Assembly: GCA_018266765.1 (NCBI GenBank)
Contig: JAFDZU010000041.1
Location: 1-46,916 of the forward strand
From: Bacteroidota bacterium
GTDB taxonomy: Bacteria; Bacteroidota; Ignavibacteria; Kapaibacteriales; UBA961
DNA: 46,916 nt
Direction of reading: 5' to 3'
Positions 1 through 46,916 of this stretch are shown here, piece after piece (position 1 is the stretch's first letter; every line of letters begins with the position of its first letter). The translations under genes and the position numbers were made by a program. The notes beneath the pieces were generated by a model. The model did no database searches. It saw nothing but the letters and a program-made list of their open reading frames with translations, and was not told the origin of the DNA.

Positions 1-56
<56 letters not shown>

Positions 57-84
57 CTCTTGGATTCACTTAATAATAGTTCCT

Positions 85-157
85 ACGGGTGTAGCTCAAT
101 TGGCAGAGCGGCGGTCTCCAAAACCGTAGGCTGGGGGTTCAAGTCCCTCCTCCCGTG
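85..157 (+). tRNA. tRNA-Trp (CCA)
   Basis: This is a complete cloverleaf. The acceptor strands are 85-91 and 150-156, with one T-T mismatch at 90/151. The anticodon stem is 111-115/123-127 with loop CTCCAAA, so the anticodon at 118-120 is CCA (Trp). The T stem is 133-137/145-149 with loop TTCAAGT. The discriminator is G157, as expected for bacterial tRNA-Trp, and CCA is not encoded. tRNA-Trp directly before secE is a common bacterial arrangement. Confidence 0.95.
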
Positions 158-222
158 CAAGATAAAGCAAAATTCGTTAAAGATTATCTTTTAATTTTAT
201 ACTTAATTTTCCAAACGCTACA

Positions 223-408
223 ATGATTGTAAAAATTAAAGAAATATTCGGTGAAGTTAGCAAAGAAATGAAAAAGGTTTCTTGGCCAACGAAACAACAA
301 TTAAAGGAATCCACATTAGTAGTTCTTGGCACATGCGCAACTATTACTTTTTTTGTGTGGATTGTAGATTTGATTATGGCGTTTGTGATAAAAAGACTTA
401 TTTTTTAA
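223..408 (+). CDS. secE: Preprotein translocase subunit SecE
   Basis: This 61-residue single-membrane-span protein is the SecE subunit of the SecYEG channel, which clamps SecY in the inner membrane. It has the short bacterial form: an amphipathic N-terminal helix, the family-typical VSWPTKQQLKEST segment (about residues 19-31), then one hydrophobic span (about residues 32-58). Its place between tRNA-Trp and nusG is the conserved location of secE, which makes the call firm despite the small size. No strong Shine-Dalgarno sequence precedes the ATG. Confidence 0.95.
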   Translation: MIVKIKEIFGEVSKEMKKVSWPTKQQLKESTLVVLGTCATITFFVWIVDLIMAFVIKRLIF

Positions 409-507
409 GCGAGATACAGGTATTTTGTATATCCTTTTTACTTTTTAGTATAAAGAGTTTATTAACGTAATTACAAGTATCATTTATAGTGAGAGAAAGG
501 TTTTTAG

Positions 508-1107
508 ATGGAAGAGCAAACTGCAGAAACAGAAACAACAGAATTAGAAATTCCCCAAACTAACGAGCCAAATCCTTATAAATGGTATGCTTTACGTACT
601 TATACAGGCCATGAACAGAAAGCGAAGGCAGGCATTGAGTATGAATTGAAACGATTACATATAGAAGATAAAGTACGAAGTATAATTATTCCTCAAGAAA
701 CTGTATTTGAAGTCAGAAATGGCAAAAGAAGAACGCGTATTAAAAACTTTCTTCCGGGATACCTTCTTGTCGAAATTATTTTAGATAAAAAGCTTAAAGA
801 AATTATTGTTACTTCTCCTTCCATTGTGAATTTTATTGGTACTAGAAATGAGCCAACAGCATTACAAAACGAAGAAGTAGATAGAATACTTAACAGAGTT
901 GAAGAACGTAAAAACGTGGCAACTATTGAAGTTAGTTTTTCTATCGGTGACCCGGTCAAAGTTATTGAAGGTCCTTTTGAAGGATTTAACGGGACAGTTA
1001 AAGAAGTTAATAATGAAAAACAAAAACTCAAAGTTGAAGTTGGAATATTAGGACGTAAAACACCCGTAGAACTCGATTTTAGTGGTGTGGAGATGGAAAA
1101 TCATTGA
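508..1107 (+). CDS. nusG: Transcription termination/antitermination factor NusG
   Basis: NusG binds the RNA polymerase clamp and links transcription with Rho or ribosomal protein S10. The 199 residues show a short acidic N-terminal tail, the NGN domain (WYALRTYTGHE near residues 26-36, and FLPGYLLVE near 81-89), and a C-terminal KOW domain (GDPVKVIEGPFEGFNGTV near 149-166). AAAGG sits 7 nt before the ATG. Gene order secE-nusG-rplK is the canonical one. Confidence 0.97.
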   Translation: MEEQTAETETTELEIPQTNEPNPYKWYALRTYTGHEQKAKAGIEYELKRLHIEDKVRSIIIPQETVFEVRNGKRRTRIKNFLPGYLLVEIILDKKLKEIIVTSPSIVNFIGTRNEPTALQNEEVDRILNRVEERKNVATIEVSFSIGDPVKVIEGPFEGFNGTVKEVNNEKQKLKVEVGILGRKTPVELDFSGVEMENH

Positions 1108-1199
1108 TTGTTGATTTACTTCTAAAGTTTTTAACTTGCGTTGTAATATAAAATTAGAAATAAAAAGAATTATTTGTTCACTTTTTAGAAAAAGCGAAA

Positions 1200-1625
1200 A
1201 TGGCAAAGAAAATTATTGGTACATTTAAACTTCAATTAAAGGCAGGGCAGGCAACTATGGCCCCACCTGTTGGACCGGCATTCGGTCAACGTGGATTAAG
1301 TGGAATGGAGTTCGTTAAGCAATTTAACGCCAAAACAGCAAAGGATGTAGATTCAATTATTCCTGCGGTGGTAACCTATTATTCGGATAAATCTTTTACT
1401 TTTATCCTTAAATCTCCTCCAACTCCTTCATTGATTACAAAGGCAATTAATATACCTAAAGGGTCAGCCGAACCAAACCGTACAAAGGTTGGTAAAATTA
1501 AACTTTCTCAAATTGAAGAAATTGCCAAATTAAAAATGAATGACTTGAACTGTGATACAATGGAAAGTGCAATTAGCATGATTCGCGGTACTGCACGTAG
1601 TATGGGTGTGACAGTCGAAGATTAA
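1200..1625 (+). CDS. rplK: 50S ribosomal protein L11
   Basis: L11 forms the GTPase-associated centre with 23S rRNA at the base of the L12 stalk. The length of 141 residues is standard. The N-terminal domain carries KLQLKAGQATMAPPVGPAFGQRG, shown here only as its start KLQLKAGQA and its end PPVGPAFGQRG. The C-terminal RNA-binding domain ends in the typical IRGTARSMGVTVED. It sits 92 bp after nusG and 90 bp before rplA, and a terminator-like hairpin lies in the second gap. Confidence 0.97.
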   Translation: MAKKIIGTFKLQLKAGQATMAPPVGPAFGQRGLSGMEFVKQFNAKTAKDVDSIIPAVVTYYSDKSFTFILKSPPTPSLITKAINIPKGSAEPNRTKVGKIKLSQIEEIAKLKMNDLNCDTMESAISMIRGTARSMGVTVED

Positions 1626-1655
1626 TTATTTACAACCACAAAGTTGTATGTCTTT

Positions 1656-1680
1656 ACGGCTATCGTAGCCGTTTTTGTGT
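1656..1680 (+). terminator. Rho-independent-type hairpin between rplK and rplA
   Basis: ACGGCTA (1656-1662), loop TCG, TAGCCGT (1666-1672), then TTTTGTGT. The stem is a perfect 7 bp and is followed by a short T tract, so it can act as an intrinsic terminator or attenuator inside the ribosomal protein block. A second weaker hairpin, TACAAC/GTTGTA (1631-1636/1643-1648), lies just upstream. Confidence 0.55.
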
Positions 1681-1715
1681 TAAAATTTATTGTTGAACAA
1701 GAAGCAAGATAAAAA

Positions 1716-2420
1716 ATGAAAAAGCACGGTAAAAGATTTAAAGCGGCTCTAAAATCGTTTAATGTTTCAAAAGAATTTAATTTCAAAGAAGCAATTGCTA
1801 CGGTTAAAAAAAATGCTACAGCAAAATTTGACGAATCATTTGATATTGCAGTTCGCTTGGGTGTTGACCCTCGTAAAGCAGATCAATTAGTTCGTGGAAC
1901 AGTATCTCTTCCACACGGAACCGGTAAAACTGTTCGAGTATTGGTAATGGCTAAAGCACCAAAAGATCAAGAAGCTCTTGCTGCTGGTGCAGATTATGCC
2001 GGATTTCAAGAATATATTGAAAAATTGCAATCAGGTTGGGCTGAAATTGATGTAATAATTGCAACTCCTGATGTTATGGGTGAAATTGGTAAATTAGGTC
2101 GAGTACTAGGACCTCGTGGTTTGATGCCAAATCCAAAAAGTGGAACTGTTACTTTTGATGTTGCAAAAGCAGTAGCAGAAGTTAAAGCCGGTAAAATCGA
2201 ATATCGCGTTGATAAATCAGGTAATATTCACGCTTCAGTAGGTAAATGTTCGTTTGATGAAAACAAACTTGCAGACAATCTTCATACTTTCTTCAGTAGT
2301 ATTCTTCGAGCAAAACCACAAACGGCTAAAGGTAAATACGTAAAAAGTATTTCATTTAGCTCTACTATGGGCCCGGGAGTACATGTTACAGAGCAATCTC
2401 TCACTGTTGCACACGAATAG
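1716..2420 (+). CDS. rplA: 50S ribosomal protein L1
   Basis: L1 builds the mobile L1 stalk at the ribosomal E site and in many bacteria represses its own operon by binding the mRNA leader. The 234-residue length is normal. Recognisable segments are the N-terminal [26 protein letters not shown] in the first domain, and [18 protein letters not shown] near residues 128-145, the L1 signature. It lies downstream of rplK as expected, although an apparent terminator separates the two. Confidence 0.97.
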
Positions 2421-2465
2421 TTTCTAATCAAAGTGAGAATTTAATTTAGTCTATTACGTACTTGC

Positions 2466-2517
2466 TTTTGGAAATGATGCTTCTACCAAATTGAAAAATT
2501 TGGATTCATTCCCAAAA
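2466..2517 (+). promoter_or_regulatory. L10-leader-like RNA structure upstream of rplJ
   Basis: An outer stem pairs TTTTGGAAATGA (2466-2477) with TCATTCCCAAAA (2506-2517), 12 bp with a single A-C mismatch. Inside lies a hairpin CCAAAT (2486-2491)/ATTTGG (2498-2503). The internal loop is strongly asymmetric, 8 nt against 2. This position and shape match the known mRNA site where L10-(L12)4 binds to repress rplJL translation. The structure is seen; the autoregulatory role is inferred from other bacteria. Confidence 0.6.
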
Positions 2518-2548
2518 TACAAATATTATATCAGGAGTTCACGCAGTT

Positions 2549-3073
2549 ATGATAACAAAAGAAAAAAAACAGGTATTGGTGGATGAGTTGGTGAATTTAC
2601 TGCGCGATGCTAAAGGAATGTATTTTGTTGATTATTCTCGAATAACAGTAAAAGAATCTAATGCGATTCGTTCTGAATTTACCCAAAAAGGGGTTAAATT
2701 CAAAGTAGCTAAGAATACTCTTATCCTACGAGCATTAAAAGAAATTGGTGGAGCTGAAATTACTGAAAGTCAATTATTCGGTCAAACCGGAATTGCTTTA
2801 GGATATGCAGACCCAATTGCTCCCGCAAAGATTCTAAGAACTTTCGTAGAAAAAAACAACAAGCTCAATCTTAAAGTAGCAGTTATTGAAGGGCAAATGT
2901 TTGCCGGTTCACAACTTAAACAAGTTTCAGAACTACCGACAAGAGAAGATATCGTGTCTGGTATTTTGAGTAGCTTAGATTCACCTATTACAGGAATTAT
3001 AGGTTCAATCAATGCAGTAATGCGAGATGTTTCTTCGCTTGTCGAAGAAGTTGCCAAAAAGAAAGCAGCATAA
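2549..3073 (+). CDS. rplJ: 50S ribosomal protein L10
   Basis: L10 anchors L12 dimers to the ribosome at the stalk base and normally represses rplJL translation. The 174 residues show the family N-terminus (KEKKQVLVDELVNLL), the ribosomal RNA-binding domain with KVAKNTLILRAL, and a C-terminal helix for L12 binding ending in AKKKAA. The start is supported by AGGAG about 11 nt before the ATG. It is followed by rplL after 93 bp, the invariant partner order. Confidence 0.97.
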   Translation: MITKEKKQVLVDELVNLLRDAKGMYFVDYSRITVKESNAIRSEFTQKGVKFKVAKNTLILRALKEIGGAEITESQLFGQTGIALGYADPIAPAKILRTFVEKNNKLNLKVAVIEGQMFAGSQLKQVSELPTREDIVSGILSSLDSPITGIIGSINAVMRDVSSLVEEVAKKKAA

Positions 3074-3166
3074 ATATTTGCTTCAGTAGGGCAAAAACGT
3101 GCAAATAGTTTAGCACAAAACAAACAAAAAATCATATTTTTATTTATCTTTTATAGGAGAACTGCA

Positions 3167-3547
3167 ATGTCAGCAATTGTAGATGAATTAGTAGAAAAAA
3201 TTAGCAATCTTACGCTTTTAGAAGCATCAGAATTGAAAAAAGCACTTGAAGAAAAATTTGGTGTAACAGCAGCAGCCCCAATGATGATGGCGGGACCAGC
3301 GGCAGCGGCAGCACCGGTAGCGGCAGCTGAAGAGCAAACAGAATTCGATGTAGAGCTAACTGAAGGTGGAGCACAAAAATTGAACGTTATTAAGGCGATT
3401 CGAGAAATTACCGGATTAGGACTCAAAGAAGCTAAAGATCTTGTAGAAGGTGCACCAAAAATCGTAAAAGAACAAGCACCAAAAGAAGAAGCAAACAATA
3501 TCAAGAAAAAGCTTGAAGAAGCAGGCGCAAAAGTTACTTTAAAGTAA
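3167..3547 (+). CDS. rplL: 50S ribosomal protein L7/L12
   Basis: L12 is the multicopy stalk protein that recruits and stimulates translation GTPases. The 126 residues comprise an N-terminal dimerisation domain, an Ala/Pro-rich hinge (about residues 35-57) and the C-terminal domain with [19 protein letters not shown], the factor-binding helix region. AGGAG lies 7 nt before the ATG. A possible ORF on the opposite strand covers the same bases but is only a shadow of the alanine-rich coding. Confidence 0.98.
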
Positions 3548-3902
3548 TTTGGCTTAGTCAACTTCAATAAATTTTACATGATTATTTTTTTTAATTATGT
3601 AACAAATAGTAACTTAGATAAGCAACAAAATAGATACTGTTACTTACTATAAAATTAACGATTAGATTTTCGCAAACGGAAGAAAAACTTCCGTAGCAAA
3701 AAAATAACTCATGCAAAATGCACATACAGTTTTGCACAAAAATATCTAAGGATTTTTCAGCCATTTTTTAAAATAAAGAGTGGCAGGGAAATCCTAATTT
3801 TTTCATACGTCAATTATCCAAATAATTAACTTAGTTTCAATTCGAAATGTTGATTTAGTTTGGATAAGTTCCGTAATAGAAATACAAATAAGGAGTTCTT
3901 CT
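3548..3902 (+). promoter_or_regulatory. rplL-rpoB intergenic region with a stable hairpin
   Basis: No gene is visible in these 355 bases. They hold a perfect 7-bp hairpin, ACGGAAG (3676-3682), loop AAAAA, CTTCCGT (3688-3694), extended by GC/GC and TTTT/AAAA pairs further out. An A tract rather than a T tract follows on the + strand, so it is not a classical terminator for rplL. In E. coli the rplL-rpoB gap contains an attenuator and an RNase III processing site; a similar role here is inference. AGGAG at 3891-3895 serves rpoB. Confidence 0.4.
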
Positions 3903-6900
3903 GTGAAAATAAAAACATTTTCGCATCCCGGAACGATAGTTCGTCTCCGTGATCGCATCAACTTTGCTCGTCGTCCAGTAGACGAGTCAATTTATCCTGA
4001 TTTACTAAATCTTCAACTCGATTCCTACCAAGAATTTTTACAAGAGGAAGTTCCGCCTTCACAACGTAAAGGGTCGGGGCTTCAACAAGCATTTCTTGCA
4101 AATTTTCCTATTGAAGATAATTCAGAAGTTTTTCAATTAGAATTTATGGAATATTCTATTGAAAAGCCAAAATACAATGAAGATGAATGTCGTGAACGAG
4201 AGTTAACATTTGCTAAAGCATTAAAAGCAAAACTTCGTCTTTCGAGTAAAGCTGATCCATCTTCAGAAGATTATATTGATCCAATTGAACAAGAAGTTTA
4301 TTTGGGTAATATTCCTGCAATGACTGCTCGTGGTACTTTTATAATAAACGGTGCCGAACGAGTTATAGTTGCCCAGCTTCACCGTTCTCCGGGAGTATTC
4401 TTTGACGATGCGATGCATCCGAATGGAACACGAATTTTTACAGCTCGTATTATTCCTTTCAAGGGCTCTTGGGTGGAATTTACAACTGATATACATGACG
4501 TAATGTATGCATATATTGACCGTAAAAAGAAATTTCCGGTCACAACTCTTCTTCGTGCTCTCGGATATGCATCTGATGAGCAGATTTTAAGTTTATTCGG
4601 ATTAGATGTTGAGGTTCCTGCTTCTGAAATAAATGAAACCTTTATTGGTCGTAGAATTGGCTCAGATGTTATAGACCGTTCAACCGGAGAAATACTCGCA
4701 ACTCGAGATATGATAATAGATGAAGCATTGCTCGATATTATCAAAGAAGCAGATTTGAAAACTGTTCGATTTTTTAAATACGAAAATTCGGCTGACGAAC
4801 CTGTACTTGCTAAAACTCTTGCTAAAGATACATCACGTACACGTGAAGATGCTTTAGAAGCAATTTATCGTCAATTAAGATCAACGGACGCGCCTGATGT
4901 TGAAACTGCAGCGGCACTTCTCGATAAACTATTTTTTAATCCTAAACGCTATGATTTGGGAGTAGTTGGACGTTTTAGAATAAATGATAAGCTCAAACTT
5001 GACGCACCGGCTGATCATACTACTTTAAGAATTGAAGATATTATTGCAATAATTCAATACTTAATAGAACTGCATGCTCAAAAACATAATGTAGATGATA
5101 TTGACCATTTAGGAAACAGAAGAGTACGAACTGTGGGCGAACAACTTTCAGCGCAGTTTAATCTTGGACTTTCACGAATGTCAAGAACAATCAAAGAACG
5201 TTTAAGTGTTCACGACGGTGAAACAACAACACCTGCAGAACTTGTTAATGCTCGTACTATCACGAGTGTTATTAATCAGTTTTTTGGTACAAATCAGCTT
5301 TCTCAATTTATGGATCAAACGAATCCATTATCTGAGTTAACACACAAACGACGTACGTCAGCACTTGGTCCCGGTGGTTTAACTCGTGAGCGAGCAGGAT
5401 TCGAGGTTCGTGACGTTCATTATACTCATTACGGACGACTTTGTCCGATTGAAACTCCTGAAGGCCCAAATATTGGTCTTATTTCATCTCTTGCAATTCA
5501 TGCTCGAATTAATAAATTTGGTTTTATTGAAACGCCATATCATAGAGTTGAAAATGGTAAAGTTTTAGATGAAATTGAGTATCTAACTGCAGAAAAAGAA
5601 GAAGGGAAACTAATTGCTCCTGCTTCTACTGATGTTGATAAAAACGGAATGATAGAAGGTGAAAGAGTAAAAGCAAGATTATCAGGAGACTTTTTAGTGG
5701 TTTCTCCTAATGATATAGAATATTTGGATATTACAACCGATCAAATTACTAGTCCGGCGGCATCGTTAATACCATTTTTGGAGCATGATGATGCTAACCG
5801 TGCTTTGATGGGTTCTAACATGCAACGTCAAGGTGTTCCATTGCTTATTCCAAAAGCGCCTTTGGTCGGAACAGGTATGGAAGCAAGAGTAGCTCATGAT
5901 TCACGAGCACTTACTGCCGCTGAAGGTGATGGTATAGTAGAGTATGTTTGTGCAGATTATATTCGAGTTCGATACGATGATATTCGTACAGATAATGAAA
6001 AATTAGTATCATTTGATAACGAAAATACCAAAACATATAGACTGCTAAAGTTTTTCCGTACTAATCAAGATACTTGTATCAATCAGCGTCCTTTGGTAGT
6101 AGCCGGCCAGCGGTTGAAAAAAGGACAACCGTTAGCTGACGGTGCAGGAACTGAGCAAGGTGAACTCGCTCTCGGACAAAACGTAATGGTTGCATTCATG
6201 CCTTGGCGTGGATATAATTTTGAAGATGCTATTATCATATCTGAACGATTAGTTGCCGAAGATATTTATACCTCAATACATATTGAAGAATCAACGTTGC
6301 AAGTTCGTGATACTAAACGAGGTGAAGAAGAATTTACAAAGGAAATTCCTAATGTAAGTGAAGAAGCAACGAAAGATCTTGATGATTTTGGTATAATTAG
6401 AGTTGGAGCTAAAGTTAGAGAAGGTGATATACTTATCGGGAAAATTACTCCTAAAGGAGAAACAGATCCGACACCCGAAGAAAAACTTCTTCGTGCAATT
6501 TTCGGTGATAAAGCCGGAGACGTGAAGGATGCATCTATGAAAGCATCACCTGGTCTCAAAGGTGTTGTTATTAATACAAAATTGTTTAGTCGTAGAGTAA
6601 TGTCGAGCGATGACCAAGTTCGTTTAGAAGAGAAGAAACGTCAAGAACAAATTTCTAAACGTGAACAAAAAACTCTTAAGTTACATGAAGATGAAACAGT
6701 TCGCAGATTAGCAAAGTTAATAGATGGAACTACAGTTCTCGGTGTTAGAATGACAAATGATACTGTTGTTTTCAGAGGTGGAACAAAAGTCGAAGCTAAG
6801 GATATTATGTCAAAATTCGATGAAGGTTCGCTAAAATTAGAATTACTTGATGTCGAACCTGATTGGTTTAAAGATGATGAGAAAATGTCGCTTGTTCGTC

Positions 6901-7724
6901 AATTAATTCATAATTATGCAGTTCAAAAAAATGATATTATCGCAACATCCCGTGCTGAACGAAATAAAATAGCTGCCGGAGATGAATTACAACCCGGTAT
7001 TCTCCAAATGGCTAAAGTATATGTAGCTAAAAAACGTAAACTTCAAGTTGGAGATAAAATGGCAGGGCGACACGGAAACAAAGGTATTGTTTCTAAAATA
7101 GTTGCAATCGAAGATATGCCGTTTTTACCGGATGGAACCCCAGTTGATATAGTTCTTAATCCATTAGGCGTACCTTCGCGGATGAACTTGGGGCAGTTAT
7201 ATGAAACTGCACTTGGTTGGGCTGCAAAAAATTTAGGAGTACATTTTGCTACACCAATTTTTGATGGTGCAACTTGGGATGAAGTTGGTGATTATCTTGA
7301 AAAAGCTGGACTTCCACGAACTGGAAAAACAATACTCTATGATGGACGAACTGGAGAACAATTCGATCACGTGATTACTGTTGGTGTGATTTATATGCTT
7401 AAATTATCTCACCTTGTGGAAGATAAAATTCACGCTAGGTCAATCGGGCCATACTCTCTTATAACTCAACAACCTTTGGGTGGTAAAGCTCAATTCGGTG
7501 GTCAGCGATTAGGAGAAATGGAAGTTTGGGCACTTGAAGCTTATGGTGCTGCTCATACATTGCAAGAAATGCTCACCGTTAAGTCGGATGATGTACAAGG
7601 TCGTGCAAAAATGTATGAAACAATCGTCAAAGGTGAGAATATGCCTAATCCTAATATACCTGAATCATTTAATGTTCTTGTGCGTGAATTGCAGGGACTG
7701 TGTCTTGATATCATTATAGATTAA
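3903..7724 (+). CDS. rpoB: DNA-directed RNA polymerase subunit beta
   Basis: This is the beta subunit of core RNA polymerase, forming half of the active-site cleft. It is 1273 residues, near the usual length. The rifampicin region is clear: QLSQFMDQTNPLSELTHKRR followed by TSALGPGGLTRERAGFEVRD, with the Asp, His and Ser of the resistance-determining positions unchanged, so it looks rifampicin-sensitive. Near the C-terminus are KMAGRHGNKGI and GGQRLGEMEVWALEAYG. The start codon is GTG, fixed by AGGAG 7 nt upstream (3891-3895) and by homology of the first residues. rpoC follows after 82 bp. Confidence 0.98.
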   Translation: MKIKTFSHPGTIVRLRDRINFARRPVDESIYPDLLNLQLDSYQEFLQEEVPPSQRKGSGLQQAFLANFPIEDNSEVFQLEFMEYSIEKPKYNEDECRERELTFAKALKAKLRLSSKADPSSEDYIDPIEQEVYLGNIPAMTARGTFIINGAERVIVAQLHRSPGVFFDDAMHPNGTRIFTARIIPFKGSWVEFTTDIHDVMYAYIDRKKKFPVTTLLRALGYASDEQILSLFGLDVEVPASEINETFIGRRIGSDVIDRSTGEILATRDMIIDEALLDIIKEADLKTVRFFKYENSADEPVLAKTLAKDTSRTREDALEAIYRQLRSTDAPDVETAAALLDKLFFNPKRYDLGVVGRFRINDKLKLDAPADHTTLRIEDIIAIIQYLIELHAQKHNVDDIDHLGNRRVRTVGEQLSAQFNLGLSRMSRTIKERLSVHDGETTTPAELVNARTITSVINQFFGTNQLSQFMDQTNPLSELTHKRRTSALGPGGLTRERAGFEVRDVHYTHYGRLCPIETPEGPNIGLISSLAIHARINKFGFIETPYHRVENGKVLDEIEYLTAEKEEGKLIAPASTDVDKNGMIEGERVKARLSGDFLVVSPNDIEYLDITTDQITSPAASLIPFLEHDDANRALMGSNMQRQGVPLLIPKAPLVGTGMEARVAHDSRALTAAEGDGIVEYVCADYIRVRYDDIRTDNEKLVSFDNENTKTYRLLKFFRTNQDTCINQRPLVVAGQRLKKGQPLADGAGTEQGELALGQNVMVAFMPWRGYNFEDAIIISERLVAEDIYTSIHIEESTLQVRDTKRGEEEFTKEIPNVSEEATKDLDDFGIIRVGAKVREGDILIGKITPKGETDPTPEEKLLRAIFGDKAGDVKDASMKASPGLKGVVINTKLFSRRVMSSDDQVRLEEKKRQEQISKREQKTLKLHEDETVRRLAKLIDGTTVLGVRMTNDTVVFRGGTKVEAKDIMSKFDEGSLKLELLDVEPDWFKDDEKMSLVRQLIHNYAVQKNDIIATSRAERNKIAAGDELQPGILQMAKVYVAKKRKLQVGDKMAGRHGNKGIVSKIVAIEDMPFLPDGTPVDIVLNPLGVPSRMNLGQLYETALGWAAKNLGVHFATPIFDGATWDEVGDYLEKAGLPRTGKTILYDGRTGEQFDHVITVGVIYMLKLSHLVEDKIHARSIGPYSLITQQPLGGKAQFGGQRLGEMEVWALEAYGAAHTLQEMLTVKSDDVQGRAKMYETIVKGENMPNPNIPESFNVLVRELQGLCLDIIID

Positions 7725-7806
7725 TATACTTGATAAATTCAAGTTGTTTCCTCGAAGAATTTGAAAAATAAAACAATCTTTTAGAACTTTTACAGGAGAA
7801 AAATCC

Positions 7807-10800
7807 ATGCAATCCCATTCTATTCCAAGAAAAGGATTTTCTCAAATAACAATTAAAATTGCCTCGCCGGACGAAGTGCTTAACCGCTCTCACGGCGAAG
7901 TAACAAAGCCGGAAACTATCAATTATCGCTCATTCCGTCCTGAAAAAGACGGACTGTTCTGTGAAAAAATATTTGGACCAATTCGTGATTGGGAATGCGC
8001 TTGTGGTAAATATAAGCGTATTCGTTACAAAGGAATTGTCTGTGATAGATGCGGCGTCGAAGTAACGCAAAAATCGGTTCGACGTGAACGTATGGGGCAT
8101 ATTATGCTTGCAGTTCCTGTTGTGCATATTTGGTTCTTACGTTCATTACCGAGTAAAATTAGTCATTCATTAGGAATGCCTACAAAAGATATTGAGCGTA
8201 TTGTTTATTATGAGTCTTATGTCGTAGTTCAGCCAGGAAGCACTGGACTTAATATGAAAGATTTGCTTACTGAAGAGCAATACTTAGAAGTGTTAGCATC
8301 GCTTTCTAATGCTGAACGCAATTTGGATGATGATGATAATAAAAAGTTTATTTGTTTAATTGGTGGTGACGCTATAAAAGAGCTTCTTAAACGTATCGAT
8401 CCTGAATCCGAATATTACCGAATGCGAGAACAATTACGCGTTGAGACAGCAGTTACGAAAAAAACTGAAGCACTTAAACGGTTGAGAATTCTTGAATCAT
8501 TCTTACCGCCTGAAGGTGGTCAAACTCCAAATAAGCCGGAATGGATGGTTCTCGATGTAGTACCAGTTATTCCTCCGGATTTGCGTCCATTGGTTCCACT
8601 TGAAGGTGGTCGTTTTGCTACTTCAGACTTAAATGATTTATATCGTCGTGTTATTATTCGTAATAATCGTTTGCGTCGTTTGATAGACATTAAAGCACCG
8701 GAAGTTATTCTTCGGAATGAAAAACGGATGCTTCAAGAGTCCGTAGATGCATTATTTGATAATAGCCGACGTTCAGTTCGAAGTGAATCCCAAAGAGCAT
8801 TGAAATCTCTTGCAGATACTCTCAAAGGTAAAACTGGACGTTTCCGTCAAAATTTGCTTGGTAAACGGGTAGATTATTCCGGACGGTCAGTTATCGTTGT
8901 TGGACCTGAATTGAAAATACATGAATGTGGTTTACCGAAAGACATGGCAGTTGAATTATTCAAACCTTTCGTAATACGTAAACTTATTGAACGCGGACAT
9001 GTTAAAACTGTAAAAAGTGCTAAAAAATTAGTTGAACGTAAAACAAATGAAGTTTGGGACATCCTTGAAAAAGTTATTGACGGGCACCCAATTATGTTAA
9101 ATCGTGCTCCTACACTGCACCGTTTAGGTATTCAAGCATTCCAACCTCGACTTATCGAAGGAAAAGCATTACAACTTCACCCACTCGTTTGTACAGCATT
9201 TAATGCTGACTTTGACGGTGATCAAATGGCTGTTCATGTTCCTCTTAGCCATGAAGCACAACTGGAAGCATTACTTCTCATGCTTGCTCCTCATAATATA
9301 ATGCACACACAACATGGAGATCCAATAACAGTTCCATCTCAAGACATGGTTTTGGGTGCATATTACCTTACTAAATTAAGGCGTGGAGCTCCTGGTGAAG
9401 GTAAGATGTTTTCGTCTCCTGATGAAGTTATTATTGCATATAATTCAGGTAAACTTGACCTTCATGCTAAAATTAAAGTTCGTATGAAGGGCAAAATGAT
9501 GGAAACGACCACCGGTAGAATACTATTCAACCAAGTCGTTCCGGAAGCAATGGGTTATCTAAACGAACTACTTACAAAGAATCGTTTACGTCAAATCATT
9601 GGCCAATGTTTCCGTAAAGCAGGGCCTGCTAAAACAGTTGAATTCTTAGATGCTATGAAGGAGATGGGCTTTACTTTTGCTACTAAAGGTGGACTTTCCG
9701 TTGGAATTCATGATGTAGTGATTCCTGCTGAAAAAGAATTAATTATCAAAAAAGCCCAAGAAACTGTAGATACTATAGAAGAATATTATCAAAATGGTGT
9801 TATTACAGCCGGCGAACGATATAATAAAATTATAGATACATGGTCAACAGCTACAAATCGAGTTGCAGACCGTCTTTATTCAGACCTTCAAAAAGCGGAT
9901 GAAGGATTTAATCCTTTTTGGATGATGCTTGACTCACAAGCACGGGGTTCTAAAGAACAAATTCGTCAACTTGCTGGTATGCGTGGACTTATGGCAAAAC
10001 CACAGAAGTCACAGACCGGATCGAGTGCAGAGTTGATTGAAAATCCAATTATTTCAAACTTTAAAGAAGGTTTGACTATCTTGGAATATTTTATTTCGAC
10101 TCATGGTGCGCGTAAAGGTCTTGCAGATACAGCACTTAAAACAGCTGATGCCGGTTACTTGACACGTCGTTTGCATGATGTTGCTCAAGATATGATTATT
10201 TCTCAATTTGATTGTGGAACTATCCGAGGTATGGATATGAAAGCACTTAAAGAAGGGGAAGACATTAAAGAGCCACTTGCAGAGCGTATCCTAGGACGTG
10301 TAGCACTCGTAGATATCGTTAATCCTACTACTGATAAAATTATAGTAAAAGGTGGAGCAATTATTACAGAAGATATAGCACATAAAATTGCTGAGTCTTC
10401 GATTGAGTCTGTGCTTATTCGTTCTGTACTTACATGTGAATCACGACGTGGAATATGTGTAAAATGTTACGGAAGAAATATGGCGACAGGTCAACAAGTA
10501 GATGTCGGTGAAGCTGTTGGAACAATTGCATCTCAATCAATTGGTGAACCTGGTACTCAGCTTACACTTCGTACATTCCATACAGGTGGTACTGCTTCAC
10601 TCGTTGCTTCTCAATCTACTGTTATGGCAAAATTCGATGGTGTAATTCAATTTGAAAATATCAAAACTGTTAATTATAACGAAGAAGATGGTCAAGTTCA
10701 TGTGGTTACAAGTCGAAGTGGTGTTATTAATCTTGTTGAAGCTGACAGTAATAGAATTCTTACAAAGTATGATGCAATGTATGGAGCTGTACTAAAAGTA

Positions 10801-12096
10801 AATGATGGACAAACTGTTATGAAAGGTGAAATGATATATGAATGGGATCCATATAATGCCGCAATTATAACTGAAAAACCTGGTCGTATCCGTTATAAAG
10901 ACTTACTCCCTAATATTACCTTCCGTGAAGAAAATGATGAACAAACAGGACACATTGCACGATTAGTAATTGAATCACGTGATCGTTCAAAAATGCCTGC
11001 TATTGAAATTGTGGACGAAAATGATGTAGTAATTCAAACCTATGTTATTCCAATTCGCGCACAAATTACAGTTGATAATGATGAAGTAGTTGGAATTGGT
11101 GCTAAACTTGTTAAAATCCCAAGAGATCTTGGTCGAATGAGAGATATTACCGGAGGTTTACCTCGTGTTACAGAACTATTTGAAGCACGTGCTCCTCAAA
11201 ATCCGGCAATTGTTGCTGAAATTGACGGTCTTATTTCATTTGATAAAGCAAAACGAGGTCAACGTACTGTTGTAGTAACAAGTTTGGACGGTCAAACACG
11301 TTCTGAAAATACTGTTGCGACCAGCAAATATTTGTTGGTTCAAGAAGGTGATTTAGTTCGAGCCGGAGATAGAATGACAGATGGTTCAATTAATCCTCAT
11401 GATATTCTTCGTATCAAAGGTGCAAATGCAGTACAAGAATATTTGACAAATGAAATTCAAGAAGTTTATCGTATGCAAGGAGTGAAAATCAATGATAAAC
11501 ATATTGAAATAATAGTTCGTCAGATGCTCCAAAAAGTTAAAATTAGTGATTCGGGTGATTCTACATTTTTAGAAAATGACCAGATTGACAAAATTAAATT
11601 CTCAGATGAGAATGATATGCTTAAAAATCATGTGGTAATTACTGAAAAGGGCGATTCAAGACTTAAAGTTGGACAGCTTGTTACTAAAAAGCGTTTCAGA
11701 GAAGTTAATTCTGATTTGAAGAAAAAGGATAAAGTACCATCTGAAGCACGTGCGGCTGAACCTGCTAGTGCAGATCCACTTTTACTTGGTATTACTCAAG
11801 CATCATTACAAACAGAAAGCTGGCTCTCTGCGGCATCATTCCAAGAAACTACACGTGTACTTGCTGATGCTTCTGTTTCGGCTAAAACAGACCATTTACA
11901 AGGACTCAAGGAAAATATCATACTAGGTCAACTCATCCCTGCAGGAACAGGATTGAGAAGATACCAAGACATGGTAGTAACAAGCCAAGTAGGAAACATT
12001 TTTGGTGCAGATGCAATTACTGAAGATACTCGTGAAGAAGAAGTAGAAGGGAATGACGGATATCGTAAATTAGGTAAACGTAGAATTTCGATTTAA
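7807..12096 (+). CDS. rpoC: DNA-directed RNA polymerase subunit beta'
   Basis: This is the catalytic beta' subunit, 1429 residues. The zinc-ribbon cysteines ([20 protein letters not shown], about residues 60-79) and the Mg-binding motif [16 protein letters not shown] are intact. A second zinc site, [13 protein letters not shown], is present. The trigger-loop region includes [25 protein letters not shown] lies 8 nt before the ATG. It is the last gene of the block and is followed directly by a strong hairpin terminator. Confidence 0.98.
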
Positions 12097-12114
12097 ACGA
12101 CTTTCAACTAATCA

Positions 12115-12148
12115 AAAAGCCACTTTCTGAATGCAGAAAGTGGCTTTT
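12115..12148. terminator. Bidirectional terminator between rpoC and the convergent SPOR gene
   Basis: This is a perfect 15-bp stem, AAAAGCCACTTTCTG (12115-12129), loop AATG, CAGAAAGTGGCTTTT (12134-12148). The A and T tracts flanking the GC core give a U-tract RNA on either strand, so it can end rpoC (+) and the gene at 12172-13098 (-). Confidence 0.9.
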
Positions 12149-12171
12149 ATATTTTATATGCATATGAATTC

Positions 12172-13098
12172 TTACTTTCCCTTTTCAACTACGAACGGTG
12201 AACAGTTGCAACTTTTTTCAACGATTACTTTTGCCTTATCTGCAGCTTCTCTCGTAGTATATTCGCCAATTAATACAGCATAATTTGTTTTTCCATCAAT
12301 TGATTTTTCAAGTATACTAGCTCTTAATCGCTTTTTCTTATATTCTTTCACTTCAGCTTCTGCCGATTCTTTTGAATCATAACTCGCAACCTGTAAACTC
12401 CATGATTCTTTCTTCGATATTTCTTTTCCGCTTATTGTCGGCTTAGCAATTGTGTGAATTGTATCTTTTTTTGCAGTAAGACTTGAAGGTAATTTATCCT
12501 TTTCAATAGCTTTGGCTACAATGGTATTGGATGTTGAAGATTTATTATCTTTTGGAGATGTTTTAAGTTCAGGTGTTTTACTGTCTTTTGGTTTAGTTAT
12601 AGGTTTCGATTCTATAATTACTGTTTTAGATGGAACTTTTCCTGATTTGGATTCTGTGGTTGCAACGGGCTTCTCTGTGAATTTCGGCAATCCGACTGTA
12701 GCTTTTACCATTTCAGAAGCATTCAAAAGAAATTCTGATTGAGGATATTTTTCACGATATGATGTTAATTCTTTGTGAGCTCGAGAAGTATCATTTTTCA
12801 AAGCATAAAATTGAACTATTCTCCATTGGGCATCATCTGCCCATTCACAATCGGGATGTTCTTTTACAATTTCTTCATATATTTTTAAAGCGAGACTTGC
12901 ATCCTCTAGAACAATACCGTGTAAAAACTGGATTCCAGGGTCTTTAGGAAACTCTGCCAATAAATCAGGTAATTCTCGTTTAACATCGTCTATTTTACCT
13001 AATGCAACTGCTTGTAATCGATTACGAACGAGCGATGCTTGACTGAAACTTAGATTAACTGCTAACAAAAACACTATTAGTGTATAAAGAATTTTCAT
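12172..13098 (-). CDS. Exported SPOR-domain protein with N-terminal TPR-like region
   Basis: This is predicted to be an envelope protein that binds denuded peptidoglycan through a C-terminal SPOR domain. I place the start at the ATG of MKILYTLIVF because it begins a signal peptide (MKILYTLIVFLLAVNLSFSQ); the open frame runs 15 codons further upstream without purpose. Residues about 25-145 look like TPR helices (repeats with YEEIVKEHPDCEWADDAQWR). Then comes a Lys/Ser/Thr-rich linker (about 150-225), then the SPOR domain with WSLQVASYDSKESAEAEVKEY (written here only as its start WSLQVASYDS) to the end. Function beyond peptidoglycan binding is unknown. Confidence 0.8.
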   Translation of the reverse strand: MKILYTLIVFLLAVNLSFSQASLVRNRLQAVALGKIDDVKRELPDLLAEFPKDPGIQFLHGIVLEDASLALKIYEEIVKEHPDCEWADDAQWRIVQFYALKNDTSRAHKELTSYREKYPQSEFLLNASEMVKATVGLPKFTEKPVATTESKSGKVPSKTVIIESKPITKPKDSKTPELKTSPKDNKSSTSNTIVAKAIEKDKLPSSLTAKKDTIHTIAKPTISGKEISKKESWSLQVASYDSKESAEAEVKEYKKKRLRASILEKSIDGKTNYAVLIGEYTTREAADKAKVIVEKSCNCSPFVVEKGK

Positions 13099-13250
13099 AG
13101 AAATTAGAAATTTTATGGACGATAAACTTACTGACACACCCAAAATACGGAAAGTTTAGGTATTTTTGCTCAACTTCTTTACTAAAATTTTAGTAGAAGT
13201 TGCTAAGTTTACATTCTTCATGTTTTTCAAATATACCTAACAATTAGAAT

Positions 13251-14348
13251 ATGAATATTCTTGTGGCGGCTGGTGGTACAGGTGGTGATTTATTTCCGGC
13301 TGTTGCAGTTATAGAACAATTGCAAAAACTAATAGATAAAGATTTGTCTGTAACTTTTGTTGGGAACCCAAATCGAATTGAAGCAACCGTTGTACCTGAG
13401 CTTAATTATGAATTCTTCCCTATTTCTATTACAGGTTTTAAAGGTTTAACACATCGATCAACTCCGTTACTTCCATTGAGAATAGTTAGTTCGATTGTAA
13501 AAGTTAGAGCAATTTGTAAAAAAAAGAAAATCGATGCAATTCTTTGTGGTGGTACTTATATAAGTTTTCCTGTCGGAATTGTAGCTAAACAACTCAATAT
13601 TCCGATGATGCTTCTTGAACCAAATGTATTGCCCGGTAAAACGAATAAACTACTCGCTAAGCGTGCAACAACAATTATTCTTGCTTTCGAACAATCAAAA
13701 AAATATTTCCCCATAGAACTTCACAATAGAATGCTCGCTTTTGGCAATCCAGTTCGGGAAAGTATGGTGATGACATTACCGAATAAAGCTTCTGCAAGAG
13801 TGAAGTTTGGTTTACACCCGGACAAACCAAGTGTTTTTGTTTTCGGGGGAAGTCTTGGCGCACATTCAATAAATAATATTATAGAAAATTCTTTAGAAAA
13901 ATTTGCACAAAATAATATTCAATTGATTTGGCAAATTGGAAATACTTATCCACAACCTAAATATTTGCCTGAAGGAATTATGGTCAGACGTTTTATTGAT
14001 GATATGGCTTCTGCGTATTCTGCGGCTGATTTAGTGGTCTGTAGAGCGGGTGGTGGAACTGTAGCTGAGCTTACTAATGTCGGTAAACCTTCTATACTTA
14101 TTCCATTGCCTACAGCAACAAATAATGAACAATTCTACAATGCTCGAATTCTTGAAGAAGGTGGGGCATCCAAATTGTTGACAAATGATATACTAAAGGA
14201 CAAACTATTTACTACGATTCAAGAATTAATCCAAAATCCCAAAATATTAATTGATATGTCTAATTCTGCCAAACTACAAGCAAAACCCGATGCAGCGTAT
14301 TCAGCGGCTTTAGAACTTAAGAGAATTGCAACAAAAGCCACCAGTTAG
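13251..14348 (+). CDS. murG: MurG-like UDP-GlcNAc:lipid I N-acetylglucosaminyltransferase
   Basis: MurG adds GlcNAc to lipid I on the cytoplasmic face of the inner membrane, making lipid II. The 365-residue length fits. The N-terminal glycine loop reads GGTGGDLFPA (residues 8-17), the C-terminal nucleotide-sugar region reads CRAGGGTVAELTNVGKPSILI (shown to its first 20: CRAGGGTVAELTNVGKPSIL), and FGGSLGAHSIN is the second glycine loop. Oddity: residue 13 is Asp where MurG proteins normally have His in GGTGGH. It stands alone rather than in a division/cell-wall cluster. A related GT28 enzyme of different specificity cannot be excluded. Confidence 0.8.
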   Translation: MNILVAAGGTGGDLFPAVAVIEQLQKLIDKDLSVTFVGNPNRIEATVVPELNYEFFPISITGFKGLTHRSTPLLPLRIVSSIVKVRAICKKKKIDAILCGGTYISFPVGIVAKQLNIPMMLLEPNVLPGKTNKLLAKRATTIILAFEQSKKYFPIELHNRMLAFGNPVRESMVMTLPNKASARVKFGLHPDKPSVFVFGGSLGAHSINNIIENSLEKFAQNNIQLIWQIGNTYPQPKYLPEGIMVRRFIDDMASAYSAADLVVCRAGGGTVAELTNVGKPSILIPLPTATNNEQFYNARILEEGGASKLLTNDILKDKLFTTIQELIQNPKILIDMSNSAKLQAKPDAAYSAALELKRIATKATS

Positions 14349-14469
14349 TAAATAATTAAATCGTAATATACTTCTATGATAACTAACTCAAATAGTAATT
14401 GAATTACTGCGTCTGTTAACACTGACTTCAAAATCAAAAATTTAAGTGAATTACAATCAATAGCATATA

Positions 14470-14955
14470 ATGACAGCACAACAATCAAATACCGATGATA
14501 AGGTATTCTCTCACAGATTAGATTTTTATTGGCAAGCAATAGCAATGTATTCTGTTGCCTTAGCTGCCTATTCATTTCTGAGAGGTACCATAACTGAAGG
14601 GAAACTCTCTATAACACTTAATGACCCAATTGTTCTATTATTAGCAATATTTGTAATTGCTACAAGTATAGGTGCTCTCATCAGCTTATATATACAAAGG
14701 AAAATAATTATTCGTCCTGATTCAATTATAATTCACAACCGTTTTAGAGAAAAAACAATCAAAATTCAAAATATTCAAAGAATTACTTTTGGAAAAGAGA
14801 AAAGGTTTCAGAGAGGAGCTTATCGTATAATTAAAATAAATATTACCGGAAAGCGAAGACTAATGAGGATTCGTCCTTCAACGTATGACAATGAGCCTGG
14901 TCTTGTAACTTCTCTTATTCAGCTCAAGCGTTCAATAAATCAACTTAAAAAATAA
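14470..14955 (+). CDS. Small membrane protein with PH-like domain
   Basis: This is a 161-residue protein of unknown role. Residues about 23-40 and 52-75 form two hydrophobic spans. They are followed by a basic beta-rich region (IIIRPDSIIIHNRFREKTI, about residues 79-97) that resembles bacterial PH-like (YdbS/DUF304-type) domains, where a membrane hairpin precedes a PH fold. The C-terminus is very rich in Arg and Lys. It lies 121 bp after murG on the same strand and converges with trmB. The family match is by pattern only. Confidence 0.5.
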   Translation: MTAQQSNTDDKVFSHRLDFYWQAIAMYSVALAAYSFLRGTITEGKLSITLNDPIVLLLAIFVIATSIGALISLYIQRKIIIRPDSIIIHNRFREKTIKIQNIQRITFGKEKRFQRGAYRIIKINITGKRRLMRIRPSTYDNEPGLVTSLIQLKRSINQLKK

Positions 14956-14987
14956 TAAACCTATAAAATTACATTGGGATTTTTAAA

Positions 14988-15656
14988 CTATCTCTTAGTA
15001 ACAACTGCTCGAATATAGGGTATTCCTTTCTTTAACGAAAAATTTTCATGATCAGTTAGTGGTAAACTCCATTCATCAACTAATGAATATTTAAAATTAA
15101 ATCCACCGTGAACATTAAGTACTTCTTGCTGATAACTATCAACTTCCGGTACGTCAGTCATAAGAAAAAGAGTTCCAGTTGAACTCATAGTTCTGTAGAG
15201 TTCATTAACTAAATCTATATTAAAAGCTCTTCGTTTGCGATGTTTTTTTTTGTGCCAAGGGTCTGGAAAGAAATAAAATGCAGATTCTAAAGATTCATTC
15301 TGAATAAAAGGAAGTCCGTTTGAAGAGTTATACCAAAGAACTCCTGCATTATCAATACCTTCTCCGGTTATAATATCATCAATCCATTCAACTGCTTGTT
15401 TACGTACCTCAAGACCAAAAATATTCGTTTCTGGAAATTGCGTTGCAAACTCTAATAAAAATCCTCCACGTCCACAACCAATATCTAAGACATTTGGTGG
15501 TTGATTATTTGAAAAATATAACGCCCAATCTATATTTTGTTGAAGTGGGGGATAATATCGTGGTAATACTTTGAAATCCTCATACCGTACATAGAGATTA
15601 GGTGCTGTGTGATGTCTCATTCGAGGTGTTGGGTATTTCTTATAGTCAATTTTCAT
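14988..15656 (-). CDS. trmB: tRNA (guanine-N7-)-methyltransferase TrmB
   Basis: TrmB makes m7G at position 46 in the variable loop of tRNAs using S-adenosylmethionine. The 222 residues carry the SAM-binding motif LDIGCGRGGFLLEFA (about residues 56-70), the acidic FGLEVR end of the second strand, and the family signature FPDPWHKKKHRKRR (about 130-143). The start ATG lies in the last copy of a 14-bp triple repeat and overlaps the stop of a five-codon ORF. No Shine-Dalgarno is visible. The next gene upstream (15694-15948) and tRNA-Pro lie on the same strand. Confidence 0.95.
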   Translation of the reverse strand: MKIDYKKYPTPRMRHHTAPNLYVRYEDFKVLPRYYPPLQQNIDWALYFSNNQPPNVLDIGCGRGGFLLEFATQFPETNIFGLEVRKQAVEWIDDIITGEGIDNAGVLWYNSSNGLPFIQNESLESAFYFFPDPWHKKKHRKRRAFNIDLVNELYRTMSSTGTLFLMTDVPEVDSYQQEVLNVHGGFNFKYSLVDEWSLPLTDHENFSLKKGIPYIRAVVTKR

Positions 15657-15670
15657 ATTATATATTTCAT
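15653..15670 (-). CDS. Five-codon leader ORF 2 (MKYII) overlapping the trmB start
   Basis: This is an identical second mini-ORF. Its TGA (15655-15653) overlaps the trmB ATG (15656-15654) as ATGA, the arrangement typical of translational reinitiation. Translation is inferred, not shown. Confidence 0.4.
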   Translation of the reverse strand: MKYII

Positions 15671-15684
15671 ATTATATATTTCAT
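15667..15684 (-). CDS. Five-codon leader ORF 1 (MKYII) before trmB
   Basis: This reads ATG AAA TAT ATA ATA TGA on the - strand, starting 9 nt after the stop of the upstream gene. Its TGA overlaps the ATG of the next mini-ORF as ATGA. Existence of the frame is certain; translation is inferred. Confidence 0.4.
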   Translation of the reverse strand: MKYII

Positions 15685-15693
15685 ATTATATAG

Positions 15694-15948
15694 TTAATGT
15701 CTATGCTTGTTTTGTTCTTGTTTTATATAAATGTTTAGGGCTGATTTGATATTCTGTGGTTGAGTCCGCATATTTAAAATCACTTCTAAATGCTGACGAA
15801 TTTCAATCAGACGGATTCGTTTATTTTCTTCTTTCACTAAAATCTCTTCAGGTGTTTCATTACGCGCAGGTGGAAGATTAATTAAGTGGGGATTATTTCT
15901 GCGAAATAATTCTCGGAGTTGAACAAGTTGTAAAATATCATTACTCAC
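15694..15948 (-). CDS. Small hypothetical protein upstream of trmB
   Basis: This 84-residue protein is not recognised. It has no signal peptide or membrane span. It is mostly helical in composition with many charged residues (KEENKRIRLIEIRQHLEVIL, about residues 39-58) and a polar His/Lys-rich tail. It is probably co-transcribed with trmB, whose start is only 37 bp downstream through the 14-bp repeats. tRNA-Pro lies 73 bp upstream on the same strand. Confidence 0.6.
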   Translation of the reverse strand: MSNDILQLVQLRELFRRNNPHLINLPPARNETPEEILVKEENKRIRLIEIRQHLEVILNMRTQPQNIKSALNIYIKQEQNKHRH

Positions 15949-16021
15949 AATTTATAATAAAATTATTCTAACCTAATCCATTTGGATTGAATACATAACT
16001 TGAAATCACAATTATTGTTTG

Positions 16022-16095
16022 TCGGAGTGAGAGGATTTGAACCTCCGACCCCCTCGTCCCGAACGAGGTGCTCTACCGGGCTGAGCCACACTCCG
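16022..16095 (-). tRNA. tRNA-Pro (CGG)
   Basis: On the - strand the acceptor stem is CGGAGTG/CACTCCG with discriminator A. The anticodon arm is CCTCG / TTCGGGA / CGAGG, so the anticodon is CGG (Pro, codon CCG). The T arm is GGAGG / TTCAAAT / CCTCT (last pair G-T). The variable loop GGGTC has G at position 46, the TrmB target. CCA is not encoded. Confidence 0.95.
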
Positions 16096-16557
16096 AAATT
16101 CAATTGCAAAAATAGGTCAATTACAGAAGTCAAACAAGAATATTAATAAAATTTGCACTTTAATCTATTCAAAAAAACAAATGTAAAATTCATCATTGTA
16201 TTTGAACTATGACAATCTGAATTGGCTATTATTAAACATTACATTGGCTGAAAATTTATTATTCATCAAATGAAAAACTCCCTTAAATTATAAATTATAT
16301 ACTTAATTATTAATACAACTAAGTGTTAAATTAAAAAAAATAAATTATGTAAGTATTTTTAATAATATATAATTAACGAATAATATATCGCGAAGATAAT
16401 TTAAGGTTTTTTTGCTTGCTTCAAATTTAATAGAAAGTATTACTTAGAATAATTGTATTATATTCTATGATAATTCAATTGGCATATAGCTTGTCATAAG
16501 AAACAGCAAAGAGAAATTTCTTTGTAGTTTTTTTTACATAATTTAGGGAGAATCGCC
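16096..16557 (+). promoter_or_regulatory. Intergenic region upstream of flagellin
   Basis: These 462 very AT-rich bases show no convincing gene. The features visible are the sigma-54-like promoter at 16480-16494 and the ribosome binding site AGGGAG at 16545-16550, 7 nt before the flagellin ATG. The upstream stretch leaves room for an enhancer-binding protein site, but I could not pick out a clear palindrome. Confidence 0.5.
16480..16494 (+). promoter_or_regulatory. Candidate sigma-54 (-24/-12) promoter for flagellin
   Basis: TGGCATATAGCTTGT fits the consensus TGGCAC-N5-TTGC with exact GG-to-G spacing (GG, 10 nt, then GT in place of GC). The predicted transcript would start near 16506, about 50 nt before the ATG. 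An rpoN gene lies in this window at 22386-24110. One core base departs from consensus, so the call is tentative. Confidence 0.5.
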
Positions 16558-17502
16558 ATGCCATCAGCAGTTTCAGGCGGCGGAAGAATTCGAACAAATA
16601 CACCGGCAGAAAATGCGTATAATTCGCTTCAGTCTGCCAGCAATAATATCGCTTTACGTCAGCTTCGGCTTTCGACAGGAAAGCGAATTAATTCTGCGGC
16701 AGATGATGTTGCAGGATATATTACATCTCGTGCACTTGGAGCAAGAAATGGTGCTTTAAAGGCGGCACTACGTGCTGTCGGTGATGCAACAAATGTTGCT
16801 AATATTGCACAAGATGGATTCGATAATATTAATGATTTGCTTACAAAAATCAAAGATGCTGCTGCTACAGCTTCATCAGGTGCTTTAGGAAGTGATGAAA
16901 AAGTTGCTCTTGCTAAAGCGGCATATCGTTTTGCTCAGCAAATACAAACTATTGTTGATTCTACAGTTTTTGGAGGTCGTCAGTTAATTGACGGTTCATT
17001 CTCCGGTGATTTTGTTATCGGATTTAATGCGACTAACTCACTATTGACTCTTGCTGTTGATTTAACAGTTGGAGCAAGTGCAACAAATTTTGATATTACC
17101 AACGGCAGTTTCTTGGTTGCAGTTACGGGCAACGGAAATTTTGCAGGTGTTTCAGGATTAGATTTAAATAGCTTAGATGCTGTTAATACTGCAAATCTTG
17201 GAGTCTTTGATTCTGCTTCTATTAGCTTAACACTTACAAGCTTAGCAACTGCACTAAATAATGTTAATAAAGTAGCTTCTTATCTTGGAGGAATAAGTAA
17301 TCGACTAACCTCCCAAGAAGAATCATTGAAATCACAAATTACTAACTATAATGCGGCGATTTCTCGAATTGAAGATACAGATGTTGCACAAGAGCAACTC
17401 GAACTTGTAAAGGCACAATTCCTCCAACAAACTTCGATTACAACTCTTTCGCAAGCAAATCAAAATCCTCAACAATATTTACAATTGATCAGTGGAAGAT
17501 AA
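16558..17502 (+). CDS. Flagellin
   Basis: This is the filament subunit of the flagellum, 314 residues. The conserved N-terminal D0/D1 part reads SLQSASNNIALRQLRLSTGK (about residues 22-41) followed by RINSAADDVAGY, the flagellin hallmark. The C-terminal D1/D0 part includes RIEDTDVAQEQLELVKAQFL (about 270-289) and ends in ANQNPQQYLQLISGR. The short central part (about 150-215) is the variable surface domain. The N-terminus has some 13 extra residues (MPSAVSGGGRIRT) before the normal start of the family. It is a single gene with a candidate sigma-54 promoter and its own terminator; no other flagellar gene is in the window. Confidence 0.93.
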   Translation: MPSAVSGGGRIRTNTPAENAYNSLQSASNNIALRQLRLSTGKRINSAADDVAGYITSRALGARNGALKAALRAVGDATNVANIAQDGFDNINDLLTKIKDAAATASSGALGSDEKVALAKAAYRFAQQIQTIVDSTVFGGRQLIDGSFSGDFVIGFNATNSLLTLAVDLTVGASATNFDITNGSFLVAVTGNGNFAGVSGLDLNSLDAVNTANLGVFDSASISLTLTSLATALNNVNKVASYLGGISNRLTSQEESLKSQITNYNAAISRIEDTDVAQEQLELVKAQFLQQTSITTLSQANQNPQQYLQLISGR

Positions 17503-17606
17503 TAAATTTCACATTGCTTGGAATTTCATGGATTGAATGTCACGGACGAACTTCAAGCAAACGACACACAAGGATGATAAAAAACACACAAGGAAGTGTA
17601 AACTCA

Positions 17607-17640
17607 AAAACCCCGAAGGCATGGATGCTATCGGGGTTTT
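17607..17640. terminator. Bidirectional terminator after flagellin
   Basis: AAAACCCCGA (17607-17616) pairs with TCGGGGTTTT (17631-17640), with an inner GCA/TGC stem. A and T tracts on both sides let it stop flagellin (+) and the convergent HNH gene (-). Confidence 0.85.
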
Positions 17641-17680
17641 GTGTTTCTGTATAAATTCTAGATTGAATATTGCTGATCAG

Positions 17681-18196
17681 TTACATAAACAAATAAGGTC
17701 GCCAGCTTTCATCTGCACTTCCCATATATTGTTTTAAAAATAATACATGATGTGGACGACGAGGCATTGAAATTAATCTCATTTGAGCTTCATCCGGTGT
17801 TCTGTTTCCTTTCTTATTATTGCATCTCAAGCAAGCGGTTACTAAATTTTCCCAAATATCCAATCCTCCGCGTGATTTAGGGATTATATGGTCAATTGTA
17901 AGTTGATTACCAGAAGTATTACAATATTGACAATGAAAATTATCTCGTCTCAAAACGTTTTTTCGAGAAAGTTCAATTTTTTTGAAAGGAACTCGAATAT
18001 AGGATGAAAGTCGAATAACACTTGGATAAGGAAAAGTACTATTTACAGAACGGAGCATTCGATTATTGCGTTCAGCAACAATTTCAGCTTTCAACATAAA
18101 AATAAGTAAAAATGCTTTTTTTGCATTGCACACACTAACCGGTTCGTAACTTTGATTGAGTACAAGTACCTTTGTATTTAGGTTTGAAGGAGACAT
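17681..18196 (-). CDS. HNH endonuclease family protein
   Basis: This 171-residue protein contains an HNH/zinc fold: CQYC (about residues 88-91), the core IDHIIPKSRGG (about 101-111), an Asn in WENLV, and CLRCNNKKGNRTP (about 122-134). This matches the widespread stand-alone HNH family of Bacteroidota and relatives, which starts with KVLVLNQSYEPV (residues 9-20), as here. The family's cellular role is not established; DNA repair or a housekeeping nuclease role has been assumed. It is divergent from carA. No restriction or mobile partner lies next to it. Confidence 0.85.
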   Translation of the reverse strand: MSPSNLNTKVLVLNQSYEPVSVCNAKKAFLLIFMLKAEIVAERNNRMLRSVNSTFPYPSVIRLSSYIRVPFKKIELSRKNVLRRDNFHCQYCNTSGNQLTIDHIIPKSRGGLDIWENLVTACLRCNNKKGNRTPDEAQMRLISMPRRPHHVLFLKQYMGSADESWRPYLFM

Positions 18197-18421
18197 TTGC
18201 TGTGGCGAACTGCCAGATGCAATTGGCTTTTGAGAGTGTGCGGTTATCGCACCTGAGTAGGGTAAAACACTGAAGGCAACCTCCTTGACAAGAAAAAATT
18301 CGAGATATTTTGAACAACAACTCTCGAAACTTACGAAAAAATGTTTTAACTTTGCTTTTGTATTTTCAAAAATTTGAAAATAAAATATCCATTTGAAATT
18401 TATGACAAGGAATCTCTATCA

Positions 18422-19552
18422 ATGAATTTTAGAAACGCAAAAAAGAAAGCAATACTTGCCTTAGAAAACGGAAGAACATTCTCAGGATATGGATTTGGTA
18501 ATCTTGAAATTGAATCGAGTGGTGAAGTAGTTTTTAATACTGCAATGACCGGTTATCAAGAAATAATGACTGACCCTAGTTATAAAGGCCAAATCATGTG
18601 TTTTACATATCCACATATAGGAAATTATGGGGTAAATCCAAACGATGTTGAATCAGGTGCTCTGCAAACAGAAGGAATAATAGTCAAAGAATATTCTTCA
18701 AATTATTCTAACTTTAGGGCTACAAATTCACTCGGTACTTGGATGGAGGAACATAATAAACTTGGAATCGAAGGTATTGATACTCGAATGTTAGTTCGTA
18801 TTCTTCGAACTGAGGGTGCTATGAGAGGAATAATATCTGCAAAATCCGAGGATGAATCTGAATTGGTGAATCAGGCACGTACGTTGGTTTCGATGGAAGG
18901 ATTAGACCTTACAGCAGGTGTGACCTGTGAAAAGAAATATATTTGGAAACCTTTAGGAGAACCGTTTGAAATACCGACAACGCCATCAACTAAAAGATTC
19001 AAAGTTGCTGCTTACGATTTTGGAATAAAAAGAAATATTCTTCGCCGATTATCTGCTTATGGATGTGATGTAACTGTCTATCCAGCTCATACTTCAGCCG
19101 ATGAAGTTCTAGAATCAAATCCCGATGGAATTTTTCTTTCAAATGGGCCTGGTGATCCTTCCGCTACAAAATATGCAATTGAAACAATAAAAAAATTAGC
19201 AGGGAAGAAACCAATTTTTGGAATTTGTCTTGGGCATCAACTACTTGGGCTTGCTTTTGGTGCACAAACTTATAAACTTAAATTTGGTCATCGAGGTGCT
19301 AATCATCCTGTGAAAAATTTAATAACACAAGCAATCGAAATTTCATCACAAAATCATGGGTTTGCAGTTGATATAAACACTCTACCTTCAGAACTCGAAG
19401 CTACCCATATCAATTTGAATGACAATACGCTTTCTGGATTCCGTCATCGAGAATTACCAATCTTTTCTGTACAATATCATCCTGAAGCTTCTCCAGGTCC
19501 CCACGATTCAGATTATCTTTTTCGTCAGTTTGTTGAGATGATGTCCAAGTGA
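18422..19552 (+). CDS. carA: Carbamoyl-phosphate synthase small (glutaminase) subunit
   Basis: CarA hydrolyses glutamine and passes ammonia to CarB to make carbamoyl phosphate for pyrimidines and arginine. I choose the ATG at 18422 (376 residues), which has AAGGA about 10 nt upstream; the longer frame to 18374 would need a TTG start. The N-terminal CarA domain (ALENGRTFSGYGFG ... GEVVFNTAMTGYQEIMTDPSY) is followed by a class I glutamine amidotransferase domain with nucleophile Cys in FGICLGHQLLGLAFG (about residue 268) and the His-Glu pair in VQYHPEASPGP. carB is not in the window. Confidence 0.95.
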   Translation: MNFRNAKKKAILALENGRTFSGYGFGNLEIESSGEVVFNTAMTGYQEIMTDPSYKGQIMCFTYPHIGNYGVNPNDVESGALQTEGIIVKEYSSNYSNFRATNSLGTWMEEHNKLGIEGIDTRMLVRILRTEGAMRGIISAKSEDESELVNQARTLVSMEGLDLTAGVTCEKKYIWKPLGEPFEIPTTPSTKRFKVAAYDFGIKRNILRRLSAYGCDVTVYPAHTSADEVLESNPDGIFLSNGPGDPSATKYAIETIKKLAGKKPIFGICLGHQLLGLAFGAQTYKLKFGHRGANHPVKNLITQAIEISSQNHGFAVDINTLPSELEATHINLNDNTLSGFRHRELPIFSVQYHPEASPGPHDSDYLFRQFVEMMSK

Positions 19553-19642
19553 AATTTTATGTTAGTTTTGATTGATACAACATAAAATAATAAAAGTTAA
19601 AGACAACTCTTGACTATCTATTAAGTGCTGTCTTTGCTATAT

Positions 19643-20092
19643 TTACGATTTTTTTTGACGAACAACAAATACAGGACAATTGGACTTTCTTAAAACCTTC
19701 TCGGTAGTACTACCAAAGAGGAAGTGCTCGAAACCACCGCGACCATGAGTAGCGATACATATTAAACTTATGGAATTATCATCTGCATATTTCATTATTT
19801 CATCAGAAGCTCTTCCGTGGAGAATAGCAGATTTAACAGTAAATCCTAAATTAGTTAGTTCTTTAGAAATTCTCTCAATTCCATTTTGTGCTGCTTGTAC
19901 ATACTCGTTTTCTATATCAATAAACCCAACCCCACTATAGCCCCAATCAACAGGATAAATTACGGGTTCTATAACATGAACTAAATGAAGTACTGCATTA
20001 AGAGGTTTTGCTAACTCTTTTGCATAGCTGATAGCATCATCTGCATGTGGTGAAAAATCAGTTGGAATGAGAATAGATTCTATGGTAAACAT
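19643..20092 (-). CDS. UspA-family universal stress protein
   Basis: This is a single-domain universal stress protein of 150 residues. The start at 20092 is set by AAAGGAGG a few bases upstream and by the family N-terminus MFTIESILIPTDFSPHADDA. The C-terminal nucleotide-binding motif G-2x-G-9x-G-S/T is present in THGRGGFEHFLFGSTTEKVL, followed by CPVFVV. Such proteins bind ATP and aid survival under stress, but the specific role cannot be read from sequence. It is convergent with carA. Confidence 0.93.
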   Translation of the reverse strand: MFTIESILIPTDFSPHADDAISYAKELAKPLNAVLHLVHVIEPVIYPVDWGYSGVGFIDIENEYVQAAQNGIERISKELTNLGFTVKSAILHGRASDEIMKYADDNSISLICIATHGRGGFEHFLFGSTTEKVLRKSNCPVFVVRQKKS

Positions 20093-20321
20093 GACTTCCT
20101 CCTTTGATGTAATAAAAACATTATAATTCAACTCCTTACAAAAGTCCGTAATTTATTCTTTATAAACAATGATTTTAATCATTTATTTTGGAATTGCATA
20201 GTTAATTTTTCGTAGCATTCAAAATTACGATAAACAACTATCCATTTATTTGTAAATTTATCCTGTCAATTAATAATTCTAATTGTGGTGAGATTAATTA
20301 TAATAATTATAACTTGTATCT

Positions 20322-21701
20322 ATGTCTATAACTACACGCCAACACAATGCAATTGCAATTATCATATTTTGTGCGTTGCTCGTTTTTTTTAGGTTAAATT
20401 CCGGGCAATTACAATCCATCGAAACCTTGCTTGCATTCAAAGCAGATTTAATTTTACAGTTTAATGGTTTTTTTGATCTTGCTCCATATTTTTCAGGAGA
20501 CGGAAATTCTCAATTTGCAATGCCGCCAATGGGAATTTGGCTAACCGTACTTTCTATGAAATATTTAGGGAACTTACCTCTTCATCTTCGTATTCCGTCG
20601 GTACTTTGCTCAGCTGTTTCATTAGTTTTGATGTATCAAATTGCTCGTAGAATACTAAGTTATCAATTTGCATTAATTGCACCTGTTTTACTCGCTTCAA
20701 CTCTTGTTTGGAATTCGTATGCTCGACAGGCAGGAGCAGATATACCTGCTGTAATGTTTGTTTTAATATCTTTTTGGTGTTTAATAAAATTAGGAGAAGA
20801 ATCAAAATTAAAATCTAATTTCAAAAAGATATCTTCAAAATATGGACTCATCTTATTGTATTCTATAGGTTTAACCGGAAGTTTATTGTCAGGATTTCTT
20901 TCAGGACTAATCGCTGCGATGATGCTATTACCATTGATTCCATATCTTAAACAAAAAGCATTATTTTCTTGTTGTTTTGGAGCGTTGACAGGAATATTTA
21001 TCGCCTGTTTGTGGTATCATCATGTGTATTTGAATCCATCTGCAATGTTTTCGGGAAAAATAACGTTAAGTCAAATTTCTTCTCTATTATTTGCTTCTAT
21101 TGTAGCTCAACCATTTAGTTTTATTGCTATTATAACTCCATTTTTGATAATCATCAATAATCGTAAGGTTTCAACAAAACAAAAATATACATCTGTTGAA
21201 TTTGCTGTATTAACTTGGTCTTCAGTTTCATTACTTTTAAGTGGTCTATTTTATAGTGAGTTTTTTTCAGAATCTTCTGCTATTGTAATTTCTGCACCTT
21301 CATTAATTATAATTGCTTTACGTGGATATGAACTTGCAGGTTCATCTTCACAGTATTCTAAACTAATGTGGATGATTTTAACAAGTTTGTTCTTTGCAGT
21401 AATTTGTTCATTTAATCAAGGATTAATACATAATATTTTTATAGCGAGTGGTGATTTAATCAGTTCAATTTTACCAATTATAATCTTAGCATTAATAATA
21501 ATAATAATTGGATTTGTTTTCCCTAAACATCGTTTACATCAAATTACATCTCGTCTAACTTTTTGGTTCATAATAATAATTCCTATACTTTTAATTCTAC
21601 GAATAGCTGTAATCAATATTTCTAAGCCAAACCGAATGAATCCGAAAAAGACAGAAGCAACTAATTTATCACAAAAAGTTATTGTAGAAAACGTAGGGTA
21701 A
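20322..21701 (+). CDS. ArnT/PMT-like membrane glycosyltransferase
   Basis: This is a 459-residue polytopic membrane protein with about 10-12 hydrophobic spans. The first periplasmic loop has the family layout of GT39/GT83 enzymes (ArnT, PMT_2): an acidic position in IETLLAFKADLIL, then QFAMPPMGIWLTVLSMKYLG, then LRIPSVLCSAVSLVLMYQIA and RRILSYQFALIAP. Such enzymes move a sugar from a lipid-phosphate carrier to lipid A or protein on the outer face of the inner membrane. The first motif is degenerate (E without the usual DE pair), so donor and acceptor are unknown. It is transcribed towards the DUF3109-rpoN unit 103 bp later. Confidence 0.7.
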   Translation: MSITTRQHNAIAIIIFCALLVFFRLNSGQLQSIETLLAFKADLILQFNGFFDLAPYFSGDGNSQFAMPPMGIWLTVLSMKYLGNLPLHLRIPSVLCSAVSLVLMYQIARRILSYQFALIAPVLLASTLVWNSYARQAGADIPAVMFVLISFWCLIKLGEESKLKSNFKKISSKYGLILLYSIGLTGSLLSGFLSGLIAAMMLLPLIPYLKQKALFSCCFGALTGIFIACLWYHHVYLNPSAMFSGKITLSQISSLLFASIVAQPFSFIAIITPFLIIINNRKVSTKQKYTSVEFAVLTWSSVSLLLSGLFYSEFFSESSAIVISAPSLIIIALRGYELAGSSSQYSKLMWMILTSLFFAVICSFNQGLIHNIFIASGDLISSILPIIILALIIIIIGFVFPKHRLHQITSRLTFWFIIIIPILLILRIAVINISKPNRMNPKKTEATNLSQKVIVENVG

Positions 21702-21804
21702 TAATAATTTATTATGGTAAAATTTGGCGTGTAAAGTAAAAATTTCGTAGATTGCACACAATAATTATACCATTTTTTCAAAACGATGAATTCGGGGGAG
21801 TTCT

Positions 21805-22389
21805 ATGTTTTTGATTGACTCAATTTTAGTTGATGAGTCGCTGGCAAAAGTGCAGTTTTGTTGCGATTTGAATAAGTGTAAAGGGGCATGTTGTACGCTA
21901 TCAGGAGATGATGGTGCACCTCTTCTTAATGAAGAAGTAGCGCACGTACAAAACTCAGTAGAAGCAGCTTCTCTTTATTTATCACAGAGATCAAAAGATG
22001 AAATTGCAAAACATGGTGCAGTTTCGGGTTCTCACGGTGATTATTCGACTACTTGTATAGATAATCGTGATTGTGTATTTGTGTTCTATGATTCCGGAGT
22101 GGCAAGATGTTCGATTGAAAAAGCACACTTTGACGGATTATTAGAATTTCGCAAACCAATATCTTGTCATTTATTTCCGATTAGGGTTGGGAATTTTGGC
22201 GGGGATTATATTTCATACCAACCTTTTTCAATATGTGACCCGGCAAAAGATAAAGGCAAATCTGAAAATATTTATGCAGTTGAAATGCTACGAGAACCAC
22301 TCGTAAGACTGTATGGAGAGCAATGGTACGATTCACTTTGCAACCATATTAGAACTGTAAATCCCAATTTCACCGGAGCAAATACATGA
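21805..22389 (+). CDS. DUF3109 cysteine-cluster protein
   Basis: This is a 194-residue protein of the DUF3109/YkgJ-like group. Cysteines occur in the pattern FCCDLNKCKGACC (about residues 18-30), then CIDNRDC, CSIEKAHF, ISCHLFPIR and SICDP, the typical metal or iron-sulfur ligand set of this family. Function is unproven. GGGGGAG lies 4 nt before the ATG. Its TGA overlaps the rpoN start as ATGA, so the two are translationally coupled. Confidence 0.85.
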   Translation: MFLIDSILVDESLAKVQFCCDLNKCKGACCTLSGDDGAPLLNEEVAHVQNSVEAASLYLSQRSKDEIAKHGAVSGSHGDYSTTCIDNRDCVFVFYDSGVARCSIEKAHFDGLLEFRKPISCHLFPIRVGNFGGDYISYQPFSICDPAKDKGKSENIYAVEMLREPLVRLYGEQWYDSLCNHIRTVNPNFTGANT

Positions 22390-24110
22390 AATTATCTCTA
22401 TCACTCCAAACCTCAATGCTGCAAACGCTTACACCGCAGCAAATACAATATTTAAAACTACTCCAACTTCCGGTACTCCAACTCGAACAGCACATTAGGC
22501 AAGAAATTGAAGAGAATCCGATGCTTGAAGAGCTTGAGGATAGTGCCGACGCATCACCCGAGGATGATGATTATGATGAAGATGTTCCCACCATTGATAA
22601 ACCTATTATAAACGAAAGAGAAGACTATTTTGAAGATAAAGGTCATTCTGATGATTCAGAGGGATTTGATGATCGTATCTCCTCACAAGAGGATAATTTT
22701 GATGAAAATCATCATGATCCTTTTGAATTCTATGAATTAGCGTGGAATGAAACTGCCCCTTCTGATTCACCACGAAATGACGATTTCGATGATAATGATT
22801 ATTTTCAGCCAAAAGACGTTCCTTCATTTATTGATGAATTGCTCACTCAACTTCGATTTTTAGATTTAACAAAAGAAGATTTGATATTGGGTGAGTATAT
22901 AATTGGAAATATAGATGCAGATGGTTATTTACGGCGCGAACTTGAGGAAATTGTGCAAGAGGTAAATGATGTAATTGGCGATTATAATCTCAAAACTCGT
23001 AAAGCAATTCTACAAAAAGAAAGAGAAGCATTAAACTTAGCACTTGAACAAGCAACTGCTTCCTTACAATCAAACTATGACAATCCAGCCCGAAGTTATT
23101 CCGTAGAAATTGAAGCTCCTGCAGTTGTGATTAAGAAAGAAATGCCTGTTCCTGTTTTTTATGATTTTATTACTTTTGCTCAAGCTGAAAAAATACTAAA
23201 AGAGGTTCAGAAGCTCGATCCTCCCGGAATTGGTTCTCGCACAATTAAAGAATGCTTGGTGGCTCAACTGAAAGCAATTATGAACCCAACCGAGGTTCAA
23301 AAACTTGCACTTAAAGTAATGGAAGTAACCTATGATGCATTTGCAATGAAGCATTATCCTGTCATTACAAAGACATTGGGAATTACTGATGAAGAACTCA
23401 AGGCGGTCATAGAGATTATCAGACGTTTAAACCCCAAACCGGGTGGTGGGACAGCGGCAGCAGCTACCAATTCCGTAATTCCCGATTTTATGGTTGAATA
23501 CGATGAGGAAAAGGATGATATCATAATTAATGTTAACGATAGTCGAATACCTGCACTCGGTGTAAATGTGATGTATGAAAAACTAAAGAAAGAAGCAAGG
23601 TATAAAAAATTTAACAAAGAAACAAGTCAATGGTTGCGTAAAAAATACGATGATGCAAAATTCCTTCTTCAAGCAATTAAACAACGAAAAGTGACGATGC
23701 TGAAAGTAATGACTGGAATTGCCGGACTTCAAAGAGAATTTTTTAAACATGGTGAAAATGCTATCAAGCCATTAATTTATAAAGATGTAGCTGAAGATAC
23801 CGGACTTGATGTTTCTACTATCTGTAGAATAGTAAACGGAAAATTTGTTCAAACAGGATATGGAACATTTGAACTTCGATATTTTTTTAGTGAATCATTA
23901 CCCTCTGATGATGGTGAAGAAGTTTCTACTCGAATAGTGAAACAACGAATTCGTGAAATGGTAGATAAGGAACCTAAAGGAAAACCTCACAGCGATGAAA
24001 AATTAACAAAAGAACTTAAAAAAATGGGGTTAAACGTTGCTCGAAGGACAGTTGCAAAATATCGAGAACAAATGAGAATTCCCGTGGCTCGTCTTCGGAA
24101 AGAACTTTAA
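22386..24110 (+). CDS. rpoN: RNA polymerase sigma-54 factor
   Basis: RpoN directs RNA polymerase to -24/-12 promoters and needs AAA+ activators. The 574 residues begin with the activator-interaction region (LSLQTSMLQTLTPQQIQYLK, residues 3-22). A long acidic linker follows (about 47-140), then the core-binding region (ILKEVQKLDPPGIGSRTIKE) and the DNA-binding domain with HTH (EDTGLDVSTICRIVNGKFVQ). It ends with the RpoN box ARRTVAKYRE (552-561). The protein is longer than the usual 430-500 residues because of the acidic linker and an insertion of roughly 60 residues after GNIDADGYLRREL. The ATGA overlap with DUF3109 fixes the start. Confidence 0.96.
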   Translation: MKLSLSLQTSMLQTLTPQQIQYLKLLQLPVLQLEQHIRQEIEENPMLEELEDSADASPEDDDYDEDVPTIDKPIINEREDYFEDKGHSDDSEGFDDRISSQEDNFDENHHDPFEFYELAWNETAPSDSPRNDDFDDNDYFQPKDVPSFIDELLTQLRFLDLTKEDLILGEYIIGNIDADGYLRRELEEIVQEVNDVIGDYNLKTRKAILQKEREALNLALEQATASLQSNYDNPARSYSVEIEAPAVVIKKEMPVPVFYDFITFAQAEKILKEVQKLDPPGIGSRTIKECLVAQLKAIMNPTEVQKLALKVMEVTYDAFAMKHYPVITKTLGITDEELKAVIEIIRRLNPKPGGGTAAAATNSVIPDFMVEYDEEKDDIIINVNDSRIPALGVNVMYEKLKKEARYKKFNKETSQWLRKKYDDAKFLLQAIKQRKVTMLKVMTGIAGLQREFFKHGENAIKPLIYKDVAEDTGLDVSTICRIVNGKFVQTGYGTFELRYFFSESLPSDDGEEVSTRIVKQRIREMVDKEPKGKPHSDEKLTKELKKMGLNVARRTVAKYREQMRIPVARLRKEL

Positions 24111-24136
24111 ATAATGATTATTGTAAGATTAAATAA

Positions 24137-25285
24137 ATGAAAACACTTCCCGAAATACTTGCACGAGCTGACAAAGTGTTCCGACCACTTACAGTATCCA
24201 TGCCTGCCAAGGCAACCGTTGCTTTGTATTCAGCAAATCGTAAGCATTTTATCAACAAAATCGCAAACGATTACCCTCGTTATAATTATAATCCACCTGA
24301 AGAATTATCGCGCATAATGTGGGATATTCGGTTTCGTTCACCACTGTTTAATGCTGCAGGAATGTTTAAAAATGGTGAAGGATATCCACTTGTAGCTCGG
24401 CAAGGTGCAGGAGCATATCTCGCAGGAACTACGACCGGTTCACCTCGAAAAGGAAATAAAAAAAATAATATTTATCAACCATTTGCACCTTACCCTCGTT
24501 CCAAAGCGGCTTCAAATTGGCTCGGTTTACCAAATGAAGGTCATGGAGTAGTTGCAGAACGATTATCGGAACTCGATAAAATAAATGGATGTCCGATTGG
24601 TGCAAGCGTCAGTGCCTCTCCCGGCGAACATGAAAAAGTTGCATTAGTTGAATTGACACAAGGAATGAATTTATACGAAAAAGCCGGTGTTGATTTCATT
24701 GAATTAAATGAAAGCTGTCCAAATGTTCCAAGTCATGGAATTACTTCTACTGCTGTGCTTGACGATCAGTTGGTAAATAGGTGTGAATATATTTTCCATA
24801 CTTTTCTCCAGAAAAGAAAGCGACGATTACCGGTTATTGTCAAATTTTCAAATGATACTCATATAACAATGGTTCCACTCCTTATTGACTTATTAGTTAC
24901 ACTTGGTTTTGATGGAATTAATTTTGGAAATACTTCAACAAGTTATAAACAATACGAACCATATATTCATCCATCCGAAAAGAAATTATACGAATACTTC
25001 GTTTCTAATTTTGGTGGAGGGTTGAGCGGAAAACCACTGTTGAGTTCGTCATTATCACTGTGTACAGCATCTGTAGATTACTTACGTGAGCATCTACCAA
25101 AACATGAGTTTCATGTTATCCGTACCGGTGGAATTGAAACACCAGAAGATGTACACGCCTCAGAACATGCAGGAATATCGCTTAACCAATGGTACACAGG
25201 ATATTTTGAAAATTATTCCCATACAGGAAACGACGTTTATCAAAAATTCTACGAGAAATTACTTCTACTTGAACAGCAACAATAG
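24137..25285 (+). CDS. pyrD: Dihydroorotate dehydrogenase-like flavoprotein
   Basis: This 382-residue TIM-barrel enzyme is expected to oxidise dihydroorotate to orotate with FMN. Seen are FRSPLFNAAGMFKNGEG (about residues 67-83), FIELNESCPNVPSHG (187-201) with Cys194 where class 1 enzymes have their catalytic Cys, FDGINFGNTSTS, GGLSGKPL and IRTGGIETPEDV near the phosphate site. An N-terminal extension of about 60 residues is more like class 2 length. Class is therefore unclear, and a dihydrothymine/dihydropyrimidine-type relative is possible. It follows rpoN after 26 bp, probably in one transcript. Confidence 0.78.
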   Translation: MKTLPEILARADKVFRPLTVSMPAKATVALYSANRKHFINKIANDYPRYNYNPPEELSRIMWDIRFRSPLFNAAGMFKNGEGYPLVARQGAGAYLAGTTTGSPRKGNKKNNIYQPFAPYPRSKAASNWLGLPNEGHGVVAERLSELDKINGCPIGASVSASPGEHEKVALVELTQGMNLYEKAGVDFIELNESCPNVPSHGITSTAVLDDQLVNRCEYIFHTFLQKRKRRLPVIVKFSNDTHITMVPLLIDLLVTLGFDGINFGNTSTSYKQYEPYIHPSEKKLYEYFVSNFGGGLSGKPLLSSSLSLCTASVDYLREHLPKHEFHVIRTGGIETPEDVHASEHAGISLNQWYTGYFENYSHTGNDVYQKFYEKLLLLEQQQ

Positions 25286-25632
25286 AATTTCCTCAAAATA
25301 TTAATTTTGCTTACCAAATTTATGATTAACTATTAAAACAGTACTATAGATTTAATGAGACTATGTTCTTGGAAATTATGAGCATGTTCTTTTTTTGCTT
25401 CTCAATTTTTCGATTTTTTTTTAATCGATACCAGAATAAATAGATTAATTTTATTTTTTTCTTGTTTTGGTTGTAAGTTTGCTTTGTGAAATTACATAAA
25501 GTGAAATTTACAACTAAAGTTTGTAAGAATTAATTACTTACTTATTTAAGTAACATTTAATACTTAAAATCAAGACAAATCACAAATCCTGACAATTGAA
25601 ATTATAGAAAGGGAAGAGGAGTGTGTTATAAT
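25286..25632. other. AT-rich intergenic region after pyrD
   Basis: These 347 bases between the convergent pyrD-like gene and the T9SS cargo gene hold no ORF that I believe. Only weak AT hairpins are visible, for example CGATT/AATCG around a T8 loop (25411-25427), which is not a convincing terminator. I see nothing else. Confidence 0.6.
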
Positions 25633-26247
25633 TTATTGGAGTACGAAAAAAGTGCCTTTTACTATTGGAGATTCGCCTGTAGGAGAAATTACAAAGTAAA
25701 AAATGCCTGATGCATAATGCGAGCTGTTTAATAAAAAATAATCATCATTAGTAATTCCTGAATATAGTTTTACGCCTTGTATCGAATATATATGAATCTG
25801 GTGTTCTGATTTTTTTAAATTATCAAAATAAAGTTTTGATTTAGTTGTAATCGGACTAGGTCGTATTTGATAACCTCCGATACTTTTATCAATAATTTCA
25901 ACACTTATAACCTCTGACGAGCCCCTTCCACCTAATTCTAGTTTATAGTAGTTAAAGCTATTTATAATTGGATTTTCATCTGCAAAATTGTAGGGAGCTC
26001 TTGTTGAAACACTGCCACAAACGCCTTCTATAGCACCGATAAGTTCAAAATTTGTACTGTCAGCAGAACGGTAGATTTTGATTCCGCTACAAGTATTACC
26101 AGATGAAATGAACCAATTAAGGTCAATCGCACCATTGTTTTCAAAAGCAGTAAAATTCTCAATTATCGTATTTGATTGCGCAAAAGTAAATGGAACAAAG
26201 ACAAAGCTTAGAATGATAAAGTAAAGTAATGTCATTGCTTTTCTCAT
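25633..26247 (-). CDS. Secreted protein with T9SS type A-like sorting domain
   Basis: This is a 204-residue exported protein. A signal peptide covers residues 1-23 (MRKAMTLLYFIILSFVFVPF, ending TFAQ). Residues about 25-115 look like a fibronectin III-type beta sandwich (LNWFISSGNTCSGIKIYRSADST is the pattern, with NYYKLEL). Residues about 120-204 resemble a short T9SS C-terminal sorting domain (IHIYSIQGVKLYSG ... ASGIFYFVISPTGE). It is likely carried by the outer-membrane type IX system to the cell surface. It lies just downstream of the sigma/anti-sigma pair on the same strand. Confidence 0.7.
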   Translation of the reverse strand: MRKAMTLLYFIILSFVFVPFTFAQSNTIIENFTAFENNGAIDLNWFISSGNTCSGIKIYRSADSTNFELIGAIEGVCGSVSTRAPYNFADENPIINSFNYYKLELGGRGSSEVISVEIIDKSIGGYQIRPSPITTKSKLYFDNLKKSEHQIHIYSIQGVKLYSGITNDDYFLLNSSHYASGIFYFVISPTGESPIVKGTFFVLQ

Positions 26248-26290
26248 TTTTATTAATAAGAGGTAAAAAAACTAAAAAAATGTTTTGCAA

Positions 26291-26566
26291 TTATTTTTTA
26301 GGATTAATGTTATGAATTATTTTTTGCTTTAATTCAATGTTTATTTGAATTGGAATTTGTGATTCTTCAGACGTTGAGATATGTTTTAGCAGAAGTTTAT
26401 CTAGTAATTTACTTTGTTTCTCATATTCAAAACATGCTTCGCACAACCTTGTGTGTATTTTTAGCATTAGTCTTTCCTTCAATGAAAGATTGAGAAGTAA
26501 TTGTTTATCTATCAGTTCAGACGCTTTTTTACAAGAAAGCATCAGAAGATCTAACAATGTTTTCAT
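26291..26566 (-). CDS. Putative zinc-finger anti-sigma factor
   Basis: This is a 91-residue protein with the zf-HC2 anti-sigma pattern: Cys in MLSCKKASELI, then HTRLCEACFEYEKQ giving H-x3-C-x2-C (about residues 47-54). The start at 26566 is chosen because its ATG overlaps the stop of the sigma gene as ATGA; the frame extends a little further upstream. It has no membrane span, so it would be a soluble anti-sigma controlling the adjacent ECF sigma factor. The inducing signal is unknown. Confidence 0.75.
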   Translation of the reverse strand: MKTLLDLLMLSCKKASELIDKQLLLNLSLKERLMLKIHTRLCEACFEYEKQSKLLDKLLLKHISTSEESQIPIQINIELKQKIIHNINPKK

Positions 26567-27138
26567 ATTTTGAACCAGTGAGTTTCTAAACACTTACGTA
26601 ATTGTAATTTAGCGCGATGTAGTATTTGCCAAAAATTAGTAGGGGTTATTCCTATTTCCTGACATATTGCAACTCCTTTTCGTTCTTCAATATATTTGAG
26701 GTGAATAGCTGAAAACCAATGTTGTGGCAAACGTTGCATACATTCTTCGAATTGTTTTGTAAATTCAGGATTGTCTAATATATGTGATGATTCTACCAAC
26801 CAAGGTTGTGGAGTTTCTTCAGGTCTCCAATGTTCGTTAGCATCAAAATATTCATCTAAAGAGATAGTGTTATTGGTAGTTTGATGACGAAAATTACTTC
26901 GGTAATGATCATTAATTTTGTTATTTAAAATAGCAAACAGCCAAGATTTAGGATTGCTTTTACCTTCAAATTTATCGAAAGAATTAACCGCCACTAAAAA
27001 CGTATCTTGTACTAAATCTTCAGCAATTTCTCTGTCAGATGTTTTATGAAGAGCCCATGAAAATAAGTTATCAGAATACAACTTTACCCAACTTGTAATA
27101 GTGGTTGCAGGATTATTTGTATCCATTTCATTAAGCAT
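26563..27138 (-). CDS. ECF-type RNA polymerase sigma factor
   Basis: This is a 191-residue ECF sigma factor. Region 2 is at about residues 20-85 (DREIAEDLVQDTFLVAV, then FEGKSNPKSWLFAILNNKIN), and region 4 is at about 130-185 (LPQHWFSAIHLKYIEERKG followed by an HTH with ITPTNFWQILHRAKLQLRKC). Between them is the HWRPEETPQPW segment seen in a known ECF subgroup (TIGR02943-like) that pairs with zf-HC2 proteins, as it does here. Target promoters are not evident from the window. ftsK starts upstream on the same strand with a 57-bp gap. Confidence 0.92.
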   Translation of the reverse strand: MLNEMDTNNPATTITSWVKLYSDNLFSWALHKTSDREIAEDLVQDTFLVAVNSFDKFEGKSNPKSWLFAILNNKINDHYRSNFRHQTTNNTISLDEYFDANEHWRPEETPQPWLVESSHILDNPEFTKQFEECMQRLPQHWFSAIHLKYIEERKGVAICQEIGITPTNFWQILHRAKLQLRKCLETHWFKI

Positions 27139-27195
27139 AATATACTATATTGAGAGTATAATAATAATAGCGATTTTTTAATAAAATTATATTGG

Positions 27196-29901
27196 TTATA
27201 AATATGCTTCTAATTCTGATACACTTTCAAGGAGTACATTCCTTGCTTTACTACCATCGAAAGCACCTACGATTCCAACACTTTCAAGCTCATCCATAAT
27301 TCTTGCCGCTCGTGAATATCCAATTTTTAGTCTACGTTGTAATAGTGAAACGGATCCTTGTTGATGTGTAACAACTATACGTGCGGCTTCTTCAAACAGA
27401 GAATCTCGGCTATCATCTACCATAGAATTTCCACCTTTTCCATCTGACTTTTTATCATTCACACTTGGTAACATATACGGCATTGAATATCCGTGTTGAT
27501 TTCCGATATGATTACAAATTGCTTCAACCTCATCTGTACTAATAAATGAATTTTGAATTCTAAGTGGTTTGGGTAATCCACCCGGCAAGAAAAGTAAATC
27601 ACCGTTCCCCAACAGTTGGTCAGCTCCGCCCATATCTAATATTGTTCGAGAATCAATTTTGGATGCTACTTGATAGGCAAGTCGTGCCGGAAAATTAGCT
27701 TTAATAATCCCTGTAATAACATTAACCGAAGGACGTTGAGTTGCCACGACAAGATGTATTCCAATTGCACGTGCAAGTTGTGCAATGCGAGTGATTGGTT
27801 CTTCTACCTCGCGTGCTGCCGTAAGCATTAAATCAGCCAACTCATCAATAATAACAACTATATATGGCATCTGACGATGAACAAAATTTGTTGTGTCTTT
27901 GTATTTTCCTTCAGCAACTTTTTGATTGTAATCTACAACATTTCTCTGACCAACCGATGCAAGTACGTCATATCGTCTGTCCATTTCGGCAACTACAGAT
28001 TTAAGTGCTAATACTGCGTTTTGCGGGGTTGTTATAATTGTTTCATCAACATCAGGCGAAACAGCCATAAAGTGATTTTTAAGTAATCCATAAAAAGCAA
28101 GTTCTACTTTCTTAGGGTCAATTATCACAAATTTTAAATCATGTGGGTGCATTCGATAGAGCAGGGACGCTATTAACGTATTAATCCCAACAGACTTACC
28201 TGAACCTGTCGAGCCGGCAATCAAAAGATGAGGCATTTTTGCCAAATCACAACAATAGACTTCCCCTGAAATTGTTTTACCGAGAGCGAGGGGCAATCTA
28301 TAATCTGCATCATGAAATTTTGGAGATTTAATAATACTGCTAAAAAGCACAATTGATGGCTTATGATTTGGAATTTCAATTCCAACGGTTCCACGCCCCG
28401 GAATTGGAGCAATAATTCTAATTCCACGAGCTTTGAGTGCAAGAGCTATATCATCAGATAAATTTTCTATTTGAGAAATTTTAATTCCTGCCGCAGGAAC
28501 AAATTCATATTGAGTAACAACAGGTCCCGGAGTAACCGTTAAATTCTCAATATTTATCTTGAATGTCTCAAGTTTCTCCTGAAGAAGACGCGCATTCTCT
28601 TTTAACTCCTTGTCATCTACGGTAATATTCTGCTCATGCTGTTCGGATAATAATGAAAGATTTGGACCAATATATTCTATTTCTTCATCGAGAACATTTA
28701 CTTCCGGCTCTACTTCGATTTCATTTTCAGCTGCTTGTCGTTCTTGTACGGTCAGAGTAAGTTTTTTAGGGTGTTCTGATAGTTCTTCGTCTTGTTCCGC
28801 AGATTCCTGCTCTTGTTTCAACGCAAGTGGTTGCGGAGGAAGGTCGAGATGCGTTGTCATTGGTTTTATTGGAGTTTTTTGGATTTGGTTCGGAATACCC
28901 AACGAACTGTTTGCTTGTTGGACGGGTTCTTCGGTTCTTCGAATTAATGGTTCACGTATGCGAGGTTGGGGAGGTTCTTCCGTCAAGTTTTGTGATGCCG
29001 TGGCTCGTCGAACTATTCTTGCCGGCTCGTCATCATCAAGCAAATCAGATGCTTTCGGAGTAGCAGTTGCTGTTGTCTCTGCTTCATTTTGTTCCTGTTC
29101 AATTGCCCCCGAACGAGATTTGTATCTCTCAATTAGATGAGAGATTTTATCTTGAAGTTTTCCGTAGAGTAATCTCAGCTTTAGATATAATTTATCCATG
29201 TCGAGATTCGTTCCCATAATTAACGTAACCAATATTCCGACAGCAATTACCAAGAATGAACCTATTTTTCCGATTAAATCAGAGAGAATCGTGGATAAAA
29301 ATTGCCCAACAGCACCGCTCCATTCACGAGAAATTGTTGGCATCCATGGAACTAATTGGAACGTTCCCATCATTCCGGCCAAAAGAATTCCCATAATTAA
29401 AACAGTTCCGGTCATTTTAATAGTTCGTGGTAAAACTATTTGTTTCTCAAATAGATTCTTTGCCCAAATTCCTACTATAAACGGAAGTGAAATTGCCCAA
29501 TAACCTATCGTATAATTATAGAATAAATTTGAGAGAACGGCTCCGACTAATCCAAGCCAATTTTGAGTAGTATCAACTTTTGCTCGGATAGATTCATCTC
29601 CTCGGAAAATCCCGGATATATCGTGCATCGAAAGTTCGGCGTTTGCTTCATCTTTAGATGTATAAGAAATCAAAGCTATTAAAAGTAATAACGCTATTAA
29701 TATCATCATAATAGAAATTATCCGAATCTGCCGTTGCCTGTCCACCGGTGGTTTGGATGGGGGAGTGGATTGCGTCCTTGTGCGAGGTGTCCTTTTATTG
29801 TCCGAAGATGTTGGTTGAGTCGGTTCATACGAACCTTTGCCGGATTGCTGCTGTTGAGCTCCTGCACGTTTAAGAATAATATTTTCCGGTTCTGTTGGCA
29901 T
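27196..29901 (-). CDS. ftsK: DNA translocase FtsK/SpoIIIE
   Basis: This is a 901-residue septal DNA pump that clears chromosome termini during division. About four membrane spans occupy residues 60-215 after a polar N-terminus. A long Glu/Pro/Gln-rich linker (about 245-440) leads to the motor: FVPAAGIKISQIENL, Walker A GSTGSGKS (near residue 565), Walker B YIVVIIDELADLM, and HLVVATQRPSVNVITG. The C-terminal gamma domain, which reads polar KOPS-like sites, is SLLQRRLKIGYSRAARIMDE (about 850-869) onwards. comB lies 13 bp upstream, so they may be co-transcribed. Confidence 0.96.
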   Translation of the reverse strand: MPTEPENIILKRAGAQQQQSGKGSYEPTQPTSSDNKRTPRTRTQSTPPSKPPVDRQRQIRIISIMMILIALLLLIALISYTSKDEANAELSMHDISGIFRGDESIRAKVDTTQNWLGLVGAVLSNLFYNYTIGYWAISLPFIVGIWAKNLFEKQIVLPRTIKMTGTVLIMGILLAGMMGTFQLVPWMPTISREWSGAVGQFLSTILSDLIGKIGSFLVIAVGILVTLIMGTNLDMDKLYLKLRLLYGKLQDKISHLIERYKSRSGAIEQEQNEAETTATATPKASDLLDDDEPARIVRRATASQNLTEEPPQPRIREPLIRRTEEPVQQANSSLGIPNQIQKTPIKPMTTHLDLPPQPLALKQEQESAEQDEELSEHPKKLTLTVQERQAAENEIEVEPEVNVLDEEIEYIGPNLSLLSEQHEQNITVDDKELKENARLLQEKLETFKINIENLTVTPGPVVTQYEFVPAAGIKISQIENLSDDIALALKARGIRIIAPIPGRGTVGIEIPNHKPSIVLFSSIIKSPKFHDADYRLPLALGKTISGEVYCCDLAKMPHLLIAGSTGSGKSVGINTLIASLLYRMHPHDLKFVIIDPKKVELAFYGLLKNHFMAVSPDVDETIITTPQNAVLALKSVVAEMDRRYDVLASVGQRNVVDYNQKVAEGKYKDTTNFVHRQMPYIVVIIDELADLMLTAAREVEEPITRIAQLARAIGIHLVVATQRPSVNVITGIIKANFPARLAYQVASKIDSRTILDMGGADQLLGNGDLLFLPGGLPKPLRIQNSFISTDEVEAICNHIGNQHGYSMPYMLPSVNDKKSDGKGGNSMVDDSRDSLFEEAARIVVTHQQGSVSLLQRRLKIGYSRAARIMDELESVGIVGAFDGSKARNVLLESVSELEAYL

Positions 29902-29914
29902 TACTATATCCTTA

Positions 29915-30652
29915 TTAATTAGCTTTTACAATCATTTTCCCGTCAAAAAACGGAACAATGACAAGTGAATTACAATCTCCCGCACATTCAATATCATCAG
30001 AAAACCCGAGTTCACCAAGGAGTTTTCCGTGAGTTGTATTTCTCAAAAAATCAACCAGTTTTAATTTATGTTTATTATACAATATTTCTGCCGCAACTGC
30101 TGAGTCTGTAAGAATAGACTGTGGATATTTTTTAGAAAACATTTGAACAAATCCACCGGCACACACTGCATCTTCTATAGAAAAATTCCCACCTGAACCG
30201 GCACAAACTATAGTAATATCAGTATAGTTTGAGTTGTGTTGAGAAGAAATAAAATGAACAACTGCACTCAAATTAACAAACGAACCAATATAAATGTTTG
30301 TAGCATTTGCTGATAATTTCAAAGCGGTTGTTCCATTTGATGTTGTAAATGAAATTGTTTTTCCCGAAACATGCTCTGGCATGTATTCAAACGGCGAATT
30401 TCCGGCATCAAAACCCGATGGTTTTATACCTTTTCTTTCTCCACCTAAAAATCTAATTGAAGGTTGGAGTCGTAAATAAGTAGCCGTTGCTTCCGTAATA
30501 CTTGTTGTAGGAATAATTCCAATTGCACCACTTGATAAAGCAACTGCAATAGTTGTACTCGCTCGAAGTACATCTATAACAACGGCAATACTTTCGCTGT
30601 TTTCCGAGCTTTTTGGTAACTCGGACGGCGTAAATAGAACATTTATATTCAT
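29915..30652 (-). CDS. comB: 2-phosphosulfolactate phosphatase family protein (ComB)
   Basis: ComB-family proteins hydrolyse 2-phosphosulfolactate in coenzyme M-type pathways, but the family is widespread in bacteria without that pathway, so the substrate here is uncertain. The 245 residues show VVIDVLRASTTIAVALSSGA (about residues 24-43), GGERKGIKPSGFDAGNSPFEY (residues about 74-94, key GER and GNSP), FTTSNGTTALKLS, and CAGSGGNFSIEDAVCAGGF. It is upstream of ftsK on the same strand with 13 bp between. Confidence 0.85.
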   Translation of the reverse strand: MNINVLFTPSELPKSSENSESIAVVIDVLRASTTIAVALSSGAIGIIPTTSITEATATYLRLQPSIRFLGGERKGIKPSGFDAGNSPFEYMPEHVSGKTISFTTSNGTTALKLSANATNIYIGSFVNLSAVVHFISSQHNSNYTDITIVCAGSGGNFSIEDAVCAGGFVQMFSKKYPQSILTDSAVAAEILYNKHKLKLVDFLRNTTHGKLLGELGFSDDIECAGDCNSLVIVPFFDGKMIVKAN

Positions 30653-30706
30653 TTATGTTTTTGCTGCTAATAGTTGGAATGGCAAAATACCACCTAAATT
30701 TGTGAA

Positions 30707-31072
30707 TCACAAATGATTTTTAGTTCTATAGGGTGTATTGTTTTTTTTAAATGGTTTGGCAGGACTTATTTTCAAGTAATCATATACTACTTCGTTGGTA
30801 GATATTTCGATTAAATTCGGTTCAATTTCCTCATAATGCTTCTTAATTATCACCTTCATCTCCGAATGGTCATCGTACTCCTCCGAAAACACTATAATAT
30901 CCTCCGAAAACACTATAATATCCTCCGAAAACACTTTAATGTCCTCCGAAAATGCTTTAATGTCCTCCGAAAATGCTTTAATGTCCTCCGAAAATGCTTT
31001 AATGTCCTCCGAAAATGCTTTAATCTCATCAGCTGTTACTTCCTATAAATCCGCTGTATCTTTACGAATCAT
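30707..31072 (-). pseudogene. Small coiled-coil gene of 21-bp repeats with an in-frame amber codon
   Basis: On the - strand an ATG at 31072 opens MIRKDTADL, then TAG (31045-31043), then the same frame runs on for 112 codons to a stop at 30707. After the TAG it reads EVTADE, then seven heptads of the form IKAFSED or IIVFSED, then a unique tail including HYEEIEPNLIEISTNEVVYD. The heptads put Ile and Phe at the a and d positions, an ideal coiled coil. CAG to TAG is the simplest origin of the stop. The part from GTG at 30934 (75 residues) could still be translated, since GGAGG sits 8 nt before it. Function unknown. Confidence 0.5.
30859..31026. repeat. 21-bp minisatellite, seven units plus one degenerate
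   Basis: Units of CCTCCGAAAAtgCTTTAATgt type start at 30880, 30901, 30922, 30943, 30964, 30985 and 31006, with a diverged unit at 30859-30879. Units 1-2 are identical (CACTATAATAT end), unit 3 is intermediate, and units 4-6 are identical. Unit 7 differs only at its end. Length is a multiple of three, so copy changes keep frame. Confidence 0.97.
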
Positions 31073-31757
31073 TAAAGTACCGATGAGTTTGTATGATAAC
31101 AAAAATATTCGTTAATAGATACTATTGTCTCAGTATAAAGTAAAAACATCAAAGTATTCTTACCTTTCATTTACGGTGAAAATTTTGGAAGAGATTCTTG
31201 ATAGAACAAACTAATTATATACAAGATGAGCAGTTGAGAGTTTTGGGTGATAACTGAGCTACAGAGACTTCAAAATGTTTTATGAATGTGTGTTTTCTGT
31301 AGGTATTTTTTATGGTTTGGTTTATACAAATACTATTTCCTTCGGAACATTGCTTATTTGTGTTGGTTTTAAGTTATGCTCTTACTATTGCACTTCTAAT
31401 GGTTCTGATTATAAAATTTGGCACTTAATGTAATGACAAACAGACCTCTCGTAATTTAGCTTTTATTATTCCATAATAAAGAATAGTTTCTAATCAATTC
31501 CGATTTCTATCTCAGTATATCCACAAAATTCCAATTAACTATAGAATAATTTTATCGATTGTTTACAACTGATTATACAGAAGAAAATTCACATACTCCA
31601 CTGTCCATAATAGAAATCTTACACCACTTACATTTTCCTTGTATTGTTTCATCACTTTTTGTAATTTGCGAAGTAGTTAGTATGTAATAATACTTGATGG
31701 TTATGGTTGCCACACCTTCGCTGTCTAAAGTTACTGTTCAAAAGGAGAATATTTGCC
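31073..31757. other. Long intergenic region before the repeat-rich T9SS protein
   Basis: These 685 bases hold no convincing gene. An AT hairpin, TTTATTAT (31462-31469)/ATAATAAA (31473-31480), is present but has no terminator tail. A 52-codon hydrophobic ORF at 31275-31433 lacks a ribosome binding site. The region separates divergent units, so it should hold promoters for both, but I cannot place them with confidence. AAAGGAG at 31741-31747 serves the next gene. Confidence 0.5.
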
Positions 31758-34700
31758 ATGAAATCATTGTTAGTGATGTTATTAGTTTTATTTTTAAACT
31801 CACTCAAATGCTTTGCTCAACACGAAGCGGATATATGGTATTTCGGAGACCATTCAGGGCTTAGTTTTCAAAGTGGAGTACCTAATAAAATATTTGACGG
31901 GAAGATAAATACCGACGAAGCGTGTGCCGTAGCCAGTGATAAAGTAACAGGGAAGCTCTTGTTCTATACCGATGGTTCTACAATTTGGAATGGTAATCAT
32001 ACAGTAGTAGCAAATGGAACCGGCTTGAAGAGTGGTTCATCAAGTTCTCAAGGTGCATTGATAGTTCCTAATCCTGCCAATCCTTTAGAGTATTTTATTT
32101 TTACTGTTCCCGATTTAACTGCCGGTGGCCCACCTGTCAATACTGCGATGTACTATTCTTTAATTAGTGTTGCGAATCCGGCTTGTGATCTTTTAATAAA
32201 AAATAAATTATTGATTGATAAAGTTTCAGAAAAACTGACAGGAACATTAGATTGTTCTGAGTCGGGATATTGGGTTCTCTCACATGCTGTGGATGAAAAT
32301 AAAATCTATGCTTTTCATGTTACGACAGCCGGAGTTAATGAATCGCCAGTTGTGTCTTTTTATGCCGAAAAAGAAATTGACCATACACAAGGTTGTATGA
32401 AATTCTCACCCAATGGTACAAAACTTGCCGTAGCAAGTACCAGCAGTAAAAATACATTTCTTTCACTGTTTGACTTTAACCGTTTGACAGGACAAGTTAC
32501 CAATTATAATTTACTGAGTAACCCTAATTCAAGTTTGTTATTTTACGGAGTCTCATTTTCACCGGATAACAAAATTCTTCATGCCTTAGGAAAAACACAG
32601 TCGGCATTTCCTAATAATTGTGGTCTGTATCAATATGATGTAACTCTTTCTTCTCCGAATGCCGTTCGTTTATCGGAAACTGTATTTTCAGTTCGTCCCG
32701 GGGTTCCTTTTATAAATTCCGGTATGCAATTAGCTCCTGACGGCAAACTATATTTAGTTTCAGGTAATCGTAAATTTGTAGATGTGATTAATTTTCCAAA
32801 TATAAAGGGAATAGGTTGTTCGTATACTGTGGACGCAATTAATTTTCCAAATATCTGTTATCGCGGTCTGCCAAATTTCATGGATTTTATATTTGGTGAC
32901 CATTGTTATTATGGAAGTTGTTCAATTGTAGGTGATACATCTGTTATTTGCCTTGGAACTAGTATTAGAATTGGAACATTCCCTTCAGCCGGATTTACAT
33001 ACCTTTGGACTCCTTCACAAGGATTAGATAATCCCAATATTGCCAATCCAATCGCTTCACCCACGAAAACTACAACGTATCATTTAAAATCAAAATCAAT
33101 AGATTGTGAATACAATAATACATTTACTGTAAAAATAGCTGAAAAGCCTACAATTGCTGCAGTTGAACCGCTCTGTGTAGGTTCTAAAGTTCAACTTTCG
33201 GCTTCCGCAGGAGATAGTTACTCTTGGTCACCTGTGGAAGATTTGGACACAGCAACCAAAGCAAACCCGATAGCTTCTCCGAAAGTTACGACGCAGTATA
33301 AAGTGATTATACGGCAAGGATTATGCGTTGATTCTGCTTTTGTTACAGTAAATGTTTATCCCAAAATCAATGCTAATGCCGGCCCCGACAAAACGATTTG
33401 CCTTTTTGAAAGTGTTCAAATAGGTGACACAGCCAAGCCCGAAGAAACATATTCTTGGCTTCCACCTGATGGCTTAAGTGACCCTACTATTCCAAATCCA
33501 ATTGCTTCGCCGCGTGGAACAACTCGTTATATAGTAGCCGCTCACCGCAATGGTTGTACAGCGTATGATACAGTTGTTGTAACGGTTGCCCTTGTAAAAC
33601 CAATTGTCAGTAAAGATGTTACGATTTGCAAGGGTGCTTCGGTTCAGCTAACTGCCGATGGAGGAAGGTTATTTTCGTGGTTTCCTTATACCGGATTAGA
33701 TAATCCAAAAATTCAAAATCCTATTGCATCTCCTTCGGTTACAACAAAATATCGGGTACTTATTTCCAATGGAAAATGTGTTGATTCTGCTTTTGTTACA
33801 GTGAATGTTCTACCACCTGTAAAATCGATTGCAGGTACAGACAAAATATTATGTGCGGGAACAACTGTTGAACTTGGTTCGACACCGGATGTAGATTTTA
33901 CCTATTCATGGCAACCGACGACATATTTAAAAAATCCAACAACTGCAAATCCAATTTGTTCAGCAACTTCGACAACTACATATATACTTAAAGTTACGAA
34001 TGCAATGGGTTGTGTTGGGTATGATACAGTCTTGGTAGAGGTTAAAAATTTGGCTGCTAATGCCGGCACTGACAAAACTGTTTGCAATGGTGCGACAACG
34101 GAAATTGGTACACCTGCGATTGCCGGATTAACCTATTCGTGGCGACCGACGACCGACTTAGATGATGCTACAAAAGCAAATCCAAATGTCACTCCAAATA
34201 TCACAACACAGTATATTCTTACGGTTACAAACGAGCAAGGATGCAAAGGGTATGATACAGTTTTGGTTACTGTTTCTAATAATTTAGTTGCCAAAGTATC
34301 AAGTGATACAGCAATATGCATCGGGTCAAGCGTTCAATTACTGGCGAGCGGCGGAAGTGAATATTCGTGGTCGCCAAGTGTTGGTTTAGATGATGCAAAG
34401 ATACCAAGCCCAATTGCAACCCCAACATTAACAACGACCTACACAGTTGTAGTTTCAAGTGGAACATGCCGAGATTCTGCTATGGTAGTCGTTACCGTCA
34501 ATCCAAAACCTACAGCAAATGCAGGTGAAGACAAAACTATTTGCACAGGTGCAAGTGTTGAAATTGGTATTCCTCCGACGGCTGGCAATGCGTATTCATG
34601 GCAACCAACAAACGGCTTGAACGACCGTTCACTATCAAACCCGATTGCCTCACCAAGCGTGACGACTGAGTACATTTTGACCGTTACTGGAGTTGGTGGT

Positions 34701-35837
34701 TGTGTGGATTTCGATACGGTTTTGGTAACAGTCGGGAATATTTCAGCGAAAGTTTCGGGTGATACTGCAATTTGTGAAGGTTCGTCAGTTCAGCTTTTGG
34801 CGAGTGGCGGAAATGAATATTTGTGGTCGCCAAGTATTGGATTAAGTAATCCAAATAATGCAAATCCAATTGCTAACCCAACGAAAACAACTACTTACAA
34901 AGTTGTTGTTTCAAGTGGATTGTGCAAAGATTCTGCAAATGTTACCGTTTCAATCGTTCCACTGCCAATAGCTAATGCAGGAAAAGATACTATTATTTGT
35001 GTTGGTGAAAGCGTGCAAATTGGAACGTCAGAATTAGCAGGAAATTCTTACAGTTGGAAACCTTCAATTGGCTTGAATAATACGACAATATCCAATCCGA
35101 CTGCATCTCCGAATCAAACAACTGAATATATTTTAACAGCAACTAATTCATCAGGTTGTATAAATTATGATACTGTTAAAATTACTGTCAATCCATCGAA
35201 TGAACGAACATTCACTCTTACTCCTTCATTCATTACAATACTTCCCGGTCAGCCGTTCCAAACAGCGTTGAATGTACCGAGCGGTGTTAATTCGTGGAAT
35301 GTACGACTTGGATATGATAGTTTGGTAGTGAAATTCGGTTCAATCCTTCAAATAACTAACGGCATAACCGTAATTCCAACCGAACAAAACGGACAATTTT
35401 CACTACAAGGAAAAGGTGAAAACGGGAATGTTCTTCTAAGTTTCAACACATTTTTGCCGTATAATTCCGACACAACATTCCCAATTAAACTGACGGTAAA
35501 TTCCGCTGAACTTCAGCCATGTAAAACAGTTACATCAATTGGCAACATTCTCCAACTCGGCGAATATTGCGGTAAACGAATCCGCATGGTCAGCAGTAAA
35601 GGCAAAAACTACTTCCTCACAACAAAAGAAAACGGAGTAAACTTCGGCGTTGGTTTAACGGGCAATGTTCGCATTGAACTCTATGATAATATCGGCAGTT
35701 TGAAAGAAGTATTAGTCAGCGGAAATTTAGAAGCCGGCGAATACGGATTAGATTTCGACGTGCCGACAGGCGTATATTTTTGTCGGATGAGCGCGGGTAT
35801 GTTCGAGCAGGCTGTGAGGGTGTTGATAATGCGGTGA
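31758..35837 (+). CDS. Giant secreted protein: propeller, ten PKD-like repeats, T9SS-type C-terminus
   Basis: This is a 1359-residue surface or secreted protein. The start at 31758 has AAAGGAG 10 nt upstream and begins a signal peptide (MKSLLVMLLVLFLNSLKCFA). Residues about 25-385 look like a beta-propeller typical of Bacteroidota T9SS cargo (ADIWYFGDHSGLSF; MKFSPNGTKLAVAS; LAPDGKLYLVSG). About 390-1145 hold ten Cys-containing beta-sandwich repeats with YSWSP, NPIASP and TTTY signatures. Then comes a cohesin-like domain (about 1150-1280) and a C-terminal sorting domain (ELYDNIGSLKEVLVSG ... GVYFCRMSAG). Likely adhesion or surface display; the ligand is unknown. Confidence 0.85.
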   Translation: MKSLLVMLLVLFLNSLKCFAQHEADIWYFGDHSGLSFQSGVPNKIFDGKINTDEACAVASDKVTGKLLFYTDGSTIWNGNHTVVANGTGLKSGSSSSQGALIVPNPANPLEYFIFTVPDLTAGGPPVNTAMYYSLISVANPACDLLIKNKLLIDKVSEKLTGTLDCSESGYWVLSHAVDENKIYAFHVTTAGVNESPVVSFYAEKEIDHTQGCMKFSPNGTKLAVASTSSKNTFLSLFDFNRLTGQVTNYNLLSNPNSSLLFYGVSFSPDNKILHALGKTQSAFPNNCGLYQYDVTLSSPNAVRLSETVFSVRPGVPFINSGMQLAPDGKLYLVSGNRKFVDVINFPNIKGIGCSYTVDAINFPNICYRGLPNFMDFIFGDHCYYGSCSIVGDTSVICLGTSIRIGTFPSAGFTYLWTPSQGLDNPNIANPIASPTKTTTYHLKSKSIDCEYNNTFTVKIAEKPTIAAVEPLCVGSKVQLSASAGDSYSWSPVEDLDTATKANPIASPKVTTQYKVIIRQGLCVDSAFVTVNVYPKINANAGPDKTICLFESVQIGDTAKPEETYSWLPPDGLSDPTIPNPIASPRGTTRYIVAAHRNGCTAYDTVVVTVALVKPIVSKDVTICKGASVQLTADGGRLFSWFPYTGLDNPKIQNPIASPSVTTKYRVLISNGKCVDSAFVTVNVLPPVKSIAGTDKILCAGTTVELGSTPDVDFTYSWQPTTYLKNPTTANPICSATSTTTYILKVTNAMGCVGYDTVLVEVKNLAANAGTDKTVCNGATTEIGTPAIAGLTYSWRPTTDLDDATKANPNVTPNITTQYILTVTNEQGCKGYDTVLVTVSNNLVAKVSSDTAICIGSSVQLLASGGSEYSWSPSVGLDDAKIPSPIATPTLTTTYTVVVSSGTCRDSAMVVVTVNPKPTANAGEDKTICTGASVEIGIPPTAGNAYSWQPTNGLNDRSLSNPIASPSVTTEYILTVTGVGGCVDFDTVLVTVGNISAKVSGDTAICEGSSVQLLASGGNEYLWSPSIGLSNPNNANPIANPTKTTTYKVVVSSGLCKDSANVTVSIVPLPIANAGKDTIICVGESVQIGTSELAGNSYSWKPSIGLNNTTISNPTASPNQTTEYILTATNSSGCINYDTVKITVNPSNERTFTLTPSFITILPGQPFQTALNVPSGVNSWNVRLGYDSLVVKFGSILQITNGITVIPTEQNGQFSLQGKGENGNVLLSFNTFLPYNSDTTFPIKLTVNSAELQPCKTVTSIGNILQLGEYCGKRIRMVSSKGKNYFLTTKENGVNFGVGLTGNVRIELYDNIGSLKEVLVSGNLEAGEYGLDFDVPTGVYFCRMSAGMFEQAVRVLIMR
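32920..35200 (+). repeat. Ten protein repeats of about 72-78 residues, two alternating types
   Basis: Ten consecutive repeats are visible in the translated protein. From the second on, a shorter type (SVQLLASGG...YSWSP, ending G-x-C-x-DSA) alternates with a longer type (AGxDKTIC...SVEIG, ending GC-x-x-YDTVLVTV). Repeats 7 and 9 are closest at residue level, and the pairs look like duplicated two-domain units. Confidence 0.85.
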
Positions 35838-35906
35838 GTTTTCAGCTGAATTTAAAATAAAATCCTCATTAAAACTATTGAATATAACATGTTAGAGGTG
35901 TAAAAA

Positions 35907-35943
35907 AAAAGCGGATATGTTCTATTACAACATATCCGCTTTT
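35907..35943. terminator. Bidirectional terminator at convergent junction
   Basis: AAAAGCGGATATGTT (35907-35921), loop of 7 nt, AACATATCCGCTTTT (35929-35943): a perfect 15-bp stem with flanking A and T tracts. It ends the T9SS protein gene (+) and the DUF3127 gene (-). Confidence 0.9.
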
Positions 35944-35961
35944 ATTGTAAGAAATCAATTC

Positions 35962-36327
35962 TCAAAATGGTACATCATCAAAGTCTTCTTTGGTAGAGGT
36001 ATTCATTGGTGTATTATAATCATCATCATTTGAAGTAGAGTTAGAGCCATCTGCTTCAACTTTCCATGCACGAAGATTGTTAAAATACATTGTTTTACCT
36101 TCTTTGTTGGTAAAAGGTTTGCCCGACAAATTAAAATGTACTTTCAATCCTTGTCCGGTTTTATATCCATCCAAAAGTGAACATTTATCTTGTGATAACT
36201 CAAACTTGATGAAATTAGCATACATTCCGTCTTGTACTTCCAAAACAAATTCTTTTTTACGGAATTTCTCGCTTACTTGTTGTTCCGGAAAAATTTCATG
36301 AATTTTCCCACTTGCTTCATACGACAT
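35962..36327 (-). CDS. DUF3127 protein with SSB-like C-terminal tip
   Basis: This is a 121-residue protein of the DUF3127 family, thought to be an OB-fold nucleic-acid-binding type. Family segments are GKIHEIFPEQQVSEKFRKKE (about residues 6-25), YANFIKFELSQDKCSLLDGY (about 36-55) and GKPFTNKEGKTMYFNNLRAW (about 69-88). The disordered tail is acidic and ends DFDDVPF, like the SSB C-terminal peptide that recruits repair and replication proteins. The start is the ATG at 36327 with AGGAG 8 nt upstream; a TTG two codons earlier is less likely. alaS lies on the same strand further upstream in the window numbering, past 81 bp. Confidence 0.85.
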   Translation of the reverse strand: MSYEASGKIHEIFPEQQVSEKFRKKEFVLEVQDGMYANFIKFELSQDKCSLLDGYKTGQGLKVHFNLSGKPFTNKEGKTMYFNNLRAWKVEADGSNSTSNDDDYNTPMNTSTKEDFDDVPF

Positions 36328-36407
36328 AATCAATACTCCTTACATGTGATTAAACAATTTAATACTAATAATTTTCAAATTATTACATTTATTAACTAAA
36401 GTGATTT

Positions 36408-38954
36408 CTATACATTAAACATAGATATGAATGAATCAAATGCCTCATCAATTTTTTCTATATCTTTTCCACCAGCAGTAGCTAGATGTGGTTTACCGCC
36501 ACCACCACCACCAAGTAACTTGGCTACTGCACCAACTAATTTACCTGCTTGGTAACGTCCTGTTAGATCATCAGTTACAACACAAACTAATTGAACTTTT
36601 CTATCGTTGGATATACTTGACAGTAATCCAATGCCATTTGTATTCAGTTTGTCACGTAGTCTATCACCTAAAGATTTCAATTCGTCAGCATCTACCGTAG
36701 GAATTTTTTGAGCAACGATTCGTATATCACCAATGCGAACTGCATTATCTATAAATTCTGATAGTGCACTAGCAATTTCTTGTACTTTGAATATTGAAAG
36801 TTCTTTTTCTAAATGTTTGATATGAGAATGGAGTTCATCACTTATATGGTTAATATCTTCAATCTTTTGATGAAGGGATTGAATGTATGTTTCAATTCCA
36901 ACCCCGGTAACAGCTTCAATTCTACGAACACCGGATGCAATTCCACCTTCTGAAATGATTTTAAAAAGTCCGATATCACTTGAGTTATTGACGTGAGTTC
37001 CACCACAAAACTCGGCGGAAAACTTTTCATCTATAATTACTACTCGAACTCGATCGCCATATTTATCACCGAAAAACATCTTCACACCGTCAATTTTTCG
37101 TGCTTGTTCTATAGGTAAATCAAGAGTATGAACAGGAATCCTTTCTCTGATTTTCTCATTGACAATTTGTTCAATTGACTTTAAGTCATCGTATGTAACT
37201 TTTTGAAAATGTGAGAAATCAAAACGTAAATGTTCGGTTGAAACTAACGAACCCGATTGCTGAACATGAGTGCCGAGTACTCTTCGTAATGCTTCATGAA
37301 GAATATGAGTGGCTGAGTGGTTCCGTTGAATATCCCATCGTCGATTACTATCAACTTTTGCAAGAGCTATATCACCAACAAGCGGTTCAAAATCCGAATC
37401 GGCAAAATGAATAATAGCGTTTCCTGATTTGCGAACATCAATTATTCCGTACCTATTACCTCCAAGAATTATTTCACCATTATCAGCTTGTTGACCACCC
37501 ATTTCCACATAAAAAGGAGATCGTTCAAGAATGATTTGATTTTCTTTTACAAAGAGAACTTTCGATTCTGTCGTCAATTCATCCCAACCTGTAAAAGTAG
37601 TATTTTCTTCAACACTTGGCAATTCGACTTGTTGAATATGGGCTTTACGAGCATCACGTGAACGTTTTTTTTGCTGGTTCATTAACTCAGTAAATTGACT
37701 GCTGTTAACTTCAAGTCCTCGTTCACGAGCAAGAAGTTCAGTCAAATCAATTGGAAATCCGAAAGTATCATTAAGTAAAAACGCATCCTCACCCGAAATC
37801 AAAGTTGATGATTTGTCACGAATTGTTCGTTCTATGTCTTCAAAACGTTCTAAGCCACGTTCTAAAGTTTGGAGAAAACTATCTTCCTCAGCACGAATAA
37901 TTTTCTCAATAATTGCTTGCTGTTGAATAAGTTCCGGAAAAACATCACCCATTGTATCGACAAGGGTTTGAACTAATGTATAAAGTATTGGTTCACGAAA
38001 CCCTAGATTTCTAGAATACCGAGAAGCACGGCGAAGTATACGACGCAGAACATATCCACGACCATCATTTCCGGGAATTGCACCATCAGCAATCGAAAAA
38101 GTTAGAGTACGGATATGGTCAGCCATAACGCGCATTGCAACACCAATAGGGCTATTTAACGCAGTTTCATATTCTTTGCCGCTGAGCATTGCAATTTTAT
38201 TAATTATAGGTGAAAATACATCGGTATCATAATTCGATGATTTTCCTTGTAATACAGCGCAAATTCTCTCGAATCCCATTCCTGTATCAACATGTTTGCT
38301 CGTCAATTCCTCAAGTGTTCCATCAAGTTTTCGGTTATATTGAATAAAAACATTATTCCATATTTCGATAACATCGGGTACACCCTTGTTTACAAGTTTG
38401 GCACCAGATAAGTCTGGAGTATAATCATAATGGATTTCAGAACAAGGACCACAAGGACCGGTTTCACCCATTTCCCAAAAGTTATCTTTTTCATCACAGC
38501 GATGGATTTGAGTTTCGGGAAGATATTGCTTCCAAATATCGTATGCCTCATCATCAGTACTAAATACAGTTGCGTGTAAACGTTCTTTGGGTAATTTCCA
38601 GACATCAGTTAGTAATTCCCAACTCCATGCAATTGCTTCAGTTTTGTAATAATCACCAAAACTCCAATTGCCTAGCATTTCGAAAAAAGTGTGATGATAC
38701 GTATCATATCCGACTTCTTCAAGGTCATTATGTTTACCTGAAACTCTAATGCATTTTTGAGTATCTGCACAGCGAGTATAATCACGTTTACCAACTCCAA
38801 GGAATACATCTTTAAATTGATTCATTCCGGCATTAGTGAACAAAAGGGTAGCATCTCCATGCGGTACAACAGGTGCGCTCGGGACTATTCTGTGTCCGCG
38901 TTCAGCGAAAAAATCTAAAAAAGATTGTCTGATTTCTCTCGAAGTTAACTGCAT
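36408..38954 (-). CDS. alaS: Alanine-tRNA ligase
   Basis: AlaRS charges tRNA-Ala and edits Ser/Gly mischarging. The 848-residue length is normal. The catalytic N-terminus has EIRQSFLDFFAERGH and TLLFTNAGMNQFKDVFLG; the editing domain has HSATHILHEALR (H-x3-H) and CGGTHV, the zinc ligand set; the C-terminal C-Ala domain has LLGGGGGGKPHLATAGG. I choose the ATG at 38954 (MQLTSREIRQ) to match the family N-terminus; an ATG three codons earlier (38963) is also possible. The domains are complete and no key residue is missing. Confidence 0.97.
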   Translation of the reverse strand: MQLTSREIRQSFLDFFAERGHRIVPSAPVVPHGDATLLFTNAGMNQFKDVFLGVGKRDYTRCADTQKCIRVSGKHNDLEEVGYDTYHHTFFEMLGNWSFGDYYKTEAIAWSWELLTDVWKLPKERLHATVFSTDDEAYDIWKQYLPETQIHRCDEKDNFWEMGETGPCGPCSEIHYDYTPDLSGAKLVNKGVPDVIEIWNNVFIQYNRKLDGTLEELTSKHVDTGMGFERICAVLQGKSSNYDTDVFSPIINKIAMLSGKEYETALNSPIGVAMRVMADHIRTLTFSIADGAIPGNDGRGYVLRRILRRASRYSRNLGFREPILYTLVQTLVDTMGDVFPELIQQQAIIEKIIRAEEDSFLQTLERGLERFEDIERTIRDKSSTLISGEDAFLLNDTFGFPIDLTELLARERGLEVNSSQFTELMNQQKKRSRDARKAHIQQVELPSVEENTTFTGWDELTTESKVLFVKENQIILERSPFYVEMGGQQADNGEIILGGNRYGIIDVRKSGNAIIHFADSDFEPLVGDIALAKVDSNRRWDIQRNHSATHILHEALRRVLGTHVQQSGSLVSTEHLRFDFSHFQKVTYDDLKSIEQIVNEKIRERIPVHTLDLPIEQARKIDGVKMFFGDKYGDRVRVVIIDEKFSAEFCGGTHVNNSSDIGLFKIISEGGIASGVRRIEAVTGVGIETYIQSLHQKIEDINHISDELHSHIKHLEKELSIFKVQEIASALSEFIDNAVRIGDIRIVAQKIPTVDADELKSLGDRLRDKLNTNGIGLLSSISNDRKVQLVCVVTDDLTGRYQAGKLVGAVAKLLGGGGGGKPHLATAGGKDIEKIDEAFDSFISMFNV

Positions 38955-38966
38955 GATTCTCATCAC

Positions 38967-39699
38967 TTTCTATTGATATAAACTCCAAATTAAGTAGTTG
39001 ATTGAACTTTTGTATTCCCGGAATAAATATTTTCTCATTTTCATTAAAGTCATTTCAACTTATTTCCAAAAATACGGAAATAATCTCGGTTTTTTACAGG
39101 TTTCTTATGAGAGTTCTTAAATGCTTCCAAATCCAAATCCAATGTAACTATGAGTAAAATTTAATTTGCACTACTCGATTCTTTACTTTATTTTCGCATC
39201 GCTTAGTTGTTGCTTTTCTCAGTTTTTCTCTCTTGATTGTAATCGCTTCCTTATTGACGAGCCATTCCAATCAACTTGATTTAGAACAATACTAAATGCA
39301 ACTATTTTACACTCCTACTATAAGGAGGAACCCCTATGAAACATACTCTCCCAACCTGCTCTTAACGGCGTTTGCTGTTAGGATATGCATTCGATACTCA
39401 AGGCATTTCATTCCACTTGAAATCCGCCTGTTTCTTATCTTATAATAAAAGTTACAGCCCTTGCCGAGCAATTTATTGTTCACTTGAGCTTAAATAATAT
39501 ATTAAATGAGTTAATTATTTTAAGGTTTACTTAGAATAATATTCAGTTACAAGATTACACAGACTATTATTGTTTTAGAAATAGTATGTAATTAACATAA
39601 CTAGTTAGCGTTAAGTTATGGTAATATTATTATAAAATTAATTTGCAGAACTGTTTCCCTACAAAAAAACTATATCACTTTTTTATTGAAAGTACACAA
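38967..39699. other. Intergenic region between alaS and the ABC exporter
   Basis: These about 730 bases lie between divergent units. The only gene-like feature is a very strong ribosome binding site, AAGGAGGA (39322-39329), six bases before an ATG with a nine-codon frame; see the separate entry. No tRNA, riboswitch or terminator was recognised. The ABC gene itself has no clear Shine-Dalgarno. Confidence 0.5.
39322..39457 (+). pseudogene. Possible decayed signal-peptide gene, or nine-codon leader
   Basis: AAGGAGGA is followed six bases later by ATG (39336) encoding MKHTLPTCS and a TAA at 39363-39365. If one base had been lost within the first codons, the other frame would continue LLLTAFAVRICIRYS and on to a TAA near 39457. 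MKHT-x-x-LLLTAFAV would be a typical exported-protein N-terminus. This suggests a frameshifted remnant. A true nine-residue leader peptide is the alternative. Confidence 0.3.
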
Positions 39700-41493
39700 A
39701 TGTTTGATTTATTTGATGATGACGACGATTCTCATGATGAGCAATCGCCCCCCAAAATAAAACTATCTCTAGTTCCCAAAATAGCTGAGCTGTTTCGTGG
39801 ACATCATGCAAAAATTATACTTGCTCTTGGATTTGCTTTCGCATCAACGATTTTTCTGGTCGGACTGCCACTGCTTTTTCGAAAGATAATTGACGATGGA
39901 ATTACTAAAAATAATTCATCTTTTACGCTTAAACTCGCGCTTGGATATTTAGCCCTTACTGTGCTTTACCGCACTTTTGAGTATTTACAAACTGTTCTCG
40001 TCGGAACGATGGGAATTTCAATTGTCAATAATCTCAAAATGAAATTACTGACACACACGCTTTCGCTTTCTATTCGGTTTTTCGATAAAACTGAAACCGG
40101 AAAATTGATTTCAAGAATTGAATCCGATTCTCAACGACTTTTTATGTTGTTTTCAAGTGTTGGATTGCAGTTGTTCAGTTCGGTACTTATAATTCTATTT
40201 TCATTTGCGATAATGTTTTCTGTGAATGTTGAATTTACACTTTATGTGCTTTGTTGTGCGCCGCTATTTCTGGGAAGTGCTGTTATAGTTTTTAGTAGAA
40301 TGCGCCCACTGTTTCGTAAGGAAAGAGAACTGTATGCTCGTATAACAGGATTCGCAGGTGAACATATTTCTGCTATTCCTCTGCTTCGTAATCTCAATAG
40401 TATTCAATGGTCAAGAGATAAATTTAGTGAAATGAATCGTGAAAAAACCAGATTTTCATTTCGAGTTGAAGCAATTGAAGCATCATTTTGGGCTGTTATG
40501 TTTATTACGCCAGTTATCGCAACAACTATTATATTCTATTTAGGAGCAGATAAAATTGCGTATGGTACAATGACAATCGGAACTTTACTCTTGTTTTTTC
40601 AATATATTACAGGAATTATTTCGCCGTTAATTGTTATTTCTGAACAAATTAGCGAAGTTCAGAAAGCATTTGCTTCTTCTGAACGAATATTTGATTTACT
40701 GGCAACTCAGCCGGAAGTTAAGAATCCAATTTCTCCTATTAATATACCGAAGTTTTCAGATTGCATTCGTTTTGAAAATGTTACATTCGGATATAACGAT
40801 ACACCGATTATTAAAAATGTATCATTTGAGATTAAAAAGGGAACTTCGGTTGCAATTGTCGGGGCAACAGGTGCTGGAAAAACTACGATAACTTCATTAC
40901 TAACAAGGTGGTATGATGTTCAAAGTGGCAAAATTACTCTTGACGGTTTAAATATCAAGGAATTCCGTCAGCAAGACCTTGCCAAAATCTTAAGTTTTGT
41001 CATGCAGGATATTTATTTGTTTCCCGGTACAATTCGAGATAATCTTCGCGCAATGCGCATTGATATTCCGGATAGTCAAGTTGAGCAAGCAGTTCAAAGT
41101 TTGGATATTCAGCATATTATTGAACGTTTTGAAAATGGTTTGGATACAGTACTTTCCGAAAACGGGAAAAATCTTTCTTTCGGAGAGCGACAACTTCTTT
41201 CTTTTGCACGTGCCTTAACATTTCAACCCGAGATTTTAATTATTGATGAAGCGACAAGTTCGGTTGATCCTGTGACCGAAGCCCGACTTCAAGAATCGCT
41301 TCTTACTCTTTTACAAGGAAGAACTTCTATTATTATCGCACATCGTCTTTCAACGATAATTCATGCAGATAAGATAGTTGTAATGAACAACGGAATGATA
41401 GCCGAAGAAGGAACCCACGATGAACTTCTCATCCTTAACGGAATGTATGCCCGATTATATAACCTACAATCTCAACATAATTTTTATGCGTAA
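39700..41493 (+). CDS. ABC exporter subunit with canonical catalytic Glu (half-transporter A)
   Basis: This is a 597-residue half ABC exporter with an acidic N-terminal tail (MFDLFDDDDDSHDEQ), six membrane spans (about residues 30-325) and one nucleotide-binding domain. Walker A is GATGAGKTT (near 387-395), Walker B is ILIIDEATSSVD (near 512-523) with the catalytic Glu, and the switch is IIAHRLST. The signature motif is LSFGERQ instead of LSGGQ. The start is the ATG at 39700; the frame to 39643 needs TTG. Its stop overlaps the next ABC gene by 8 bp, so the two form a heterodimer. Substrate is unknown (drug or lipid). Confidence 0.9.
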   Translation: MFDLFDDDDDSHDEQSPPKIKLSLVPKIAELFRGHHAKIILALGFAFASTIFLVGLPLLFRKIIDDGITKNNSSFTLKLALGYLALTVLYRTFEYLQTVLVGTMGISIVNNLKMKLLTHTLSLSIRFFDKTETGKLISRIESDSQRLFMLFSSVGLQLFSSVLIILFSFAIMFSVNVEFTLYVLCCAPLFLGSAVIVFSRMRPLFRKERELYARITGFAGEHISAIPLLRNLNSIQWSRDKFSEMNREKTRFSFRVEAIEASFWAVMFITPVIATTIIFYLGADKIAYGTMTIGTLLLFFQYITGIISPLIVISEQISEVQKAFASSERIFDLLATQPEVKNPISPINIPKFSDCIRFENVTFGYNDTPIIKNVSFEIKKGTSVAIVGATGAGKTTITSLLTRWYDVQSGKITLDGLNIKEFRQQDLAKILSFVMQDIYLFPGTIRDNLRAMRIDIPDSQVEQAVQSLDIQHIIERFENGLDTVLSENGKNLSFGERQLLSFARALTFQPEILIIDEATSSVDPVTEARLQESLLTLLQGRTSIIIAHRLSTIIHADKIVVMNNGMIAEEGTHDELLILNGMYARLYNLQSQHNFYA

Positions 41494-43135
41494 TCTATTT
41501 AATTGGTTTAGTCGTTTTTGGCGACAGAATATTCCAGATATGATGGTTGTTTGCTGTTTGACATTGCTTGCAATCGTCTTTAAGATTGGGTTTCCTATTC
41601 TCGTCAAAACTATTATTGACACTTTGCAAGTGAAGTTTAAAATTGCAGATGTTCATAATTTAATTTGGGTGTATCTTTTTGCAGGTATAGCACTTGAGTT
41701 ATTTGGGCGAATCCTTATGCTCTCGCGTGCTCGAATGAATCTTAAATTTGCCGAACAAATCCGCGCTTTTTATTATAAAGTGTTTACTCTTAAAGGTTCA
41801 CGTTTTTTTGCAAAATATCGAACAGGCGATTTGCTCACTCGACTAACGGATGATATTGATGGTTCATTCGACAGAGTTTCGTGGTTCGCTTGTTCGGGAA
41901 CAATGCGCCCAATTGAAGCAATTTTAGTACTTGGATTTACGCTTTCGGTTATGTTTTATTACTCATGGGAATTAACTCTCTGGAGTTTTCTTCCGCTTCC
42001 ACTTTTGGTTCTAATTATGTCGAAAACAAAAGAAAAGTTAATACGATATACTGACGAAAAACAAGAGGCGGCTTCTAACTGTAATAATGTTCTTGAAAAC
42101 TGTTTTTCAGGTATTCGTGTAATAAAAAGTACTGCAAGTGAAAATGATCAACTTCGTAAATACGAGCAAGTTCTTGAAAATAGAATAAGTAAAGAAAATC
42201 AATTTTTGAAAATCAACCAACTTGTACATCTCTTTTCGATGTTGAATAATCATGCAGGAACTATTATTGTAATAATTGTAGGAAGTTACTTTGTGATTCA
42301 AAACAAAATTGAAATTGGAACTTTCTTCATGTTTATTATATATTTAGAGAGATTATTAGAACCATTGTGGACGCTAAGTTGGGCGTTTGCTTCTCAAAAA
42401 CAAATCATGAGATATGCAGAACGGCTTAGCCAAACCGAACAGGACAACGACTACGAAACTATTGCTTTGTCAACGAAATATCTCAGTAATCAATCATTTC
42501 GGAGTATAAAATTTGAAAATGTAAGTTTTCAATATGATTCTGCAACAGAATCTGTTATCAGAAATTTATCATTTGATGTTAAGGCAGGAGAAATACTTGC
42601 AATTGTAGGAGAAGTTGGTGCAGGGAAAACAACCATTCTCGAACTTATAGCACAGAATTTAAGACCAGTAAGCGGGCAAATATTTATAAATGGTATTGAT
42701 ATTCAGCAAATATCTTCCAGCGAAATTTCTGATTTTATTGGATATGTTCGCCAAGAATCCATTTTATTTAGCGAGACAATTCATCAGAATCTTATACTTG
42801 GAGATAGTTTTTCGGATATTGAGATTGAAAATGCACTTAGACATGCACAGCTTACAGCCGAAGTACAGAAATTTGAGGAAGGATTGCAATCAAAACTTGG
42901 GCAACGTGGTTTGTCGCTCTCCGGTGGTCAAAAGCAGCGTGTTTCGATAAGCCGCACATTACTTCGTCGCCCAAAACTACTTTTACTTGATGATTGTACT
43001 GCGGCGATGGATGCTCAAACAGAGAATAACTTTTGGCAGTCATTCAAGAAAAATTATCCGAAGACTGCATGTATTGTTGTAACGCATCGTGAACAAACTA
43101 TGAAACAAGCCGATAGAATTTTATATTTAGAGTAA
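41486..43135 (+). CDS. ABC exporter subunit with degenerate catalytic site (half-transporter B)
   Basis: This is a 549-residue partner of the previous gene. The start is the ATG at 41486 (MRNLFNWFSRFW), overlapping the upstream stop by 8 bp. Six spans (about residues 15-310) precede a nucleotide-binding domain with Walker A GEVGAGKTT (near 375), canonical signature LSGGQKQR, and Walker B LLLLDDCTAAMD (near 498), where Asp replaces the catalytic Glu. The switch is VVTHREQT. This is the asymmetric pattern of heterodimeric exporters such as BmrCD or TM287/288, with this gene as the BmrC/TM287-like half. Confidence 0.9.
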   Translation: MRNLFNWFSRFWRQNIPDMMVVCCLTLLAIVFKIGFPILVKTIIDTLQVKFKIADVHNLIWVYLFAGIALELFGRILMLSRARMNLKFAEQIRAFYYKVFTLKGSRFFAKYRTGDLLTRLTDDIDGSFDRVSWFACSGTMRPIEAILVLGFTLSVMFYYSWELTLWSFLPLPLLVLIMSKTKEKLIRYTDEKQEAASNCNNVLENCFSGIRVIKSTASENDQLRKYEQVLENRISKENQFLKINQLVHLFSMLNNHAGTIIVIIVGSYFVIQNKIEIGTFFMFIIYLERLLEPLWTLSWAFASQKQIMRYAERLSQTEQDNDYETIALSTKYLSNQSFRSIKFENVSFQYDSATESVIRNLSFDVKAGEILAIVGEVGAGKTTILELIAQNLRPVSGQIFINGIDIQQISSSEISDFIGYVRQESILFSETIHQNLILGDSFSDIEIENALRHAQLTAEVQKFEEGLQSKLGQRGLSLSGGQKQRVSISRTLLRRPKLLLLDDCTAAMDAQTENNFWQSFKKNYPKTACIVVTHREQTMKQADRILYLE

Positions 43136-43288
43136 ATGATAACCGATGTAAATTTAAGGAACGAAAGAGTATCTTCTTATTAGTGCTTTTTCTTTTTGAG
43201 AATTTACAATTTGCAGTTGTAATTTAATGGGATTATATGTAGTTTCGCTGAAACTTTATACATATATTCAATATTCAATGTATTTAAA

Positions 43289-43660
43289 ATGAAACTCGGA
43301 GCATTTTCAATAAGTCTATCGGTGAAAGACCTAGCAGTATTAAAAGAATTCTATGAAAAGGTTGGATTTACTGTATTCGCAGGTGATTTCAAAAAGAATT
43401 ACCTTATTATGAAAAACGGGAATGCTCTCGTTGGTTTATTCCAAGGGATGTTCGAAAATAATATTTTAACATTTAATCCCGGTTGGGATGAAAACGCCCA
43501 TACACTTGATGCGTTTGATGATGTGAGAGAAATTCAAAAGCATCTCAAAAGTAATGGTATTCAAATAGAATCAGAGACGGACGAGAATTCTTCAGGTCCG
43601 GCAAGCATTTTTTTAACAGACCCAGATGGCAATATGATATTATTTGATCAACATGTATAA
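43289..43660 (+). CDS. VOC (glyoxalase/bleomycin-resistance fold) family protein
   Basis: This is a 123-residue single VOC domain. It opens with FSISLSVKDLAVLKEFYEKV (about residues 6-25), the beta-alpha unit of the fold, and closes with IFLTDPDGNMILFDQH (about 107-122), the second half. Metal-binding positions are hard to assign; Glu/His ligands are not obvious at the first position, so it may be a binding protein rather than a glyoxalase. The reaction is unknown. It lies between the ABC pair and a secreted protein, with gaps of 153 and 32 bp. Confidence 0.8.
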   Translation: MKLGAFSISLSVKDLAVLKEFYEKVGFTVFAGDFKKNYLIMKNGNALVGLFQGMFENNILTFNPGWDENAHTLDAFDDVREIQKHLKSNGIQIESETDENSSGPASIFLTDPDGNMILFDQHV

Positions 43661-43692
43661 CTATCTAAGTTTCAACTATTTATAAAACTATC

Positions 43693-45366
43693 ATGAAAAA
43701 AGTAATCTTACTGTTTCTTTTTGTTCCGATTTGGCTGAGTGCAGGAGTGATTTGTGTAGATAATAACAACAAATTATCTACTCAAAATGGTAGTAGCAAA
43801 TATCCATATCATGAAATTCAAAATGCTGTTTTAAATGCAACTAATTTTGATACAATTAAAGTTGCTGTCGGAACTTATAATAGTATAGATAATTTAGGAA
43901 AACCACTTTTTATTATGGGTGGTTATGCTGGTGCAGACAGCTCTACTTATACTTCGGGTAAGAGTGGAGATTTCAATACAAGAATTATTGACCCTTCATT
44001 AACAATAATAAGTGGCGGCAAAGATAGTATTGGAATAATTCTCACTAGATTTGATTTCAATACATTTAACTTTCTCATTGATAATCTCACTGTCAAAAAT
44101 AATAGAAGAGGAATTGTCTGCGATGTACTTGTTTCGTGGCCGCATGCTGATTATGTAACAATTTCAAATTGTATAATTGAAAACAATGGGGAACAGGGGA
44201 AACTTTCGGGAGGAGGAATCTTTGTTGCCGGTAATCATCATCGAATACTTAATAATGAAATCCGTAATAATCATGGAGGTAGAGGAGCAGGAATTTCCGG
44301 GAATAGTACAATGGACTCGATAATAATAACGGGAAATCGAATAGAAAAAAATATTGGATATGACGACCATGCCGGAGGAGTATATCTCGGTGGATATGCA
44401 GAAATTAGTCATAATATTATTTCAGGAAATAAGGTAGAAAATAGTTATGGGTGGGGAGGTGGAGTATTGATTTTGGGAACAGCATATATGTCGTTTAATA
44501 TTATAAAAGATAATTATTGTCCATCGTATGGAGGAGCTGTATTTGTAGATGAAGGCGGAATATGCTATATGGAACATGAGTTGATTTACCACAACAGCAC
44601 TTCACTTTATGGTGCAGGAGTAGCATTGGATAACGGTGCACCCGGTTCTTCGTATGTATATTTAACAAACTGTACAATCGTTAATAATTATTCTCCGACT
44701 GCTAACGGCGGCAATGCCGTTTTTGTGGATGTTGAGTCATTTTGTGAAGTTAAAAATTGCATACTAAGCGGAAATAAAGATGATTTCTTCAAAACAGATG
44801 GAAGTAGTTTAAAGGTTACTTATACTCTTAGCGAAGAAAGTTATTCAGGAATTGGGAATATTATTGCAGAGCCAATGTTTGCAGATACTTCACATGAGAA
44901 TTTTTACTTGCAATCAACAACAGGAAGATATGACCCAATAACCCAAATGTGGATTAAGGACATCAATCATAGCCTAGCTATTGATGCCGGTGATCCAAGT
45001 TCAGCGTATAATTTAGAACCAAGCCCATCTGGAAATAGAATAAACCTCGGTTGTTATGGAAATACTATTTATGCTTCAAAATCTAAACCTACTTCAATAG
45101 ATGAGATTCTACATCAAGAAAGCAAGGTAACAATTTATCCTAATCCTATCGACGGATTTTTTGTTGTTGAATTAAACCAACAGGTTAGAGAGCCGGTAAC
45201 CGTGTCGCTATATTCACCTATTGGACAAAAAATTAAAGAATGGAAACTTACCTGTAGTGAAATTCGAGCAACATTTGATGTAAGAGAATTGTTAAACGGA
45301 TTCTATTTTCTTTCTGTAAAAGGAAAAGGTTGGACTCAAATGGAGAAGTTAATCAAAAATGAATAA
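43693..45366 (+). CDS. Secreted parallel beta-helix protein with T9SS type A sorting domain
   Basis: This 557-residue protein has a signal peptide (MKKVILLFLFVPIWLSAG). Residues about 30-440 contain right-handed beta-helix turns with repeated Asn/Ile/Gly patterns (FLIDNLTVKNNRRG; ISNCIIENNGEQG; ILNNEIRNNHGGRG; ISHNIISGNKVEN), as in polysaccharide-active or adhesive proteins. No catalytic motif is evident. The C-terminus has VTIYPNPIDGFFVVE, then LYSPIGQKIKEWKL and LLNGFYFLSVKGKG, a classic T9SS type A sorting domain (about 475-557). It is probably displayed on the surface or released. Confidence 0.85.
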   Translation: MKKVILLFLFVPIWLSAGVICVDNNNKLSTQNGSSKYPYHEIQNAVLNATNFDTIKVAVGTYNSIDNLGKPLFIMGGYAGADSSTYTSGKSGDFNTRIIDPSLTIISGGKDSIGIILTRFDFNTFNFLIDNLTVKNNRRGIVCDVLVSWPHADYVTISNCIIENNGEQGKLSGGGIFVAGNHHRILNNEIRNNHGGRGAGISGNSTMDSIIITGNRIEKNIGYDDHAGGVYLGGYAEISHNIISGNKVENSYGWGGGVLILGTAYMSFNIIKDNYCPSYGGAVFVDEGGICYMEHELIYHNSTSLYGAGVALDNGAPGSSYVYLTNCTIVNNYSPTANGGNAVFVDVESFCEVKNCILSGNKDDFFKTDGSSLKVTYTLSEESYSGIGNIIAEPMFADTSHENFYLQSTTGRYDPITQMWIKDINHSLAIDAGDPSSAYNLEPSPSGNRINLGCYGNTIYASKSKPTSIDEILHQESKVTIYPNPIDGFFVVELNQQVREPVTVSLYSPIGQKIKEWKLTCSEIRATFDVRELLNGFYFLSVKGKGWTQMEKLIKNE

Positions 45367-45501
45367 TTGAATTTTAGTGCACAAATTTATTCAACTAAAA
45401 CCAAGAAGTAATGTTTTTTCTAAAATGTTCCAACTATTTGATAAAAAGCAGTATCTTGCTGACTGATTCAAGTAAGCCCTTCTAAGAATTAATTATTGAA
45501 T

Positions 45502-46916
45502 ATGAAAAAACTTGTTCTTCAAAAACGAAGTACACTCGGCGAACATCGCAAAACTAAAGAATATAAAATTCCATATCATAATGAACTTAACACCGAACAA
45601 TATGAAGCTGTTATGCACTCTGATGGTGCGGCACTAGTCATTGCAGGAGCAGGCACAGGCAAAACAAGAACACTAGTGTACCGAGTTGCTCGACTTGTTG
45701 AAGACGGCATTCCCCCAGAACAAATTCTCCTATTGACTTTTACCAAAAAATCTTCTGCTGAGATGCTCCGTCGTGCTTCATTGCTACTTGACGGACGTTG
45801 CGATAAGGTTTCGGGTGGTACTTTTCATTCCTTCGCACATCAATTATTACGAAAATATGCGATTGGAGTAGGTATACAACCCAACTTTTCTATTCTTGAC
45901 CAAAGTGATGCTGAGGACACCATCAATCTACTTCGAGCCCAACTAGGTTTGGAAAAATCTAAACGAACTTTTCCTCAAAAACATACCTTGATAGCGATGT
46001 ATAGCGCATCTCTCAATCGTTGTATCCCTGTCGAAAATATAATTGAAAGCAACTATCCACGATTTATCGAAGAAATACCACAAATTCAAACGTTAATTCA
46101 GCAGTATATTCGCTATAAACGTCATCATAACCTGATGGATTACGACGATTTATTGATTTATTTACTTTCGCTGTTGCAATCAGATAAATTTAAGAAAAGC
46201 ATACAGAACAGTTATCGCTATATTATGGTTGATGAATATCAAGATACAAATTCACTTCAGCATCAAATCGTAGTTGAATTAGCGGGAAGCCGTCAAAATA
46301 TCATGGCAGTAGGGGATGATGCACAATCTATATATTCCTTTAGAGGTGCAAATTATCAGAACATATTTAATTTTCCAAAATCATTCTATGACTGCAAAGT
46401 AATAACTATTGCAAGAAATTACAGAAGCACACAAAAAATACTTGAAGTTGCAAATGAAATTATAAAAAATGCTGGAGTTCGGTATGAAAAAGAATTAGTG
46501 GGCACAGAAGCAGGAACAGTAGCTCCGATTATAGTTAGTATGAGTGATGAACGCCAGCAATCCGAATTTGTTGTTCAGCAAATTATCGAAGCTCGGGAAA
46601 ATGGGATTCCTATGAAAGAGATTTCTGTATTGTTTCGTTCAGGTTATATGTCGTTTGATTTAGAAATTGAATTAAATCGAGCGAATATTCCTTTTAGAAA
46701 ATTTGGCGGGTTGAAATTTATCGAATCAGCTCATATTAAAGATATGATTGCATTTTTTAAATGTGTTTATAATCCGGTTGATGTGGTGAGCTGGCATCGT
46801 ATCTTACTTTTATTAGAAGGGGTTGGAGCACGAACAGCCGCCAAAGTAATAGATGATATCAGTAATGGATTACTGTCTCTTAGTGATTATTCTATCTTAA
46901 AAAATTATCGTTCGAG
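45502..46916 (+). CDS. UvrD/Rep-family DNA helicase, 3' end beyond window
   Basis: This is the N-terminal 471 codons of a superfamily 1A 3'-5' helicase; the frame is open at the window edge. Motif Q/I: LNTEQYEAVMHSDGAALVIA then GAGTGKTRTL; motif Ia LTFTKKSSAEML; motif II VDEYQDTN; motif III GDDAQSIYSFRGA; motif IV ARNYRSTQKIL. A 1B-type insertion (FHSFAHQLL ... YDDLLIYLLSLL) is present. The start is the ATG at 45502; a weaker SD precedes it. It could be uvrD, pcrA or rep; the missing C-terminal half is needed to choose, so I give no symbol. Confidence 0.93.
   Translation, partial: MKKLVLQKRSTLGEHRKTKEYKIPYHNELNTEQYEAVMHSDGAALVIAGAGTGKTRTLVYRVARLVEDGIPPEQILLLTFTKKSSAEMLRRASLLLDGRCDKVSGGTFHSFAHQLLRKYAIGVGIQPNFSILDQSDAEDTINLLRAQLGLEKSKRTFPQKHTLIAMYSASLNRCIPVENIIESNYPRFIEEIPQIQTLIQQYIRYKRHHNLMDYDDLLIYLLSLLQSDKFKKSIQNSYRYIMVDEYQDTNSLQHQIVVELAGSRQNIMAVGDDAQSIYSFRGANYQNIFNFPKSFYDCKVITIARNYRSTQKILEVANEIIKNAGVRYEKELVGTEAGTVAPIIVSMSDERQQSEFVVQQIIEARENGIPMKEISVLFRSGYMSFDLEIELNRANIPFRKFGGLKFIESAHIKDMIAFFKCVYNPVDVVSWHRILLLLEGVGARTAAKVIDDISNGLLSLSDYSILKNYRS

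Follow-up and report, generated by a model that had tools for sequence, protein, structure and literature searches.

In the window, the whole 46,916-nucleotide stretch of DNA analysed here, the start codon of trmB lies in the last of three identical 14-nt units, each of which carries its own ATG. The question is whether these units form a translational relay into trmB, act as promoters, or are a duplication of the start site that has been tolerated. The features concerned are the following.

14988..15656, minus strand: trmB, tRNA (guanine-7-)-methyltransferase, 222 aa; assigned by Pfam PF02390, start backed by relatives.
15651..15692, minus strand: array of three identical 14-nt units, TATATAATATGAAA; sequence and Tandem Repeats Finder; single locus in the genome.
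15653..15670, minus strand: mini-ORF 2, ATG AAA TAT ATA ATA TGA (MKYII); putative, from the sequence alone.
15667..15684, minus strand: mini-ORF 1, ATG AAA TAT ATA ATA TGA (MKYII); putative on the same basis.
15694..15948, minus strand: 84-aa gene with a GTG start; no Pfam family; a kept neighbour of trmB in the family.
16021..16095, minus strand: tRNA-Pro (CGG), upstream of trmB and in the same direction.
16107..16137, minus strand: match to a Bacteroidota-type promoter, TTG-N20-TATTTTTG, the likely start of the unit; consensus match only.

Read on the minus strand, the end of the 84-aa gene is CAT TAA (stop codon 15696-15694), followed by a single C, the three copies of TATATAATATGAAA (15692-15651) and ATTGAC; past the array, trmB reads on as ATTGACTATAAG. 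Tandem Repeats Finder reported a tandem repeat of period 14 with 3.0 copies and 100% matches. The ATGs of the array lie at 15684, 15670 and 15656, the third being the start of trmB, and each is preceded by the same 8 nt. The TGA of each mini-ORF begins one base into the following ATG to give ATGA, and mini-ORF 2 shares ATGA with mini-ORF 1 on one side and with trmB on the other. The distance from the stop of the 84-aa gene to the start of trmB is +37 nt directly, or +9, -4 and -4 nt when taken stepwise. Coupling by termination and reinitiation is expected for gaps of -8 to about +10 nt, a range that the direct distance exceeds and the single steps keep to. A first-pass annotation of this DNA had given the three units with their coordinates and frames, the ATGA overlaps chaining two five-codon MKYII frames into trmB, the 9-nt spacing between the upstream stop (TAA 15694-15696) and the first mini-ORF (ATG 15684), and the absence of a Shine-Dalgarno sequence before trmB. 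All of this agreed with the sequence and, for the repeat, with Tandem Repeats Finder.

The product of trmB matched Pfam Methyltransf_4 (PF02390) with an E value of 2e-32. The start at 15656 was supported by a conserved N-terminus, which reads MKIDYKKYP in the window, MQIDYKKYP in a genome of the same genus (G001) and MKTIDFTKYP in the sister genus g3. A TAA that lies in frame within the second array unit also supports it. The Pfam search of the 84-aa protein returned no family. The 84-aa gene adjoins trmB in the genera g1, g3 and perhaps g4, with NPHLxNLPPAR as its core motif.

The locus was then compared across 14 genomes of the family, with one genome per species, and the array was present in the window's species alone. 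In G001, trmB is 75% and the 84-aa gene 65% identical to those of the window, and the gene order (tRNA-Pro, 84-aa gene, trmB) is the same. The stop-to-start spacer of this genome is 16 nt long and holds neither the repeat nor a mini-ORF. In G002, which belongs to the same genus and is 82% complete, neither trmB nor the 84-aa gene gave a match. In three genomes of g3 (G004, G007 and G009), trmB and an upstream gene of the 84-aa type share ATGA; G005 (g4) has a 95-codon frame at this place, and the sequence shared with trmB is GTGA. The four g2 genomes that were read have another, longer upstream gene, which shares an 8-nt overlap with trmB. Direct overlap of trmB with its upstream gene was thus found in most of the family, and it is gone in the window's species and G001. 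Since the array occurs in one genome and the direct overlap in four relatives of two sister genera, the coupling of trmB to the upstream gene looks ancestral and the repeat late. For an insertion at the ancestral stop-start junction, the overlap is seen in g3 and g4, but the same-genus G001 has the 16-nt spacer. This spacer suggests that the direct overlap was already gone in the window's genus, where the coupling may therefore be of no importance at all.

The array contains three TATAAT hexamers, and the first-pass annotation had proposed that they serve as a promoter array, in which case they would drive a separate trmB transcript. One sigma-70-like match (10 of 12) does lie inside the array. 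However, the promoter-like matches of the region were at chance level (13 vs 10.0, sd 3.1). Upstream of divergent genes, TATAAT was not enriched (54 vs 45 in shuffles), whereas TAnnTTTG, which we take to be the Bacteroidota promoter motif, was enriched about 3-fold (91 vs 32), and TTG-N17-21-TAnnTTTG was found 17 times vs 3 in shuffles. A match of this type, TTG-N20-TATTTTTG, sits 11 nt ahead of tRNA-Pro, a layout that is repeated in G001. A promoter function of the hexamers is very unlikely, and it was rejected because the motif is not enriched and the matches are at chance level. As the enriched TAnnTTTG fits the promoter site at 16137-16107, the repeated TATAAT is better read as an AU-rich initiation context.

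Between tRNA-Pro and the 84-aa gene of G001 (L004), an apparent intrinsic terminator, AAGACGATGGATTCATCGTCTTTTTTG, was recognized by eye. No intrinsic terminator was found at the equivalent place after tRNA-Pro in the window, and the transcription layout may differ between the window and G001.

The missing Shine-Dalgarno sequence is ordinary in this genome, since a four-base match (AGGA, GGAG or GAGG at -4 to -16) precedes 24% of the ATG starts, compared with 2.7% in shuffles. The genomes of g1 and g3 showed none ahead of trmB either, and a search of the assembly for a 16S gene with the anti-Shine-Dalgarno 3' end found none. The array region is AU-rich and folds weakly, with a minimum free energy of -1.7 kcal/mol (z +0.8) over 60 nt and -4.0 kcal/mol (z -1.55) over 100 nt, and an RNA structure in the array was rejected on account of this weak folding. 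Because the same 8 nt precede each ATG, ribosomes could either initiate de novo at the third ATG or reach it by stepwise reinitiation. With E. coli reporters, coupling fell by 80-100% at a gap of 38 nt, while an upstream frame of 15 nt was enough for coupling (PMC10666635). By analogy with these systems, the stepwise route of +9, -4 and -4 nt appears physically reasonable, and some ribosomes should be lost at each reinitiation step. A termination-reinitiation relay into trmB is plausible, as judged from a geometry that allows it and from the direct overlap in four relatives.

The repeat might also have been selected as a functional relay, in which the ATGA-linked mini-ORFs would restore coupling between the 84-aa gene and trmB across the 37-nt gap. 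The direct ATGA or GTGA overlap in four relatives is in line with this explanation, as is the almost complete loss of coupling past about 20 nt (PMC10666635), and the route offers a first gap of 9 nt and links at the most frequent coupling distance, -4 nt. However, 28 of the 37 nt bridged come from the array itself, so one unit would couple equally well, and G001 copes with 16 nt and no mini-ORF. Moreover, half of such repeats would be expected to show this geometry. We regard selection of the repeat for this purpose as unlikely.

The expected geometry can be derived by arithmetic. The TGA begins one base past the A of ATG, and for this reason an ATGA-bearing repeat of period P yields an ATGA link if P = 3n+2 and no stop occurs earlier. 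In a simulation on 692 ATG starts from this genome, all start-spanning segments of 8-30 nt were triplicated. The link arose in 15.5% of the triplications over periods 8-30, always with P = 3n+2, and in 3,066 of the 6,228 triplications (49%) at P = 14. ATGA is read at 418 of 695 ATG starts in this genome, and the commonest second codon is AAA. These results indicated that, given the repeat, the ATGA linkage is not improbable. The first-pass annotation had further stated that any copy number keeps the relay intact. This is true automatically, since copy-number independence follows from a 3n+2 period and an ATGA start, and it is no evidence of design when 49% of the simulated 14-nt cases behave in the same way. 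A self-propagating relay, in which the 14-nt unit holds a start and the preceding stop within ATGA, slippage changes the copy number with coupling unbroken and the copy number sets trmB output, is very doubtful.

As a repeat, the array is real and far above chance; as a class, it is one event within the sampled 2.07 Mb. No second site with paired array units was found in the 3.7-Mb genome, and two tandem units occur only at the trmB locus, not at the many loci of a MIRU-type dispersed family. In a survey of 2.07 Mb (56% of the genome) with a simple open-reading-frame caller, the trmB array was the sole frame-changing tandem duplication spanning a start codon among 1,463 gene starts. A dispersed repeat family was rejected, as neither the genome-wide pair search nor the survey of 1,463 starts gave further copies. 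Elsewhere in the family, a triple ATGA at 14-nt spacing had 0-3 matches in most genomes, which by eye were apparently unrelated to one another, and the reversed-pattern control was near zero; all 13 matches of G005 belong to a single simple repeat of 7 nt located at the end of a contig.

Exact tandem units slip readily, and slippage could in principle change the number of units, and hence of reinitiation steps, and so grade trmB expression, if each step shed some ribosomes. But trmB is a housekeeping gene and the sampled genome is without another such array, and phase-variable tuning of this kind is very unlikely. The copy number could also be an artefact of assembly or sequencing, since the genome is a 106-contig draft; with 42 nt being far below the ordinary read size and the array lying in the interior of a 103-kb contig, this is hardly credible.

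Non-coding arrays of 21-nt period, with differing units in about 7 to 14 copies, were observed at 30879-31024 of the window and at three other places in this genome (L197 4-298, L158 1-142 and L047 17428-17565), two of them at contig ends. The heptamer GTCTGCG/CGCAGAC forms non-coding tandem arrays of 2-10 copies (L197 7613-7682, L244 1782-1830, L153 19163-19183 and L047 2-43), which are reminiscent of the TAACTGA heptamer arrays (PMC4679880).

We consider it probable that the array is a recent slippage-type triplication of the Shine-Dalgarno-free initiation site of trmB, which has been tolerated and is not a dedicated regulator. The ancestor would have carried a single 14-nt segment, TATATAAT-ATGAAA, in which trmB began 9 nt past the stop codon of the 84-aa gene, and two extra copies would have shifted this start downstream by 28 nt. 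Given a 3n+2 period and an ATGA start, the displaced starts would have become five-codon frames, each with its stop overlapping the next start. Translation of trmB would have been little harmed, with de novo initiation at the third ATG, in its AU-rich and weakly structured setting, and as an alternative or parallel route ribosomes from the 84-aa gene may reinitiate through both mini-ORFs. We infer the single-unit ancestor, the behaviour of the ribosomes and the neutrality alike, and the identity of the units could be explained by selection, not by recency alone.

The first-pass annotation had regarded an ATGA mini-ORF chain made by a tandem repeat as undescribed, which is wrong in kind. The precedent is given by mycobacterial interspersed repetitive units (MIRUs), which reportedly go back to Supply et al. 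1997. MIRUs insert at start codons, where the frame that they bring is joined at -4 nt to that of the gene (PMC12548453), and they occur in tandem, as in senX3-regX3, where H37Rv has three identical 77-bp units and CDC1551 has two 77-bp units plus one of 53 bp (PMC4213456). Judging by the arithmetic, tandem MIRU copies can chain by ATGA, 77 and 53 being 3n+2, as is 14. Like MIRUs, the trmB repeat is a tandem unit at a start codon within an operon, and its short frame joins the following start at -4 nt. Unlike it, MIRUs are 40-100 bp long and apparently mobile, and M. tuberculosis H37Rv carries them at 41 loci (PMC12548453, PMC4213456, PMC2734929), whereas the trmB unit has 14 nt and a single locus and apparently arose from the start site of trmB; the two are not claimed to be related in sequence. 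If working at all, the trmB array would be comparable to a small MIRU array, and it is not a MIRU.

Other systems share single features with the locus. In ATGA/GTGA termination-reinitiation pairs (PMC6728339, PMC10666635), stop and start overlap at -4 nt, as they do for the same gene pair in the sister genera, but in the window the 84-aa gene and trmB are separated by two frames of five codons each, for which no product is evident. The iraD uORF (PMC5574718) and the axe-txe minigene (PMC8708949) are likewise very short frames just before a gene, with a possible cis effect on translation; they are experimentally backed, whereas the trmB mini-ORFs are two identical, repeat-derived frames known from sequence. 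The TAACTGA heptamers are also short tandem units directly before start codons in a setting where ribosome-binding sites are rare, but they are a genome-wide family, and chained starts are absent from its description in the abstract (PMC4679880).

The interest of the array itself is low, since its geometry is expected on arithmetical grounds, relatives do not conserve it and MIRUs are a better-developed precedent. If the relay does not run, the locus is an ordinary start-site duplication. If it runs, it would be the smallest case met in this comparison of coupled frames chained by a repeat, and an easy test bed for the number of successive reinitiation steps that can be taken without a Shine-Dalgarno sequence. 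The locus also suggests a general rule, that repeats of 3n+2 period over an ATGA start compensate for themselves in translation, and this rule may help account for the tolerance of 77- and 53-bp MIRU units in operons.
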